Source: an uncultured Alphaproteobacteria bacterium | Lineage (GTDB): Bacteria; Pseudomonadota; Alphaproteobacteria; Caulobacterales; Hyphomonadaceae | NCBI GenBank assembly: GCA_903831255.1 | Contig: CAIKWZ010000045.1 | Span: forward strand, 1-64,000 | Reading direction: 5' to 3' | DNA length: 64,000 nt | Shown: in pieces, positions 1 through 64,000 of the stretch | How the letters are laid out: each line of letters opens with the position of its first letter | Numbering within the stretch: position 1 is the stretch's first letter | Notes under the pieces: generated by a model | What the model was told of the DNA's origin: nothing | Seen by the model: only the letters and a program-made list of their open reading frames with translations | Database searches by the model: none | Translations under genes and position numbers: made by a program

Positions 1-508
1 GAATCTTTCCGTCTTTCCCGATCACGTAGGATGTGCGGTCGCTCAGCTCGGTTCTCTGGGGCATCACGACATTGTATTTTGAAATGGTGTCTGCCGACAC
101 GGCTGCAATAGGAAAGCGGTCGCGACAGTGCTCTTTCGAAAACTCTGCAAGGCGCGTCAGGTTTTCACTTGCGCTGGCCATGGATCCATCTGCGAGCTTG
201 GCTCCGCCCGTGACGCCGATAAGGGTTGCTCCCGCCGCCTTGAACTGGTCGGCGGCATCCGCGAACAGCTGCGTTTCGAGAGTGCAGCCCGGCGTATAAG
301 CGGCCGGGAAGAAGTAGACGACCACGGGCCCTTTCTTGAGGGCGTCCGATAGTTTGAAGGTGAACTCTTTCCCGCCAAGCATACCTTTCGCTGAAAACTC
401 AGGCGCGCTGGCTCCGATTGTCAGGGCCGCGAAAGCCGGTCCTGCCGTGAGAGCAGCTGCGGTGATGGACGTAAGGCCAACGGCGGCCGCGAGGAGAATA
501 CGTTTCAT
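1..508 (-). CDS. Exported AhpC/TSA-type peroxiredoxin (3' part missing)
   Basis: The minus-strand frame opens at ATG 508 and is still open at base 1, so the C-terminus lies outside the window. The first 27 residues (MKRILLAAAVGL... ending in AFA) look like a Sec signal peptide, so the protein should act in the periplasm. The mature part shows the thioredoxin-fold peroxiredoxin pattern: 'GASAPEFSAKG', then 'VVVYFFPAAYTPGCTLE', where the Cys of TPGC is the expected peroxidatic cysteine of the BCP/PrxQ-like class. Family role: thiol-dependent reduction of hydrogen or alkyl peroxides. Divergent from recN with about 200 bp between. The resolving cysteine cannot be assessed because the end is cut. 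Confidence 0.88.
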   Translation of the reverse strand, partial: MKRILLAAAVGLTSITAAALTAGPAFAALTIGASAPEFSAKGMLGGKEFTFKLSDALKKGPVVVYFFPAAYTPGCTLETQLFADAADQFKAAGATLIGVTGGAKLADGSMASASENLTRLAEFSKEHCRDRFPIAAVSADTISKYNVVMPQRTELSDRTSYVIGKDGKI

Positions 509-668
509 GGTTCAGTCTCCCGATGTTGCGAGGATCGTGAGGAGCCGATCTGCGCTGATTGACGGGGCATAACACGACGTCGACCTGGCTCACAGACCCC
601 GAACCGCCGGCATTTAGGGGCCTTCTGATTTTTTTGCAGATGGGCCGGGGGGGTAGTGCGGCATAGAT

Positions 669-683
669 GTTCACTTTTTGTTC
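669..683 (+). promoter_or_regulatory. LexA (SOS) box upstream of recN
   Basis: Exact direct repeat GTTC-ACTTTTT-GTTC (GTTC-N7-GTTC), which is the known alphaproteobacterial LexA consensus. It ends 20 bases before the recN ATG at 704, and recN is a classical SOS gene. The box also argues against the upstream GTG at 656 as the recN start, since that would put the operator inside the coding region. Confidence 0.85.
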
Positions 684-703
684 TAATCGTGCTAATCAGA
701 GGC

Positions 704-4826
<4,123 letters not shown>

Positions 4827-4855
4827 CGCTCTGTTGCGTCGTTGGGCCCCGGATT

Positions 4856-5332
4856 TCAGAGGCGACGAAACGGTTTCGGAGCCTGCGTGGCGCTCGCCTT
4901 GGCCACCATCTCTCCTGCCGGGTTGAAAAGTTCTGCTTCGATAAAGCAGATCGATTTTCCCCATCGCAGTATCTTTGCCCTTGCCTCGGCTCGACCCGGA
5001 AAAAGCGGTCGGAGGAAGGACACCTTCATTTCCAGGGTCGGAGCGTTCATCGTCACATTTGAGGCGATGATCGCGCATGTGCTGGTCGCTTCATCGAGCA
5101 TGGCGGCCAGAAACCCGCCCTGAATCGCCCCGCTGGGGTTGGCGAAGGCGGGTGAGGCCTCGAACTCCATTGTAATCTGCATGTTCACCTGGTCGACCGC
5201 GATCAGGCGCATGCCAAGCGTGTCGGAACAGGCCGGCCGCTTCTTTGAATTCTGAAATCTCGCCAGCATCTCCTCGTCGCTCATCTTCGGAGGCGTCTGA
5301 GCGTCGGGCTCTGAGGTCGTACCCGAGGTCAT
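4856..5332 (-). CDS. PaaI-family acyl-CoA thioesterase (hotdog fold)
   Basis: 158 residues. The hotdog core motif 'NPSGAIQGGFLAAMLDEATS' matches the PaaI/YbgC-like thioesterase signature, with the Asp of 'LDE' as likely catalytic residue. Expected role: hydrolysis of short or aromatic acyl-CoA esters; the substrate cannot be read from the sequence. Its ATG overlaps the stop of sspB by 4 bp (ATGA), so it is translationally coupled to sspB on the minus strand. Its stop lies 30 bp from that of ligA (convergent). Confidence 0.87.
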   Translation of the reverse strand: MTSGTTSEPDAQTPPKMSDEEMLARFQNSKKRPACSDTLGMRLIAVDQVNMQITMEFEASPAFANPSGAIQGGFLAAMLDEATSTCAIIASNVTMNAPTLEMKVSFLRPLFPGRAEARAKILRWGKSICFIEAELFNPAGEMVAKASATQAPKPFRRL

Positions 5333-5817
5333 TTGCGTCGAAATGCGTCCAACGAGACCACGGTCCCTGCCGCTTCCTGAGACGAGCTCGAGGCGGCTGG
5401 GCTGGCCTGGCCCGATTCCGGATCCAGAATTTCCCGGGTTTCGGGACCTTCTTCGAACTGGAGGCCGAAATTGACCGAAGGATCGACAAATCGCGTCACT
5501 GCCGCGAACGGCACGCGAAGATGCTGAGGTACGCCGGAAAACTTCAGGATGATTTCGAACCGATCGTCATGAACCTCGAAGTCCCAATACTGGTGCTGGA
5601 TCACGATGGTCATTTCATCCGGAAAACGATCTTTAAGATGATCGGCCATCTGCACGCCCGACATGCGGGTCTTGAATGTAAGATAGAAGTGATGGTCGCC
5701 TGGCAGCGCTTTTTGCGCAGAGACCTTTCGCAGCGTTGCGCGCAGCACGCCTCGCATCGCCGCCTGCGTCAGGGCGTGATAGCCGATCTGGTCTTTGTGA
5801 GATGCGCCGCGCTCCAA
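5329..5817 (-). CDS. sspB: SspB-alpha, ClpXP adaptor for ssrA-tagged proteins
   Basis: 162 residues. Matches the alphaproteobacterial SspB family: N-terminal 'IGYHALTQAAMRGVL', core 'HHFYLTFKT' and 'EMTIVIQHQYWDFEV', 'LRVPFAAVTRFVDPSVNFGLQF', then an acidic/Ser-rich linker and a C-terminal 'VVSLDAFRRK', the kind of short tail that docks on ClpX. Family role: dimeric adaptor that tethers ssrA-tagged proteins to ClpXP. The start is TTG 5817, supported by AGGAGG at 5823-5828 with a 5-base spacer and no competing ATG. The gene sits just downstream of ssrA on the same strand and overlaps the thioesterase gene by 4 bp. Confidence 0.92.
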   Translation of the reverse strand: MERGASHKDQIGYHALTQAAMRGVLRATLRKVSAQKALPGDHHFYLTFKTRMSGVQMADHLKDRFPDEMTIVIQHQYWDFEVHDDRFEIILKFSGVPQHLRVPFAAVTRFVDPSVNFGLQFEEGPETREILDPESGQASPAASSSSQEAAGTVVSLDAFRRK

Positions 5818-6014
5818 CGTGTCCTCCTGAAACGCCCGCCGTTCGTCTAGTCCCGGTGGCGTATGAGGTAAATCACGTTCTAGTCGGGAGCGAAAGAAAG
5901 GTTGCGTTGAATGCCCTCAAAGCGACGAAGAGTTCGGAAAAGATCCGCTGGGAAAGCCCAAGAGGCGAACAAACCTGCCAGGGTCGACAAAGCGAAGGCG
6001 CGTCCTAGATGGGA

Positions 6015-6336
6015 GATCAAGTGGGGGCTTCTGTTGCCAGGCGCCCCCGGGCCCCGCCTCAGCTTGCTACAGCTGAGGACTTAGGTTCGGTTAGACCCGC
6101 ACTGCATTACGCTGCGAGAGCCTGACCTTCAGCAAAGTTGTCGTTGGCAACTATTGCGTATCGGGCTTCTGTCGGGGCCCAGTCGAGCGAAGTCATCGCC
6201 TTTACACGTCCGTCGATGCTATTTCGGCCCCTTGCCGTCCGGCCACGACCGGAGAGTTATGGTGGAGCCGCCGGGTACCGCCCCCGGGTCCGAGCCGCTT
6301 ATTACGCGCGGGTTTATCGCCATAGTTCCGAGGAAC
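6015..6336 (-). ncRNA. ssrA: tmRNA, circularly permuted two-piece form
   Basis: On the minus strand the order is acceptor piece, intervening segment, coding piece, the permuted layout known from alphaproteobacteria. The acceptor piece (about 6336-6260) ends CGGCTCC-A-CCA at 6270-6260. A 28-base intervening segment (6259-6232) follows. The coding piece starts GGGGCCG at 6231, able to pair with CGGCTCC, and has the conserved 'ATCGACGG' soon after. The tag frame runs 6148-6107: ANDNFAEGQALAA then TAA. Further down are an 8-bp hairpin (CCTCAGCT/AGCTGAGG) and 'GGCAACAGAA' between G- and C-runs. Function: rescue of stalled ribosomes and tagging for proteolysis. The outer ends are estimates; the inner junctions are read directly. 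Confidence 0.93.
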
Positions 6337-6341
6337 TCTCT

Positions 6342-6371
6342 TTATATAGCTGTTCGTGCTGCCGAAGTGAA
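6342..6371 (-). promoter_or_regulatory. Probable ssrA promoter
   Basis: On the minus strand, GCTATATAA at 6350-6342 matches the Caulobacter-type -10 (GCTAnA), with a weak -35 (TTCACT) 17 bases upstream. It would place transcription start around 6335, just ahead of the acceptor piece. Confidence 0.55.
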
Positions 6372-6485
6372 GGCGTCATGAAACGGCTCTGGCTCAAAAA
6401 GGCTCTGGCGGCTGCGCGTTGGAATAGGCAGAGTGGCGACACATTACAATTTGCCGTGAAGGTAATGGTCCTGAGGGAGGATGCC

Positions 6486-7169
6486 GTGAAGAAACTTGGT
6501 GCTGAATTCATTGGGACGTTGACGCTGGTCTTGTTCGGATGCGGGGCCGCTGTTCTGGCGGGACCCGGGGTTGTAGGACAGCTTGGAATTGCGTTCGCAT
6601 TCGGGCTTGCGATCGTGGCCATGGCCTACGGCATCGGACCGGTATCAGGATGCCATGTGAACCCAGCAGTCTCCTTTGGGGCGTTCCTTTCCGGTCGAAT
6701 GTCGCTCAACGAAATGGTCCAGTACTGGATCGCCCAGTTTCTCGGAGCGCTCGCTGGCGCAGGATTGCTTTATCTGATCGCTTCGGGAGCTCCGTCCTTT
6801 TCGATGGGGCCGTATGCTCTGGGCGCCAATGGCTGGGGGGCGGGGTATCTCGGAGAGTACTCCATAGCGGCGGCCTTTCTGTTCGAGACGGTTGCGACCT
6901 TTATCTTTGTGGTGGTCATTCTGGGGTCGACCCAGTCCAAGGCGCCGACTCAGTTTGCGGGCCTTGCGATAGGTCTGACGCTCACCGTCATTCACATCGT
7001 GGGAATTCAGGTAACGGGCGTATCGGTCAATCCGGCCCGAAGCTTCGGACCGGCGCTGCTTGCTCAGGGCGCCGCCCTTTCCCAACTCTGGTTGTTCATT
7101 ATCGCGCCGCTCCTCGGGGCGGGACTGGCCGGTCTCGCTTTCAGGCATCGTCTTCTCAGCGCCGACTGA
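6486..7169 (+). CDS. aqpZ: Aquaporin Z-type water channel
   Basis: 227 residues (E. coli AqpZ 231). Inner-membrane MIP-family channel with six membrane segments and both pore motifs: 'HVNPAVSFG' and 'SVNPARSFGPAL'. Opening 'KKLGAEFIGTLTLVLFGCGAAV' is typical of the AqpZ branch, as is the absence of the wide-pore glycerol-facilitator spacing. Start GTG 6486 is chosen because GGGAGG lies at 6475-6480 with a 5-base spacer; the frame stays open upstream, but that part overlaps ssrA and is not coding. Divergent from ssrA. Confidence 0.93.
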   Translation: MKKLGAEFIGTLTLVLFGCGAAVLAGPGVVGQLGIAFAFGLAIVAMAYGIGPVSGCHVNPAVSFGAFLSGRMSLNEMVQYWIAQFLGALAGAGLLYLIASGAPSFSMGPYALGANGWGAGYLGEYSIAAAFLFETVATFIFVVVILGSTQSKAPTQFAGLAIGLTLTVIHIVGIQVTGVSVNPARSFGPALLAQGAALSQLWLFIIAPLLGAGLAGLAFRHRLLSAD

Positions 7170-7337
7170 CGCCGCTCTCTGCTCTCGTGGGAATATTGAG
7201 CGAACGGACGGCGCCTCTTCTTGCTTCGAAAGAGAGGTTATGCACAGGGCGACCGTCCTCGCCTCCCTTGCCTTGGGTCAAGCCTCGTCGCATGTCTGGG
7301 GGATCGGACTGGGTCTTGCCTCTGGGGGATACGGGTC

Positions 7338-8132
7338 TTGTTGCAGTATCATGAGCTCCTTCGAGACATCCTCACTCATGGTGTCGACCGGCCCGATCGC
7401 ACGGGTACGGGAACGCGGGGCTTGTTCGGCCGCCAGATCAGGTTTGACCTCTCCGAGGGGTTTCCCCTTGTCACCACCAAGCGCCTGCACGTGAAATCCA
7501 TTATTGTCGAACTGCTCTGGTTTCTGCGGGGGGACACCAACGTCAAATGGCTTCAGGATCGCGGCGTCACCATCTGGGATGAATGGGCGGATGAGGCTGG
7601 CGAACTCGGGCCTGTCTATGGCAAGCAGTGGAGATCCTGGGCGACCGCTTCAGGTCAGACCATCGATCAGATCTCCTGGGTTCGTGATGAGATCCTCAGA
7701 AATCCCAATTCGCGGCGGCTGATCGTTTCCGCCTGGAATCCTGGCGAAGTGAACGACATGGCGCTTCCTCCATGTCACTGCCTCTTTCAATTCTCAGTCA
7801 TGGACGGGCGTCTCAGCTGCCAGCTTTATCAGCGTTCGGCAGATGTGTTTCTTGGCGTTCCCTTCAATATCGCATCCTACGCCCTTCTGACGTTGCTGAT
7901 GGCGCGAGCCACAGGCCTCGCGCCCGGAGAGTTCGTTCACTCATTTGGTGACGTTCATCTTTATTCGAATCACTTCGATCAGGCTCGTCTGCAGTTGACG
8001 AGAACTCCCGGTCCGCTGCCTGAAATCGTGCTCAATCCGTCAAAAACCGATCTTTTTGCGTGGGATTACGAAGATTTCACGCTCCTTAATTACGCGCCGG
8101 ATCCGGCCATTCGAGCCCCGGTTGCTGTCTGA
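7338..8132 (+). CDS. thyA: Thymidylate synthase
   Basis: 264 residues, exactly the E. coli ThyA length when started at TTG 7338. Methylates dUMP to dTMP with methylene-tetrahydrofolate. Family motifs: 'DRTGTGT', 'FPLVTTKR', '[11 protein letters not shown]', 'IWDEWAD', catalytic '[10 protein letters not shown]' (Cys of PCH), '[24 protein letters not shown]', 'DVHLYSNH' and C-terminal 'IRAPVAV'. No ATG fits: the frame extends upstream but family similarity begins at 'QYHELL', right after two TTG codons (7338, 7341) with GGGGGA at 7324-7329 as ribosome site. folA, which regenerates the folate cofactor, lies 1.5 kb downstream in the same direction. Confidence 0.95.
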
Positions 8133-8427
8133 GCGCGCGCATCCGATTTCGCGGATCACTCCCCTTGATCACGAGTACGTGTCCAACATTTGAATGGATT
8201 CAAGGCCCTTGGAGCGGGGCTTGCATGGTCGGCAGATGCTGAACGGTTGCTCGACGCTTTCAGGTGAAGCCAATGGAGGGCCTGGAGCGAGGCTCTCGAT
8301 CGGCAAAGCTGTATAAAACGCAATGATTCAACCACTTGAAATTTTTCGTCCAATGGTGATGAAACGCAGGCCGCCCGGGGAATGTCTTGTCCGAGGCGGA
8401 TTATGGTCCGTCGGAGGGATCTTCCAC
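8133..8427 (+). other. Gene-free stretch after thyA
   Basis: About 295 bp with no coding sequence I can support. It must hold the promoter of the small lipoprotein gene: GGAGGG at 8413-8418 is its ribosome site, and a TATAAA at about 8312 is a possible -10 without a convincing -35. Small ATCCG/CGGAT dyad soon after the thyA stop. Confidence 0.4.
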
Positions 8428-8664
8428 ATGTCGTTCAAACTCGTTGTCGTCGCGGCCGCTTCGGTCGCAGCTCTCGCTCTCGCCGCCTGCACCCAGGAAG
8501 AAGCCGCAGCTCCTGCTGCTGAGCCCGCACCTGCTGCTGAAGAAGCTCCTGCTGCTGAGCCTGCTCCGGCTGCTGAGCCGGCCGCCGTTGACCCGGCTGC
8601 CGCTCCTGTTGATCCGGCTGCAGCTCCGGCTGAAGCTCCTGCGGCTCCCGCTGAGCAGCACTAA
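8428..8664 (+). CDS. Small Ala/Pro/Glu-rich lipoprotein
   Basis: 78 residues. A lipoprotein signal peptide with lipobox LAAC puts the acylated cysteine at residue 21 (hydrophobic 'LVVVAAASVAALALAAC'). The mature chain is low complexity: imperfect repeats of Ala-Pro-Ala-Ala-Glu-Pro, then Val-Asp-Pro-Ala-Ala-Ala-Pro, ending Glu-Gln-His. There is no folded domain. ATG 8428 is preceded by GGAGGG at 8413-8418. The gene stands alone between thyA and a strong terminator, which suggests a separate and perhaps highly expressed transcript. Probably an extended envelope tether or surface lipoprotein; no function is known to me. Confidence 0.75.
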   Translation: MSFKLVVVAAASVAALALAACTQEEAAAPAAEPAPAAEEAPAAEPAPAAEPAAVDPAAAPVDPAAAPAEAPAAPAEQH

Positions 8665-8695
8665 TCCGTTTCGCCCACAACGGGCGTCGGAAGAT

Positions 8696-8731
8696 GGGGC
8701 GACCTCACAAGAGGTCGCCCCATTCTGTTTT
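8696..8731 (+). terminator. Rho-independent terminator of the small lipoprotein gene
   Basis: Perfect 11-bp stem GGGGCGACCTC / GAGGTCGCCCC with an ACAA loop, followed by ATTCTGTTTT. It begins 31 bases after the lipoprotein stop. Confidence 0.9.
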
Positions 8732-8820
8732 AGAAGGGCCCACAGGGAGCACCGTCCTGGTGCGCCAGTGGTCAAGCTCTTTGGCTTGCTCTTTGGCTTG
8801 CCCTTTTCTGTTTCAGGTGT

Positions 8821-9522
8821 TCAGGCCGCTGCCGGGTCGACCTCTCCCCTGATTTCGCGTCGTCGGATGGCTGCAGACACAATCACGGCTCCGATCATCT
8901 TTCCGAGAATGAAAAAGATCCAGTTCGGAACATTCAGCATCGTTCCTGCTGGATCGCCGTTCATCTGCAGGGCCAGGTCTGCGCCATAGAGAAACACTGT
9001 TGTGTCCACGGGGGAGGCGACGGCGCTGGAGAGCAGAATTCGCGTCGAGAGGCGATAGCGGGTGAAGGTGTAGATCATCCAGTCGACCGACTCAGATATG
9101 GCGAAGGCGGCCGCTGAAGCGATCGCGATCACTGGCCAGGAGTAATAAAACGACCAGCCGATCGCGAGGGCCATGAGGATCAGGACCCGGTGCCCCATCT
9201 CGCGTTGCACGAAATCGCGCACCACAAACACAAGGCCTGTCAGAACTGTCAGCGGCTGAAAGATCACCGCCGCGCCCGGCTGCCCGCCCAGCAGGCCGCT
9301 CAGGGTCGACGACAAGTCGATCTCGAGAAGATCGCCGCGCCCGAAAGTCCAGTTCAGAAACGGTATCAGCGCGACATAGATGAAGGCCCAGACCCGGCCT
9401 TTGAGCGCCCAGATCAAAGCTGCGGTTGCGATCAGTCCGGCCATCACCCAGGGAAGATCTGACGAATTACGGTAGGCAATGGCATTCAGAATCTCCCGTC
9501 CCGCGTCGGAGATCATGTTCAT
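8821..9522 (-). CDS. VUT-family (YhhQ-like) membrane transporter
   Basis: 233 residues with about six hydrophobic segments. The core 'GLVFVVRDFVQREMGHR', 'AFAISESVDWMIYTFTR' and 'SSAVASPVDTTVFL' are typical of the vitamin-uptake-transporter/DUF165 family, whose best known member, YhhQ, imports queuosine precursors. Substrate here is inferred only from the family. ATG 9522 has AGAGGA just upstream. Transcribed divergently from folA, with 114 bp between. Confidence 0.8.
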   Translation of the reverse strand: MNMISDAGREILNAIAYRNSSDLPWVMAGLIATAALIWALKGRVWAFIYVALIPFLNWTFGRGDLLEIDLSSTLSGLLGGQPGAAVIFQPLTVLTGLVFVVRDFVQREMGHRVLILMALAIGWSFYYSWPVIAIASAAAFAISESVDWMIYTFTRYRLSTRILLSSAVASPVDTTVFLYGADLALQMNGDPAGTMLNVPNWIFFILGKMIGAVIVSAAIRRREIRGEVDPAAA

Positions 9523-9636
9523 CGTTTCCTCTTTCGCTGATAGCTATGCACATGCCCGGTCTGGCGGCCGGCTTTTCTCTCGGCGTTTCCGAGCCGCCAC
9601 TCTATACAAAGAAGGCGTTTAGCGGAGTCTCATTTA

Positions 9637-10176
9637 ATGACCATGGCTGGGGCGGTTCAGGTCAGTCTTGTCGCCGCCATCGGACGTCGCGGAGAGCTCG
9701 GCAGAGAGGGGCGGCTCCTGTTTCGTCTCTCTTCAGATCTGGCTCATTTCAAAAAGGTAACGCTGGGTAAGCCGGTCGTTATGGGCCGCAGGACGTGGGA
9801 AAGTCTTCCACGCAGGCCTCTGCCTGGACGTCCCAATATCGTCGTAACCCGTAACACGTCCTTTTTCGCTCCGGATGCTCACGTCTATTCCAATCCAGAA
9901 GCAGCCCTCGCGGCTGCCGGAGCGATGGCGGCTTCCGCTGGAGGCGATGAAGTCTGCGTCATCGGAGGCGCAGAGGTCTACGCTGCGGCAATGGCCTATG
10001 CGGATCGTCTTATTCTCAGCGAGGTCGATGCGGAAGCGGATGCGGACGTCTGGTTTCCGACTTTTGATCGAGCGCGATGGCGTGAAGCGCACAGCGAGCG
10101 CCACGAGGTTGGGCCTGGCGATGATTACGCTTTCGTGGTTCGCACTCTGGTTCGCGACGGTATTCAGGAGCTTTGA
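9637..10176 (+). CDS. folA: Dihydrofolate reductase
   Basis: 179 residues, slightly longer than the usual ~160. NADPH-dependent reduction of dihydrofolate to tetrahydrofolate, closing the cycle opened by ThyA. Seen: N-terminal 'VSLVAAIGRRGELG', 'LAHFKKVTLGKPVVMGRRTWESLP', 'RPNIVVTR', and 'EVCVIGGAEVYAAAM', which carries the GG dinucleotide-binding motif. ATG 9637 with GCGGAG 14-9 bases upstream. The next gene starts 15 bp after the stop and is probably co-transcribed. Confidence 0.93.
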   Translation: MTMAGAVQVSLVAAIGRRGELGREGRLLFRLSSDLAHFKKVTLGKPVVMGRRTWESLPRRPLPGRPNIVVTRNTSFFAPDAHVYSNPEAALAAAGAMAASAGGDEVCVIGGAEVYAAAMAYADRLILSEVDAEADADVWFPTFDRARWREAHSERHEVGPGDDYAFVVRTLVRDGIQEL

Positions 10177-10191
10177 TGTTTGGGGGCGCAA

Positions 10192-11094
10192 ATGGATTTC
10201 GAGGTAATCGCTGAGGGGCTCTCGTTTCCCGAGGGGCCTGTCGTGATGGCGGATGGCTCAGTGATCGTGGTCGAGATTCGTCGCGGCGCGGTGACCCGTT
10301 GCTGGGGGCAGGGTAAAACTGAAATCATCGCTGAGGTTGGAGGCGGTCCCAATGGCGCGGCACTCGGGCCGGATGGGGCGCTTTACATCTGCAACAATGG
10401 CGGTTTCGGCTGGAACGCGACGCATCCGATGCAGATGGGTGAGGGATACTCCGGCGGTCGGATCGAGCGTTTGAATCTTTCGACCGGCAAGGTCGAAAGA
10501 CTTTATGACCGTTGCGGAGACTATCCCCTGCGCGGGCCGAATGATCTCGTCTTCGATCGCCAGGGCGGGTTCTGGTTTACTGATTACGGCAAGGAGATGG
10601 GGCGCGTTCGCGACAAGGGCGGTCTGTATTATGCGACGCCGGACGGGCGCGAGATTCGTGAGATCGATTTTGGTAATTCAGGTTCAAACGGGGTTGGACT
10701 GTCGCCTGACGAGCGCACCGTCTATGTGGCGGAGACCAGCGCCAGCCGGCTCTGGGCCTATGACCTCGAGGCGCCTGGGGTGATCCGTCGACAGAAAGGC
10801 CCATACGCAGGACGGGTCGTTGGCGCCGTGCCAAGGCTTCAGTTCTTCGACAGTCTCGCGGTCACCGCCTCTGGGCGCATCTGTGTCGCCACGGTGCTTG
10901 AAGGCGCAATCGTATCGTTCTCGCCAAATGGCGATTATGTCCAGTTTCCCACTCCGGACCGCTACACGACGAATATCTGTTTTGGAGGGCGCGAGATGAC
11001 GGACGCCTATATAACCTTTTCGAAGGCCGGGCAGCTTGTGAAGACGCATTGGCCCGAGCCGGGTCTCCGGCTTAATTTCAGCGACGTCGTCTAG
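10192..11094 (+). CDS. SMP-30/gluconolactonase-like beta-propeller protein
   Basis: 300 residues. Matches the SMP-30/gluconolaconase/LRE family: 'GLSFPEGPVVMADGSVIVVEI' (metal-ligand Glu of 'FPEGP'), 'GGPNGAALGPDGALYICNNGG', 'LRGPNDLVFDRQGGFWFTDYG', 'GNSGSNGVGLSPDERTVYVAET' and 'FFDSLAVTASGRICVAT', the repeating blades and metal-site Asn/Asp residues of the six-bladed propeller. Expected activity: hydrolysis of a sugar lactone or similar ester; substrate unknown. ATG 10192 is preferred over TTG 10180 because GGGGG sits 5-10 bases upstream. Its stop shares CTAG with the stop of the opposite gene. Confidence 0.86.
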   Translation: MDFEVIAEGLSFPEGPVVMADGSVIVVEIRRGAVTRCWGQGKTEIIAEVGGGPNGAALGPDGALYICNNGGFGWNATHPMQMGEGYSGGRIERLNLSTGKVERLYDRCGDYPLRGPNDLVFDRQGGFWFTDYGKEMGRVRDKGGLYYATPDGREIREIDFGNSGSNGVGLSPDERTVYVAETSASRLWAYDLEAPGVIRRQKGPYAGRVVGAVPRLQFFDSLAVTASGRICVATVLEGAIVSFSPNGDYVQFPTPDRYTTNICFGGREMTDAYITFSKAGQLVKTHWPEPGLRLNFSDVV

Positions 11095-11744
11095 TTAGAC
11101 TGAGGCGTTGTCTGTTCAAGGGGCCGGATGCGAAACTCATTTCCCGGTCGCCCCGGTTCGATAAGAGAGAAGAACCCTTCGATCTCCAGACGAATGATCA
11201 CCGGATCCTCCTCGTGATTCCGAAAGTACCAGCCATGAATCCCCTCAAACGGAGCGGTTAGGGCGCCGGTTGCTGAAACGCTCTTCGACTTGAGATACTC
11301 CGCCACGGTCATGGTCTTCCCGTCTTCAACCGTGTGACCATGAAATTCGAATTCGACAGGTTTCGTCATGGGGGCGTTATCCTGGCGGGTCGCCGTCCAG
11401 GAGTAGAGAAAGGTTTGCCCGGGCGACATGGCGACCTTGTACTCCAGCGCTGCTTCCGGCCAGCTGGCGGCGCCTAGCGGTATCTCGATCACATGTCTTG
11501 CAATCGGAGCCTTCGAAGCATGGGCCGGCTCCATCGCGCCAGCCTTCCACTCGTTTTCCTCCGGCGCCCATAATCGCGAAAGTCCGGATAGCCGTCCCAA
11601 GCCAAGGGGATCGACATTATACTCCGCCGGCAGGATGGCGCCGAGGACGATCAGCGTTCCGGCTACAAGGCCCCCCGCGGTGATCATAAAAAGGCTTCGT
11701 GGGCTGGCGTCCTGGCGATCAGGCGGGGTCTGTGGGCTCGTCAT
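11091..11744 (-). CDS. Membrane-anchored partner of the HupE-like protein
   Basis: 217 residues: a short cytoplasmic start, one membrane helix at about residues 18-38, then an extracytoplasmic domain of ~175 residues with 'EIPLGAASWPEAALEYKVAM', 'FLYSWTATRQDNAPM' and 'EGIHGWYFRNHEEDPVIIRLEIEGFFSLIEPG'. Such single-pass proteins commonly follow HupE/UreJ-type genes and are annotated only as transmembrane anchor proteins. The histidines in 'EFEFHGHT' and 'GIHGWYFRNHEE' could bind a metal (inference). ATG 11744 overlaps the stop of the upstream gene by 4 bp (ATGA), so the two are coupled. Confidence 0.72.
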   Translation of the reverse strand: MTSPQTPPDRQDASPRSLFMITAGGLVAGTLIVLGAILPAEYNVDPLGLGRLSGLSRLWAPEENEWKAGAMEPAHASKAPIARHVIEIPLGAASWPEAALEYKVAMSPGQTFLYSWTATRQDNAPMTKPVEFEFHGHTVEDGKTMTVAEYLKSKSVSATGALTAPFEGIHGWYFRNHEEDPVIIRLEIEGFFSLIEPGRPGNEFRIRPLEQTTPQSN

Positions 11745-12433
11745 GTCATATCTCCGGAGAGAAAATAGCCCGCCAACTGCTCTCCTGTCAGAATGACGCC
11801 GGCGAGGAAAAGCAGGGCGTTTGCGGTGATCGCCCATCGACCGAAGGTCTGGGTCGTGCGCCAGAATACCACAAGAGCCAGAATGACCGACAGAGCGATC
11901 ACCTGTCCAACTTCGACCCCGATGTTGAAGGCGATCAGGTTTTCGATGAGGCCATCCTTGTTGAGATTGAGCTCCTGAAGCTTTGTGGCGAGGCCAAGGC
12001 CGTGGACCAGGCCGAAACCACCCACGACCAGGCGATTATCCGGAGCGACGTTCATGCGCCTGAAGCCGCCCAGATTCTCAAAGGCCTTGTAGCAAACCGA
12101 CAGACCGATCACTGCGTCCACCAGGTAGGCGGATACATCCAGCTCAAGAAGCACGCCAGCCAGAAGCGTGGTGGAGTGTCCCAGCGAGAACAGCGAGACG
12201 TAAAGAAGCACATCTCTCAGGCGATAGAGAAAGAAAATGACGCCGAACAGAAAGAGCAAATGATCGTATCCGGTGACCATGTGCTTTGCGCCGAGATACA
12301 TGAACGGAAAAGGGTCAGGTCCCTGTGCCGCCGCAACGAAGGCTGCGTCCGAACCGCCGATTGCATGGGCGAATGCAGGCGACGACGCAACACAAAGCGT
12401 CAGCAGCAGCGCCAGGCACGTCTTGATCGCCAT
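11741..12433 (-). CDS. HupE/UreJ-family membrane protein
   Basis: 230 residues: signal peptide 'CLALLLTLCVASSPAFAHA', then about six membrane segments. Motifs of the HupE/UreJ_2 family: 'HMVTGYDHLLFLFGVIFF', 'LFSLGHSTTLLAG', 'GFGLVHGLGLATKL' and 'FNIGVEVGQ', with membrane-embedded His and Asp residues. Relatives are linked to nickel/cobalt uptake or hydrogenase and urease maturation, but no hydrogenase, urease or nickel enzyme is present in the window, so the ion is unknown. Operon of two with the anchor gene; divergent from the TPR lipoprotein gene. Confidence 0.8.
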   Translation of the reverse strand: MAIKTCLALLLTLCVASSPAFAHAIGGSDAAFVAAAQGPDPFPFMYLGAKHMVTGYDHLLFLFGVIFFLYRLRDVLLYVSLFSLGHSTTLLAGVLLELDVSAYLVDAVIGLSVCYKAFENLGGFRRMNVAPDNRLVVGGFGLVHGLGLATKLQELNLNKDGLIENLIAFNIGVEVGQVIALSVILALVVFWRTTQTFGRWAITANALLFLAGVILTGEQLAGYFLSGDMT

Positions 12434-12561
12434 GACAATCCTTCAGAAACGACGCTCAAGTGTATCGGCGTGCAGCCTTCTGCGCCAGCGCACGATGTGG
12501 TGACTTTGCATCCTCGGGTCGGTAAGTTGTCAGAGGTAAGTGCGCTAGCGGAAGGGCGATC

Positions 12562-14247
12562 ATGAAAACGGGCGTCAGACGGGCCGTGTTGTTGGTCGTT
12601 TTTGGACTTGCGGCGTGCGCCACGGCGTCTACGCCGGGGGCGCCGTCGCCGCGGCTCGGGTTGGTCGGCGTCTCCGTGGAGGACACCCTTCGGGCTCTCG
12701 ACCAGATGTGCCGAGCCGAAGGGCTTTCGGGGCGGAGTCCTGCGGTCATGGATCGTCCGCTTCCTGGTATGGGGTCTGGCGGATTTCCCGCCGATACGCG
12801 GAGTGTTGAGGCGCAGGCCTGGTTCGACTACGGCCTCCAACTCTCTCACGCCTTCTATCATGAGGACGCGAAGTCAGCGATGGCGCGTGCGATGGAGCTC
12901 GATCCGCAATGCTCCCTATGCGCCTGGGGGCGCGCGTGGGTTCTCGGGCCCACGCTGAACTATCCGATTGATGAGGCCCAGCGGCTCGAGGCCCTTCGCG
13001 TGGCTCACGCCGCCAGGGACCTGGCCAAGCCGGGAGACCGACTGGCCCTCGAACTCGCAGACGCGATCGTCTCTCGTTACGCCCCGGGCGAGCCTGGGGC
13101 GAGTGAGCCCGCTTACGGACGGGCCATGGAGGCCATCGCCAGACGATATTCAGACCTGCCTGAGCTGGCGGTTCTGGCGTCGCACAGTCTCCTGATACCG
13201 GTTCGTGCCGATGATCGGTCGGGACTGAAGCCCGCGCTCGCGCTCCTCGACAAGGTTCTCGCCAGCCATCCTTCCGATACAGGCGCCATTCATTACTTTA
13301 TTCATGCGACGGAGTTCGATGGTCGAGCCGAAGACGCCATCGCCTATGCCGAACGTCTTGGAGGGCTCGCGCCCGCTGCCAGCCATCTCGTTCACATGCC
13401 GGCTCATACCTTCTTTCATGCTGGGCGCTATCAGGAAGCGGCGGTTGTGAATGCCGAGGCTATCGGGGCTGACAGTCAGTGGATGAGCGAGGGCGGCGAT
13501 CGGGGTAAGGACGGAACGCCGATGTATTACGCTCACAACCTCGCCTTCGGCATCGCGGGCGCTATGATGTCTGGGGACGCTGAACTTGCTCTCAAGTTTG
13601 CCGATCATGCCGCGCGCGTGTGGCCCGAGAGCGTTTCCATATCGGATAGATCCTATCCGATTTCTCGCACCTATGCGGTTCTGGGGCGATATGCTCCTGA
13701 AGAAGCCCTGAAGCTTCAACCTGCGGCCGAGTTCAATCCAAGACTCGACACCTATCGTCATTACGCCCGAGGCGAGGCGTTTTTGGCGGCAGGCGATCTT
13801 GTATCGGCTCGTCAGGAAGCGCGGGAGCTCGGCAGGCTCCTGGTCCGTATGGCCTCCAAGCCCCTTCCCGAAGCCCAGGTCGCCAAGGGAGTGTTAGACG
13901 GACGCATCGCCATGAGGTCCGGTCGGCATAGAGAGGCAGTCCGTCACTTTACCGCAGCAGCGCGCGTTCAGGAGAGCCGTTTGTCAGATATCTGGGATCC
14001 GCCCCTCTGGTGGTATCCGGTTCGACGCAGCGTCGCTGCAGCTTATCTGAAATCCGGCGATACTGATCGGGCGGAGATCGAAGCGCGCGCAAGCCTGTTG
14101 CAATGGAAGCACGACCCGCTGGCGCTTTATGTTCTCGGTGAAGCGTTAAGACTTAAGGGCAACGAGTTGGACGCACGAGATAGTCTGGAGCAGAGCCGCA
14201 AGCTGTGGCGCGGCGACTTCTCCGCCGTGTCACTCGATATCATTTAA
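12562..14247 (+). CDS. TPR-repeat lipoprotein with a His-rich centre
   Basis: 561 residues. Lipoprotein signal with lipobox LAAC, Cys19. The rest is alpha-helical with TPR-like repeats, clear around residues 85-130 ('WFDYGLQLSHAFYHEDAKSAMARAMELDPQCSLC') and in the C-terminal third. The centre has an unusual cluster: 'HYFIHATE' (His244, His248, Glu251) and 'HLVHMPAHTFFHAG' (His275, 278, 282, 286). I know TPR proteins with this His pattern from several bacterial groups but no proven function. ATG 12562 with GAAGGG upstream. Divergent from hupE-like; convergent with the next gene, 15 bp apart. Confidence 0.78.
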   Translation: MKTGVRRAVLLVVFGLAACATASTPGAPSPRLGLVGVSVEDTLRALDQMCRAEGLSGRSPAVMDRPLPGMGSGGFPADTRSVEAQAWFDYGLQLSHAFYHEDAKSAMARAMELDPQCSLCAWGRAWVLGPTLNYPIDEAQRLEALRVAHAARDLAKPGDRLALELADAIVSRYAPGEPGASEPAYGRAMEAIARRYSDLPELAVLASHSLLIPVRADDRSGLKPALALLDKVLASHPSDTGAIHYFIHATEFDGRAEDAIAYAERLGGLAPAASHLVHMPAHTFFHAGRYQEAAVVNAEAIGADSQWMSEGGDRGKDGTPMYYAHNLAFGIAGAMMSGDAELALKFADHAARVWPESVSISDRSYPISRTYAVLGRYAPEEALKLQPAAEFNPRLDTYRHYARGEAFLAAGDLVSARQEARELGRLLVRMASKPLPEAQVAKGVLDGRIAMRSGRHREAVRHFTAAARVQESRLSDIWDPPLWWYPVRRSVAAAYLKSGDTDRAEIEARASLLQWKHDPLALYVLGEALRLKGNELDARDSLEQSRKLWRGDFSAVSLDII

Positions 14248-14262
14248 GTTCCAGACGTTGTC

Positions 14263-15120
14263 TCAGGCTTTTAGTCGTTCGCGCCTCTGGGGGTTGTTCG
14301 CATTCAGCCAAGCGTCCGTCAGCGGGCTCATCCAGCGGCTTGCATTGTCGATAAAGGTCAACACCCTCAAACGGTCCATCGAAGGACGGGTCGCCATCCT
14401 GTAGGCGTCCTTCATATCCTGAGCGCGTGACGGATAATTGAGGATGAACAGGTCGCGCTGAAGATCTAGATCTTCCGTGTAGACCTGCTCCCGTTCAATC
14501 ACGAGGGCGAACGCCGCTGCAATCACTGCGTGTCCGGCTTCGATCGCTGCGTTGCGAATATTGTCGTCTCCGTCATCGAGAGATACGCGCCGCGTGGCGC
14601 TCAGCATGCGCTGCCTGAACGCCAGAATGTCACCGTTCATCGCCGCCGCGTCGAGACGCTGCGGAGCAATCATGCGGTTCATGTTTCGGCCGGCGACGCA
14701 GATTGAATTTACAGCGAGTCGGAATCGCGCGGGTGAAAACGCTCCGTCCGTCGTGAAGACGTCTTTCCATCCGAATACTGACACTTCTACCCTCCCGAGC
14801 GCGGGGTGGAGACGCTGCAGTCTGGCGGCTGCGACAGTCTCCCAAGCGTCATTGGCGCGGGCGTCAGGTGTGGAGAAGGGCGCCCCGAGCCTGAGGAGAA
14901 TGAAGAACGCTGCCCCGCCAGGGCGTCCGCGCGCCGCCTGACCCGCGAGATAGACGGAGTGAAGGCGGTCTCCGAACCGGTGGAGGGCAAGATCGGTCGC
15001 CTCGTCAGCTCCGGCCTTTGCAAACGGTTCAACCAGGTCTGCATCGATCGCCGCATTGGTGACCCGTCCCCAATGGTCCTGAGGCCAGAACGCTCCGCGT
15101 GGTCCTCGTGCGTTCGACAT
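14263..15120 (-). CDS. Nucleotidyltransferase-like protein lacking the catalytic Asp pair
   Basis: 285 residues. 'LHSVYLAGQAARGRPGGAAFFILLR' resembles the Pol-beta-type nucleotidyltransferase motif (G-S-x-A-R-G followed by D-x-D), but Ser is Gln and the Asp pair is replaced by hydrophobic residues. The later strand 'GRVEVSVFG' has Glu where a third Asp would be. The rest is helical with no recognised domain. ATG 15120 is supported by AAGGAG about 9 bases upstream; GTG 15138 lies before that site and is rejected. It probably binds but does not transfer nucleotides, or it is an unrelated hypothetical protein. Confidence 0.6.
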   Translation of the reverse strand: MSNARGPRGAFWPQDHWGRVTNAAIDADLVEPFAKAGADEATDLALHRFGDRLHSVYLAGQAARGRPGGAAFFILLRLGAPFSTPDARANDAWETVAAARLQRLHPALGRVEVSVFGWKDVFTTDGAFSPARFRLAVNSICVAGRNMNRMIAPQRLDAAAMNGDILAFRQRMLSATRRVSLDDGDDNIRNAAIEAGHAVIAAAFALVIEREQVYTEDLDLQRDLFILNYPSRAQDMKDAYRMATRPSMDRLRVLTFIDNASRWMSPLTDAWLNANNPQRRERLKA

Positions 15121-15336
15121 ACTCCTACTCCTTCTCACTCAACGCCTGTGAGGTCGGCTCAACGCCCTTCACTCAGTGCGACCGGCTCTCGCAGCCGGCC
15201 GACCAATCTAGGTAAATGAAACGTTAAGCCGCCTGAGGCGTCTTGCAAGTCGAATTGTCCGTTAACGGCTGGCCTTTTTACGGTTCGCTCAAAAGCTGCG
15301 CCCTGTGCCTGTCGGTCAGCCGACCCTGCCGTGGCC

Positions 15337-16446
15337 TCAAAGGAACTCTATAACCGGAGGCGGCTTGCCGGCGGCTGTCGCCGCCGTGCTGAGCACGGCT
15401 TCCGCCAGAAGAGAGAAGGCCCGGGCGGAAACCCCATCCCCGGCTGCAGCCGGAAGGCCGGCGTCTCCGCCTTCGCGAAGCTCCGGCAGGATTGGAATCG
15501 CTCCCAGGAAGGGCGTTTCAAGCTCTGTGGCGGTTCTTTGAGCGCCGCCCTCGCCAAAAATATAAGCCCGCGAGCCGTCGGCCTGCTCGAACCACGCCAT
15601 GTTCTCTATAATTCCAAGCACCGGTACGGCGGTCTTGCGGAACATGGCGACCCCTCTGCGTACATCGACCAAGGCGACTTCCTGCGGGGTTGAGACGATC
15701 ACCACGCCGTCCATGGGCAGTCTCTGGGCCAGGGTCAGCTGAACTTCGCCGGTTCCGGGAGGCGTATCGATGAAGAGGACATCAAGATCTCCCCAGTCCG
15801 TGTCGTTGATCAGCTGTACGAGTGCGGACATGACCATCGGTCCGCGCCAGACGATTGGATTGTCCGGGCTGATCAGGTAACCGATCGACATTCCCGAAAC
15901 GCCGTGAAGTCCGAGGGGGATCATCCGACGGTCAGCGGTCAGCTCGGGCTTCCGGCCCGTTGCGCCCATCATTGTCGGCAGAGACGGACCGAAGATATCG
16001 GCGTCCAGCAGTCCAACGCGGAGCCCTGATCGTGCGGCGGCGACCGCCAGGTTTACGGCGACCGTCGACTTGCCCACCCCTCCTTTCGCGGACGCCACGG
16101 CGATGATTGTTCGTGCGGGCCGCGTCGCTTCCTTTCGCGCGTCCAAAGGAGGCGGGGCGGGCTTCTGGGGTGGAGGGACTGCGCGTGGCGGCGGTGCGCC
16201 ATGCGCAGTCAGAACGGCTGTGACCCCCGTCACCCCGCTCACAGACGCTGCGGCAGACTCCGCCTTCGCTCTTAAGGGTTCATCTGTCGGACCTCGATCC
16301 GTTTCCAGAACGAACCCGATCCGCCCGTCCGGGCGGATCACGAGCCCTGAGATCCGGCCAGAATCGATCAGCCCTTTCCCGCTTACCGGATCGGGTATGC
16401 GGTTGAGGGCGTCACGAACTAACGTTTCCAGCGTGGGTTGAGACAT
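15337..16446 (-). CDS. mrp: Mrp/ApbC-type P-loop iron-sulfur carrier
   Basis: 369 residues. N-terminal MIP18/DUF59-like domain (about residues 1-80), a Pro/Ala-rich linker (about 83-110), then the MinD-like ATPase with deviant Walker A KGGVGKS at 121-127, 'GLLDADIFGPSLPTMMG', and 'DVLFIDTPPGTGEVQLTLAQ'. Family role: ATP-dependent Fe-S cluster carrier in the cytoplasm. The CxxC found near 'ENM' in many Mrp proteins is absent: the segment reads 'ENMAWFEQADGSRAYIFG'. I recall a similar lack in other alphaproteobacteria. Start ATG 16446 follows GGAG; the gene lies 16 bp after the glycosyltransferase gene on the same strand. Confidence 0.92.
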   Translation of the reverse strand: MSQPTLETLVRDALNRIPDPVSGKGLIDSGRISGLVIRPDGRIGFVLETDRGPTDEPLRAKAESAAASVSGVTGVTAVLTAHGAPPPRAVPPPQKPAPPPLDARKEATRPARTIIAVASAKGGVGKSTVAVNLAVAAARSGLRVGLLDADIFGPSLPTMMGATGRKPELTADRRMIPLGLHGVSGMSIGYLISPDNPIVWRGPMVMSALVQLINDTDWGDLDVLFIDTPPGTGEVQLTLAQRLPMDGVVIVSTPQEVALVDVRRGVAMFRKTAVPVLGIIENMAWFEQADGSRAYIFGEGGAQRTATELETPFLGAIPILPELREGGDAGLPAAAGDGVSARAFSLLAEAVLSTAATAAGKPPPVIEFL

Positions 16447-16462
16447 CTGGCGGCGCTCCGGT

Positions 16463-17491
16463 TCAGGCGTGCGCCGCTTCCTCTCCATGATGCGAGGCCG
16501 CTTGCCCAAACCGCCTCGCGGCGATCTTGAAAAGGCCAGTCATGATGTGGATCGCGCAACGCGGTCTTCCTAGCACGATCAACGTCGCACGTGGCAATCG
16601 TCGCGCCTTGATTGCATCCATGAAGTCAATCCATGCGATCTTGCACTGAGTTGAATGCAGTCGCCGCATCATCAGACTGCGAGCGGATCGGGAAAGGTTC
16701 GAATTCAAGAGGAGCCGCCTGTCGCCTGTCTCGCATGCGAGGAGGTCCTTGCGGCTGTGGCGGTCAGACAGGCTTCCTCGTCGCATCACGGCCACATAGC
16801 CCGAGGCCCGAACCATTTGAAACCGGGCGCCGGCGATCAGCGCCTCGGCATAGAGCTGATAATCTTCGCCCAGGCGCATGGACTCGTCGTACCGCAAGGC
16901 GTGGCGATCGAGGAAGTCCCGTTTCATGACAGGTTTCAGGAAGCCAAGCTCTGTACGCGGTCGGGCTGGGTCTGGAATGTTTCCCGCCAGAAAAGCCTCA
17001 AGTGTCAGTTTTTGTGAGGGGTGGCCCTCCGGCAAGCGCATGGTGCGCCGATCACCGGCCTCATCGTTTTCGTTTATCTGATAGAGGTCGTCAGCGAGGA
17101 TATCGAATGGCCCTTCGGCGAAGCTGAACATTCTCCGGAAGCGATCTCGTTCCATGAAGTCGTCGCTGTCCAGGATGCTGATCCATGGGCTGCGGCTTGC
17201 GGCGATTCCACGATTTCGTGCATAGGCCGGCCCTTTATTGCTTGTCAGCGCAATTGTGACGAGACGACCCGTTCCATCATCGGCCCGTCGAGCGGCCTCA
17301 AGGGTGGCGCCATTGTCTGCGGAGGCGTCGTCGACAACAATCACTTCGCGGGTTTCGGGTTGCTCGAGGGCGCTTGCCACGGCGCGTCCGATCCGTTCCG
17401 CCGCCCGGAAAGCCGCTATGATAACCGCCACTTCGGCTGATGGCGCGGTCGCGGCAGGCGAGTTGTCCAGATCGTTCACGGGGCTTCTCAA
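16463..17491 (-). CDS. Family 2 glycosyltransferase
   Basis: 342 residues. GT-A fold: 'VAVIIAAFRAAERIGRAVASAL', 'REVIVVDDASADNG', 'NKGPAYARNRGIAAS' and the metal-binding 'ISILDSDDF' are the standard GT2 motifs, followed by 'ESMRLGEDYQLYAEAL' with the expected catalytic ED. Transfers a sugar from a nucleotide donor, probably to a surface polysaccharide or lipid; no other polysaccharide genes are nearby. The start is uncertain: TTG 17491 gives the length quoted, GTG 17479 (four codons in, with GAGAAG upstream) is equally possible. Divergent from hflK across 241 bp. Confidence 0.86.
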   Translation of the reverse strand: MRSPVNDLDNSPAATAPSAEVAVIIAAFRAAERIGRAVASALEQPETREVIVVDDASADNGATLEAARRADDGTGRLVTIALTSNKGPAYARNRGIAASRSPWISILDSDDFMERDRFRRMFSFAEGPFDILADDLYQINENDEAGDRRTMRLPEGHPSQKLTLEAFLAGNIPDPARPRTELGFLKPVMKRDFLDRHALRYDESMRLGEDYQLYAEALIAGARFQMVRASGYVAVMRRGSLSDRHSRKDLLACETGDRRLLLNSNLSRSARSLMMRRLHSTQCKIAWIDFMDAIKARRLPRATLIVLGRPRCAIHIMTGLFKIAARRFGQAASHHGEEAAHA

Positions 17492-17732
17492 TCTTCAGTT
17501 TCCCGCCGAACATTCAAGAAGCCTGCCACCGTCTCGTACGGCTGTTTTGATCTGGATCGCGAGACTCTCCAGCCCACTGCGGCGCCTTGGCGTGTTTCGG
17601 GAGGTCCCGTCAGCGCTGGCGAGACTTCGCGGTCTCTTTTGACTATGGCCTTGAAATCGCTTTAACGCGGCCGCAAGTACTAGGATCCATATCTAGACTG
17701 TCTCCAATTCGAACCGAACACAGGAGGGGCTG

Positions 17733-18863
17733 ATGCCCTGGAACGACCAGAAAGGCGGCGGCCCCTGGGGCGGCGGCCCGGCCGGAGGCGGCGGTTCGGG
17801 AGGAGGAGATAGTCCCTGGGGTAAGCCCAAGGCGCCGGGGGGCGGAGGCCAGGCGTCGGAGAAGCCTGATCTTGAGGAGAGCCTCAAGAGGATGCAGGAG
17901 CGCTTCAAGCGTCGCGGCGGCTCGGGCGGCGGCAACGGCGGCGGCGGCGGCGGCGCTTCGCCGCGCGGGATGGGGTCTACGGGCCTCGCTATTCTGCTGG
18001 GCGTCGGCCTCGTGGGCTGGCTGATGACTGGGATCTATCAGGTCAACGAACAGGAAAGCGCAGTTGTCCTTCGGTTCGGAAAGGTTCACCGAACGGAAGG
18101 CCCCGGTGTACGTTTCAGATTTCCGAACCCGATTGAAATCGCCCGTATCGTGCCGATCAACCGCATCACGGAGACGGCGATTGGCGAACGCGAAGAAGAA
18201 AGTCTCATGCTGACGGGCGATGAGAATATCGTCGACATCGATTTCTCCATCAACTGGAAGGTCAACGTTCCAGAGCAGTATCTGTTCAATGTCGCTGAAC
18301 CGGGAGAGCTGATCCGGCAGGTCGGTGAGAGCGCCATGCGGGAAGTGGTCGGTACGAGCCAGTTCGAGCCGATTACGACCGGGGATCGCACCGGGGTCGA
18401 GACGCGGGTGCGTGATCTCATGCAGTCGACTCTCAACACCTATCAGTCAGGCATAGAGATCGTGTCGATCTCTCTGAAGGGGGCCACTGCTCCGGCCGAA
18501 GTTGTCGATGTCCAGAGAGATGTGAGCAACGCAGAGCAGGACCGCGCCAAGCGGATCAACGAGGCGACGGCCTATCGCAACAAGGTTGTTCCGGAGGCTC
18601 GCGGTCAGGCTCAGAGGATGATCCAGGAGGCGGAAGCCTACAGAGAGTCCTCTGTCGCCAACGCAGAAGGTGAGGCGGCGCGCTTCAGTCTTGTCTACAC
18701 TCAGTATCAGAAGGCTCCGCGAGTCACGAGGGAGCGCATGTTCCTTGAGACCATGGAAGGCGTTCTCGGCAAGACGGACAAGATCATCCTCGACAGCAAG
18801 GCGGGCGCCGTTCCTTACCTCCCGCTTGACCAGCTCCGCGGCCGAAAGAAGGAGGCCCAGTGA
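17733..18863 (+). CDS. hflK: HflK, membrane protease-complex subunit
   Basis: 376 residues. A Gly-rich, proline-containing N-terminal arm (about residues 9-85) is typical of HflK. One membrane helix follows ('GLAILLGVGLVGWLMTGI'), then the SPFH/band-7 domain ('VNEQESAVVLRFGKVHRTEGPGVRFRFP') and a helical tail ('AEQDRAKRINEATAYRNKVVPEARGQAQRMIQEAEAY'). With HflC it forms a large inner-membrane assembly around FtsH that modulates membrane proteolysis. ATG 17733 preceded by AGGAGGGG. The stop overlaps the hflC start. Confidence 0.95.
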   Translation: MPWNDQKGGGPWGGGPAGGGGSGGGDSPWGKPKAPGGGGQASEKPDLEESLKRMQERFKRRGGSGGGNGGGGGGASPRGMGSTGLAILLGVGLVGWLMTGIYQVNEQESAVVLRFGKVHRTEGPGVRFRFPNPIEIARIVPINRITETAIGEREEESLMLTGDENIVDIDFSINWKVNVPEQYLFNVAEPGELIRQVGESAMREVVGTSQFEPITTGDRTGVETRVRDLMQSTLNTYQSGIEIVSISLKGATAPAEVVDVQRDVSNAEQDRAKRINEATAYRNKVVPEARGQAQRMIQEAEAYRESSVANAEGEAARFSLVYTQYQKAPRVTRERMFLETMEGVLGKTDKIILDSKAGAVPYLPLDQLRGRKKEAQ

Positions 18864-19741
18864 TGCAAAAGTATTTCGTTCCGGGAGGCGTCGTCGCAGC
18901 GATCGCACTGATCCTGCTCTCGAGCTGCTTTTATATCATTCGCGTCGACCAGCAGGCGATCGTCCTGCAGTTCGGACAGCAACGCGACGTGGTCAACGCG
19001 GGAGAAGTTGATCAGGCCGGACTTCACATGAAGTGGCCGCTGATTCAGAACGTGGTGATCTACGACAAGAGAAATCTGGGTTTCGACCTGGCGGAGCAGG
19101 AAATTATCGCGGGCGATCAGCAGCGTCTGATCGTGGATGCAATTGCCCGCTACCGGATCAAGGATCCTCTTCAGTTCTTCCGGTCCGCACAGACTGAGGC
19201 CAATGGCGAGAATCAGCTTCGTCAGCGAATGATCGCCGCCCTTCGGGGTGAGCTCGGCAAGGTGCCGACGCCGGACATCATATCCGGCCAGCGGGCGCAG
19301 CTCATGCAACGCATCAAGGCGTCTCTCAACGCCAGTATGGCGAGCTTCGGCGTGGATATCATTGATGTTCGTATCCGTCGTGCGGATCTGCCTCCCGCCA
19401 ACTCGGAACGCGTCTACGAGCGAATGAAGGCCGAGCTTAACCAGAAGGCGGCGCTTTATCGCGCAGAAGGGGAAGAGCAGTACCTTTCTATCGTCGGCGA
19501 CGCGGATAAGCAGGTCTCCGTCATCCTGGCGGAAGCAAATGAGGCGTCGCAGAAGCTTCGTGGTGAGGGCGACTCTCTGAGAAACGCCATCTACGCCAGC
19601 GCTTACGGTAAGGATCCGGAGTTCTTCTCCTTTTATCGATCGATGCAGGCCTATGAGCGGTCAATCAAGGAAGGCACTCCTCTGGTGATTTCTCCGGATT
19701 CCGAGTTCTTCCGCTACTTCGGCGACAAGGATGGTCGTTGA
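18863..19741 (+). CDS. hflC: HflC, membrane protease-complex subunit
   Basis: 292 residues. N-terminal membrane helix ('VVAAIALILLSSCFYIIRV'), band-7 domain ('VDQQAIVLQFGQQRDVVNAGEVDQAGLHMKWPLIQNVVIYDKR') and helical C-terminal part ('SVILAEANEASQKLRGEGDSLRNAIYASAYGKDPEFFSFYRSMQAY'), which is the HflC signature. Partner of HflK in the FtsH-associated complex. ATG 18863 shares one base with the hflK stop (TGATG) and has GGAGG 7 bases upstream; GTG 18860 is too close to that site. A 6-bp hairpin (TTGCGG/CCGCAA, 19775-19791) lies between this gene and degP. Confidence 0.95.
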   Translation: MQKYFVPGGVVAAIALILLSSCFYIIRVDQQAIVLQFGQQRDVVNAGEVDQAGLHMKWPLIQNVVIYDKRNLGFDLAEQEIIAGDQQRLIVDAIARYRIKDPLQFFRSAQTEANGENQLRQRMIAALRGELGKVPTPDIISGQRAQLMQRIKASLNASMASFGVDIIDVRIRRADLPPANSERVYERMKAELNQKAALYRAEGEEQYLSIVGDADKQVSVILAEANEASQKLRGEGDSLRNAIYASAYGKDPEFFSFYRSMQAYERSIKEGTPLVISPDSEFFRYFGDKDGR

Positions 19742-19842
19742 GGCTGACTGAAGCCGGAGATCTGGCCTCGCTTCTTGCGGTTTCTCCGCAATGGCGTCAG
19801 TGTCAGGCCGTGAGACGGTCTTGATACTGGGAGAATGGTGGA

Positions 19843-21306
19843 ATGCTGGCGTATGGGCTCAGGGCGTGGCGCACTTTCGGGTGTGCGCTTGCAGTGTTTG
19901 CGGGCGCCGCCTCGCTTACGCCTCTCGCGTCTGCTCAGTCCGCTCCGCGTGCGATTGATCGACCTGGCTTCAGCGGTGAGGATTTTTCGGCCCTCGCGAA
20001 GCGTTTGATGCCGTCAGTCGTCAATATCTCCACCCGGCAGACTGTTGCGCGGGGCGATGGTCTGCCGAGTTTTCCTCCCGGCTCTCCGCTGAACGAGTTC
20101 AACGATTTTTTTGGCCGCGGCGACCAGGGCGGGATGCGACGCCAATCTGCTCTCGGATCGGGGTTTATCATCGATTCGCAGGGACACGTGGTCACCAATA
20201 ATCATGTGATCGAAGAGGCGGACGAGATTGATGTCGTTCTCTCGGATGGGACGGTGCTGAGCGCTAAACTTGTCGGTCGGGATGAAGAGACAGATCTGGC
20301 GTTGCTCAAGGTGGATAATAAGGTTGTTCTTGTCCCTGCCGTGTTCGGCAATTCGGATACGGCGCAGGTCGGCGAGTGGGTCGTGGCGATCGGCAATCCA
20401 TTCGGTCTTGGAGGAACAGTGACGGCGGGCATCATTTCGGCCCGTAACCGAGACATCAGCGCGGGGTCGTTTGACGATTTCATCCAGACGGACGCCGCCA
20501 TCAACCGTGGGAATTCCGGTGGTCCGCTCTTCAACCTGAAGGGCGAGGTGATCGGCATCAATACGGCGATATTCTCCCCGGGCGACAGCGGTGGATCGGT
20601 CGGCGTGGGCTTCTCCGTGCCTTCAAATCTGACGAAGTCGGTTGTCGCTCAGCTTAAACGGTATGGGTCCACCCGCCGCGGTTCGCTGGGTGTTATGGTT
20701 CGTGCGGTCGATCAGCAGATCGCGGAGGCTTACGGTCTCAAGCGCCCGGAGGGCGCAATCATAACCGGGTTGACCAAGGGCGGGCCTGCTGAAGGCGCGG
20801 GGCTGAAGGTTGGAGATCTCATCACCGCTTTCAACAATCAGCCGATCCGCGAGAGTCGTGACCTCTCACGGATCATTGGTGTCGCTCAGGTTGGCGCTCA
20901 GATCAGCGTACGGTACATTCGGGGTGGGAAACCAGCTGCAACCACCGTACGACTCGCGGCTCAGCCGTCGCTTGCGGCGCCTGAGGAGACGGCGGAGCGG
21001 GAGGCTGCCCGGGAGCTGTCCAATATTCTTGGAGTGACGTTCGGGGTCATTGAAGACGCTGACCGGCGCAGGAACGGGATCCCAGCGTCGGTTCGCGGAG
21101 TGATTGTCCGTCAGATAGAGACCGGGTCTGACGCGCTGGGAAAACTGAGGCTGGGATCTGTTGTGACAGAGGTGAATTTCCAACCTGTCTCCAACCCTGA
21201 GCAGGCGATCGCCGCCGCAGAAAATGCGGATCAGGCCGGCAAACCTGTCCTGCTGCAGGTTTGGGGCGTCAATGAAGCGTCCTTCGTGTCCGTCAAGACG
21301 AGATAG
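19843..21306 (+). CDS. degP: DegP/HtrA-type periplasmic serine protease
   Basis: 487 residues. Signal peptide to about residue 32 ('LTPLASAQS'). Trypsin-like domain with catalytic triad His121 ('VTNNHVI'), Asp151 ('ETDLALLKVD') and Ser225 ('NRGNSGGPLF'). Two PDZ domains follow: 'GSLGVMVRAVDQQIAEAYGL...GGPAEGAGLKVGD' and the C-terminal 'GVTFGVIEDADRRRNGIP...GSVVTEVNFQPV'. Role: degradation or chaperoning of damaged envelope proteins. It follows hflC by 101 bp in the same direction, a grouping common in alphaproteobacteria. The last 14 bases overlap the convergent serB. Confidence 0.94.
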   Translation: MLAYGLRAWRTFGCALAVFAGAASLTPLASAQSAPRAIDRPGFSGEDFSALAKRLMPSVVNISTRQTVARGDGLPSFPPGSPLNEFNDFFGRGDQGGMRRQSALGSGFIIDSQGHVVTNNHVIEEADEIDVVLSDGTVLSAKLVGRDEETDLALLKVDNKVVLVPAVFGNSDTAQVGEWVVAIGNPFGLGGTVTAGIISARNRDISAGSFDDFIQTDAAINRGNSGGPLFNLKGEVIGINTAIFSPGDSGGSVGVGFSVPSNLTKSVVAQLKRYGSTRRGSLGVMVRAVDQQIAEAYGLKRPEGAIITGLTKGGPAEGAGLKVGDLITAFNNQPIRESRDLSRIIGVAQVGAQISVRYIRGGKPAATTVRLAAQPSLAAPEETAEREAARELSNILGVTFGVIEDADRRRNGIPASVRGVIVRQIETGSDALGKLRLGSVVTEVNFQPVSNPEQAIAAAENADQAGKPVLLQVWGVNEASFVSVKTR

Positions 21307-22201
21307 GCGGGCTGATATCGGGGTCGACGAATTCGTCTTCGGCGTACCCCTGAAAAAACAGCGCTGCTGAGAGGTCGGTGAATGCGATCCTCGCCCGGGT
21401 TTCTGCCGCGACTACGGGTTTGGCCTTGAAAGCGACTCCGAGGCCGGCGGCTCTGATCATGGCGAGGTCGTTTGCTCCATCCCCGATGGCGATCGCATCC
21501 GAGGCGGACAGGCCGCGTGCGGCGGTCTCTTCCAGCAATGCTGTCAGTTTGGCCTCTCTGCCCAGGATCGGACGGGCCACCTCACCCGTCAGCGAGGCGC
21601 CGTCATGAATGAGAGTGTTGGCCCGGTCTGCGTCAAAACCGGCGGAGGCGCTGACTTTCGAGGTGAAGAACCCGAATCCGCCCGACACCAGAACGCACCG
21701 GGCTCCGTTCGCACGCATTGTTGCCACGAGCGTCCTGGCTCCCGGGTTGAGCGTGATCCGCGATGCGTGACAGGCTTCAAGAGCGGCTAAGGGTAGCCCA
21801 CGAAGCATGGCGACACGGGTTGTCAGGGCTGCTTCGAAATCCAGTTCGCCTCGCATTGCCTTTTCTGTGATCGCGGACACTTCCGCCTTGAGCCCGGCGA
21901 AATCGGCCAGTTCGTCAAGGCACTCCTGACCGATGATCGTGGAGTCCATATCGGAGATCAGGAGGCCCTTGCGTCGGTGGGGCGTAGAGGTCAGCGCCCA
22001 GTCCGTCTCCCCCGCCGCAGCCTCGACGTCCAGAAATTCCTCTAGCTCGCTCAGAGCAGTCCGGTCTATGATCACCTCGGTCGCCGACCACCGTCTCCCG
22101 CCAAGTTGCTTCATCGGACCGATCGCTCCGGGGGAGCGTCGTGCGATATCTCGCGCGGCGTCAGTTTTCAGGGAGGAGACGGTTGTGAGGCACAGGGTCA
22201 T
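21293..22201 (-). CDS. serB: Phosphoserine phosphatase
   Basis: 302 residues. Last step of serine synthesis: dephosphorylation of phosphoserine. HAD motif I 'LLISDMDSTII' with nucleophile and acid in DMDST (84-88), 'GQECLDELADFAG' and 'ITEKAMRGELDFEAAL' of the cap, motif II 'CVLVSGGFGFFT' and motif IV 'DAIAIGDGANDLAMIRAAGLGVAFKAKP'. The first ~75 residues form the short regulatory-like domain of the SerB type. ATG 22201 is preferred; a TTG at 22219 would overlap the miaA start. Divergent from miaA with 17 bp between, so the promoters must overlap the neighbouring coding ends. Confidence 0.94.
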   Translation of the reverse strand: MTLCLTTVSSLKTDAARDIARRSPGAIGPMKQLGGRRWSATEVIIDRTALSELEEFLDVEAAAGETDWALTSTPHRRKGLLISDMDSTIIGQECLDELADFAGLKAEVSAITEKAMRGELDFEAALTTRVAMLRGLPLAALEACHASRITLNPGARTLVATMRANGARCVLVSGGFGFFTSKVSASAGFDADRANTLIHDGASLTGEVARPILGREAKLTALLEETAARGLSASDAIAIGDGANDLAMIRAAGLGVAFKAKPVVAAETRARIAFTDLSAALFFQGYAEDEFVDPDISPPISS

Positions 22202-22218
22202 GAAACGGGAAGTCGGCA

Positions 22219-23223
22219 ATGGAGCAGGCTGCAGCGTCGAGACCGATCCGCGCCGCCGCGCCGGAGGAAAGCCCAGAGGACCGATCAGCGGCAGCTATCC
22301 TCATTCATGGGCCGACTGCAAGCGGCAAGACCCGACTGGCCATTGAGCTCGCTTGTCGTTTCGACGGAGAGATCGTCAACGCCGACGCGATGCAGGTTTA
22401 TGCCGATCTTCGGATCCTGACGGCGCGTCCCGACGAGCGAGAGGCCTCTGAGGCTCAGCATCATTTGTTCGGGCATGTCGATGCGGCCGAGCGCTATTCG
22501 GTCGGCCGATGGATGAAGGAAGCGGCTGAGCGGATCGAAGGCATTCGCGCTGCGGGGCGCATCCCGGTCGTCGTCGGAGGCACCGGCCTTTACCTTCAGG
22601 CTCTTGTCGAAGGTCTGTCGGATGTTCCTCCTGTTCCGGACGTCGCACGGCGGGAGGCGAGGCGTCTTGTGGCAGAGGACAGAGAGGCGGCCTGGGCGAT
22701 GCTGGTTGAACGCGACCCTCTCGCCGTTGAGCGGATGGATGAGAGGGACAGACAACGGATCGCCCGGGCGCTCGAGGTCCTGCTGTCCACAGGCCGGCCG
22801 ATTTCGGATTATCATGGGGCGGCGGCGCCTGTGTTGAAAAGTGGGAAGTGGATAGGCGTCGCGCTGACCCCGCCACGGGAAGACACGTACCGTACCATCG
22901 ATCAGCGTGTCTCCCGGATGATCGGGCAGGGCGCTTTGGACGAAGCAAGAAGCCTCTGGACACGAAGGCTCGATCGGGAGCTTCCCGTCATGCGGGCGCA
23001 TGGAATGCCCGGCTTTTGCGCCTTTTTCGAGGGAGAGGCGTCTCTCGAAGAAGCCATTGACCGGTGTCGACGCGACACGAGGCGGTATGCGAAGAGGCAA
23101 ATGACCTGGATCACTCATCAGTTCACGCGCTGGCCGCGAATTCCCTCTCAATCGACGGATACGCGTGTTAAGGTCATTTCTGCCCTTGTTGCGGAGATTG
23201 ACGCGGTCAGTTTGAAACGCTAA
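22219..23223 (+). CDS. miaA: tRNA dimethylallyltransferase MiaA
   Basis: 334 residues. Adds the isopentenyl group to A37 of tRNAs reading UNN codons. P-loop GPTASGKT at 31-38, 'GEIVNADAMQVYADLRILTARP', 'HHLFGHVDAAERYSVGRW', 'IPVVVGGTGLYLQALVEGLSDVP', 'DRQRIARALEVLLSTGRPIS' and the C-terminal 'DTRRYAKRQMTWITHQF' are all canonical. About 25 extra N-terminal residues precede the P-loop. It leads toward the ilv leader; because MiaA modification affects translation of leader peptides in other bacteria, the proximity to an attenuator may matter (inference). Confidence 0.95.
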   Translation: MEQAAASRPIRAAAPEESPEDRSAAAILIHGPTASGKTRLAIELACRFDGEIVNADAMQVYADLRILTARPDEREASEAQHHLFGHVDAAERYSVGRWMKEAAERIEGIRAAGRIPVVVGGTGLYLQALVEGLSDVPPVPDVARREARRLVAEDREAAWAMLVERDPLAVERMDERDRQRIARALEVLLSTGRPISDYHGAAAPVLKSGKWIGVALTPPREDTYRTIDQRVSRMIGQGALDEARSLWTRRLDRELPVMRAHGMPGFCAFFEGEASLEEAIDRCRRDTRRYAKRQMTWITHQFTRWPRIPSQSTDTRVKVISALVAEIDAVSLKR

Positions 23224-23276
23224 GGCAGGTTTTCGGGTTTCAAAGGGCGATTTAATCCTTACGGACGGCGAGACGT

Positions 23277-23330
23277 ATGTTTTTGACACCAAGCCTTGTA
23301 CTCGTAAGCGGCTCGCCGCGGGTTCCCTGA
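23277..23330 (+). CDS. ilvB leader peptide (attenuator)
   Basis: 17-codon ORF: MFLTPSLVLVSGSPRVP, stop TGA 23328-23330. It carries Leu-Val-Leu-Val in a row (codons CTT GTA CTC GTA) plus a further Leu and Val, the end products of the downstream pathway. It ends 30 bases before an intrinsic terminator that precedes ilvB. A stem GGTTCC/GGAACC starts at the end of the ORF, the expected pause hairpin. Ribosome stalling at the Leu/Val codons would control read-through. Attenuation of ilvBN is known in Caulobacter. Confidence 0.82.
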   Translation: MFLTPSLVLVSGSPRVP

Positions 23331-23360
23331 GAGAGGAACCTGCAGGCGAGGTTGTAGGAC

Positions 23361-23388
23361 AAGGGCCCGATGTGGCCCTTTTTCTTTT
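23361..23388 (+). terminator. Attenuator terminator before ilvB
   Basis: Perfect 7-bp stem AAGGGCC / GGCCCTT, loop CGATGT, followed by TTTCTTTT. It lies between the leader peptide and the ilvB start, where a terminator would stop transcription of the operon, so it only makes sense as a conditional one. The alternative antiterminator pairing is not resolved by eye; an AACCT/AGGTT stem at about 23336-23353 is a candidate. Confidence 0.85.
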
Positions 23389-23412
23389 CCCGGAGAGCGT
23401 TGAGGCGTCAGG

Positions 23413-25200
23413 ATGAGCCAGATGGACGGACACACAGGACGAGACGGGACCCAGGCGGAAATGCTCACCGGCGCCGAGATCGTGCTCCGCGCCCTGACGG
23501 ATCAGGGCGTCGATACGATTTTCGGCTATCCGGGCGGAGCTGTTCTTCCCATTTATGACGCCATTCATGCTCAGGACCGTGTCCGTCACATTCTTGTCCG
23601 CCATGAGCAGGGCGCCGGCCATATGGCGGAGGGGTACGCCCGTTCTACGGGGAAGTGCGGGGTTGCTCTCGCCACATCCGGCCCCGGGGCGACGAACATG
23701 GTCACCCCAATCGCCGACGCCCTCATGGATTCGATTCCGATGGTCGTGATTACGGGGCAGGTCCCGACACATCTGATCGGTTCAGATGCTTTCCAGGAGG
23801 CCGATACCGTCGGGATCACCCGCGCATGCACAAAGCATAATTATCTGGTGCGGGATGTGAATGATCTGGCCCGCATCATTCATGAAGCTTTTTATATTGC
23901 TACGTCCGGGCGTCCTGGTCCGGTCGTCATCGACATACCAAAAAACGTTCAGTTTGCGCGAGGTCCTTATGTTGGTCCGGGCGCCATCGAGCATCGGACC
24001 TACAGGCCGAGAACCGTTCCGGTCGATCACAGGATTGAGGAAGCTGTCGCACTGATGGCGAAGGCGGAGCGGCCGATCATCTATTCGGGCGGCGGGGTCA
24101 TCAATTCCGGTCCGAAGGCTTCTGAAGCCCTTCGCGAACTGGCTCGCGTCACCGGATTTCCCGTGACATCGACCCTCATGGGCCTTGGCGCTTTTCCCGC
24201 GTCCTCGCCGCAATGGCTCGGCATGCTAGGCATGCACGGGAGTTTTGAGGCGAATAACGCCATGCACGACTGCGACGTCATGATCTGCGTGGGCGCGCGG
24301 TTTGACGATCGGGTCACCGGGCGGCTGGACGCCTTTTCCCCGGGGTCCAAGAAGATTCATATCGATATCGATCCGTCATCGATCAATAAGAATGTGCGGG
24401 CGGATGTCCCTATCGTCGCAGATTGCGGGGAGGCGCTTTCCGCGCTGGTGGCGGCCTGGGGCGCGCGCGGCCGTCAGAAGGGGCCGGATTTATCCGCCTG
24501 GCGTGAACAGATCGAACAATGGCGGGCTCGCAAGTGCTTCGCCTATCCCGGCTCGGAAGCTATCATCAAGCCTCAGTACGCGATCGAACGCCTCTATGCC
24601 CTGACACGAGATCGCGATGTTTACATCACGACTGAAGTTGGTCAGCACCAGATGTGGGCCGCCCAGTTCTTTCATTTTGATCAACCCAATCGCTGGATGA
24701 CTTCAGGCGGCCTCGGCACAATGGGATATGGGCTGCCCGCGGCAGTCGGCGTCCAGGCCGCTCATCCCTCAGCCCTGGTCATCGACATCGCCGGAGACGC
24801 CTCGGTTCAGATGACGATGCAGGAGATCTCCACAGCCATACAGCATGACCTTCCTATCAAGATCTTCATCCTCAACAATGAGTGGATGGGTATGGTCCGT
24901 CAGTGGCAGCAGCTTCTTCATGGTGAGAGATATTCACATTCCTACTCCGACAGTCTTCCTGACTTCGTGAAGCTGGCTGAGGCCTATGGCGCTCACGGGA
25001 TCCGTTGCGATTCTCCGGCGGGCCTCGACGACGCCATCCTTGAAATGATCAATACGCCTCGTCCGGTGATCTTCGACTGTCGGGTCGAGAAAGCTGAAAA
25101 CTGTTTTCCGATGATCCCCTCCGGGGCGGCGCATAACGAGATGATTCTCGGCGCCATTACCGGCAACGAGATCGGCGAGGCGGGGAAGGTGCTTGTTTGA
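23413..25200 (+). CDS. ilvB: Acetolactate synthase large subunit
   Basis: 595 residues. Thiamine-diphosphate enzyme that makes acetolactate and acetohydroxybutyrate, first common step of Val/Leu/Ile synthesis. Visible: 'GVDTIFGYPGGAVLPIYDAI', 'ILVRHEQGAGHMAEGYARSTGKCGVALATSGPGATN' (catalytic Glu of RHEQ), 'TGQVPTHLIGSDAFQEAD', 'LGMLGMHG', and the ThDP motif 'VIDIAGDASVQMTMQEISTAIQHDLPIKIFILNN' (GDA...NN). ATG 23413 lies 25 bp after the attenuator terminator. ilvN follows after 97 bp and ilvC after that, forming one biosynthetic block. Confidence 0.97.
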   Translation: MSQMDGHTGRDGTQAEMLTGAEIVLRALTDQGVDTIFGYPGGAVLPIYDAIHAQDRVRHILVRHEQGAGHMAEGYARSTGKCGVALATSGPGATNMVTPIADALMDSIPMVVITGQVPTHLIGSDAFQEADTVGITRACTKHNYLVRDVNDLARIIHEAFYIATSGRPGPVVIDIPKNVQFARGPYVGPGAIEHRTYRPRTVPVDHRIEEAVALMAKAERPIIYSGGGVINSGPKASEALRELARVTGFPVTSTLMGLGAFPASSPQWLGMLGMHGSFEANNAMHDCDVMICVGARFDDRVTGRLDAFSPGSKKIHIDIDPSSINKNVRADVPIVADCGEALSALVAAWGARGRQKGPDLSAWREQIEQWRARKCFAYPGSEAIIKPQYAIERLYALTRDRDVYITTEVGQHQMWAAQFFHFDQPNRWMTSGGLGTMGYGLPAAVGVQAAHPSALVIDIAGDASVQMTMQEISTAIQHDLPIKIFILNNEWMGMVRQWQQLLHGERYSHSYSDSLPDFVKLAEAYGAHGIRCDSPAGLDDAILEMINTPRPVIFDCRVEKAENCFPMIPSGAAHNEMILGAITGNEIGEAGKVLV

Positions 25201-25297
25201 TGGTCAGCCTAATGCGCACGATTTTCACAACTGATCATGGCGGTTCGTTTTCCGCATTGCCGCCTCATGACAGGCATTTTGCTTACGGGGGGCTGGT

Positions 25298-27011
<1,714 letters not shown>

Positions 27012-27024
27012 CCTGGGTTTGGTC

Positions 27025-27118
27025 GGGACGCCCCGAATAGGCGTAACGCTATCGCCTCTGGTCCGGTCGTCCCGGATGGTCTTGCGACAGCTTAAGGGTA
27101 TCGCTTTTGCGACGCCCT
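27025..27118 (+). other. Structured 3' region of ilvC (two hairpins)
   Basis: Two dyads lie within 110 bases of the ilvC stop. The first is nested: outer GGGACG (27025-27030)/CGTCCC (27068-27073) around AGGCG/CGCCT (27039-27057). The second is AGGG-TA-TCGC-TTTT-GCGA-CG-CCCT at 27095-27118. Neither is followed by a T-run, so they may protect the 3' end or act with Rho. Confidence 0.45.
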
Positions 27119-27200
27119 GAGGCTTCGCCTGACCCGTGGTAGGTCGATGCGCTCTCACGGACGGTTGATGGCTGGGCGGTGAGGCGCCATTTAGTCGAAG

Positions 27201-27887
27201 ATGGACATTCAAGAGCCCGCTTCGCCCAGAGAACCTCTCATCAACGCCCCTGGCGTCGTTGTCGTCGTCAGTCTGCTTCTTCTTCTGGCGCATCTTGCTT
27301 TCACGATCTCGCCAGCTGCGATGCAGGCGATCATTATCGAGCGCTTCGCGCTGATACCGGAAAAACTCAGGAGCACAGATCTCTGGGGGGGCGGGTATGA
27401 GGGGCCTTTGGCCTCAGCTACGCCCTTTCTGTCATCTGCGCTCCTGCATGCCGACTGGCTGCATGTGAGTGTAAACGCCGGCTTCCTCCTTGCGTTCGGA
27501 TCTCCAGTCGCCCGCAAGTTGGGTGACGATTTTCGCGGTGTCAGCCTCTGGTTGCTTCTTGTCGCCTTATCTGTCGTCGCGGGGTCTTTGGCCTTCGTCA
27601 TTCTAAATCCTGACTTCCCAGGCGTGGTGGTCGGAGCGTCAGGCGGCACATCGGGTCTTATGGCGGCTGCGCTGCTCGCTGGTCGCAATTCGTCCGACGG
27701 GTTGAAGCTCCCGCCAGAGTTCTGGGGGTTCACACTGTTGTTCGCTGTCTCAAATCTTGTCCTCACTCTCATTGGCCCCGCCCTTCTTGGGGGCGGCCTG
27801 GCGTGGGAGGCCCACCTTGGCGGCTACGTCGCCGGCGCCTGTCTGATGCTTGGGCTTGACCGACGCCGCTCGTCTGGGGTCTCGTGA
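27201..27887 (+). CDS. Rhomboid-family intramembrane serine protease
   Basis: 228 residues, about six membrane helices. Active-site pattern is present: 'LLHADWLHVSVNAGFLLAFG' (His88, Asn92), 'VVGASGGTSGLM' with the GxSG nucleophile Ser147, and 'AWEAHLGGYVAG' with His205, giving the Ser-His dyad in the membrane. Cleaves single-pass membrane proteins; substrate unknown. ATG 27201; the stop is followed by a long inverted repeat at 27921-27951. It stands between ilvC and a DUF3617 gene, all co-directional but well spaced. Confidence 0.88.
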   Translation: MDIQEPASPREPLINAPGVVVVVSLLLLLAHLAFTISPAAMQAIIIERFALIPEKLRSTDLWGGGYEGPLASATPFLSSALLHADWLHVSVNAGFLLAFGSPVARKLGDDFRGVSLWLLLVALSVVAGSLAFVILNPDFPGVVVGASGGTSGLMAAALLAGRNSSDGLKLPPEFWGFTLLFAVSNLVLTLIGPALLGGGLAWEAHLGGYVAGACLMLGLDRRRSSGVS

Positions 27888-27920
27888 CGGGGATGATCGG
27901 CTTTCGTCGTCGTTCGGGTC

Positions 27921-27951
27921 ACGTTCATGAAGGCTGTGGCCTCATGAACGT
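27921..27951 (+). repeat. Inverted repeat after the rhomboid gene
   Basis: ACGTTCATGA (27921-27930), bulged A, GGC, loop TGTG, GCC, TCATGAACGT (27942-27951): a 13-bp stem with one bulge. No T-run follows on either strand. It is likely a transcript end or a protein site in front of the next gene, whose start is 40 bases on. Confidence 0.6.
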
Positions 27952-27990
27952 CACGGGGTGATCCGTGCGGCGGACACGCAGGAGGATGAC

Positions 27991-28431
27991 ATGAGACGTT
28001 TATGGCCTGCAGCCTTGGCGGCGTTTGTGGTTTCGGCCGCCGTGGCCGACACGCAGAAGGACGCCAATTTCAATGTCAATGCCGGCCTATGGTCATGGAA
28101 GCAGGAAACCAGCGTCGCGGGCATCCCTATCCGAGAGACCAACACCGAGTGTCTTGATGCGGAAAAGGCGCGAATGACGCTGAGGGCATTGGCCTACGAC
28201 CTCGATGAGTCCTGTACTGTCGATAATGTCTCACCGGCTCCGGGGGGATACAATTTCAAGCTGATCTGTAGTGGAGACATTCCCGGCACCGCCCAGGCTG
28301 TTCTGACCTACACGGCCCGAACGATGTCCATTACCGCTCGTGGGAAAGCTCGGGTCATCGGCATCCCGACGGGGTTCTCCATGAGAGCGGATGCGACCTA
28401 TCTCGGCGCCTGTCCTCCATCCAGTCCCTGA
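27991..28431 (+). CDS. Secreted DUF3617 protein
   Basis: 146 residues. Short Sec signal ('LWPAALAAFVVSAAVA'), then 'VNAGLWSWKQETSVAGIPIRETNTECLDAEKARMTLRAL', 'CTVDNVSPAPGGYNFKLICSGD' and 'ARTMSITARGKARVIGIPTGFSMRADATYLGAC', the pattern of DUF3617 (a small periplasmic beta-rich domain with conserved 'G.W' and paired cysteines). No function is established. ATG 27991 is preceded by GGAGG at 27981-27985; an upstream in-frame start at 27958 overlaps the inverted repeat. Confidence 0.8.
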   Translation: MRRLWPAALAAFVVSAAVADTQKDANFNVNAGLWSWKQETSVAGIPIRETNTECLDAEKARMTLRALAYDLDESCTVDNVSPAPGGYNFKLICSGDIPGTAQAVLTYTARTMSITARGKARVIGIPTGFSMRADATYLGACPPSSP

Positions 28432-28650
28432 CAGGGGATAGGCCCTTGCCGGGGCTGTTTATCCTGATCGTTAACCCTGTTTCAGTGCGGTTTTCCTAGC
28501 CCGGGGACCGCCTCGTCTCTTCCTTCATCAAGGATGTTGCGCCGGGCGGCCAATATTGGCATGGTCCGGCCAACCGTCGGCCGGGGGGCTGGGCGTTCGC
28601 GTGCGCGCAGTGTCCGGTCTGTTAACTAATCTCGATTGAGAGGATCGTTC

Positions 28651-30840
28651 ATGAGTTTGTCGCTGTGGCTGCCCATCGTGGCGGGCGCTATCGCCGTTTT
28701 CTACGGCGTCTTCACGACCCAGCGGTTGATGAAGATGCCGTCCGGCAACGCCAAAATGCAGGAAATCGCCGCCGCCATTCAGGAGGGGGCGAACGCCTAC
28801 CTGAAGCGTCAGTATCAGACAATCGCCATCGTGGGCGTGCTCGTGACGGTGGTTATCGCCTTCTTCTTTAAAAACTGGCAGGCGCCGCTCGGGTTTGTCC
28901 TCGGCGCCGTTCTGTCTGGCGCTGCGGGCTTCATCGGGATGAAGGTTTCCGTGCAGGCCAACGTTCGCACAACCGAGGCGTCTTCGAAGGGACTGGCTCA
29001 GGGGTTGAACGTGGCCTTTCTCTCGGGCGCGGTTACCGGCCTCTACGTGGTCGGTCTCGCGCTTCTGGGGCTTGCGGGATACTTCGCCTTCCTGACGACG
29101 GGCATGGGTCTGGAGCCCAGCGACCGGACCGTAGTCGACGCGCTCGTCGCGCTGGGTCTTGGCGCATCGCTCATCTCAATTTTTGCTCGTCTGGGCGGCG
29201 GCATCTTCACCAAAGGTGCGGACGTCGGGGGCGACATGGTGGGCAAGGTCGAGGCCGGCATCCCGGAGGATGATCCGCGGAATCCTGCGACGATTGCTGA
29301 CAATGTGGGCGACAATGTCGGCGATTGCGCCGGGATGGCCGCCGACCTTTTCGAAACCTATGCTGTGACCATCGTGGCCACGATGGTGCTTGCCTCCATC
29401 TATTTCGCGGGAACCAACGCAGTTACGCCGATGATGCTTCTGCCGCTGGTCATTGCGGGCGTCTGCATCGTCACATCGATTATCGGAACCTTCTTTGTGC
29501 GACTGAGCAAGGGGTCGAGAAATGTCATGGGCGCCCTCTATAAGGGGTTCATTGCATCGGCCGTTCTCTCTATTCCTGCACTCGCTGCGGCGATCGAGAT
29601 CGTCCTCGGAGACAGTGGGGCTCAGCTTGGGGGCTTAGGGGCGACGCTTCAGACCTTCGATGGGACCGTGATCACGGGGCAGAATCTCTTCCTCTGCGGA
29701 ATCGCCGGTCTGGTGGTTACGGGTCTCATTGTCTGGATTACCGAGTACTATACGGGCGTCGGCTACCGCCCGGTCCGGTCGATTGCTCAGGCGTCCGTTT
29801 CCGGTCACGGGACCAACGTCATTCAGGGTCTGGCTGTTTCGCTCGAGGCGACGGCGATTCCCGCCCTGATCATCATCGGGGGCATCATCTTTACCCACAC
29901 GCTCGCAGGGCTCATCGGCGTCGCCATTGCGGTGACGACCATGCTGGCTCTCGCGGGGATGGTGGTGGCGCTCGACGCCTTCGGTCCGGTGACCGACAAT
30001 GCGGGCGGGATCGCCGAGATGTCGTCTCTTGACGACAGCGTTCGGGAGACGACGGATACGCTTGATGCGGTCGGAAACACCACCAAGGCGGTGACCAAGG
30101 GTTATGCGATCGGCTCGGCCGGTCTCGGAGCCCTGGTTCTTTTCGCAGCTTTCACAGCGGATCTTGACTACTTCTCGAGCCAGGCTGTGGAGGGATCCTT
30201 CCTCTATGGCGTCTCGGCTGATTTCTCGTTGTCGAACCCCTACGTCGTCGTCGGTCTTCTGTTCGGCGGTCTTCTGCCATTCCTCTTCGGGGGGATGTCA
30301 ATGATGGCGGTCGGACGGGCTGCTCAGGCTGTTGTCGAGGAAGTTCGTCGTCAGTTCCGGGAAATTCCCGGCATCATGACCTACGCCGCCAAGCCGGACT
30401 ATGGCCGCGCCGTGGACATGCTCACCAAGGCGGCTATCCGGGAAATGATCGTCCCGTCGCTGCTGCCGGTTCTCTCTCCGATCGTTCTGTTCTTCGCGAT
30501 CTGGGGCATTGGCGGTTTCGGGGATGAGGGTAAGAGCGCAGCTCTCTCCGCGGTCGGCGCCATGCTTCTCGGCGTTATCGTGACCGGGCTTTTCGTGGCG
30601 ATTTCGATGACCGCCGGCGGCGGCGCATGGGACAACGCCAAGAAGTCCTTTGAAGACGGCTTCCGTGACAAGGATGGCGTGGTGCACAAGAAGGGATCCG
30701 AGGCTCACAAGGCCGCCGTCACCGGCGACACAGTCGGCGATCCCTACAAGGACACGGCGGGTCCGGCCGTCAACCCGATGATCAAGATCACCAACATCGT
30801 CGCTCTGCTCATGCTGGCGGCAATGGCTGGCGCGCACTGA
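28651..30840 (+). CDS. hppA: Proton-pumping membrane pyrophosphatase
   Basis: 729 residues with about 16 membrane segments. Couples pyrophosphate hydrolysis to proton export from the cytoplasm. Catalytic loop '[56 protein letters not shown]' is intact, as are '[14 protein letters not shown]' and the C-terminal '[22 protein letters not shown]'. Position 479 in '[10 protein letters not shown]' is Lys, the residue that marks the potassium-independent, proton-pumping subfamily (potassium-dependent enzymes have Ala). ATG 28651 with AGAGGA upstream is preferred over the earlier in-frame codon at 28636. A strong terminator follows. Confidence 0.96.
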
Positions 30841-30866
30841 TCGTTGTCAGTCTTCTTCTTCGCGAT

Positions 30867-30898
30867 AGGGCCCTGGCGGAGACGCCGGGGCCTTTTTC
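30867..30898 (+). terminator. Rho-independent terminator of hppA
   Basis: 12-bp stem AGGGCCCTGGCG / CGCCGGGGCCTT (two G-T wobbles), loop GAGA, followed by a T-run, starting 27 bases after the hppA stop. Confidence 0.9.
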
Positions 30899-31291
30899 GT
30901 TGGGCGTTCTGCCTCAGAGTGAACCTGCTGCAGATCTCTTGCCCATGCCTTGATCATTCGCCTCCGACTCAGATCTCAACCGATCCTGTGCAGGTGGTGG
31001 AAGCCGGGACAGCGCGCGTTCTCAGCTGATGGAGCCAATTTCCAAACGCAGCGTGACGTAAGGCTCCCCCGTTGAGAGGCCATGTCCGCGGAATGATTGC
31101 TTAAGTCACGTCCTTACGGTTCTACAGCCCGCCGATCTTCCCGCAGCCTCGTCCTGTGCCTCTGGTCAGCCTCCGGCGTCCCCTATGGCTGGAGCCTTTC
31201 GGGAGACGCAGCCGAGGAGATACGTCGGGCCTGCCTCCCGGCTCGACGTTTGGCATGGCGAACCTTCGATCAGGTCCATGTCTGGTCGGGT
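30899..31291. other. Gene-free stretch of about 390 bp
   Basis: No reading frame here is convincing on either strand: the 95-codon plus-strand ORF at 31097 runs into the opposite glpQ coding end. The part 31140-31250 folds into imperfect rod-like pairings, for example CCTC-C-GGC-GTC-CCC with GGG-A-GAC-GCA-GCC-GAGG. A small RNA is possible but not shown. Confidence 0.35.
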
Positions 31292-32314
31292 CTAGCTTGG
31301 GTCGCTGAAGCGACCCGGGGTCATTTCACGAACCACGCGTCTGGCGGTCGCCGGGAAGTCTGCAAAAAGACCGTCGGCGCCTAGCTTCAGCGCCTTACTC
31401 ATTGAGTCCTCGATCGGTTCCGATCCGAACGGAGCATCGTCGCGATAGGTCCAGACGTGCACAGGGATCCCCGCGGCATGAGAGGCTTCGATCACACCTG
31501 AACTTTCGCCGGCTTCATTGAAGAGCATCCGATGGGTGACCCCGAGCCCATCCCAATAGGGCGCCCCCGGCTTGCTCATGGCTTCTGACAGGGCGTTCAT
31601 GTCTCCTGCGAGCATCACAACAGGTAGCTTGGTTCTGGAGTTCATTTCCCTGACGAAATCAGGTTCAAATGACTGAATGAAGACAGGGGCCCCTGGCTTG
31701 TCCAACCCTTTGTTTTTCAGAAGTCGAAGGATTTCCCCTCCCATGTCAAATCCGAGCGAGGCGTGCAGAGACGGCGCCTTCGCCTCCGGATAAACGCAGA
31801 TCTTGGACCCGGTGATGGTGGTGCGCGAGGCGGCGAGGTCCAGGACCTCCTCAAATGTCGGGACCTCGTAAAGACCGTCGAAGGACTTTGACCGAGTGTC
31901 GAAGGGCTGCCGGGCGCGAAGCGTGCGGATTTCTGCAAGGGTGAAATCACTGGCGAACCAGTCCTCACGGCCTTCATGGTCCTTATCTGTGGCGAGACGC
32001 TTGCGTGAGGCGAACTCCGGTCGGTCCGCAACATCTGTCGTGGTGGACAGATAGATGTCATGGCGGTCGATCAAGACGCCGTCTTTGGTCATGACCAGAT
32101 CCGGTTCGATGCAGTCGGCGCCATGGACGATCGCTCGTTCATAGGCGGCGAGGGTATGCTCGGGCAGTTCTCCCGACGCGCCGCGGTGAGCGATCACGAG
32201 GGGCTGCCGTCCGCCCAGCGACGGCGCCGGCCAGTCGCCCTTGATTTCCGGGACCGCGACGCAGGATGCAGCGGTCAGAGCCGCCGTCAGCACAAGTGAG
32301 GATCTCAGGTTCAT
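31292..32314 (-). CDS. glpQ: Glycerophosphodiester phosphodiesterase lipoprotein
   Basis: 340 residues. Lipobox AASC gives Cys18 as the acylated residue. GDPD domain: 'LVIAHRGASGELPEHTLAAYERAI' (His43-Arg44), Glu70 and Asp72 in 'CIEPDLVMTKDGVLIDRHD' and His85, the full metal and acid-base set. Hydrolyses glycerophosphodiesters to glycerol-3-phosphate and an alcohol in the periplasm. ATG 32314 follows GGGGAG; the open frame extends to 32467 but without a signal peptide at its front. The last codons contain a GGGTCGC/GCGACCC hairpin. Divergent from the SDR gene. Confidence 0.92.
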   Translation of the reverse strand: MNLRSSLVLTAALTAASCVAVPEIKGDWPAPSLGGRQPLVIAHRGASGELPEHTLAAYERAIVHGADCIEPDLVMTKDGVLIDRHDIYLSTTTDVADRPEFASRKRLATDKDHEGREDWFASDFTLAEIRTLRARQPFDTRSKSFDGLYEVPTFEEVLDLAASRTTITGSKICVYPEAKAPSLHASLGFDMGGEILRLLKNKGLDKPGAPVFIQSFEPDFVREMNSRTKLPVVMLAGDMNALSEAMSKPGAPYWDGLGVTHRMLFNEAGESSGVIEASHAAGIPVHVWTYRDDAPFGSEPIEDSMSKALKLGADGLFADFPATARRVVREMTPGRFSDPS

Positions 32315-32502
32315 CCGCAACTCCCCGATGTCAGTCCGGGCGTTTCCCGGCGGCAGGAGAGACCATACCTCTCCACGAGGCTGCTTTCGAGGCCTCCGAT
32401 GAAGGTTTGCTCTTGCGTTCGTCCAGTAACGGCGAGCCGGCTGGACGACTATGGTCTCCTCTGCCACACTTTTCTGTCAACTTTTCAGATCAGGACATCA
32501 TT

Positions 32503-33462
32503 ATGACCGTTCAGGCGCCGATCGGCTCGGGCTTCGGTATGCGTTCAACGGCGCGGGAAGTGCTGTTGGGACGATCCCTTTCAGGGGTCAATGCGATCGT
32601 CACGGGCGGCTATTCGGGTCTTGGCCATGAAATCGTTCGCGCCCTTTCCGCTGCTGGTGCGCTGGTCACTGTCCCCGCGAGGCGCCCCGAGATCGCAAGG
32701 GATGTGCTGATCGACCTTCCGGGCGTGGAAGTGGCCGGTCTGGACCTCGCCGATCTTCGTTCGATCGACGAGTTCTCGCGTTGGTTCGTCGGGTCCGGAC
32801 GCCCGCTGCACATTCTGATCAACAATGCGGCGATTATGGCCAATCCCGAGACCCGTGTCGCGGGCGGCTTTGAATCCCAATTCGCGACCAATCATCTTGG
32901 ACATTATGCGCTCGTCTGCGGGCTTGAGCCCGCGCTCCGGGCGGCCGGACACGCGAGGGTCATCAGCGTTTCCTCGGTCGGACACAAGCTGTCCCCGGTC
33001 GTTTTCGATGATGTTCACTTTGAGCGCCGCCCCTATGACAAATGGAAGGCCTATGGGCAGGCGAAGACAGCCAACTCTCTGTTCGCCGTGGAGCTTGATC
33101 GGCGTGCTGCGGGAGCCGGAATCCGGGCGTTCGCCGTTCATCCGGGCGGTATCATGACGCCTCTTCAACGTTACCTGCCCAAAGACGAGATGATCGCTTT
33201 TGGATGGATCGATGCGGAGGGACGGATCAATGAACGTTTCAAGACAGCGGAGCAGGGCGCTTCCACGGCGGTCTGGTGCTCGACTGCCGATAGCCTTGAG
33301 GGGACGGGCGGCGTTTACTGTGAAGACTGCGATATCGCGACGCTGACGCCTTCGGGCACGTCTCGATACTCGGGTGTCGACCCCCATGCCGTCGATCCCG
33401 AGGCTGCCGATCGTCTGTGGGCCCTTTCCGCCCGCATGACCGGACTGTCCTCATTCACCTGA
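32503..33462 (+). CDS. Short-chain dehydrogenase/reductase (retinol-dehydrogenase-like)
   Basis: 319 residues. NAD(P)-binding TGGYSGLG at 34-41, 'NNAAIM' near 107-112, catalytic Ser157/158 ('VISVSSVGHK') and Tyr184-x3-Lys188 ('YGQAK'). The insertion pattern after the catalytic Ser and 'FAVHPGGIMTPLQRYL' resemble the retinol dehydrogenase/WWOX-like SDRs, whose bacterial members have varied substrates. Starts at ATG 32503 after AGGA; upstream frame is open but not SDR-like. The next gene begins 104 bp downstream on the same strand. Confidence 0.88.
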   Translation: MTVQAPIGSGFGMRSTAREVLLGRSLSGVNAIVTGGYSGLGHEIVRALSAAGALVTVPARRPEIARDVLIDLPGVEVAGLDLADLRSIDEFSRWFVGSGRPLHILINNAAIMANPETRVAGGFESQFATNHLGHYALVCGLEPALRAAGHARVISVSSVGHKLSPVVFDDVHFERRPYDKWKAYGQAKTANSLFAVELDRRAAGAGIRAFAVHPGGIMTPLQRYLPKDEMIAFGWIDAEGRINERFKTAEQGASTAVWCSTADSLEGTGGVYCEDCDIATLTPSGTSRYSGVDPHAVDPEAADRLWALSARMTGLSSFT

Positions 33463-33566
33463 TTTCTGGCCTGTCGGCGCAGGTCAGTGTCTGTCGAGGG
33501 GCGCCAGGCGTTCTTGACGAGGGCCTTTCAAGAGCGCACAGGGTCGCGGTCCGGCTGTTGGCGGTC

Positions 33567-34298
33567 ATGAGCAAGTTCCTGTCTTTCTTCACTCATATGG
33601 ATGTCCGCGCGTGGCGGACGATTGTCGTGTCCGTCAGCCTGTTGGCTGTTGTGATTGCTATGATCATCCTTGGAAAGACCGGAGTGCTGGGATTATCGGA
33701 AGATCTTGAGGCGCTTCTCTCAGACCTTCGAGCCGGCCCCTGGGGGTTGCCCGCGACTATTCTGCTGTTCTGTGCGACCGCCTATATTGCGGCTCCTCAG
33801 TTCGTATTGATCGGGGCGTGCGTGGTGGCGTTCGGGCCGCTCAACGGGTTCCTGTTCTCCTGGATTGGCACCATCGTTTCGGGAGCGCTTACGTTTTATA
33901 CCGGGCGCTGGGCCGGAGCCGAGGTGGTGCGGCGGTATGGCGGCGACACGGTCAATCGGCTGTCACGTTTCATCGGTCGGAATGATTTTCTCGCCAGCGC
34001 CATCGTCCGGAACGTTCCCACTGCGCCGTTCATCGTCGTCAACATGGCCTTCGGGGTCAGTCACGCCAATTTCTGGCGTTATATGGCGGGTCTGATCTTG
34101 GGGGTCATTCCAAAGACCGCCATCGTCGCCCTTCTGGGTCATTCAGCCCTGTCAGCCATGGGCGGAGCCCCTTTTCTGGCCGTCGGGCTTGCCGTGTCGG
34201 TGGTTGGGTTATGGCTGACGGTTGCACTGGCCGCGCGCAAGGCTGTCGGCGCGGTTGTAAGCCCCGCTGAGACCCAACCATCGGATGAGACTCGCTGA
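33567..34298 (+). CDS. TVP38/TMEM64 (VTT-domain) membrane protein
   Basis: 243 residues, about six hydrophobic segments. 'ILLFCATAYIAAPQFVLIGACVVAFGPLNGFLFSWIGTIVSGALTFYTGRWAG' followed by 'RFIGRNDFLASAIVRNVPTAPFIVVNMAFGVSHANFWRYMAGLILGVIPKTAIVALLG' is the VTT/SNARE-associated core with its conserved 'R..P..PF...N' motif. Members of this and the DedA families are linked to lipid or small-molecule movement across the inner membrane; no specific role can be given. ATG 33567 is the most likely start; the frame is open further upstream into the SDR gene. Confidence 0.83.
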   Translation: MSKFLSFFTHMDVRAWRTIVVSVSLLAVVIAMIILGKTGVLGLSEDLEALLSDLRAGPWGLPATILLFCATAYIAAPQFVLIGACVVAFGPLNGFLFSWIGTIVSGALTFYTGRWAGAEVVRRYGGDTVNRLSRFIGRNDFLASAIVRNVPTAPFIVVNMAFGVSHANFWRYMAGLILGVIPKTAIVALLGHSALSAMGGAPFLAVGLAVSVVGLWLTVALAARKAVGAVVSPAETQPSDETR

Positions 34299-34375
34299 GG
34301 TATTCGGGACGGACGATGGGAAGGCAGTGGGCCGACGGCTTGACGAGGCCGTCCAAGGTGCGGGATACAGCGTTT

Positions 34376-34459
34376 ATGCGAACGTCTTTCGTCCTTCAGC
34401 GCGATCTGGCGCTTCTTCCCTGTCAGGGGCTTCTTAGAAGCCCCTGGACGCGTCTTTGA
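34376..34459 (+). CDS. leuA leader peptide (attenuator)
   Basis: 27-codon ORF, ATG 34376 to TGA 34457-34459, starting MRTSFVLQRD. Eight of 27 residues are leucine (six CTT codons, one CTG, and a final CTT), clustered as Leu-Ala-Leu-Leu and Leu-Leu. It lies 85 bp ahead of leuA, the first dedicated enzyme of leucine synthesis, and its middle overlaps a 10-bp hairpin. These are the marks of a ribosome-stalling leader. Leader control of leuA in alphaproteobacteria has been proposed from comparative genomics; this instance is inferred from sequence only. Confidence 0.75.
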   Translation: MRTSFVLQRDLALLPCQGLLRSPWTRL

Positions 34460-34509
34460 CGCCTGCGCATTCAGGTCGTCTTGCGTGTTCAGGGGATCAA
34501 GTCTGCCCC
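34424..34509 (+). promoter_or_regulatory. leuA leader RNA, competing hairpins
   Basis: Segment 1 CAGGGGCTTC (34424-34433) pairs perfectly with segment 2 GAAGCCCCTG (34437-34446), loop TTA. Segment 2 can instead pair with segment 3 CAGGGG (34490-34495). Segment 3 can pair with segment 4 CCCC (34506-34509). This 1:2, 2:3, 3:4 order is the classical attenuator layout. The 3:4 stem is weak and has no T-run, so the final step could act on leuA translation or by Rho rather than intrinsic termination. Confidence 0.62.
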
Positions 34510-34544
34510 GCCCTTAAATGACATTCCGCCAGGACGCGACTTCA

Positions 34545-36104
34545 ATGACCCAGACCGTTTCCGCTAATGCTCCCGAGGCCTCCCGGGTACTCATTTTCGA
34601 CACCACCATGCGCGATGGTGAACAGAGCCCCGGGGCATCCATGACGCTCCGTGAAAAGCTTGAGCTCGCTGAGCTGCTCGAAGAGATGAAGGTCGATATC
34701 TGCGAGGCGGGCTTCGCCGCCTCGTCAGAGGGGGATTTTCAGTGCGTCAGTCAGATCGCGGAGCGATCCAGGGACATGGTGGTCTGCTCCTTGGCGCGTT
34801 CCACCCTGACCGATATCGATCGTGCCGGTGAGGCTCTTCGGAAGGCGGCCCGTCCGCGAATTCACACGTTCATTTCCACCAGCCCCGTGCACATGAAGCA
34901 CAAGCTTCGGATGGGAGAAAATGCGGTCCTCGAGGCGATCGGGGCTTCGGTGACGCACGCGAGAAATTATGTCGCCGATGTGGAGTGGTCTGCAGAAGAT
35001 GCGACCCGAACCGAGTTTGACTTTCTGTGCCGCGCAATTGATGTGGCGATCCGCTCCGGGGCCACCACGATCAATGTTCCCGATACTGTGGGATACTCGC
35101 ATCCGGCGGAGTACGGTGCGCTGATCCGTCGTCTGATCGAAACCGTGCCCTCTTCGGATCGTGTTGTGTGGTCGACCCACTGCCATAATGATCTGGGGCT
35201 GGCGGTTGCGAACTCTCTTGCGGGGGTCGCGAACGGCGCCCGACAGGTCGAGTGCGCCATAAACGGCATGGGCGAGCGCGCCGGGAATGCGGCCCTCGAA
35301 GAAATTGTCATGGCTCTGCGAGTCAGGCGGGATTCCCTTCCGTACGAGACGAGAGTGGATTCGCGTAAGCTTTCGCGGGCCTCGAAGATGGTGTCGTCCA
35401 TCACCGGCTTCCCTGTTCAGTACAACAAGGCCATTGTTGGAAAGAACGCCTTCGCCCACGAGAGCGGTATCCATCAGGATGGCATGCTCAAGAATTCCCA
35501 AACCTATGAAATCATGAACCCTGAAGATGTCGGGGTGCCATCGACATCGTTGATCATGGGGAAGCTTTCCGGACGAAACGCCTTTCGCGACAAGCTCAAG
35601 TCTCTGGGGTACGAGCTCGAGCAGGCGTCCCTCAATGACGCATTCCGGCGCTTCAAGGATCTGGCGGATCGCAAGAAGCATGTCTTTGATGAGGATATCA
35701 TAGCCCTTGTTGATGATCAGCTTGCAGGCGCGCAGGAGCGTATGTCCCTGAGGCGTCTCAAGGTGGTTGCGGGGACCGATGGTCCTCAGACAGCTGAGAT
35801 TGAGCTTGTGATAGATGGTCAGCCCTCGGCTGCCCAGTCGACAGGAAATGGTCCTGTCGATGCAGTTTTCAACGCCATACGATCCTTATCCCCTCACGCC
35901 GCTGTGCTTGAGCTTTATCAGGTGAATGCGGTGACAGAGGGAACCGATGCTCAGGCGACTGTCTCCGTGCGGCTGTCGGAGGCTGGCCTCGTGGCGACGG
36001 GCAAAGCTTCTGATCCCGATACTCTCGTGGCCTCTGCAAGGGCGTATGTTCACGCGCTCAACAAGCTTGAGGTGCGGAGATCGAAGGCGCTTCCAGCGGA
36101 TTGA
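34545..36104 (+). CDS. leuA: 2-isopropylmalate synthase
   Basis: 519 residues. Condenses acetyl-CoA with 2-oxoisovalerate, first step of leucine synthesis. TIM-barrel motifs: '[18 protein letters not shown]', '[15 protein letters not shown]', '[12 protein letters not shown]', '[15 protein letters not shown]', '[44 protein letters not shown]' (HxH metal site) and '[14 protein letters not shown]'. The C-terminal LeuA allosteric domain (from about residue 390) carries leucine feedback. ATG 34545 is chosen (AGGA at 34531-34534); ATG 34518 has no ribosome site. Expression is probably set by the leader region just upstream. Confidence 0.96.
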
Positions 36105-36163
36105 AGCGCTGGTCTTTGCGAACGCTGGAGCGCGCCCGGCCGTCCAAGCGGCGGGGCGCGTCC

Positions 36164-36583
36164 TCAGGCCGGCAGGCCGCTGAGTTGTTGAACTCGACGC
36201 CACTGATCCTCTGTGACCGGTTGGACCGATAGTCGGGAGAGTTTTATCAGGGCCATGTCCTGAAGATCAGGATCCTGCCTGATCCTGTCCAGAGGCAATG
36301 GGGTGGGCAGAGCCGCTTCGGCCCGGACATCGACGCATACCCAGGGCCCTTCGGTCGCCGTCGGATCCGGATAGGCCTCCCGAATGACAGTGACGATCCC
36401 TACAATCTCCTTTCCGATATTGGAGTGATAGAAGAACGCCTTGTCTCCAGTTTTCATGGCCATGAGATTGAGCTTGGCTGAGTGATTGCGAACGCCGGTC
36501 CAGGGTTCCCCGGAATGACCCCTGAGCACCTGATCCTGCCATGAAAAGACGTTCGGTTCGGATTTCAGAAGCCAGTATCTCAT
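36164..36583 (-). CDS. EVE-domain protein
   Basis: 139 residues, the whole of which is one EVE domain (PUA-like fold): 'MRYWLLKSEPNVFSW', 'WTGVRNHSAKLNLMAMKTGDKAFFYHSNIGKEIVGIVTVIREAYPDPT' and 'WVCVDVRAEAALPTPLPLDRIR'. Relatives (human THYN1) bind modified nucleic-acid bases in a pocket formed by the W, S-x-P and H residues seen here. Function in bacteria is not established. Convergent with leuA, 59 bp apart. Confidence 0.9.
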   Translation of the reverse strand: MRYWLLKSEPNVFSWQDQVLRGHSGEPWTGVRNHSAKLNLMAMKTGDKAFFYHSNIGKEIVGIVTVIREAYPDPTATEGPWVCVDVRAEAALPTPLPLDRIRQDPDLQDMALIKLSRLSVQPVTEDQWRRVQQLSGLPA

Positions 36584-36927
36584 GGACGGTCCTTCAATTC
36601 CGCGGGAGAGACGTTGTCGTCTTAGGCGTCGTGCCCTTTTAGCTCGTGGCCCGGCCCTTCCGCCATCTCATATCGTCATCCTTGGGCCTGCGTCCTATCC
36701 GTCCAACCGGGTCTGTTGATGTCGGGAGGCAGGTCGCGCCTTTTCGAAAATTTAGCATAAAACAATAACTTAAATGAAAGTAATTTTCATTAATATTGAT
36801 ATAAAATTTATTTTGCGTTCTTATTACTGCATCAATGACTCATGGTCACAGATCGATCCATTGGCGGAATTCCCGTCAATCGCGATCAAAACGATCGCAT
36901 CTGTGTCCAGAATGGAGTTATTGAGTA
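36584..36927 (+). promoter_or_regulatory. Flagellin upstream region with AT-rich tract
   Basis: Bases 36741-36820 hold only 14 G/C in 80, in a genome near 60 % GC, and include a TGAAA-gtaat-TTTCA dyad; this looks like an UP-element or bent upstream region. Closer to the gene, GCGATC-AAAAC-GATCGC (36882-36898) is a perfect 6-bp inverted repeat in the likely 5' leader. No convincing sigma-54 (GG-N10-GC) or sigma-28 site was found: TTGGCGG at about 36871 is followed by GT, not GC, at the -12 position. GGAG at 36914-36917 is the ribosome site. Confidence 0.5.
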
Positions 36928-38127
36928 ATGCTAAGCGTTAATTCAAATTATGGGGCGTCTGTCGCGCTTCAGGCCCTCTCGTCAACAAACAGAGAGCTCG
37001 AAAACGTCCAGAACCGGATCAATACCGGCCTTAAGGTCTCGACTGCAAAAGACAACGGCGCCGTGTTCGCCATTGCGCAGGGGCAGCGTGGTCGCCTGAC
37101 CTCTCTGACATCGGTGAAGGACGGCATCGACCGGGCCGGATCTTCCATCGATGTGGCCCTGGCAGCTGGAACGGCCATAGGAGAGATCCTGCAGCAGCTT
37201 AAAGCCAAGGCGGTCAACGCCCAGGCGGAAGACCTGACGACGGATCAGCGAAGCGCGCTGCAGGCTGATTATGACGCCTATCGGGCTCAGATCTCGCAGA
37301 TCGTGGGTTCTGCGCAGTTCAATGGCCTCAACCTGATCAACACAGGCGGCACAAACCTCAATGTCGCCATCTCCGACGTCTCCTCCGGCACCACCGGACG
37401 CCAGGTGACCTCGACGGCTGTTGCTGGAACGGTTCCAGGTCTTTCAGCCTATGTCGTCGGCAATGGCAGCGTCGCTGTGGCTGACGGCACGACATTCCGT
37501 CTCAACAGTGTCGATATCGGTACTGTGACGCTCACAGCGACGATGACGATACAGGGCTATGTGGATGCGGTTTCGACAGCGACCGGCGGCCGGGTGACGG
37601 CGTCTTATGATCAGTCGAACGGCACCTTCACCTACCGGGCGCCTGAAGCCGTTGTGACAACGAACGAACTTGCAGTCGCCGTGAAAACGGGCGGCGTGGC
37701 GCGGACCTGGCTGGGTCATGGCGGCACCGCAGGCGCTGTTACGGGCGGGGCCTCGACGATGCAGATTACCGACCGTGACTGGACGGCGGGTGGAACCGGC
37801 GCACTCTCGACGGTCTCCACGGCCGCCAGCCTGTTGTCGACTGCCGCCTCCGCTCTCACGACGGCGGGTAACATTGATACCGCAATCAATGCTCTCAACG
37901 TCCAGCTCGCTCAGATGGGTGCGCAGAATAAGGGGCTGGATGTTCAGTCCAGCTTTGTCTCGAAGCTCAAGGATGCCGTCGAGCAGGGGATTTCGAACCT
38001 CGTTGATGCGGATCTTGCGAAGGAAAGCGCCCGCCTTCAGTCCCTTCAGGTGAAACAGCAGCTTGGCGCAGAGGCTCTCTCGATCGCCAACAAGGCGCCT
38101 TCGCTGATTCTCTCTTTCTTCCGCTGA
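36928..38127 (+). CDS. Flagellin
   Basis: 399 residues. Conserved N-terminal D0/D1 helices ('LSVNSNYGASVALQALSSTNRELENVQNRINTGLKVSTAKDNGAVFAIAQGQRG') and C-terminal D1/D0 ('NIDTAINALNVQLAQMGAQNKGLDVQSSFVSKLKDAVEQGISNLVDADLAKESARLQSLQVKQQLGAEALSIANKAPSLILSFFR'). Between them lies a Gly/Thr/Ala-rich insert of about 160 residues (D2-like, roughly 140-300), larger than in the short Caulobacter flagellins of ~275 residues. It polymerises outside the cell into the filament. No other flagellar genes (flaF, flbT, chaperones) are in the window, so this copy is isolated. A 15-bp hairpin ends the transcript. Confidence 0.94.
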   Translation: MLSVNSNYGASVALQALSSTNRELENVQNRINTGLKVSTAKDNGAVFAIAQGQRGRLTSLTSVKDGIDRAGSSIDVALAAGTAIGEILQQLKAKAVNAQAEDLTTDQRSALQADYDAYRAQISQIVGSAQFNGLNLINTGGTNLNVAISDVSSGTTGRQVTSTAVAGTVPGLSAYVVGNGSVAVADGTTFRLNSVDIGTVTLTATMTIQGYVDAVSTATGGRVTASYDQSNGTFTYRAPEAVVTTNELAVAVKTGGVARTWLGHGGTAGAVTGGASTMQITDRDWTAGGTGALSTVSTAASLLSTAASALTTAGNIDTAINALNVQLAQMGAQNKGLDVQSSFVSKLKDAVEQGISNLVDADLAKESARLQSLQVKQQLGAEALSIANKAPSLILSFFR

Positions 38128-38177
38128 TCGCCAGACCTAGGGCGACGCGGTTCACGGTCGCGCCTGAAGACAATACC

Positions 38178-38210
38178 GATGTCCCCGCCCTTAACAAGGG
38201 CGGGGACATC
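38178..38210 (+). terminator. Flagellin transcript-end hairpin
   Basis: Perfect 15-bp stem (38178-38192 with 38196-38210; GATGTCCCC... / ...GGGGACATC) and a 3-base AAC loop, 50 bases after the flagellin stop. There is no T-run, but the length suggests a transcript end or an RNA stabiliser for an abundant message. It also lies just past the 3' end of the convergent gene. Confidence 0.75.
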
Positions 38211-38250
38211 CTCTGGTTGCGCTGACGGCTTGCAGTCTCTCTGAACGACC

Positions 38251-39306
38251 TTACCGCGAGGGCGCCCGTCCGTTCATCCTGGCTTTTTCTTCGAAAACGC
38301 GTGAGCCGGCCAGAATCCCTGGAACTGAATAGTTCCCCTCATGGCATGCATACTCGTAGATCGGTCCGTCTTTTGCCTTGAACGCAATCTCCCCGCCCCA
38401 AGCTTCAGTATAGAACTGGGGATCTTCGACCCGAAACTCGTGGACGATTTCTGTCGGTGAGGTCCTGGTGAAGCGTTCCGTGACCTTGCCTTCCGAGCTC
38501 AGGAAGATCGGCCCGGACACCGCCTGTTCGGGGTGAAGGTTGCGAGTTTCAACCACCAGCGTATCGCCCTCATACCATCCGATCGAATCGCCGAGCCATG
38601 GCCGCATGACATCCGGTCGATGTTGTCCATTTATCGGAATGATCCGGGCGTCATGAACCATCTCCGCCATGATCATGACGTGGCTCTGTGTCTGAACGAT
38701 CTGATAATTCGAGTTGTATATGGGGTTCAGCATCACCGGACCTCCCGTTCCGGAAAACCCTATCAGGCAGCGCTCTGAGATCGGGAGCTCCTCAGGATCG
38801 GAGAAGTTCCCGCCCTCCATGTAACTGGTTCCTGCGCGCCGCGCCTGATATGCGCCGATCTGTCGACGCGCTTCGGCGGACAAGGGGATCTGCCCCGACT
38901 TGGGATAGGTGATCCATGACGTCCGCAGTTCTCCTTTGATCCGCGCAAGGGACTGACCCGGGTCCAGCCAGAATGAGTTGTATCCCTGATCGCCAAATCG
39001 GGCGTCGCCCTCTTCGGGCGGCTTGTCGGTCGGCGCCGGTTCGCTTTGTCCTTCTCCCGCGCGGATCCAGAAATCACTGGCGACGATCTTTTCAGCCTGT
39101 TCGTCGCTTACGACCAGGGAGGCTACTCCTGGCGGTCTCGTCAATCCCGTGATCGACTGGTTCGTCCAGACGCCCTGCAGGTCGGGATACCCAAAGGCTG
39201 TCTTGGGCGGAACAAAGGCCGGCGAGGACTGGGCGATCGCCGGCGCCGTCAAAAACGCGGCGATCAGGCTCAACCATATCGCCGTCTGCTGGGGCCTGAA
39301 CGTCAT
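38251..39306 (-). CDS. Secreted protein of unknown function
   Basis: 351 residues. Signal peptide 'TAIWLSLIAAFLTAPAIAQS' at the front. The mature part opens 'PPKTAFGYPDLQGVWTNQSITGLTRP' and contains 'ERCLIGFSGTGGPVMLNPIYNSNYQIVQTQSHVMIMAEMVHDARIIPI', 'WLGDSIGWYEGDTLVVETRNLHPEQ' and 'VTERFTRTSPTEIVHEFRVEDPQFYTEAW'. I recognise this as a secreted family with 'PDL.G.W' and 'G.S.G.WEGDTLVVET' motifs common in sphingomonads and acidobacteria, but no function is known to me. ATG 39306. Probably co-transcribed behind the MFS gene, 94 bp away. Confidence 0.75.
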   Translation of the reverse strand: MTFRPQQTAIWLSLIAAFLTAPAIAQSSPAFVPPKTAFGYPDLQGVWTNQSITGLTRPPGVASLVVSDEQAEKIVASDFWIRAGEGQSEPAPTDKPPEEGDARFGDQGYNSFWLDPGQSLARIKGELRTSWITYPKSGQIPLSAEARRQIGAYQARRAGTSYMEGGNFSDPEELPISERCLIGFSGTGGPVMLNPIYNSNYQIVQTQSHVMIMAEMVHDARIIPINGQHRPDVMRPWLGDSIGWYEGDTLVVETRNLHPEQAVSGPIFLSSEGKVTERFTRTSPTEIVHEFRVEDPQFYTEAWGGEIAFKAKDGPIYEYACHEGNYSVPGILAGSRVFEEKARMNGRAPSR

Positions 39307-39400
39307 GGCGCCTCTCCTTAGCTTGGACCTCATCGACGCTACGCACTGCGCCGGGCCAGAGACTAGATATCCTGCACGCACAGGCAAGAGCGGGGATGGT

Positions 39401-40705
39401 TCAGGTTTTGGCATCCAGTCGTCTGGCGTCTCGTAAGCCGGGAAACATCCATGCCCAGAGGCCTGACACGATGACCGCCCCAACGCCTCCGATCACAGCT
39501 GCAGGCACTGCTCCGGCCGCTGCCGGCCCGATTGCTGCGGCCATGAACCCTGCGCGAAACTCGCCAAGTTCGTTTGACGCTCCCACGAAAACCGAATTGA
39601 CCGCGTTCACCCGGCCGCGAACTTCGTCCGGGGTCCACAATTGCAGAAGCGTTTCGCGCACAACCACGCTCACCATGTCCGCCGCCCCCAGCAGGGCGAG
39701 GGCGAGGATCGACAGCCATGCGACGGTCGAAAGTCCGAAAATGACCGTGAAGACGCCAAAAAGGCCCACGCAAACGAACATGATGCGGCCTGCATGATCG
39801 CGGATCGGAAAGGCGGCGAGGGCGGCGGCTGTGAGTAATGCTCCAATGCCAGGGGCGGCTCGAAGCATGCCGAGTCCGTCCGGTCCCAGGTGGAGCACGT
39901 CCCTCGCGTAGACCGGAAGAAGAGCGACGACCCCCCCCAACAGCACGGCAAACAGGTCGAGCGATATCGCCCCCAGAACCACTTTCTCTTTCCAGATGAA
40001 GGTGAAGCCAGCGAGCATGTCCTGAAGGGAGCGGCCGGCGGCGGATGGATCCCGTTTAGGAATTGCGGGTATCAGGCACACCAGCAACGTGCCGAGCGCC
40101 ATGCATACGAAGGCCGTTCCATAGGCGATTTCCGGTCCGTGCCCTGTCAGAACGCCGTCTGCTCCCGCGCCTGTCTCTCCCAATCCGTACAACAGCCCTC
40201 CGGCTACCGGGCCGATGATTGTCGCCGCCTGCCAGGCCGATGAGTTCCATGTAACGGCGTTTGAGAAATCTCTCGTGGGAACAAGGCTGACCACCAGGGA
40301 TGCGGAAGCCGGACCTAGAAACGCTCGAGCGACGCCAAACAAGGTCAGCACGGCGAGCATCAGAACCGGTATCTGGAAGCCGCTGGCGCTCAGGGCCGCC
40401 ATAATGAGGCCGCAGAGGGCCGCCAGAGCCGTCGCAAGACCCATGATCAGTCGACGGCCATAACGATCCGCCACGCTTCCGGTCACGAGAACGAGCAACA
40501 GGGCGGGAGCAAACTGAACAAGACCGACAAGCCCGAGATAGGCGGTGCTGCGGGTCAGATCATAGATCTGCCATAGCACCGCCACCGAGAGGATTTGCGT
40601 TCCAAAGGTCGTGAGGAGCCTCGCGCTCCAGTAGAGACGGAAGGACGGGTGAGCAAACGCGCTAAAGCGGCCCCCGGCGTCTGATCGGCCTTCGATTACC
40701 GTCAT
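39401..40705 (-). CDS. MFS exporter (EntS/MFS_3-like)
   Basis: 434 residues, about 12 membrane helices. 'FSAFAHPSFRLYWSARLLTTFGTQILSVAVLWQIYDLTRS' opens the MFS_3 type; 'GSVADRYGRRLIMGLATALAAL' is the MFS loop 2-3 signature (GxxxDRxGRR), and 'LWTPDEVRGRVNAVNSVFVGASNELGEFRAGFMAAAIGPAAA' is the typical late motif. Closest named members export siderophores or drugs; the substrate here is unknown. ATG 40705. Downstream is the secreted protein gene on the same strand. Confidence 0.86.
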   Translation of the reverse strand: MTVIEGRSDAGGRFSAFAHPSFRLYWSARLLTTFGTQILSVAVLWQIYDLTRSTAYLGLVGLVQFAPALLLVLVTGSVADRYGRRLIMGLATALAALCGLIMAALSASGFQIPVLMLAVLTLFGVARAFLGPASASLVVSLVPTRDFSNAVTWNSSAWQAATIIGPVAGGLLYGLGETGAGADGVLTGHGPEIAYGTAFVCMALGTLLVCLIPAIPKRDPSAAGRSLQDMLAGFTFIWKEKVVLGAISLDLFAVLLGGVVALLPVYARDVLHLGPDGLGMLRAAPGIGALLTAAALAAFPIRDHAGRIMFVCVGLFGVFTVIFGLSTVAWLSILALALLGAADMVSVVVRETLLQLWTPDEVRGRVNAVNSVFVGASNELGEFRAGFMAAAIGPAAAGAVPAAVIGGVGAVIVSGLWAWMFPGLRDARRLDAKT

Positions 40706-42145
<1,440 letters not shown>

Positions 42146-42203
42146 GAGAGCGATCATCGGGATCGCGCCTGGGCGCCGGCGTCGGTCTGCTGGGAGCTGA
42201 CGG

Positions 42204-43196
42204 ATGGCCTGGTATGGTCGCAGACGGTCCGGAGAACCGCGCATCGCCGCGCGGGCCGCTGTTGTCGGCATGGGCCTCGCAATGGTCGGCGTGCTGGCTG
42301 TTCAGACTTCCTCCGCGGTGAGATCCGCCTTTTCCGCCCCTCGCAAGTCTATGGACGCCGCGACCGCCACGGTTGCTTCCTATGCGTCTGGCGCAACCGG
42401 GGCGTTCAGGGGCTTCGTGATCCGGTTTGGACCGGATCGCGCGGCTGAGGCGCGAATCGCGGAGCTTGAAGCGGAGGTGAGAGATCTCATCCGCTGGAGA
42501 GAAGCGGCGGAGACCATGGCGCTCAGAATGGATCGCTATGAACGGCTTCTCGATCTCGTAGGTGAAACACAGGGACAGTCCGTTACGGCGCGCGTTGTCG
42601 CCGAGGCGGAAAGTCCGTTTGCTGCAAGTCGCATTATCAACGCCGGGGCGGCTAATGGCATTCGCGAAGGATATGCGGCGATCAATGAGAACGGACTCGT
42701 CGGCCGGGTGGTTCGCGTCGGCGAGTATACCTCGCGGGTCCTTCTCGTGACCGACTTCAGCAGTCGCATTCCAGTCATGGGTTCGAACTCCCAGGACCGG
42801 GCCTTGCTGGTGGGCGATCGCGGGGAGGGGGCGAGGCTGATCGAGCCTGAGACGCCCGACAAGATCACGGACGGAGAAATCTGGGTCACCTCCGGCGATG
42901 ACGGACAGACCCCTATGGGGCTCAAGGTTGGGCGCGCCCGCCGCGTGGATGGGGACTGGCGTATTGACCTAACGATGATGGACAATCCGGTGGATTTTGT
43001 GCGCCTCGTGCCGCCGCCTGACTTCGCCAAACCGGAGCTTGTTCCTCCGATCGAGACCGATGAGGCCGCCTCCCCGAATGTCGGAACAGAGCTTATCAGC
43101 CGTCCGGCGGCCGCCGGCCCGTCTGCTTCGCCCGTGGCTCCGGTTCGACCAGCGCCTCAGCGAACTGCGCCTTCCTCAGGCGGGGGCGCGCCATGA
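42204..43196 (+). CDS. mreC: Rod-shape determining protein MreC
   Basis: 330 residues. Short cytoplasmic start, one membrane helix (about 15-40), a periplasmic coiled coil ('RAAEARIAELEAEVRDLIRWREAAETMALRMDRYERLLDLVG') and the two beta-barrel MreC core ('SVTARVVAEAESPFAASRIINAGAANGIREGYAAINENGLVGRVVRVGEYTSRVLLVTDFSSRIPVM'). The last 60 residues are Pro/Ala-rich and probably disordered, as often in alphaproteobacteria. Binds and activates PBP2. Overlaps mreD by 4 bp. Confidence 0.94.
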   Translation: MAWYGRRRSGEPRIAARAAVVGMGLAMVGVLAVQTSSAVRSAFSAPRKSMDAATATVASYASGATGAFRGFVIRFGPDRAAEARIAELEAEVRDLIRWREAAETMALRMDRYERLLDLVGETQGQSVTARVVAEAESPFAASRIINAGAANGIREGYAAINENGLVGRVVRVGEYTSRVLLVTDFSSRIPVMGSNSQDRALLVGDRGEGARLIEPETPDKITDGEIWVTSGDDGQTPMGLKVGRARRVDGDWRIDLTMMDNPVDFVRLVPPPDFAKPELVPPIETDEAASPNVGTELISRPAAAGPSASPVAPVRPAPQRTAPSSGGGAP

Positions 43197-43681
43197 CGAT
43201 TCCCTGGCGTATCTGGCTGGTGATGTGCGCTCTGGCGTCGGTCGCGATCACATCGGTGGGTCTTCAGCCTGGAATGAGCGGCGTCTGGTGGCCGATTCCC
43301 TCTCTCTGGCTGGCGGCCGTATGGGCTTCGTTTGGCCTGTCGGTCTGGGCGTCCGCCTGTCTCATTATTCTCGGCGTCCTGACGGACTTCATTACGGAGG
43401 CTCCGGTCGGCGCCTGGCCTCTGGCGCTCCTGTGCGCCTATGGGGTCGGTCTTGTGGCGTGGGACCGACAACCGCCTGTGCCGGTGGTGTTTGCAGAGCT
43501 CATCGCCGTGGGCGGCGGCGCCATCGCCGCTGGTCTCGCGCTATCGGCCGCCGGCAGTATTGCAGGCCAGGCCGGATTTGCCCGCGAGGGCCTGATCTTT
43601 GACGCTCTGACGACACTTCTTCTCTACCCCGTCGTTCGTTATATTCTTTTGCCGCGCGATATTCGGGAGGCAAGGCGATGA
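43193..43681 (+). CDS. mreD: Rod-shape determining membrane protein MreD
   Basis: 162 residues, five or so membrane helices ('IWLVMCALASVAITSVGL', 'IPSLWLAAVWASFGLSVWASACLIILGVLTDFITEAPVGAWPLALLCAYGVGLV'). 'GVLTDFITEAPVGAWPL' is the MreD-type loop. Identity rests on size, topology and position, since MreD is poorly conserved. ATG overlaps the mreC stop and the stop overlaps the mrdA start, each by 4 bp, implying tight translational coupling. Confidence 0.9.
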   Translation: MTIPWRIWLVMCALASVAITSVGLQPGMSGVWWPIPSLWLAAVWASFGLSVWASACLIILGVLTDFITEAPVGAWPLALLCAYGVGLVAWDRQPPVPVVFAELIAVGGGAIAAGLALSAAGSIAGQAGFAREGLIFDALTTLLLYPVVRYILLPRDIREARR

Positions 43682-45666
43682 GCCGGGACTGGTCGCGGAA
43701 CTTTCCTTCCCGGCGCAATATCTTCCTGATCGGCGGCGGGGTGATGTGGGGCGCGCTGACCGTTCGTCTTGCGGAACTGCAGCTCCTCAGAGGTCGCGAG
43801 TTTGAGACGAAGGCTACGGAAAATCGTATTCGTCTCGATCCTGCGCCTCCGCATCGCGGCACGATTTATGATCGCGCAGGACGCATTCTTGCAGGCAACA
43901 AGAGAAATTTCTACGTCACGCTGCGGCCCGAACTTGCGGGAAGTCTTCAGGATGTCGCCAAGGTCGTCGATCAGCTGGGTCGCCTGTTGCCGATCTCTGA
44001 GTCCAAGAAGCGTACGATTCTTCAGGACGCTCAGACACGAGCGCGGTTCCTGGATATTCTGGTGGCGGATGATCTGACCTGGGAAGACTTCGCCAGGATC
44101 AATGTCATGGCGCCTGAGCTTGCCGGGGTCACTGCCGAGGTGGGCGAGCTGAGATCCTATCCTTATTACGCGGCTTTTTATCATACCGTCGGATATGTTC
44201 AGAGGGCTAACGACAAGGACGTGACGCGTATGATTCAAGCCGATCTCGATTCGATCGGCGAACAACCCGACACGCCTGCCGGACAGGCGCGAGCCCGCGC
44301 CATACGACGTCTCTACAAGCATCCCCAGATGAGGGTCGGCAAGCAGGGCGTCGAGGCCTTCGCAGAAATCGGTCTGAAGGGCGAGCCGGGGAAGACACGG
44401 GTTCTGGTGAACGCATCCGGACGGGTCATCGATCGTCTGCCAAGCGACGACATATCAGGTCGCCCTGGCGATGACATGGTTCTCACAATCGACGCGGAGC
44501 TTCAAAACTTCGCGATACAGAGGTTCGGAACCGAGTCGGGCAGCTGCGTTGTCATGGATGTGCAGTCCGGCGAAATCATTGTGATGATGTCGACCCCCGC
44601 GCCGGATCCAAACCAGTTTGTCAGCGGCATTTCGCAGACCGCCTATGATCAGCTGCTCAAGGACGAGAAGAACCCTCTGTATCACAAGGCCTATGACGGA
44701 ACTTATCCTCCGGGCTCCACATTCAAGGTCGTTGTAGGCGCCGCAGCGCTGGAGTCGGGCGCCGTGGACCCCGATTTCAGTGTGAGGTGTACCGGGCGAA
44801 CCTGGTTCGGAGGTCGCTTCTTTCACTGCTGGGAGAAGCGCGGTCATGGAACCGTCAATCTGCACACCGCTTTGCAGAAGTCGTGCGACATTTACTTTTA
44901 CGAAGCGGCCAGGCGGGCCGGGATCGAAAATGTTGCGGCGATGGCCAGAAAGTTCGGCCTGGGGCATCGCTACGAGTTGGGATTGACCGGCGGTAAGGCG
45001 GGCGTTGTCCCGAATGACGCCTGGAAGAGATCGAACATGAATGAACAGTGGTTCGAGGGGGAGACCCTCAGCGTCGGTATCGGCCAGGGTTACATGTCGG
45101 CGACCCCTCTCCAGCTCGCAGTCATGGCGGCGAGGGTTGCAGGCGGCCCAGGCGCTGGCAATTCCAGGCTCATTGCTTCGGGGGCCAAAGTTGCCGATCA
45201 GACGATTGCGCCTCTGGAGGGGGTATCTGAAGACACGATGCAGCGCCTGCGAGCCGGAATGTTCGCAGTGACGTCAGAGGCTGGCGGGACGGCGGTTCGC
45301 GCTGGAGACCTCGACCCGCAGGGGCTTTTGCCCGCTCCATTCACGCATGCCAGAATGGCGGGAAAGTCGGGTACGGCTCAGGTCCGGGTGATCTCTGCGG
45401 CTGAACGAGCCTCGGGCGTTATCAGCAATGCGGATCTGGCCTGGCGGCTCAGGGATCACGCCCTGTTTGTCGCCTTCGCGCCGGCCGAGGCGCCGCGCTA
45501 CGCCTGCGCTGTGGTCGTCGAACACGGAGATAGCGGCTCCAGGGTGGCTGCCCCGATCGTGCGCGATGTTCTGGCTGCGACCTTAAAGGCTGATCCGGGG
45601 TCGAAGCCGGCATACTCGCCAGCCAGGCAGGTTGCCTCCGCCCCCGGGGATGGCGAGCCGACATGA
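43678..45666 (+). CDS. mrdA: Penicillin-binding protein 2 (peptidoglycan transpeptidase)
   Basis: 662 residues. Membrane helix near residues 15-30, pedestal domain ('FETKATENRIRLDPAPPHRGTIYDRAGRILA'), then the transpeptidase domain with Ser347-x-x-Lys350 ('PPGSTFKVV'), Ser402-Cys-Asp ('KSCDIYFYE', the SxD form usual for PBP2) and Lys563-Ser-Gly-Thr ('GKSGTAQV'). Insert 'SVRCTGRTWFGGRFFHCWEKRGHG' carries the cysteine pair of alphaproteobacterial PBP2. Cross-links side-wall peptidoglycan together with RodA. Coupled to mreD and rodA by 4-bp overlaps. Confidence 0.96.
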   Translation: MSRDWSRNFPSRRNIFLIGGGVMWGALTVRLAELQLLRGREFETKATENRIRLDPAPPHRGTIYDRAGRILAGNKRNFYVTLRPELAGSLQDVAKVVDQLGRLLPISESKKRTILQDAQTRARFLDILVADDLTWEDFARINVMAPELAGVTAEVGELRSYPYYAAFYHTVGYVQRANDKDVTRMIQADLDSIGEQPDTPAGQARARAIRRLYKHPQMRVGKQGVEAFAEIGLKGEPGKTRVLVNASGRVIDRLPSDDISGRPGDDMVLTIDAELQNFAIQRFGTESGSCVVMDVQSGEIIVMMSTPAPDPNQFVSGISQTAYDQLLKDEKNPLYHKAYDGTYPPGSTFKVVVGAAALESGAVDPDFSVRCTGRTWFGGRFFHCWEKRGHGTVNLHTALQKSCDIYFYEAARRAGIENVAAMARKFGLGHRYELGLTGGKAGVVPNDAWKRSNMNEQWFEGETLSVGIGQGYMSATPLQLAVMAARVAGGPGAGNSRLIASGAKVADQTIAPLEGVSEDTMQRLRAGMFAVTSEAGGTAVRAGDLDPQGLLPAPFTHARMAGKSGTAQVRVISAAERASGVISNADLAWRLRDHALFVAFAPAEAPRYACAVVVEHGDSGSRVAAPIVRDVLAATLKADPGSKPAYSPARQVASAPGDGEPT

Positions 45667-46817
45667 TCCGTCGAGAGAGCATACTGGGCAAGCTCACCAG
45701 TCTTCACTGGTTCCTTCTTCTGACGATCGTGGCGATCGCCGTGTTCGGCACAGCGATCCTGTTCTCCGCCGCTTCGAGCGCCCATAATCTTCAGACAGGT
45801 AAGCCTGATATCCATGCTGATCTTGCATTCAACCACGCAGCGCGGTTTGCGTTTATGCTCGTGGTTGCGATTGCTCTATCTCTTGCGCCGCTTCGTCTTT
45901 GGGCGAGCCTCGCCTATCCGGTTTATATCACGGGCGTGGTCATGCTCGTCGCTGTTGACGTCGCTGGGGTGGTGGTCAACGGGGCGGAGCGCTGGCTCCA
46001 GCTAGGTCCTGTTCGCCTTCAGCCGTCTGAACTGATGAAGCTGGCCGTGCCGCTGGCGCTGGCCCGATTTTATCATCAGATGTTCGAGGGTGGACGAAAC
46101 GGCATGTGGATACACATCCCGGCCCTTCTTGTGGTTATGGTTCCTGTCGCTCTGGTCCTCAGGCAGCCCGATCTAGGCACTGCGCTTATGATTTTGGGGA
46201 CAGGTCTGGCCGTCATTTTCTTTGCGGGCATCGGTCTGCGGATTGTGGCGGCGGTGATGGCGCTGGCGATTGTCGCCGTTCCTGTCGTCTATTTCTTCGC
46301 CCTTCATGATTACCAAAGACAGCGGGTCGACACCCTGTTCAATCCTGCAGCTGACCCCCTTGGGGCAGGCTATCAGCTACAGCAGGCCATGATCGCTATC
46401 GGTTCCGGCGGACTCGCTGGAAAGGGGTATATGGAAGGCGCCCAGAAAGAACTTGATTACATTCCTGAACAGCAGACCGATTTTATCTTCACCATCATCG
46501 CGGAGGAGTTCGGTTTCGCAGGATCGATTGCTGTTCTTCTTGCCTGGGGTGTCACTCTTTTGCAGGGGATGGATATCGCTGGACGCTCGCGAAGCGCCTT
46601 CGGAACACTCGCCGGTTCCGGTTTTGTCGCAACGCTCGCGCTGTATGTCGTCATCAATATCGGTATGGTCATCGGGCTTCTGCCGGTCGTCGGCATTCCA
46701 CTTCCGCTCATCTCCTATGGCGGCACGGTGATGCTGACTGTGATGGTCGGCTTCGGTCTTCTCATGTCCATCCACCTTAACAGGGATAGCAACATGTCCC
46801 TGAGAGGCGTGTTCTGA
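45663..46817 (+). CDS. rodA: RodA peptidoglycan glycosyltransferase
   Basis: 384 residues, about ten membrane helices of the SEDS family. 'GAERWLQLGPVRLQPSELMKLAVPLALARFYH', 'RQPDLGTALMILGTGLAVIFFAGI', 'YQRQRVDTLFNPAADPLGAGYQLQQAMIAIGSGGLAGKGYMEGAQKELDYIPEQQTDFIFTIIAEEFGF' (with the catalytic Asp of 'QTDF') and 'PVVGIPLPLISYGGTVMLTVMVGFGLLMSI' are classic. Polymerises lipid II during elongation with PBP2. Last gene of the cluster; 58 bp to the next gene. Confidence 0.96.
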   Translation: MIRRESILGKLTSLHWFLLLTIVAIAVFGTAILFSAASSAHNLQTGKPDIHADLAFNHAARFAFMLVVAIALSLAPLRLWASLAYPVYITGVVMLVAVDVAGVVVNGAERWLQLGPVRLQPSELMKLAVPLALARFYHQMFEGGRNGMWIHIPALLVVMVPVALVLRQPDLGTALMILGTGLAVIFFAGIGLRIVAAVMALAIVAVPVVYFFALHDYQRQRVDTLFNPAADPLGAGYQLQQAMIAIGSGGLAGKGYMEGAQKELDYIPEQQTDFIFTIIAEEFGFAGSIAVLLAWGVTLLQGMDIAGRSRSAFGTLAGSGFVATLALYVVINIGMVIGLLPVVGIPLPLISYGGTVMLTVMVGFGLLMSIHLNRDSNMSLRGVF

Positions 46818-46875
46818 TCGGCGTCGCAGCGTTTCCTGCTCCGGGTTACTGAGTTCACGCTTCGAGAGGCGGATT

Positions 46876-48279
46876 ATGCAGACCACCGGAAGAGTGCTCA
46901 GAAAGAGCGACGCCTGGTCTTCCAGATCCGGCTTTATCCTTGCTGCGGTCGGTTCATCGATCGGTCTGGGAAACCTCTGGCGTTTCACCTACGTGACGGG
47001 CGAGGCAGGTGGGGGGATCTTTGTTCTCCTTTATCTGGCTTTTACTCTCCTGTTCGCATTGCCGCTGCTTGCTGCAGAGTTTGCGATCGGTCGACGCTCA
47101 GGACATTCGGCGATTGAGAGCGTTCAGGCCGTCGCCCGCGCCTCACGAGCTTCAGAGCTGTGGGGAGGCGCGGCGTGGCTGGGTTCGATGTCGTCGTTCT
47201 TTATTCTCACCTTCTACTGCGTCATCTCATCATGGATCCTGGCTTTTCTCGTGTTAGGACTATCTGCTGATTATTCAGCAGCTTCCGGGGGAGAGGCTGC
47301 AGTCGAGGCGGCTTCGATGCGCTTCGATCGCGTCACCAGCAATGTTCCCGTCATGCTGTCCTGCCTTGGCGGATTTGTCGGCATGGTCTCGCTGGTCGTC
47401 GGCCTCGGCGTCAAACGGGGAATCGAGCGCGTCTCTCTGGTTCTCACTCCCGTTTTCTTTATTCTTCTTATATCGCTTCTGGGTTTCGCTGCGTTGGATG
47501 GAGACTTTCCAGCAGCCTTGTCCTTCATTGTCGATATTCAGACAGAGAACTTCACCTACGCCATGATGCTTGAGGCGCTTGGGCAGTCTTTCTTCGCGAC
47601 CGGCGTCGGCGCGTGCGTAATGATGACTTATGGCGCCTATCTTCCCCGAGATACCAATATCGGCGGTTCCGCGTCTCTGATCGCCGGCGCCGATACGGTT
47701 GTCGCCCTTGTTTCGGCGCTGACAGTGTTTTCTCTGGTTTTCGCCACCGGGGGCGACCCGGGAGCGGGGCCGGGACTGTTCTTCATCATGCTTCCAGTCG
47801 GCTTTGATGCCCTTCCGCTCGGCGAACTTTTTGGGAGCGTCTTCTTTCTTATTGCGCTTCTTGCTGCGCTCGCCTCCGCGATATCCCTGATGGAAGTGTC
47901 GGTTTCCTGGCTTGATGAGCGTACCGGCGTGACGCGTGGAGGCGCTGCGGCGGGTCTCGGCTTCGCCATCTTCATGATCGGGGCCGGCTATCTCTTCTCC
48001 CGCGATTATATCGTGTTCATGGATTTCCTGACGGCTTCCATCATGTTGCCTCTGGCTGGGGGCGCAACAGCCTTTTTCTGTGGCTGGGTGGTTGATCGCG
48101 CCATCATGGAGGCGGAGCTTGGGCCGCGCATTTATCGGGTCTGGTCGGTGATCGTCAGGTGGATCATTCCAACCGTCATTGCGGCGGCTATCGGGCTAGG
48201 AGTGCCGGACAAGCTTCAGAACCAAGGATGGATCGAGCTGCCTGCGGTCCTTCTCAACGTTTTCGGCCCAAACCGCTAG
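46876..48279 (+). CDS. NSS-family sodium-dependent transporter
   Basis: 467 residues, 11-12 membrane helices. 'SRSGFILAAVGSSIGLGNLWRFTYVTGEAGGGIFVLLYLAF' is the neurotransmitter:sodium symporter signature with the unwound helix-1 sodium/substrate site; 'LGQSFFATGVGACVMMTYGAYLPRDTNIGGSASLIAGADTVVAL' holds the helix-6/7 site. Imports an amino acid or similar compound with sodium. ATG 46876 after GAGGCGG. The stop shares CTAG with that of the convergent pip gene. Confidence 0.9.
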   Translation: MQTTGRVLRKSDAWSSRSGFILAAVGSSIGLGNLWRFTYVTGEAGGGIFVLLYLAFTLLFALPLLAAEFAIGRRSGHSAIESVQAVARASRASELWGGAAWLGSMSSFFILTFYCVISSWILAFLVLGLSADYSAASGGEAAVEAASMRFDRVTSNVPVMLSCLGGFVGMVSLVVGLGVKRGIERVSLVLTPVFFILLISLLGFAALDGDFPAALSFIVDIQTENFTYAMMLEALGQSFFATGVGACVMMTYGAYLPRDTNIGGSASLIAGADTVVALVSALTVFSLVFATGGDPGAGPGLFFIMLPVGFDALPLGELFGSVFFLIALLAALASAISLMEVSVSWLDERTGVTRGGAAAGLGFAIFMIGAGYLFSRDYIVFMDFLTASIMLPLAGGATAFFCGWVVDRAIMEAELGPRIYRVWSVIVRWIIPTVIAAAIGLGVPDKLQNQGWIELPAVLLNVFGPNR

Positions 48280-49247
48280 GCGAGACGCGCGGCAAGCATA
48301 TCGCTGGCTTTCACCAGTTCGCTGACGATGCCGGGCTCGAGTGAGGAGTGCCCGGCGTCCGGAACGATCTTCAAGACAGCTTCCGGCCAAGCCCGGGAGA
48401 GATCCCAGGCTGACGAAAGGGGCGTGATCACGTCGTATCTGCCGTGAACGATCACCCCGGGGAGGTCGCCAAACCGGCTGGCGGCTTCTAGCAGCCAGCC
48501 GTCCCGTTCGAAAAACCCCTTGTGACGGAAGTAATGACACTCGATTCTGGCGAATGCGTCGAGAAAATCCCCTTCATCAAATCTGGGCGGTCTTTGCTGA
48601 GGACCCTGAATGGACAGAGTTTCACCCTCCCAACGAGCCCAGGCGGCGGCTGCTTCTGCGCGAACGGCAGGAGAATCGCCCGTGAGGCGTCTGTAAAACG
48701 CGTCCAGAAGGTCAGATCTCTCGGCCGCCGGGATTGGGGCGAGGTACCTCTCGAATGCGTCGGGGAAGATGTGGCTGGCGCCTTCCTGATAAAACCAACG
48801 GATCTCGCTTTCCCGAAGAAGGAATATTCCTCGCAGCAGAAGCCCCAGCACCCGATCTCTGTGCTTCGCAGCATAGGCCAGAGCCAGGGTCGATCCCCAC
48901 GAACCGCCGAAGACGAGCCATTGATCGACGCCCAGGTGGTCTCGCAGCGCCTCGATATCGTTCACCAGATCCCAGGTCGTATTCTCCCGCAGTTCGGAAT
49001 GCGGGGAGGAACGTCCGCATCCGCGCTGGTCGAAAAGGATAATCCGATACTTTCTGGGATCGAAAAAACGGCGCATCTCGGGGCTGGACCCCCCGCCTGG
49101 GCCGCCATGCAGGGCGACGACCGGAAGTCCGGCTGCGTTTCCGCATTCCTCCCAATAGAGCTCGTGAAGGTCGCTCACTTGAAGGCGGCCAACCTTGCGC
49201 GGTTCGATACGGGGGTAAAGGGTGCGCCGTGATCGTTCTTCATTCAT
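48276..49247 (-). CDS. pip: Proline iminopeptidase
   Basis: 323 residues. Alpha/beta-hydrolase of peptidase family S33 that releases N-terminal proline. 'HELYWEECGNAAGLPVVALHGGPGGGSSPEMRRFFDPRKYRIILFDQRGCGRSSPH' contains the oxyanion HGGPGG and DQRGCGRS; nucleophile Ser116 lies in GGSWGS (114-119); 'VHGRYDVITP' and 'VPDAGHSS' supply Asp and His. Length is standard. Divergent from the lipoprotein gene that follows, about 110 bp apart. Confidence 0.94.
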   Translation of the reverse strand: MNEERSRRTLYPRIEPRKVGRLQVSDLHELYWEECGNAAGLPVVALHGGPGGGSSPEMRRFFDPRKYRIILFDQRGCGRSSPHSELRENTTWDLVNDIEALRDHLGVDQWLVFGGSWGSTLALAYAAKHRDRVLGLLLRGIFLLRESEIRWFYQEGASHIFPDAFERYLAPIPAAERSDLLDAFYRRLTGDSPAVRAEAAAAWARWEGETLSIQGPQQRPPRFDEGDFLDAFARIECHYFRHKGFFERDGWLLEAASRFGDLPGVIVHGRYDVITPLSSAWDLSRAWPEAVLKIVPDAGHSSLEPGIVSELVKASDMLAARLA

Positions 49248-49357
49248 GGGTGCTTCATCTACCGGCGCTTATCCAAAGGTCAAAGGCTATTCCTTCATCC
49301 GTCTCGCTTTTTGACGTGACCGCTTCTATAACCCTTTGCGCAGGGTGGAGACAAAAG

Positions 49358-49978
49358 ATGTTTGCGGCGCATCTGATCCGAAGACTGGCGGTTCCCCTTG
49401 CCGCCATGGCGCTGACCGTCGGCTGCGCCACCGTCTCTGTCTACGAACCGCGATTATCCTCGGAGGCGCCTCCGGATCTCCGCCAGTCCGTCCTGCGGCA
49501 GGCTTCGGAAGCCTACTGTATTGAGACCCGAAGAAAGGGGCTCGCTGTCGGGCAGGGCGGCCTGGGATCGATCGCCGGTCTTCTGACTGGCGCTGACGAG
49601 ACAGGGGCGGTTTACTCAAACCTCATTATTGACTCACGCGCGGGTCCGACTGCGACCCTTGAACGGGTTCGCGCGGACGCAGCGGATGTCACCCGTGGTC
49701 TTCAGTATCTGGACGAATTGGCGAGGGCGGTGCTCGTGCATTCCGTTCCGACAGGGTCGGATGTGACCGAGTTCGAGAAGGCGCTTATTCACGCTCGTCA
49801 GGCCAGAGAAGCGCTTTCAGATGCGCTTGCGACGGCCAACCTCGCGCTCAAAACAGACTACTCCATTGAGGGGGAGCTGGAGGCTCTGGATCGGATTTTG
49901 ACGCGCGCTCGCGTGACGGCCGACGAGCTGGGGTCCGCGCTTGAGCCGGTTGGAGCTTTTGCTCAGGCCCTCGGTTGA
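49358..49978 (+). CDS. Hypothetical helical lipoprotein
   Basis: 206 residues. Lipoprotein signal 'LIRRLAVPLAAMALTVGCATVSVYEPR' with Cys23. The rest is mostly helical and charged ('ATLERVRADAADVTRGLQYLDELARAVLVHSVP', 'EFEKALIHARQAREALSDALATANLALKTDYSIEGELEALDRILTRARVTADELGSAL'), likely a helical bundle on the periplasmic side of a membrane. No recognised domain. ATG 49358 after GTGGAG. Its last 16 bases overlap the convergent DUF423 gene. Confidence 0.72.
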   Translation: MFAAHLIRRLAVPLAAMALTVGCATVSVYEPRLSSEAPPDLRQSVLRQASEAYCIETRRKGLAVGQGGLGSIAGLLTGADETGAVYSNLIIDSRAGPTATLERVRADAADVTRGLQYLDELARAVLVHSVPTGSDVTEFEKALIHARQAREALSDALATANLALKTDYSIEGELEALDRILTRARVTADELGSALEPVGAFAQALG

Positions 49979-50418
49979 GGGGGGCGAGCTGGCCTGATCC
50001 CTTCTACGAGCAGAACCAGCCAACCCGCTATGAATGCGGCGCCTCCAAATGGCGTGAGCGAGCTCAGACGTGTTAATGCCGGGAAGTTCTCTCCCAGAAT
50101 AGCGCGAGAGATGATCCCTCCGCTGAACAGAGCAACGCCGGTCAGGAACAGCCATCCGGCGGGTCGAAACCGGCGTGAGATGCTGGGGGAGCCTCCTGCC
50201 GTCCACAGGCTCGCGAGCGTATGCGCCCACCCGAAAATCATGGCCGTGTTCCAGGTCGCGATCTTTTCAGTGTGCTCAAGCAGGACCTGACCGTCGTTCA
50301 GCTCCTTCGAGGTTAATGGAAGATAAAGCATATGAGAGCCTGCAGCTCCCGCGATGGTCAGGCCAAGTCCGAAAAGGGCTCCGGCCGCCAGCAGCCTCCT
50401 GTCCATTTCGCGAGGCAT
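49963..50418 (-). CDS. DUF423 (YgdD-like) inner-membrane protein
   Basis: 151 residues with four hydrophobic segments. 'LAAGALFGLGLTIAGAAGSH' near the N-terminus and 'RLSSLTPFGGAAFIAGWLVLL' at the end match the DUF423 pattern, though the middle is more divergent than usual. Function unknown. ATG 50418; a second ATG at 50406 is possible. Divergent from the mlaE-like gene across 169 bp. Confidence 0.75.
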   Translation of the reverse strand: MPREMDRRLLAAGALFGLGLTIAGAAGSHMLYLPLTSKELNDGQVLLEHTEKIATWNTAMIFGWAHTLASLWTAGGSPSISRRFRPAGWLFLTGVALFSGGIISRAILGENFPALTRLSSLTPFGGAAFIAGWLVLLVEGIRPARPPQPRA

Positions 50419-50587
50419 CGGTTTAACCTTTTCAGCTGGTGGGCCGGCCTGCGCAGAAGCTTCCGCCGTTGATCATCGGCCGAACTGTGTCCCAACGAGA
50501 CCTTACGTACGCAACTTACACGCGAATGATGTCGTTACATGCGTCCCTTTGGTATTTGGTAGACGTTTATCGATTAAGCTTCGAACC

Positions 50588-51724
50588 ATGACTTCGGCTG
50601 AAGCGACATTCGAGGTTTCCGAAAGGGCTGACGGAACCAAGGTTCTGGCTGTCGCGGGCGATTGGACAATCTGGACGATCGGGAGCGTTGAGGGCAGGCT
50701 GGGCCGGCTGCCGCTCTCGGCAGGCGCCCAGCTCGACGCACGCGGCCTTGGTCGGCTCGACACGTCCGGCGCTTATCTCATCGATCGCGCTCTTCGATCC
50801 AGTGCAGACGACCGATCTGATCCTGAGGGCCAGATGTTGAATGCATCCGCGGGCGCCCGGCAGCTTGTTTCCGTCGTTCGTCGAGCCTCTCCTGTCTCCT
50901 CAGCGTCCGCTCCTGAAAAGTCTGGTCTGCAAGAGATGATCGCCCGCGTCGGCCGAGGGTCGGTCGACATCTGGCATGAGTTTCTCGGAACCCTCTCCTT
51001 CATCGGTGAGGCGATGGCGACACTGGTTCGACTCCTGGCGCGGCCTCAACGAATCCGGTGGACCTCGGTTACTGCGGTCATGGAAGAGACCGGAGTCGAC
51101 GCGCTGCCCATCATCAGCTTCCTGTCCTTCTTCATAGGCCTCGTGATTGCCTTCATCGGCGCCAATCTTCTGGCGATGTTCAACGCGTCAGTTTTCACCG
51201 TTGAACTTGTCGGGATCGGAATGCTTCGTGAGTTCGGGGTCGTTCTGACCGCCATTCTTCTGGCAGGTCGAACCGACAGCGCTTTTACCGCTCAGATCGG
51301 CTCCATGAAGATGCGACAGGAGATCGACGCCATGCGGGTGATGGGGCTTGATCCGATGGAGGCTCTCGTCGCTCCCCGCCTGATCGCTCTCGTTATCATG
51401 ACCCCATTGCTCGCATTCGCCGCCGCGCTGGCGGGGGTGGCTGGGGGACTGATGGCGGCATGGCTCGCCATGGATATTTCTCCCTCCATGTTTATCTCTC
51501 GCTTCAGGGATGTCGTTCCGCCCCAGCATTTCTGGACCGGGATCGTGAAGGCGCCTGTCTTCGCCATCGTTGTCGCTCTTGTGGGCTGTCGGCAGGGACT
51601 TCTGGTCGAGGCGGATGTGAACTCCCTCGGCCGACGTACAACCTCCTCGGTTGTTCAGTCGATCTTTATCGTCATTGCTCTCGATGCCGTATTCGCTGTC
51701 GTCTATTATTTCATGGACGTATGA
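50588..51724 (+). CDS. STAS-MlaE permease of an Mla-type lipid transporter
   Basis: 378 residues. A STAS domain (about 1-95: 'VLAVAGDWTIWTIGSVEGRLGRL', 'QLDARGLGRLDTSGAYLIDRAL') is fused to the MlaE permease ('ETGVDALPIISFLSFFIGLVIAFIGANLLAMFNASVFTVELVGIGMLREFGVVLTAILLAGRTDSAFTAQIGSMKMRQEIDAMRVMGLDP'). In E. coli the STAS protein is separate (MlaB). The complex moves phospholipids between inner and outer membrane. ATG 50588 marks the start of the STAS part. The next gene starts inside the stop codon region. Confidence 0.93.
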   Translation: MTSAEATFEVSERADGTKVLAVAGDWTIWTIGSVEGRLGRLPLSAGAQLDARGLGRLDTSGAYLIDRALRSSADDRSDPEGQMLNASAGARQLVSVVRRASPVSSASAPEKSGLQEMIARVGRGSVDIWHEFLGTLSFIGEAMATLVRLLARPQRIRWTSVTAVMEETGVDALPIISFLSFFIGLVIAFIGANLLAMFNASVFTVELVGIGMLREFGVVLTAILLAGRTDSAFTAQIGSMKMRQEIDAMRVMGLDPMEALVAPRLIALVIMTPLLAFAAALAGVAGGLMAAWLAMDISPSMFISRFRDVVPPQHFWTGIVKAPVFAIVVALVGCRQGLLVEADVNSLGRRTTSSVVQSIFIVIALDAVFAVVYYFMDV

Positions 51725-52536
51725 TGACAGTCGCCTCGCCCTTTGCATCGATCAACTCCCCGGACCGGCAGGATCCCTCGCGGGAGATTGCTGTGCGCGT
51801 GCGCGGGCTGACCAATCAGTTCGGATCGAAGGTCGTACACAAGGATCTTGATCTTGATCTGCTCGCCGGGGAAGTTCTTGGCGTTATAGGGGGATCGGGG
51901 ACAGGCAAGTCGGTTCTTCTCCGGACGATAGTTGGGCTGAACAAGCCGAAGTCCGCTGACATAGAGGTGTTTGGGCAGCGTATCGATCGTCTTGAACGGG
52001 CGTCCCGCGTGGCGCTCGAGCGCCGCTGGGGCGTGATGTTCCAGGATGGGGCTCTGTTTTCGACCCTGACGGTTCGGGAAAATGTCATGGCGCCCATGAG
52101 GGAGCATACGCATCTGTCACGCTCCCTGATGTCTGAGCTCGCAGACATGAAGATAGGACTTGCCGGACTGGAACCTGATACGGCCAATCGACTTCCGGGA
52201 GATCTCTCTGGTGGCATGCGCAAACGCGCTGCCCTTGCGCGCGCCCTCGCGCTTGATCCTGATATCCTGTTTCTGGATGAGCCTACAGCCGGTCTTGATC
52301 CTATCAGCGCAGCACGTTTTGATCAGCTGATACGATCACTGTCGGAGTCTCTGCGCCTTACCGTGTTTCTTGTGACACATGACCTCGACACTTTGGTTGC
52401 GACCTGTGACCGAGTTGCGGTTCTTAACTACGGCAAGGTTCTGGCCATAGGCACTCTGGACGAGGTGCGGGCGAACCCGGACCCCTGGATACAGGAATAC
52501 TTCTCTGGCCCGCGCGGCCGGGCGGCGATGGGTTAG
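51721..52536 (+). CDS. MlaF-type ABC ATPase
   Basis: 271 residues. Walker A GGSGTGKS at 57-64, signature 'LSGGMRKRAALARAL', Walker B 'DILFLDEPTAGLD', and 'VFLVTHDLDTL' with the H-loop. 'GVMFQDGALFSTLTVRENV' carries the Q-loop as in MlaF. Powers the lipid transporter from the cytoplasm. It starts at ATG 51721 (or the adjacent ATG 51724), overlapping the permease stop. About 25 extra N-terminal residues precede the ABC core. Confidence 0.94.
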   Translation: MMTVASPFASINSPDRQDPSREIAVRVRGLTNQFGSKVVHKDLDLDLLAGEVLGVIGGSGTGKSVLLRTIVGLNKPKSADIEVFGQRIDRLERASRVALERRWGVMFQDGALFSTLTVRENVMAPMREHTHLSRSLMSELADMKIGLAGLEPDTANRLPGDLSGGMRKRAALARALALDPDILFLDEPTAGLDPISAARFDQLIRSLSESLRLTVFLVTHDLDTLVATCDRVAVLNYGKVLAIGTLDEVRANPDPWIQEYFSGPRGRAAMG

Positions 52537-52539
52537 GAT

Positions 52540-53493
52540 ATGGAAACGCGAGCCAACTATGTGTTGATCGGAGCCTTCGTCCTCATGGGCGTGGCGGCTC
52601 TGATGCTTTTCACGGTGTGGATCTCCCGTGAACCCTTCAGTCGTGACTATGAATTGTACGATGTGGTTTTCGAGGGACCGGTCAATGGTCTTGGCGAAGG
52701 CGGCGAGGTGCGGTTCAACGGCATCAAGGTCGGCGAGGTCGACCGGTTGTCTCTCGACAGACAGGATCCAAGTCGCGTTATTGCCCGCATCAAGGTGCAG
52801 GCCCAGACCCCCGTGCGCGTTGACAGCGTGGCTCAGCTGAACTTCATGGGCATTACCGGTGTGACCTTTGTTCAGATCCTTGCGGGTTCTCCTGGCCAGC
52901 CATTGCTGACCCGGGCTGTCGGCGCTCCGCCCCCGGTTATTCGGGCTGAGCGTACAACCCTCGATGAGTTGTTCGAAGGCGGCCAGGATTTGCTGACTGT
53001 CTCCAGCCAGACGATCACGGCTTTGAATCAGGCCCTGACGGAAGACAATGTCCGGTCGATCGGACGTATTCTTCGAAATCTTGAGGCCGCGTCGGAGAAG
53101 CTTTCCTCCGATGGGGGCCTGATCGACGAGGCGTCGGCGGCAGTCAGATCTGTCGACCGGGCCGCGGTTGCGATGGAGCAGGCGGCTGTGAACGTGGATG
53201 TAGCGGCCACGGGCTTCGATTCTGATTTCAAGACATTGGCTGCCGGTGCGGAGACGTTCCTTGAGGAGGCCCGACCGGTGGTTGCTGAAGCAAGAACCGC
53301 GCTCGCAGCTGTTGCGGCGGGCGTTGATCAGATCAACACCACAGTGACGCCATCCGCTGCAGTTGCTTTAGATCAGTTGAGCCGAGCGGCCGGGGATCTT
53401 CGATCTCTGATCCTGCGGCTTGAAGGCGTCGCCGTTGACGTTGAGAACGATCCAAGTCGTTTCGTCTATCGGCAATTGCAGCCGGTCGAGTAG
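52540..53493 (+). CDS. MlaD/MCE-domain lipid-binding protein
   Basis: 317 residues. One N-terminal membrane helix ('NYVLIGAFVLMGVAALMLFTVWIS'), one MCE domain (about 38-115: 'VVFEGPVNGLGEGGEVRFNGIKVGEVDRLSLD', 'VRVDSVAQLNFMGITGVTFVQI') and a long helical tail (about 140-317) that may form a coiled-coil tube or bundle, longer than E. coli MlaD (183). Holds the lipid in the periplasm above the permease. Begins 3 bp after the ATPase stop. Confidence 0.93.
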   Translation: METRANYVLIGAFVLMGVAALMLFTVWISREPFSRDYELYDVVFEGPVNGLGEGGEVRFNGIKVGEVDRLSLDRQDPSRVIARIKVQAQTPVRVDSVAQLNFMGITGVTFVQILAGSPGQPLLTRAVGAPPPVIRAERTTLDELFEGGQDLLTVSSQTITALNQALTEDNVRSIGRILRNLEAASEKLSSDGGLIDEASAAVRSVDRAAVAMEQAAVNVDVAATGFDSDFKTLAAGAETFLEEARPVVAEARTALAAVAAGVDQINTTVTPSAAVALDQLSRAAGDLRSLILRLEGVAVDVENDPSRFVYRQLQPVE

Positions 53494-53507
53494 GAGGACG
53501 AAGACAA

Positions 53508-54161
53508 ATGGTCCGTGTCGCGGCTCGAAAGATCGCATTCTCGCTCGTCTGCATCGGCATTGCGATGTCGGGAGGCTGTCTATCCGTGCTTCCGTCTCCG
53601 AAAGCCCCGCTAGCGCTGATTTCTATGCCTTCAGAGCGGGCTGCGGCGCCGGTCGCTGCGCTTGGTGCGGATGTTACTATTTATCCTCCGGACGCCTCGC
53701 GTTCCTTCGCCGGCTCCGATATCGCCGTGCGGTCTGACGAGGAGCTGGTCTTTCTCGCGGACGTGCGATGGGCGGACGCTGCTCCGCGTCTGTTGCAGGG
53801 GGCCGTCATGGACTCGCTCTCGAAAGCCTCTGGCGAAGGCCGCATCCTGTCTGCTCAGCAGGGCGGGGTTACGGACTATGATCTGCGCTGGCGGATCATC
53901 GAGCTAAGTGTGTCCAAGGGCGCCGGTGTGGTTCGTGCGGAGGTGGAGGCGTCCATTGTCGATTCTTCGACGCGTCGAGTTATCGCTCAGGAGCGATTTT
54001 CCGCAGATCAGAGACCTCGGAGCGGAGGGGCGCGTGAACGGGCTGAGGCGCTTGCGCTGACCTCGCAGGCTGTATGCGATCTTGTTGCGGAGTTTGTGGC
54101 GCGAACGGCCCTTCCCAAGGATCGTCAGGTCCCACCCAGAGCGGCGTCAAGCAAGAGGTAG
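53508..54161 (+). CDS. ABC-transporter auxiliary lipoprotein (PqiC-like)
   Basis: 217 residues. Signal with lipobox SGGC, Cys24. Mature domain 'DVTIYPPDASRSFAGSDIAVRSDEELVFLADVRWADAAPRLLQGAVMDSLSKASGEGRILS' and 'YDLRWRIIELSVSKGAGVVRAEVEASIVDSSTRRVIAQERFS' matches the ABC-type transport auxiliary lipoprotein family (PqiC/YmbA-like), outer-membrane partners of MCE systems. Starts 14 bp after mlaD-like with AGGAGG upstream; fourth gene of the operon. Its last 37 bases overlap the convergent coiled-coil gene. Confidence 0.86.
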   Translation: MVRVAARKIAFSLVCIGIAMSGGCLSVLPSPKAPLALISMPSERAAAPVAALGADVTIYPPDASRSFAGSDIAVRSDEELVFLADVRWADAAPRLLQGAVMDSLSKASGEGRILSAQQGGVTDYDLRWRIIELSVSKGAGVVRAEVEASIVDSSTRRVIAQERFSADQRPRSGGARERAEALALTSQAVCDLVAEFVARTALPKDRQVPPRAASSKR

Positions 54162-55927
54162 GTCGATAAGCGCGGCGATGCGTCGTCGCGCGAGCGTTCG
54201 GATTCCGCCAAGACTCTGAGCGCGTCAGGTTCCTCTGCAGCGATAAAGCTCTTAGCGGCTGTCTTGAGGTCGCGATCGGCTTCGAGGAGCCGTGCGATTC
54301 GCAGGAGATCGCCGGCGGCGATGTCCTGAATCAGCCTACGTCTTTGTCTCGAGCCCTGGTGAGCCGCCGCCGCAATGCGTTTCACATCGGATGCTCGCAG
54401 AGACTGAGCCGGACGCATTCCGGCTTTCTCCAGCCGATTGAACAGGTTCGTCAATGTCTCGTCACGCTGTTCTGGCGTGATGTCCTCCATTCCCGTTAAA
54501 AGCTCCTTCCACGAGAGGCCTGAGGTCCTGAGGATGGCGTCTCCGGAAAATGACTGCTCCTCGCCTTCGTCAGGGGTTGCAGCTGGCTTCGCACTGACGC
54601 GGGCGAGAGATCCGACTGGCTGTGCGCCCGGCGTTAAGGACTGGGGAGGAAGAGATCTGAAGCGCTCGGGTTGATCCTGTTGCGGATTATTGGGTGTCAG
54701 ATCATCGATCGAGGAGGGTTCATCGCGCATCTGATTCAGCAGAAGCGAGGCTCGTTCGATTCGCTGCCGTGCTCGTTCCAGACCGCTCTCCGCCATGGTG
54801 GTTGCGCGGCTTGCGGATTTGAAGAGGAACTCCGAGAGCTGATTGATCCGGGTCTCGGTTTCGTCCGCCTGTGCCCGGGCTGCGAGCGTTGCGGCGCGTG
54901 TCGTCGTTTCAGCCTGAACCCCTGCTTCCTTCAGCTTGATCATGGCGCGCGACGCGTCTTCAGATGCTGCAGCCGATCTTGCAGATATCAGTTCGCTGGC
55001 TTTCAGCGCTCCTTCCAGAGCGTCCGACATGGCGTCCTTCAATGCATCTGCAGTATTCTTGGAAGCGGCTGTTGCAAGTTCTCCGGCCCTGATGGCGGCG
55101 TCGACCATCCGGGTCGACTGGACGAGCTGTTCTTCCATTCGACCGAGAGACGAGGCAAGGGTCTGGGCGCGCTTACGACTCTCGGAGCTCATGATGTCGA
55201 GCTGGTCTATGCGCTCCATGAGAGTTCGAGCCGCCTCGTCAATGCTTCGGAGGCGCTGGTCCATGCCCTCGTCCGCCTTTCGCACCTCATCCTGGGCGCT
55301 CCTGGCGGCCTCGGAAAGGATCTGCGCGTGGCGCGGGACGGATCTAGAAAGACTGTCTGACTGGGATCTGAGATCGTTTGACAGTGTGACAAGGCTTTCC
55401 CGCTCAATCTCCAGTCTGTCGGCGAGGGCTGCCGCGTCTTCACGGGCGAGGAGGGCGGTCTCGCGAACCGAGGCTGCGCTGGATGCGAGATCATTTCGGA
55501 GCTCGTCCATCCGGTGACGCGCCTCGATGAGCGCTCTGTTGACGCTTTGCGTCTCTCTCGCCAGGGCTTCGGCGATGACCTCAGTTTCCTCCTGCGCGAC
55601 GCTGGCGGGTGTCAGAAGTCGGCGGGCAGCCTCAAGGACGACCGCGTTGGCCTCGCTCGATTTTCTGGATTCGCGCCCCATGATCCCGGCGCAGATGAGA
55701 ATTAAACCGGGGGTCAGGGCGCAAAGTCCCCCCGTGACCAGGGTCAGGGGAGGCTCGCGCAAGAGAACATCGAGGCCGACTTGCCCGTAAATCCAGGCTC
55801 CAAGCCCTGCCCAGAAAGACAGGGCGAGGCCAAGGGCTGCCCATGGCATCCACAATCCCGCCGTTCGAATGGCTTCCATTCGGGAACGAATTCCTGCGTC
55901 CGAGCGTCGATCGTAGAAGTCCGTCAT
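54125..55927 (-). CDS. Membrane-anchored coiled-coil protein (TipN-like architecture)
   Basis: 600 residues. Two membrane helices at about residues 26-46 and 61-83, then a long Ala/Glu/Arg-rich coiled coil (about 90-420: 'EVIAEALARETQSVNRALIEARHRMDELRNDLASSAASVRETALLAREDAAALADRLEIERESLVTLSNDLRSQ'), a Pro/Ser-rich linker with 'PNNPQQDQPERF', and a helical C-terminal domain ('GLSWKELLTGMEDITPEQRDETLTNLFNRLEKAGMRPAQSLRASDVKRIAAAAHQGSRQRR'). This two-helix plus coiled-coil plan recalls the Caulobacter polarity factor TipN, but I cannot show homology. ATG 55927. Divergent from the phosphotransfer gene. Confidence 0.7.
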   Translation of the reverse strand: MTDFYDRRSDAGIRSRMEAIRTAGLWMPWAALGLALSFWAGLGAWIYGQVGLDVLLREPPLTLVTGGLCALTPGLILICAGIMGRESRKSSEANAVVLEAARRLLTPASVAQEETEVIAEALARETQSVNRALIEARHRMDELRNDLASSAASVRETALLAREDAAALADRLEIERESLVTLSNDLRSQSDSLSRSVPRHAQILSEAARSAQDEVRKADEGMDQRLRSIDEAARTLMERIDQLDIMSSESRKRAQTLASSLGRMEEQLVQSTRMVDAAIRAGELATAASKNTADALKDAMSDALEGALKASELISARSAAASEDASRAMIKLKEAGVQAETTTRAATLAARAQADETETRINQLSEFLFKSASRATTMAESGLERARQRIERASLLLNQMRDEPSSIDDLTPNNPQQDQPERFRSLPPQSLTPGAQPVGSLARVSAKPAATPDEGEEQSFSGDAILRTSGLSWKELLTGMEDITPEQRDETLTNLFNRLEKAGMRPAQSLRASDVKRIAAAAHQGSRQRRRLIQDIAAGDLLRIARLLEADRDLKTAAKSFIAAEEPDALRVLAESERSRDDASPRLSTYLLLDAALGGT

Positions 55928-56192
55928 ACGTTCAAGCCCCAGGGCGGCCCAAGGTGCTCTCCGCCCACTGCGTAAGCTGCGGAGGCGGCTGGAGGCCACG
56001 GCCCATTGTGATGGTCCTTATCGCGATTGAAAAGACCGCGTATTCACCTCCCGCTGCAAACCTTCCACGGTCGCCCGTCGTCATCACGGATACTTCCTGC
56101 CGAAAAGTCGATGTCATGCGGATCGACCCGTCATTAACCCTCGCTTACCGCTCCGCTCGGATAGTCGGGGTTTGGCGGTCCGGGAGATAAGC

Positions 56193-56582
56193 GTGGCGCG
56201 AGACAGTCTCGATGTGCAGCGTCTAAAAGAAATGACGGGCGACGATCCTCTTCTGGCTGCGGAGGTTCTGGAACTTTTCTGCGATCAGGCGATTGAGTGG
56301 AGAGCCTGTCTGGACTCGGCGGCTGTTCCGCCGGGTTGGGTGGAGGTGTGTCATTCCATCAAGGGGGCGGCTGTCGGTCTCGGAGCGTTGGGTCTCGGTG
56401 AGGCCTGTTCGACTGCTGAGAAGCTTGGCCGCGCCCATGGACCAGACGCCGAGGGCGCTGCGTTGTGTCTCGACCGGGTTCGTGAGCTCCTGGTCGCTTC
56501 GACGGCCGATATGGGCGCTCTTCGTCTTATGCTCAGATCGGAAGGTGCGTTTCCGGAGACGCCCTGGGCTCGGAGCTCATGA
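56193..56582 (+). CDS. Histidine phosphotransfer (Hpt) domain protein
   Basis: 129 residues, a single Hpt domain. 'GWVEVCHSIKGAAVGLGALGLGEACSTAEKLGRAHG' contains the H-S-x-K-G motif, with phospho-accepting His54, and the following Gly-rich helix. Such proteins relay phosphate between hybrid kinases and response regulators; no kinase or regulator is nearby. GTG 56193 is chosen because GGGAG (56182-56186) lies 6 bases upstream; the TTG at 56172 precedes that site. A near-CtrA site, TTAA-N7-TTAC, is at 56134-56148. Confidence 0.83.
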   Translation: MARDSLDVQRLKEMTGDDPLLAAEVLELFCDQAIEWRACLDSAAVPPGWVEVCHSIKGAAVGLGALGLGEACSTAEKLGRAHGPDAEGAALCLDRVRELLVASTADMGALRLMLRSEGAFPETPWARSS

Positions 56583-56633
56583 TGGCCGCTCCTCGAGACC
56601 CAATCGGATCGAAGTGAGCCAATGTAATCAACG

Positions 56634-57809
56634 TCAGAACCCCTGCTCGCCGGTCAGTGTTCGAAGCATGAGCTGTTCAAAGGCGGGGATCCGGCGTGCG
56701 ATCCGGAGGGACAGGTTTCGGGCCGCGCCCATTCCCGGAACCGAGGACTGAAAGGCTGGCGTCAGAAGACGGGACATGATCCGTGTCCAGCGCACCAGGC
56801 GAAGTCGTGCCTTCACAAAGTTGTCCAAAGCTCTTTGCAGATCATCCGGGGCGCCTTCGAGAGCCTGCGCCAGAGCGATTCCATCCACCAGTGCGAGGTT
56901 GGCCCCCTGTCCGAGCTGAGGACTTGTCGCATGCGCTGCATCTCCGATGAGGATCGCACGTCCGTTGCGCCACCTTGTGAGACGGGTGTCGCGGTAAACC
57001 GCCATTGAAACCGCGTCCAGGTTCTCAACTTTCCGCGCCATGTCTCCGGCTTCGGGCCAGTAGTGAGAGAGCTTTGCGGACCATGCCTTAAGGCCCGCCT
57101 GCCTCCATTCCGGTTCGCTGGTAACCGGCAGAGACCAGAACAGCGCACAATGGGGAGTATGTCCGTCCTGACCCGTTCCGACCGGAAGCAGGCCGATCAT
57201 CACACTCGCTGCGTCATAAACCTGCCGGAGCGCGCCGGCGCATTGGTTTTCAGGGTCTGGAATAACCGTCCACAGCGCCCCCCACCTGTAGAGGCTTGAT
57301 GATCGCGTCCCGAAGAGACGCTCCCGCAGACGTGAGTGGGCTCCATCTGCTACGACAACCAGGTCATAGGGACCCATGGCGGAGCCCTGGCGATAGGAGA
57401 CGAGACCCTCCATGGGGTCGACGTCGTCGACATCTGCGTCAAGAACCTGCTCGATCCCCATCGAGCAGACTTTCCTGTAGAGAGCGTTGAACAGGACCCC
57501 TCGATGGACCCCTAAGCCGTACACGTCTTTTCCCCGACGGCCGTAAGCCAGGTCGAGTATGATCCTTCCGTCCCGGTCCCGTCCGCTCAGCTTGTCAACG
57601 CGAGCGCTGACAGTTTCTATCTCTGACAGAAGGTCGAGTTCGCGCAGCGCCGCCTGCCCGGTCGGTTGCAGCAGGAGGCCCGCGCCGAGGGGCCGCGGCG
57701 TGGCGAACCGCTCGAACAGCGTGACTTTGTGTCCGTAGCGGGCGAGCGCCAGCGCACAGGACATGCCGCCCATGCCCGATCCGATGATTGCTATTCGACG
57801 TGCTGACAT
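56634..57809 (-). CDS. FAD-dependent aromatic-type monooxygenase
   Basis: 391 residues. FAD-binding 'IAIIGSGMGGMSCALALARYGHKVTLFERF' (GSGMGG at 10-15), 'GAGLLLQPTGQAALRELDL', DG motif 'DLVVVADGAHSRLRERLF' and 'GRAILIGDAAHATSPQLGQGANLALVDGIALAQAL' (GD motif) define the class A flavoprotein hydroxylases (PHBH/UbiH type). Substrate unknown: salicylate-like or ubiquinone-pathway roles are both possible. ATG 57809. It lies downstream of the barrel-protein gene on the same strand, 101 bp away. Confidence 0.88.
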   Translation of the reverse strand: MSARRIAIIGSGMGGMSCALALARYGHKVTLFERFATPRPLGAGLLLQPTGQAALRELDLLSEIETVSARVDKLSGRDRDGRIILDLAYGRRGKDVYGLGVHRGVLFNALYRKVCSMGIEQVLDADVDDVDPMEGLVSYRQGSAMGPYDLVVVADGAHSRLRERLFGTRSSSLYRWGALWTVIPDPENQCAGALRQVYDAASVMIGLLPVGTGQDGHTPHCALFWSLPVTSEPEWRQAGLKAWSAKLSHYWPEAGDMARKVENLDAVSMAVYRDTRLTRWRNGRAILIGDAAHATSPQLGQGANLALVDGIALAQALEGAPDDLQRALDNFVKARLRLVRWTRIMSRLLTPAFQSSVPGMGAARNLSLRIARRIPAFEQLMLRTLTGEQGF

Positions 57810-57910
57810 GACGGTCTCTTGTCGGCCCGTGAGGCGCTTTGACTATATGATGAAAGCAATGTTCCCCGTCAGGACTATCATCGCCAGCATCCGTGCACAT
57901 TCCTAGAACG

Positions 57911-59284
57911 TCAGAAATCAAATGTCGCGGCGGAATATCCATAGACGACGTTTCCAGAGGTATCCGCATTCGGCGCGTTTCTGAGAAACGAACCCTTTGT
58001 TAGATGAGCGGCCCCAAGCTCAAGGCGCGGTCCGGACGAGGCAGGTCGCCACCGCAGTCGACCTTCCAGCTGAACCCCAACCTCCTTGCCTGAAGCGCCG
58101 GCCCGATCCCGCAGCCCGGATAGAGAGAACCCATCCCGGCTCTCGGCCAGATCGATCTGACGGAGCGACACATACGCTTCCGAAGACCCTGTGGGTCGCC
58201 AGTCGAGCCGCAGGCCCGATGATTTCAGGTTTGAGCGTGCAATAACGCCCCACAGGCTCGTTGGCCCAAATTCGAAGCTCCTGTCGCCAAAAAGCGGATC
58301 AAATCTTTCATGGAGGTCGTCTCCAGGGTCCCTGTCGCCGGATGCGAAATCATAGTGAAGGGACACTCTGGGCGAGGTCGGGATCGCGAAGGTGAGGCCT
58401 ATCTCCGCGTGACTCATCGCTGCGTTTGTCGCCAGATCTGACGTGTCCGCAGGCGACGTGGTCGCCCTGGAACGGCCTGACTGATGAGCCCACTCCAGGT
58501 CGAAATCGACCTGCTTTGTTTCCGGCGCCTTGTACAGGCGCAGCCCATATGTCGTCAGCCGACGGTCACGTGAGGGAAAATCGGAAGCGTCCCGCTCATC
58601 GATTCTGAATACGTAGCCTTCGCCACTCACGCCATCCGTCAATACGCGCCGGAGGTGAGCACCCGAGAACACGCTGGCCTCGTGCGACTGATTGAGCTTC
58701 GGTTTGTTGGAGGCGGCGGCGGATGTCTCAAATGGCTGCCGGATAACCGGCGACACTCTAAAGGCGATGACTTCCCCTAACTCTCCCGACCTCCAGAGAA
58801 GTCTGAGGCCGTCGAATGATGTCTTCTGATTTTTAAAATGAGAGCGAGCGGTCAGTCTTCTCGACCCTACATCCATCGTAAACCGCCCCAGCTCAAGACC
58901 GAGCGAATCTCCTGCTTGCTCCGGGTCTGACAGAGCCCAGGACACGTAGGCCTGGATGGGTTCAAGCGTGTCCACTTCATTGGGGGCGGCGCCCGTTAAG
59001 GGACCCGATAGGCGCCGGGAATCCTGGATCTCACCCACCAGCGACATGCCGCCGAAATCTGCTTCGGCTTTCAGAAGAGTGAGAAGGCTCAGGAAGTGAT
59101 CGCTCGCGGGCGCCTCACCCGACATGCGTCCCGAGAGTGTCTCCACACGGGACCGAACGGAACCTGAGACAGACACCTGAACGGGCTCCCCGGAAGCGGG
59201 CTGTTGCGCATGGGCGACCGGCGAGCCGGCGAGGAGCGTCGTCAGACAGGCGATCCAAGGTGTGGTTACGCGCACTTTTTTCAT
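57911..59284 (-). CDS. Outer-membrane beta-barrel (alginate-export-like porin)
   Basis: 457 residues. Signal peptide 'WIACLTTLLAGSPVAHAQ'. The mature chain has many alternating strands with short turns and the late signature 'FDPLFGDRSFEFGPTSLWGVIARSNLKSSGLRLDWRPTGSSEAYVSLRQIDLAESRDGF' of the alginate-export barrel family; it ends in aromatic Phe after 'YGYSAATFDF', as outer-membrane proteins do. Likely a substrate-selective channel. ATG 59284; an ATG at 59356 would add 24 residues before the signal. Divergent from the Rrf2 gene; a putative operator lies in the shared 158-bp region. Confidence 0.8.
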   Translation of the reverse strand: MKKVRVTTPWIACLTTLLAGSPVAHAQQPASGEPVQVSVSGSVRSRVETLSGRMSGEAPASDHFLSLLTLLKAEADFGGMSLVGEIQDSRRLSGPLTGAAPNEVDTLEPIQAYVSWALSDPEQAGDSLGLELGRFTMDVGSRRLTARSHFKNQKTSFDGLRLLWRSGELGEVIAFRVSPVIRQPFETSAAASNKPKLNQSHEASVFSGAHLRRVLTDGVSGEGYVFRIDERDASDFPSRDRRLTTYGLRLYKAPETKQVDFDLEWAHQSGRSRATTSPADTSDLATNAAMSHAEIGLTFAIPTSPRVSLHYDFASGDRDPGDDLHERFDPLFGDRSFEFGPTSLWGVIARSNLKSSGLRLDWRPTGSSEAYVSLRQIDLAESRDGFSLSGLRDRAGASGKEVGVQLEGRLRWRPASSGPRLELGAAHLTKGSFLRNAPNADTSGNVVYGYSAATFDF

Positions 59285-59355
59285 CAACACAACGAAAGCC
59301 CGGGTGGCGATCGTCGAACTGCCGAGGCGTCGCGTCAAGCTGCTCACTTCGAACA

Positions 59356-59383
59356 TTTACTTACTCTATATGGTGAGTATAGA
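59356..59383 (+). promoter_or_regulatory. Promoter of the Rrf2 gene with overlapping dyad
   Basis: -35 TTTACT (59356-59361) and -10 TATAGA (59378-59383) with a 16-base spacer. Between and overlapping them is the dyad TACTC-TATATGGT-GAGTA (59362-59379). Read on the minus strand the dyad contains TACTCAC, a 7-mer also found in the dyad before the sulfate-binding protein gene. A protein bound here would block the promoter. Confidence 0.65.
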
Positions 59384-59442
59384 TTTAATGGCTGTCAGGG
59401 TTTGGCTACAGTTATCGCGTCTGAAAAAGCGGAGGTTCAAGC

Positions 59443-59862
59443 GTGATTTCCCAGAAGGCTAAGTATGCATTGCGCGCGCTTCTGGCGTTAGCCCGAGCTC
59501 CGTACGGCTCGTCCGTTTCGATCGGGCAGATTGCAGATGAGCAGTCGATACCGAAAAAGTTTCTCGAGCAGATACTTCTCGAGCTCAAAATGCACGGTCT
59601 GGTCGAGAGTCGTCGCGGAAAGGCCGGTGGTTATTCACTTTTTCGACCCTCTGACATGATTTCGTTCGGCGATGTGCTGCGGATTGTCGATGGTCCGATA
59701 GCGCCTTTGCCCTGCCTCTCCCGGATGGCTTATCGACGCTGCGCTGACTGTGGGGACGAGACGTCGTGCGAAGTCCGACGCGTTTTCTCCCGGGTTGCGG
59801 AGGAAACCCGCGACGTCCTTGATCGGACAAGCATTGCTTCTGCTCTGGGGCGCTCGCTCTGA
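59443..59862 (+). CDS. Rrf2-family transcriptional regulator with four cysteines
   Basis: 139 residues. Winged-helix Rrf2 pattern: 'ISQKAKYALRALLALARAPYGSSVSIGQIADEQSIPKKFLEQILLELKMHGLVESRRGKAGGYSLFRPSDMISFGDVLRIVDGP'. Cys91, Cys100, Cys103 and Cys109 could hold an Fe-S cluster or sense thiols; IscR and NsrR use three cysteines, so the spacing here differs. Position in front of the sulfate importer suggests a sulfur-status regulator like CymR (inference). GTG 59443 after GCGGAGG. Confidence 0.88.
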   Translation: MISQKAKYALRALLALARAPYGSSVSIGQIADEQSIPKKFLEQILLELKMHGLVESRRGKAGGYSLFRPSDMISFGDVLRIVDGPIAPLPCLSRMAYRRCADCGDETSCEVRRVFSRVAEETRDVLDRTSIASALGRSL

Positions 59863-59897
59863 AATCTTTCGCTGGGTCGTCCCGGCTCTCCAACGCG

Positions 59898-59925
59898 TTG
59901 ACAATCACTACTCACTTTGTAGTGT
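59898..59925 (+). promoter_or_regulatory. Promoter of the sulfate importer operon with overlapping dyad
   Basis: Perfect -35 TTGACA (59898-59903) and a -10-like TAGTGT (59920-59925), spacer 16. Inside is CACTAC-TCACTTT-GTAGTG (59906-59924), a perfect 6-bp dyad containing TACTCAC, shared with the site before the Rrf2 gene. It sits 23 bases before the ATG of the binding protein gene. Likely Rrf2 repressor site. Confidence 0.7.
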
Positions 59926-59947
59926 TTTCGTCTCAAGGAGGGCGGCG

Positions 59948-60961
59948 ATGCGAATTCTCGTATGGGTGCTGGCGGCGGCGACAGGTCTTGCGGCGGCCTG
60001 TTCTCCTCAACCCTCGGGCCGTTCTATTCTCAATGTTTCATATGACGCGACCCGCGAGTACTTCGAGGTCTTTAACCGCGAGTTCGAGGATGCATGGTTT
60101 CGGGAGACCGGTGAGCGGATTGTTGTGAACATGTCTCACGGCGGCTCAGGGAAGCAGGCCAGGGCGGTGCGCGACGGGCTTGAGGCGGATGTGATCACCC
60201 TGGCGCTGGGCGCCGATCTGGACCTGGTCGCGCGAGACGCCGGGGCTCTTTCAGAGGCTTGGAGGGAAGAGCTTCCCGCCGGGGGCGCTCCTTTTTTTTC
60301 GACGATTGTCTTCGTTGTGCGCGAGGGCAACCCAGATAGCGTTCGGGACTGGGGCGATCTGACCCGACCTGGCGTTCAGGTTGTCACTTCGAACCCGAAG
60401 ACCTCTGGCGGCGCGCGATGGGCCTATCTCGCTGCGTGGGCGTGGGCTGACGCCCACAGCGGTGGGAGAGAGGCGGAGACGATAGCGCGGCTTTCGGCTC
60501 TTTTCCGAAACGTTCCTGTCCTCGATACGGGCGCGCGAGGGGCTGTGACCACATTCGCCCAAAGAGCGCTTGGCGATGCTCTGGTGACCTGGGAGAGTGA
60601 GGCTTTGCTGATCCGGGAGGAGTTCGGAGAGCAGAAGTTTGAGATTGTTTACCCCGCCGTAACCATCCGAGCCGAGCCTGTCGCTGCTGTGGCTCGGGGT
60701 CATGCGGAGCGCCATGGCGTCGCGGATATCGCTGAGGCCTACGCCGGGGCCCTGTTTTCAGAGACTGGCCAGCGTCTCGCTGGGAGGTTCGGCTTTCGTC
60801 CCTCCTTTCCCGAACTCGTCGCTGTGAACGAACGTCAGTATTTTCCTCCCGTGGAGATGGTGTCTGTTGATGATCCTGTTTTTGGAGGGTGGGGCGAAGC
60901 GCAGCGGCGCCATTTCGCTGAAGGAGGATCATTCGATCGTGTCATCGGCGATCAGAGGTGA
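59948..60961 (+). CDS. Sulfate/thiosulfate-binding protein of the CysPTWA importer
   Basis: 337 residues. Matches Sbp/CysP: 'ILNVSYDATREYFEVFNREFEDAWFRETGERIVVNMSHGGSGKQARAVRDGLEADVITLALGADLDLVA', 'TRPGVQVVTSNPKTSGGARWAYLAAWAWA' and 'ALVTWESEAL'. The signal peptide ends in LAAAC (Cys18), so the protein seems to be lipid-anchored, whereas E. coli Sbp and CysP are free in the periplasm. Delivers sulfate to the CysTW permease. ATG 59948 with AGGAGG just upstream; cysT starts 3 bp after the stop. Confidence 0.93.
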   Translation: MRILVWVLAAATGLAAACSPQPSGRSILNVSYDATREYFEVFNREFEDAWFRETGERIVVNMSHGGSGKQARAVRDGLEADVITLALGADLDLVARDAGALSEAWREELPAGGAPFFSTIVFVVREGNPDSVRDWGDLTRPGVQVVTSNPKTSGGARWAYLAAWAWADAHSGGREAETIARLSALFRNVPVLDTGARGAVTTFAQRALGDALVTWESEALLIREEFGEQKFEIVYPAVTIRAEPVAAVARGHAERHGVADIAEAYAGALFSETGQRLAGRFGFRPSFPELVAVNERQYFPPVEMVSVDDPVFGGWGEAQRRHFAEGGSFDRVIGDQR

Positions 60962-60964
60962 TCC

Positions 60965-61828
60965 ATGTCGGTTCATGCGATCATGCCTCCATTGCCGGCT
61001 CGCAGGCCCCGTCGACCGATCCCGGGGTTTGGTCTCAGTCTGGGGTATTCGATTGTCTATCTCAGCTTCGTGGTTCTTCTGCCGCTGATCGCTCTGGCGA
61101 TGTCCGCCGCTCGCCTTGATTTCGACGGCTGGATGAGGGTTTTAACGGACGACCGGGTGATAGCCGCTCTGAGGCTGAGCTTCGGGTCCGCTCTCGCCGC
61201 CGCCATTGTCAACTCTGTCTTCGGTCCGATCTGCGCCTACGCTCTTGTTCGTTTCCGCTTTCCGGGACGCAGGATGCTCGACGCTCTGGTGGATGTGCCT
61301 TTCGCCCTGCCGACGGCTGTCGCCGGCATCGCCCTCGCCAGCTTGTACGCCCCATCTGGTCCCATGGGAAAAGCGATCCTCGAGGTCTTTGGCGTTCAGG
61401 TCGGATACACCTCTCTTGGCGTTACGCTCGCCCTGATTTTTGTCGGTCTTCCGTTCACAGTCCGCACACTGCAGCCCGTTCTCAGAGACCTGGAAGGAGA
61501 TATGGAACAGGCAGCCGCCCTGTTGGGAGCGGATCGTTCTCGTGTCTGGAGACGCGTGATTGTCCCATCGGTCGCGCCCGCGCTGGTGACAGCTTTCACT
61601 TTGAGCTTTGCTCGGGGGGCGGGCGAATATGGATCTGTCATCTTCATCGCCGGAAATTTCCCACGCCTGTCAGAAATCGCGCCGCTACTGATCATCATCC
61701 GGCTCGAGGAGAGCAATTATGCCGGAGCATCGGCCATCGCCATGGTGATGCTCCTGGTTTCCCTCTGCTCTCTGGTCGTGATCAACCTCTTTCAGGCCTT
61801 GATGAGAGAGCGATTGGGTCATGAGTGA
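60965..61828 (+). CDS. cysT: Sulfate ABC permease CysT
   Basis: 287 residues, about six membrane helices. 'IPGFGLSLGYSIVYLSFVVLLPLIALAMSAA' is the CysT opening, 'DVPFALPTAVAGIALASLYAP' and the ATPase-contact loop 'DLEGDMEQAAALLGADRSRVWRRVIVPSVAPALVTAFTLSFARGAGEYGSVIFIAGN' (EAA motif) are canonical. Forms the pore with CysW. Overlaps cysW by 8 bp. Confidence 0.95.
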   Translation: MSVHAIMPPLPARRPRRPIPGFGLSLGYSIVYLSFVVLLPLIALAMSAARLDFDGWMRVLTDDRVIAALRLSFGSALAAAIVNSVFGPICAYALVRFRFPGRRMLDALVDVPFALPTAVAGIALASLYAPSGPMGKAILEVFGVQVGYTSLGVTLALIFVGLPFTVRTLQPVLRDLEGDMEQAAALLGADRSRVWRRVIVPSVAPALVTAFTLSFARGAGEYGSVIFIAGNFPRLSEIAPLLIIIRLEESNYAGASAIAMVMLLVSLCSLVVINLFQALMRERLGHE

Positions 61829-62711
61829 GGATCGGCCATCTTCCGCATGCCTCCAGGCGCATGCGAGGCGGTACGCCGGGGCAGGCGATGGGCCTGTGCT
61901 TCGGCTTCTTCTCATCCTGATCACCTGGCTCTTTTTGTCGATTGCGGTCCTGCTTCCCCTCTGCGTTGTGTTCGTGGAGGCCTTTGCTCGCGGATCGGAT
62001 GTCTTCCTGTCGGCTCTTGTCTCCCGCGAGACGCTTCAGGCTCTCAGCCTGACCCTGACGGTGACTGCCCTTGTTGTCCCTGCAAACATGATTTTCGGTT
62101 TGTCGGCCGCCTGGGCGCTGACGAAGTTCGAGTTTCCGGGAAAGCCCGTTCTCCTCTCGCTGATCGATCTGCCGTTCGCTGTGTCTCCAGTGATCGCCGG
62201 CTACGTCCTTGTCCTCGTTTTTGGTTCTTCCGGATGGTTGGGTCCTGTTCTTTCAGAACTCGGTGTGAAGGTTCTTTTCTCCACCCCGGGAATTGTGCTG
62301 GCGACCATCTTCGTGACCTTTCCGATGGTCGCGCGACCCCTCATCGCCCTCATGGAGGATCAAGGTCGTGAGGAGGAGGAGACGGCACTGTCTCTGGGAG
62401 CCGGCGGATTAAGGACATTCCTGACCGTAACGCTGCCTAATGTGCGATGGGCGCTCTTCTACGGGGGGCTGCTTTGCGCTGCGCGATCATTCGGGGAGTT
62501 CGGGGCGGTATCGGTCGTGTCGGGGCATATTCGAGGCCTCACAAACACCATGCCGCTTCATGTGGAGGCGCTTTACAATGACAATCGGGTTGCTGCGGCC
62601 TTTGCTGTGGCCTCCCTTCTCGCCTCGTTCTCTTTGTTCACTTTGATACTCAAGTTCGTTCTTGAGCGAAAACTACCAGACGACGTTCGGGAAGCCGAAC
62701 GGGTTCGCTGA
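61821..62711 (+). CDS. cysW: Sulfate ABC permease CysW
   Basis: 296 residues, about six membrane helices. 'FLSIAVLLPLCVVFVEAFARGSDVFLSAL', 'FPGKPVLLSLIDLPFAVSPVIAGYVLVLVFG', 'GIVLATIFVTFPMVARPLIALMEDQGREEEETALSLGAGGLRTFLTVTLPNVRWALFYGGLLCAARSFGEFGAVSVVSGHIRG' are the CysW signature. The first ~25 residues are a polar extension. ATG 61821 overlaps the cysT end; cysA starts 15 bp after the stop. Confidence 0.95.
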   Translation: MSEDRPSSACLQAHARRYAGAGDGPVLRLLLILITWLFLSIAVLLPLCVVFVEAFARGSDVFLSALVSRETLQALSLTLTVTALVVPANMIFGLSAAWALTKFEFPGKPVLLSLIDLPFAVSPVIAGYVLVLVFGSSGWLGPVLSELGVKVLFSTPGIVLATIFVTFPMVARPLIALMEDQGREEEETALSLGAGGLRTFLTVTLPNVRWALFYGGLLCAARSFGEFGAVSVVSGHIRGLTNTMPLHVEALYNDNRVAAAFAVASLLASFSLFTLILKFVLERKLPDDVREAERVR

Positions 62712-62726
62712 GAGGGGAGAGGCGTC

Positions 62727-63782
62727 GTGAAACTTGAGCTGGAGAATGTCACCCGGCGTTTTGGTCCCAGGTCGGTCGTTGATCACGTATCGCTCGAGAT
62801 CGCGTCGGGCCAGCTCGTCGGCATCCTGGGGCCTTCCGGATCGGGAAAGACAACCCTGCTCCGGCTGATTGCGGGTCTCGAGTCAGCCTATGAGGGACGG
62901 GTTCTCTTCGATGGCCTCGATGTCTCGGAGCTGCCTCTTCGGTCGAGGGGGGTCGGTCTTGTTTTCCAGCAGTATGCTCTGTTTCGACATATGCGGGTGT
63001 TTGAAAATATAGCTTTTGGTCTGCGGGCGCGGTCGGGGAAAGAACGTCTCTCCGGCATCGAGATTCGGCGCCGGGTCAGTGAGTTGATCCATCTGGTGCA
63101 GTTAGAAGGTCTGGAGGACCGCTTTCCGAGGCAGTTGTCCGGCGGACAAAAGCAGAGAGTGGCTCTCGCCCGCGCCTTGGCGGTCGAGCCCCGATTGTTA
63201 CTCCTTGATGAACCTTTTGGCGCTCTCGACGCAATGGTTAGACGAGACCTAAGACGTTGGCTCCGAAGTCTTCACGAGCGGACCGGACGGACCACCATCT
63301 TCGTCACCCATGACCAGGAAGAGGCCCTCGAACTCGCCGATCGAGTTATCGTCATGAACGCGGGGCGCGTGGAGCAGGATGCGGATCCGGATCGCATCTA
63401 TGACGATCCGGCGTCGTCTTTCGTCTTCGAATTCATAGGTGAGGCCAGCCGCCTTCCAGTTCAGATCCGGGACGGGTTGGTCTGGTTTCGGGACAGATTA
63501 TTGACATCCCCTCGCGTTGAGGCGCCTGACGGTCCTGCCGTTCTGCATCTTCGGCCAGAGCATGTGCGCTGGACTGAAGGGGAGGGGTCAATCGATGTTT
63601 CGGTGATTGCCGGACGGAGGATTGGTCCCCATCGCCGTCTCGGTCTTGAGATTCCAGGCGGATGGGGAAGGCTTGAAATGGATACGGACGCAGCTACCCC
63701 GATGCGGATAGGTGATCAGTTTCGGGTAGAGATCACCGGGGGACGAGTGTATGCGCCTTCTAAATCCAGGCCGCTTCAGTAG
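62727..63782 (+). CDS. cysA: Sulfate ABC transporter ATPase CysA
   Basis: 351 residues. Walker A GPSGSGKT at 35-42, Q-loop '[25 protein letters not shown]', signature '[19 protein letters not shown]', Walker B '[12 protein letters not shown]' and '[18 protein letters not shown]'. '[16 protein letters not shown]' and the C-terminal regulatory TOBE-like part are typical of CysA. Energises sulfate uptake. Last gene of the operon; its stop lies next to that of the opposite LysR gene. Confidence 0.96.
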
Positions 63783-63784
63783 GC

Positions 63785-64000
63785 TCAGACCCCGCTGACC
63801 TCTCCAGATCTGGCTTCCGCTTTCAGCCATGCGATAAACGCCCGCGCGAGCTTTGAGGGCGTTCTCCATTTGGGCCAGACGATCCAATAGGCGAAATCAA
63901 TATCGGCCGATCCATCTGCGAACGGAGCAACCAGTCGTCCTCTGTCGAGGTCCCCAGCAGCGATCGCCTTTTTGGCGAGGGCCACGCCTTTGCCGGCCGC
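63785..64000 (-). CDS. LysR-family regulator, C-terminal part only
   Basis: The frame is open to the window end, so only the last ~71 residues are seen. 'AGKGVALAKKAIAAGDLDRGRLVAPFADGSADIDFAYWIVWPKWRTPSKLARAFIAWLKAEA' is the end of a LysR substrate-binding domain of the GcvA-like type ('GRLV.PF', 'Y..V.P'). The DNA-binding part lies outside. Convergent with cysA; whether it regulates the cys genes cannot be told. Confidence 0.85.
   Translation of the reverse strand, partial: AAGKGVALAKKAIAAGDLDRGRLVAPFADGSADIDFAYWIVWPKWRTPSKLARAFIAWLKAEARSGEVSGV

Follow-up and report, generated by a model that had tools for sequence, protein, structure and literature searches.

Does an Rrf2-family regulator encoded directly before a sulfate importer operon control that importer along with its own gene, and what might it sense? 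The question is raised by a sulfate-assimilation locus at the end of the window, by which we mean the whole 64-kb stretch of DNA analysed here, in a genome of Hyphomonadaceae type. A preliminary description, made from the sequence of the window, had read two related dyads in the promoters of this locus as the binding sites of a repressor that governs both its own gene and sulfate uptake. That regulatory reading finds support in synteny, in a shared operator and in the co-occurrence of genes and regulator, and several of the details on which it was built need revision.

Gene content of the locus

The locus has the gene order Rrf2-sbp-cysT-cysW-cysA and is made up of the following genes:

57911..59284, minus strand: porin-like outer-membrane gene of the alginate-export family, divergent from the Rrf2 gene (PF13372, 147.8 bits; start codon chosen by us)
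59443..59862, plus strand: Rrf2-family regulator gene, 139 aa, GTG start (PF02082, 127.8 bits, cut-off 30; TIGR00738, 115.1 bits, cut-off 73.3)
59948..60961, plus strand: sbp, sulfate ABC transporter substrate-binding protein (TIGR00971, 341.2 bits, cut-off 155.5)
60965..61828, plus strand: cysT permease (TIGR02139, 340.9 bits, cut-off 246.1)
61821..62711, plus strand: cysW permease (TIGR02140, 347 bits, cut-off 329.1)
62727..63782, plus strand: cysA ATPase (TIGR00968, 343.5 bits, cut-off 342.75)
63785..64000, continuing in L132: LysR-type regulator gene, divergent from cysG-cysI-DUF934-cysH

To the right of cysA, mostly outside the window, the LysR gene is accompanied by genes for a tetrapyrrole methylase, a NIR_SIR sulfite/nitrite reductase, a DUF934 protein and a PAPS-reductase-domain protein, and we read these four as cysG-cysI-DUF934-cysH. 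On the other side, the porin-like gene adjoins the Rrf2 gene in 13 of 14 genus loci, and its promoter may share the operator centred at 59373, making it a possible extra target.

A predicted operator shared by two promoters

The promoter elements discussed below are as follows:

59356..59361, plus strand: -35-like hexamer TTTACT of the Rrf2 promoter (TTTACT in 13 of 14 genus promoters)
59362..59384, unstranded: predicted 23-bp operator of the Rrf2 gene, centre 59373, overlapping the promoter (second-ranked place in the window with the Rhizobiales-only matrix)
59378..59383, plus strand: -10-like hexamer TATAGA of the Rrf2 promoter, within the operator
59898..59903, plus strand: -35 hexamer TTGACA of the importer promoter
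59904..59926, unstranded: predicted 23-bp operator of the sulfate importer operon, centre 59915 (top-ranked place in the window; motif from 48 promoters)
59920..59925, plus strand: -10-like hexamer TAGTGT of the importer promoter, within the operator

Both dyads are present as first described, TACTC-N8-GAGTA before the Rrf2 gene at 59362-59379 and CACTAC-N7-GTAGTG before sbp at 59906-59924. They had been placed between -35 and -10 hexamers with 16-base spacers, and both hexamer pairs do have that spacing (59356-59383 and 59898-59925), but the right arms of the dyads overlap the -10 hexamers. Likewise, the TACTCAC said to be common to both sites is shared on opposite strands only, in keeping with the two 23-bp sites as a whole, which agree at 16 of 23 positions on opposite strands versus 10 of 23 in the same orientation. 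A dyad taken alone says little here because such dyads are common, with 101 perfect 5+N8+5 and 31 perfect 6+N7+6 instances in the window (raw counts, with no shuffled baseline).

An unsupervised, de novo search of 48 Rrf2-to-sbp intergenic regions, those of 47 relatives plus the window's own, returned a single strong motif, aACaCgACcaa.ccg.TAGaGTta, at 622 nats compared to 76-85 in three shuffled sets. The conserved operator takes the form of a 23-bp inverted repeat with an 8+7+8 layout and the ideal sequence aACTCTAC-N7-GTAGAGTt; its symmetry centre is odd, at position 12 of the 24-mer (correlation 0.85, next-best centre 0.45), and complementary arm pairs number seven of eight at the sbp operator and four of eight at the Rrf2 operator. 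We then scored the window with a matrix built from 28 sbp-promoter sites of genomes assigned to the order Rhizobiales, none from the window's family. The two window sites rank first with this matrix (20.2 and 15.6 bits), the next place scoring 8.8; in 100 simulated windows the best score averages 10.5 (sd 2.8), with one up to 20.9. Because an independent matrix ranks both sites first, it is the comparative signal, not the dyads, that exceeds chance, and on this comparative ground we take the two promoter sites to be real and to represent one predicted operator.

The two dyads relate differently to this operator. The centre of CACTAC-N7-GTAGTG agrees with the conserved symmetry. We rejected TACTC-N8-GAGTA as the operator of the Rrf2 gene: it is centred at 9.5 of the 24-mer, which is not the conserved centre, and 11 of 14 genus Rrf2 promoters keep ACTCTAC but have ATATAG instead of GAGTA. 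The N8 dyad is kept in the window's own Rrf2 promoter and in that of genome G014, G008 having another variant, and it is probably an off-centre, incidental feature of these promoters.

Conservation of the operator and co-occurrence with the regulator

The order Rrf2-sbp-cysTW recurs in Hyphomonadaceae and Rhizobiales. Among 80 relatives, and within the DNA fetched for each, 47 have sbp downstream of Rrf2 and in the same orientation, seven Phyllobacterium loci carry an sbp homologue on the other side of Rrf2 and divergent from it, and the remaining 26 have neither arrangement. A motif search before the cys genes of relatives, as the preliminary description had suggested, finds the operator recurring at sbp promoters. 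Fourteen of the 15 genus genomes have the locus, and with the Rhizobiales-only matrix the Rrf2 promoter reaches at least 14.4 bits in all 14 and the sbp promoter at least 12.1 bits in 13, the exception being G008 at 6.1; in the fifteenth, G006 (73% complete), neither the regulator nor the sbp gene was found. In a set of 61 relatives, these 14 genus genomes have both regulator and sbp; outside the genus, sbp is found in three same-order genomes (G042, G045, G053), and a regulator match in four, G021 at 71% identity and G049, G053 and G037 at 40-50%.

Across 241 genomes of the class, with presence set at E 1e-25 or less for the regulator and 1e-50 or less for sbp, 25 have both genes, four the regulator only and 16 sbp only (Fisher p 2.9e-19, species relatedness ignored). 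Sites follow the same pattern. We scored 48 of the 49 class sbp matches (G292 left out), using about 370 bp for 30 of them and up to 470 bp for the other 18, and the operator reaches at least 12 bits at 15 of 32 sbp genes in genomes with the regulator, a count that includes the window's own sbp from the matrix training set, versus none of 16 in genomes without it (p 6.7e-4, relatedness again ignored). As a baseline, 12 bits is reached by 6.5% of 370-bp stretches drawn at random from these loci with their true sites left in. The other 17 of the 32 promoters score below 12 bits, and at these the operator appears to have diverged or been lost.

Control of sulfate uptake by the Rrf2 protein is further supported where regulator and importer are unlinked. 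Three genomes (G115, G304 and G224) have the scored sbp on another contig than the regulator, and the operator is found at both promoters, the regulator of G115 adjoining cysT-cysW-cysA; weaker sites precede unlinked sbp genes in Devosia submarina (L184, model E 0.96) and Ciceribacter (L180, 0.32). The family member G021 has the regulator, with the operator at its Rrf2 gene, and is without an sbp match in the search of the 61 relatives. Two more operator sites of this genome lie at L035:3513 and L274:398; they precede a DUF2292 gene with a TonB-dependent receptor gene next in line and an anion-symporter gene, the latter site scoring 27.0 bits, and suggest that the regulator outlived replacement of the importer. 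The symporter matches CitMHS best among Pfam families and also Na_sulph_symp, scores 136.3 bits on TIGR00785 (DASS), below the cut-off of 198.6, and may carry something other than sulfate. Another TonB-dependent receptor gene, present in 8 of 15 genus genomes (L282-L289) and without a match in the window's own genome, has a site about 80 bp upstream that scores above 20 bits in seven cases and 8.0 in the other, none of these sites having been used to build the matrix. Operators before TonB-dependent receptor genes suggest sulfur-source uptake at the outer membrane.

Genome-wide searches with a second model, R1, mostly return to the same loci. In the 15 genus genomes an E limit of 2 gave 20 matches, of which 17 are at the Rrf2/sbp locus, two precede a TonB receptor gene and one (L159) is without a clear target. 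In the 26 Rhizobiales genomes an E limit of 1 gave 23: 14 at the Rrf2/sbp locus (with both strands of one place among them), one adjoining an Rrf2 gene (L188), three at two places before unlinked sbp/cysT plus one both-strand match (L180/L186, L184, L174), and four elsewhere (L171, L181, L182, L189). The L159 match looks like chance, as does L189, where an FtsZ-type gene ends about 590 bp away. The R1 search is insensitive, scoring at most 150 candidates per genome: in G000 it recovered the sbp site only (E 1.06), and in the 61 family genomes, under stricter filters, it found five and missed the strong G021 sites. The matrix scan of the window's own genome covered the window plus some 31 kb (L132, L133, L002), and further sites are possible elsewhere in it. 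As a separate observation, L171:1501-1523 of Phyllobacterium trifolii is a strong operator-like site (18.4 bits, model) before an AhpC/TSA-family gene, a possible thiol-stress target.

The regulator and its probable signal

The protein belongs to the Rrf2 superfamily by the scores given above, and none of the NCBIfam equivalogs fits it. The reported cysteine pattern, C-x8-C-x2-C-x5-C, is confirmed as C91, C100, C103 and C109; none of the four varies among 60 aligned sequences, the window's being one of them, and they are kept in 83, 83, 82 and 83, respectively, of a second set of 83 distinct sequences. C91, C103 and C109 align with residues 92/98/104 of E. coli IscR and 91/96/102 of NsrR, which are the cluster ligands of those proteins, and C100 falls in an insertion relative to both. 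The preliminary description held that the pattern is not that of IscR or NsrR and that the signal may be new. The spacing does differ, but because three of the four cysteines align with cluster ligands, we rate a sensor of Fe-S type that has one additional cysteine and an entirely new signal as equally likely.

Comparison with characterized family members leaves the regulator distinct from each. It scores 73.1 bits on the IscR model TIGR02010 (cut-off 207.55), and its spacing contrasts with the C-x5-C-x5-C of the IscR ligands; on the NsrR model NF008240 it reaches 49 bits against a cut-off of 182. The extra invariant C100 and the longer spacing set it apart from both, as do its predicted targets, sulfate uptake rather than Fe-S assembly or nitric oxide. 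RirA of Rhizobiales is likewise an Rrf2 regulator of nutrient uptake in Alphaproteobacteria, and its [4Fe-4S] form represses iron uptake (PMC10510648); the window protein differs in its predicted targets, sulfate rather than iron uptake genes, and scores 50.2 bits on NF008886 (cut-off 193).

An AlphaFold2 model of the protein (pLDDT 93.8) has a winged-helix fold with a long C-terminal helix at 110-128, and Foldseek places CymR of Bacillus and Staphylococcus nearest (TM-score 0.77-0.81 for the three top 2y75 chains), then RsrR, IscR and NsrR. CymR, the nearest solved fold, carries no cluster and senses with CysK, according to PMC9338935. Sulfur-metabolism targets, predicted ones for the window protein, and the proposed repressor logic are common to both, but the window protein scores 73.4 bits on NF047409, where the cut-off is 195.

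This likeness gives weight to the strongest alternative view of the signal, a serious contender to which we would give somewhat under even odds: the regulator would sense cysteine or O-acetylserine via CysK, as CymR does, or reactive sulfur, and its cysteines would form a zinc site or redox thiols without a cluster. CymR is the nearest fold, it scores as well as IscR among the NCBIfam models, and the targets are sulfur genes; nevertheless, CymR is without the cysteine loop, as an HMMER alignment to 2y75 indicates, and the alignment of three cysteines with known cluster ligands points back to a cluster. Loss of an Fe-S cluster is, by analogy with RirA and iron, the signal we consider likeliest.

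The genome encodes a second Rrf2 protein above the Pfam cut-off (L002:1501-1875), which has a loop without cysteines and adjoins a class-V aminotransferase gene; because of these two features the IscR seat probably belongs to this protein. It recalls the IscR of Rhodobacteraceae described in PMC4618611, which lacks the usual cluster cysteines.

Mode of action

The reading we favour, with a probability of roughly 0.8, is that of an autoregulated, dimeric Rrf2 repressor of sulfate uptake that binds the putative operator and perhaps responds to an Fe-S signal. An autoregulated repressor fits because the 23-bp operator covers the spacer and -10 hexamer of both the regulator's own promoter and that of sbp-cysTWA. 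A winged-helix Rrf2 dimer would bind the inverted repeat, with its 8-bp arms and 7-bp centre, at these two promoters; when sulfur is sufficient it would shut sulfate uptake and limit its own synthesis, and when sulfur is short it would release the operator, most likely on losing a cluster held by C91, C103, C109 and possibly C100 as cysteine sulfur becomes scarce. We infer repression from the position of the operator only, and direct binding, the dimer and the signal likewise stand as predictions. The LysR gene at the operon end could act on the importer too.

Were the Rrf2 protein instead an activator, it would bind between -35 and -10 and remodel a poor promoter in sulfur shortage. Some promoters would suit this: in 40 of 43 the -10 hexamer matches TATAAT at three or four of six positions, of the 43 sites only 26 have a hexamer beginning TTG at the fixed offset, and some of the Rhizobiales have a weak -35, so that activation keeps some standing. 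Of 43 sbp promoters, 24 have a hexamer agreeing with TTGACA at five or six positions that begins six bases upstream of the motif. In the window and genus a good -35 at sbp and an operator over the -10, the usual place of a repressor, oppose activation, as does the operator at the regulator's own gene, and we consider an activator improbable.

That a different regulator binds the operator, for instance the neighbouring LysR protein, with the Rrf2 gene merely another target, is more doubtful still. The LysR gene does lie at the window end and adjoins cysG-cysI-DUF934-cysH, but the 16 kb with LysR and the sulfate-reduction genes contain no site as high as 7 bits, and site presence tracks Rrf2 presence across the class sample (a comparison of sites, sbp and Rrf2). 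The 8+7+8 layout is also that of an Rrf2 site: the ScNsrR site, the only Rrf2 operator compared, spans 23 bp with a 7-bp central region (PMC9338935). More broadly, in the window's own genome and six relatives we scanned 14 stretches of 10.9-16.2 kb surrounding two PAPS-reductase-domain genes, taken as cysH and cysD, and 13 have no site of at least 11 bits, the exception being one 11.5-bit site in L142; the best scores at the genome's own reduction-gene loci are 6.7 bits (L132) and 8.7 bits (L133). Because these scans found no operator at the reduction genes, which lie beside the LysR gene, uptake and reduction may be controlled separately.

Finally, that the conserved sequence is a plain strong promoter of -35, spacer and -10 has very little probability, for although the -10 hexamer falls on the right arm, conservation extends to a left arm that mirrors the right one, and the sequence is missing from every sbp promoter scored in genomes without the regulator.

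Significance

The shared promoter signal is thus probably the landing site of the neighbouring four-cysteine regulator, by which sulfate import appears to be shut down in many Alphaproteobacteria. A sulfur regulator of the Rrf2 family is a kind already known through CymR. Our literature search found no published description of this regulator lineage, its operator or its cysteine set, an earlier in-silico prediction in regulon databases being possible. To our knowledge, and from the same search, little has been described of how sulfate uptake is controlled outside the CysB and CymR models. The present analysis predicts, over many genomes, a regulator jointly with its operator and several of its targets. 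We offer more tentatively, and at distinctly lower confidence, the wider idea that across a large part of Alphaproteobacteria a four-cysteine Fe-S Rrf2 repressor reads sulfur as cluster occupancy and shuts the whole uptake route, including TonB-dependent receptors and importers of both ABC and symporter type. A cluster-based reading of sulfur supply thereby becomes a concrete question and, if true, the regulator would be the sulfur counterpart of RirA.
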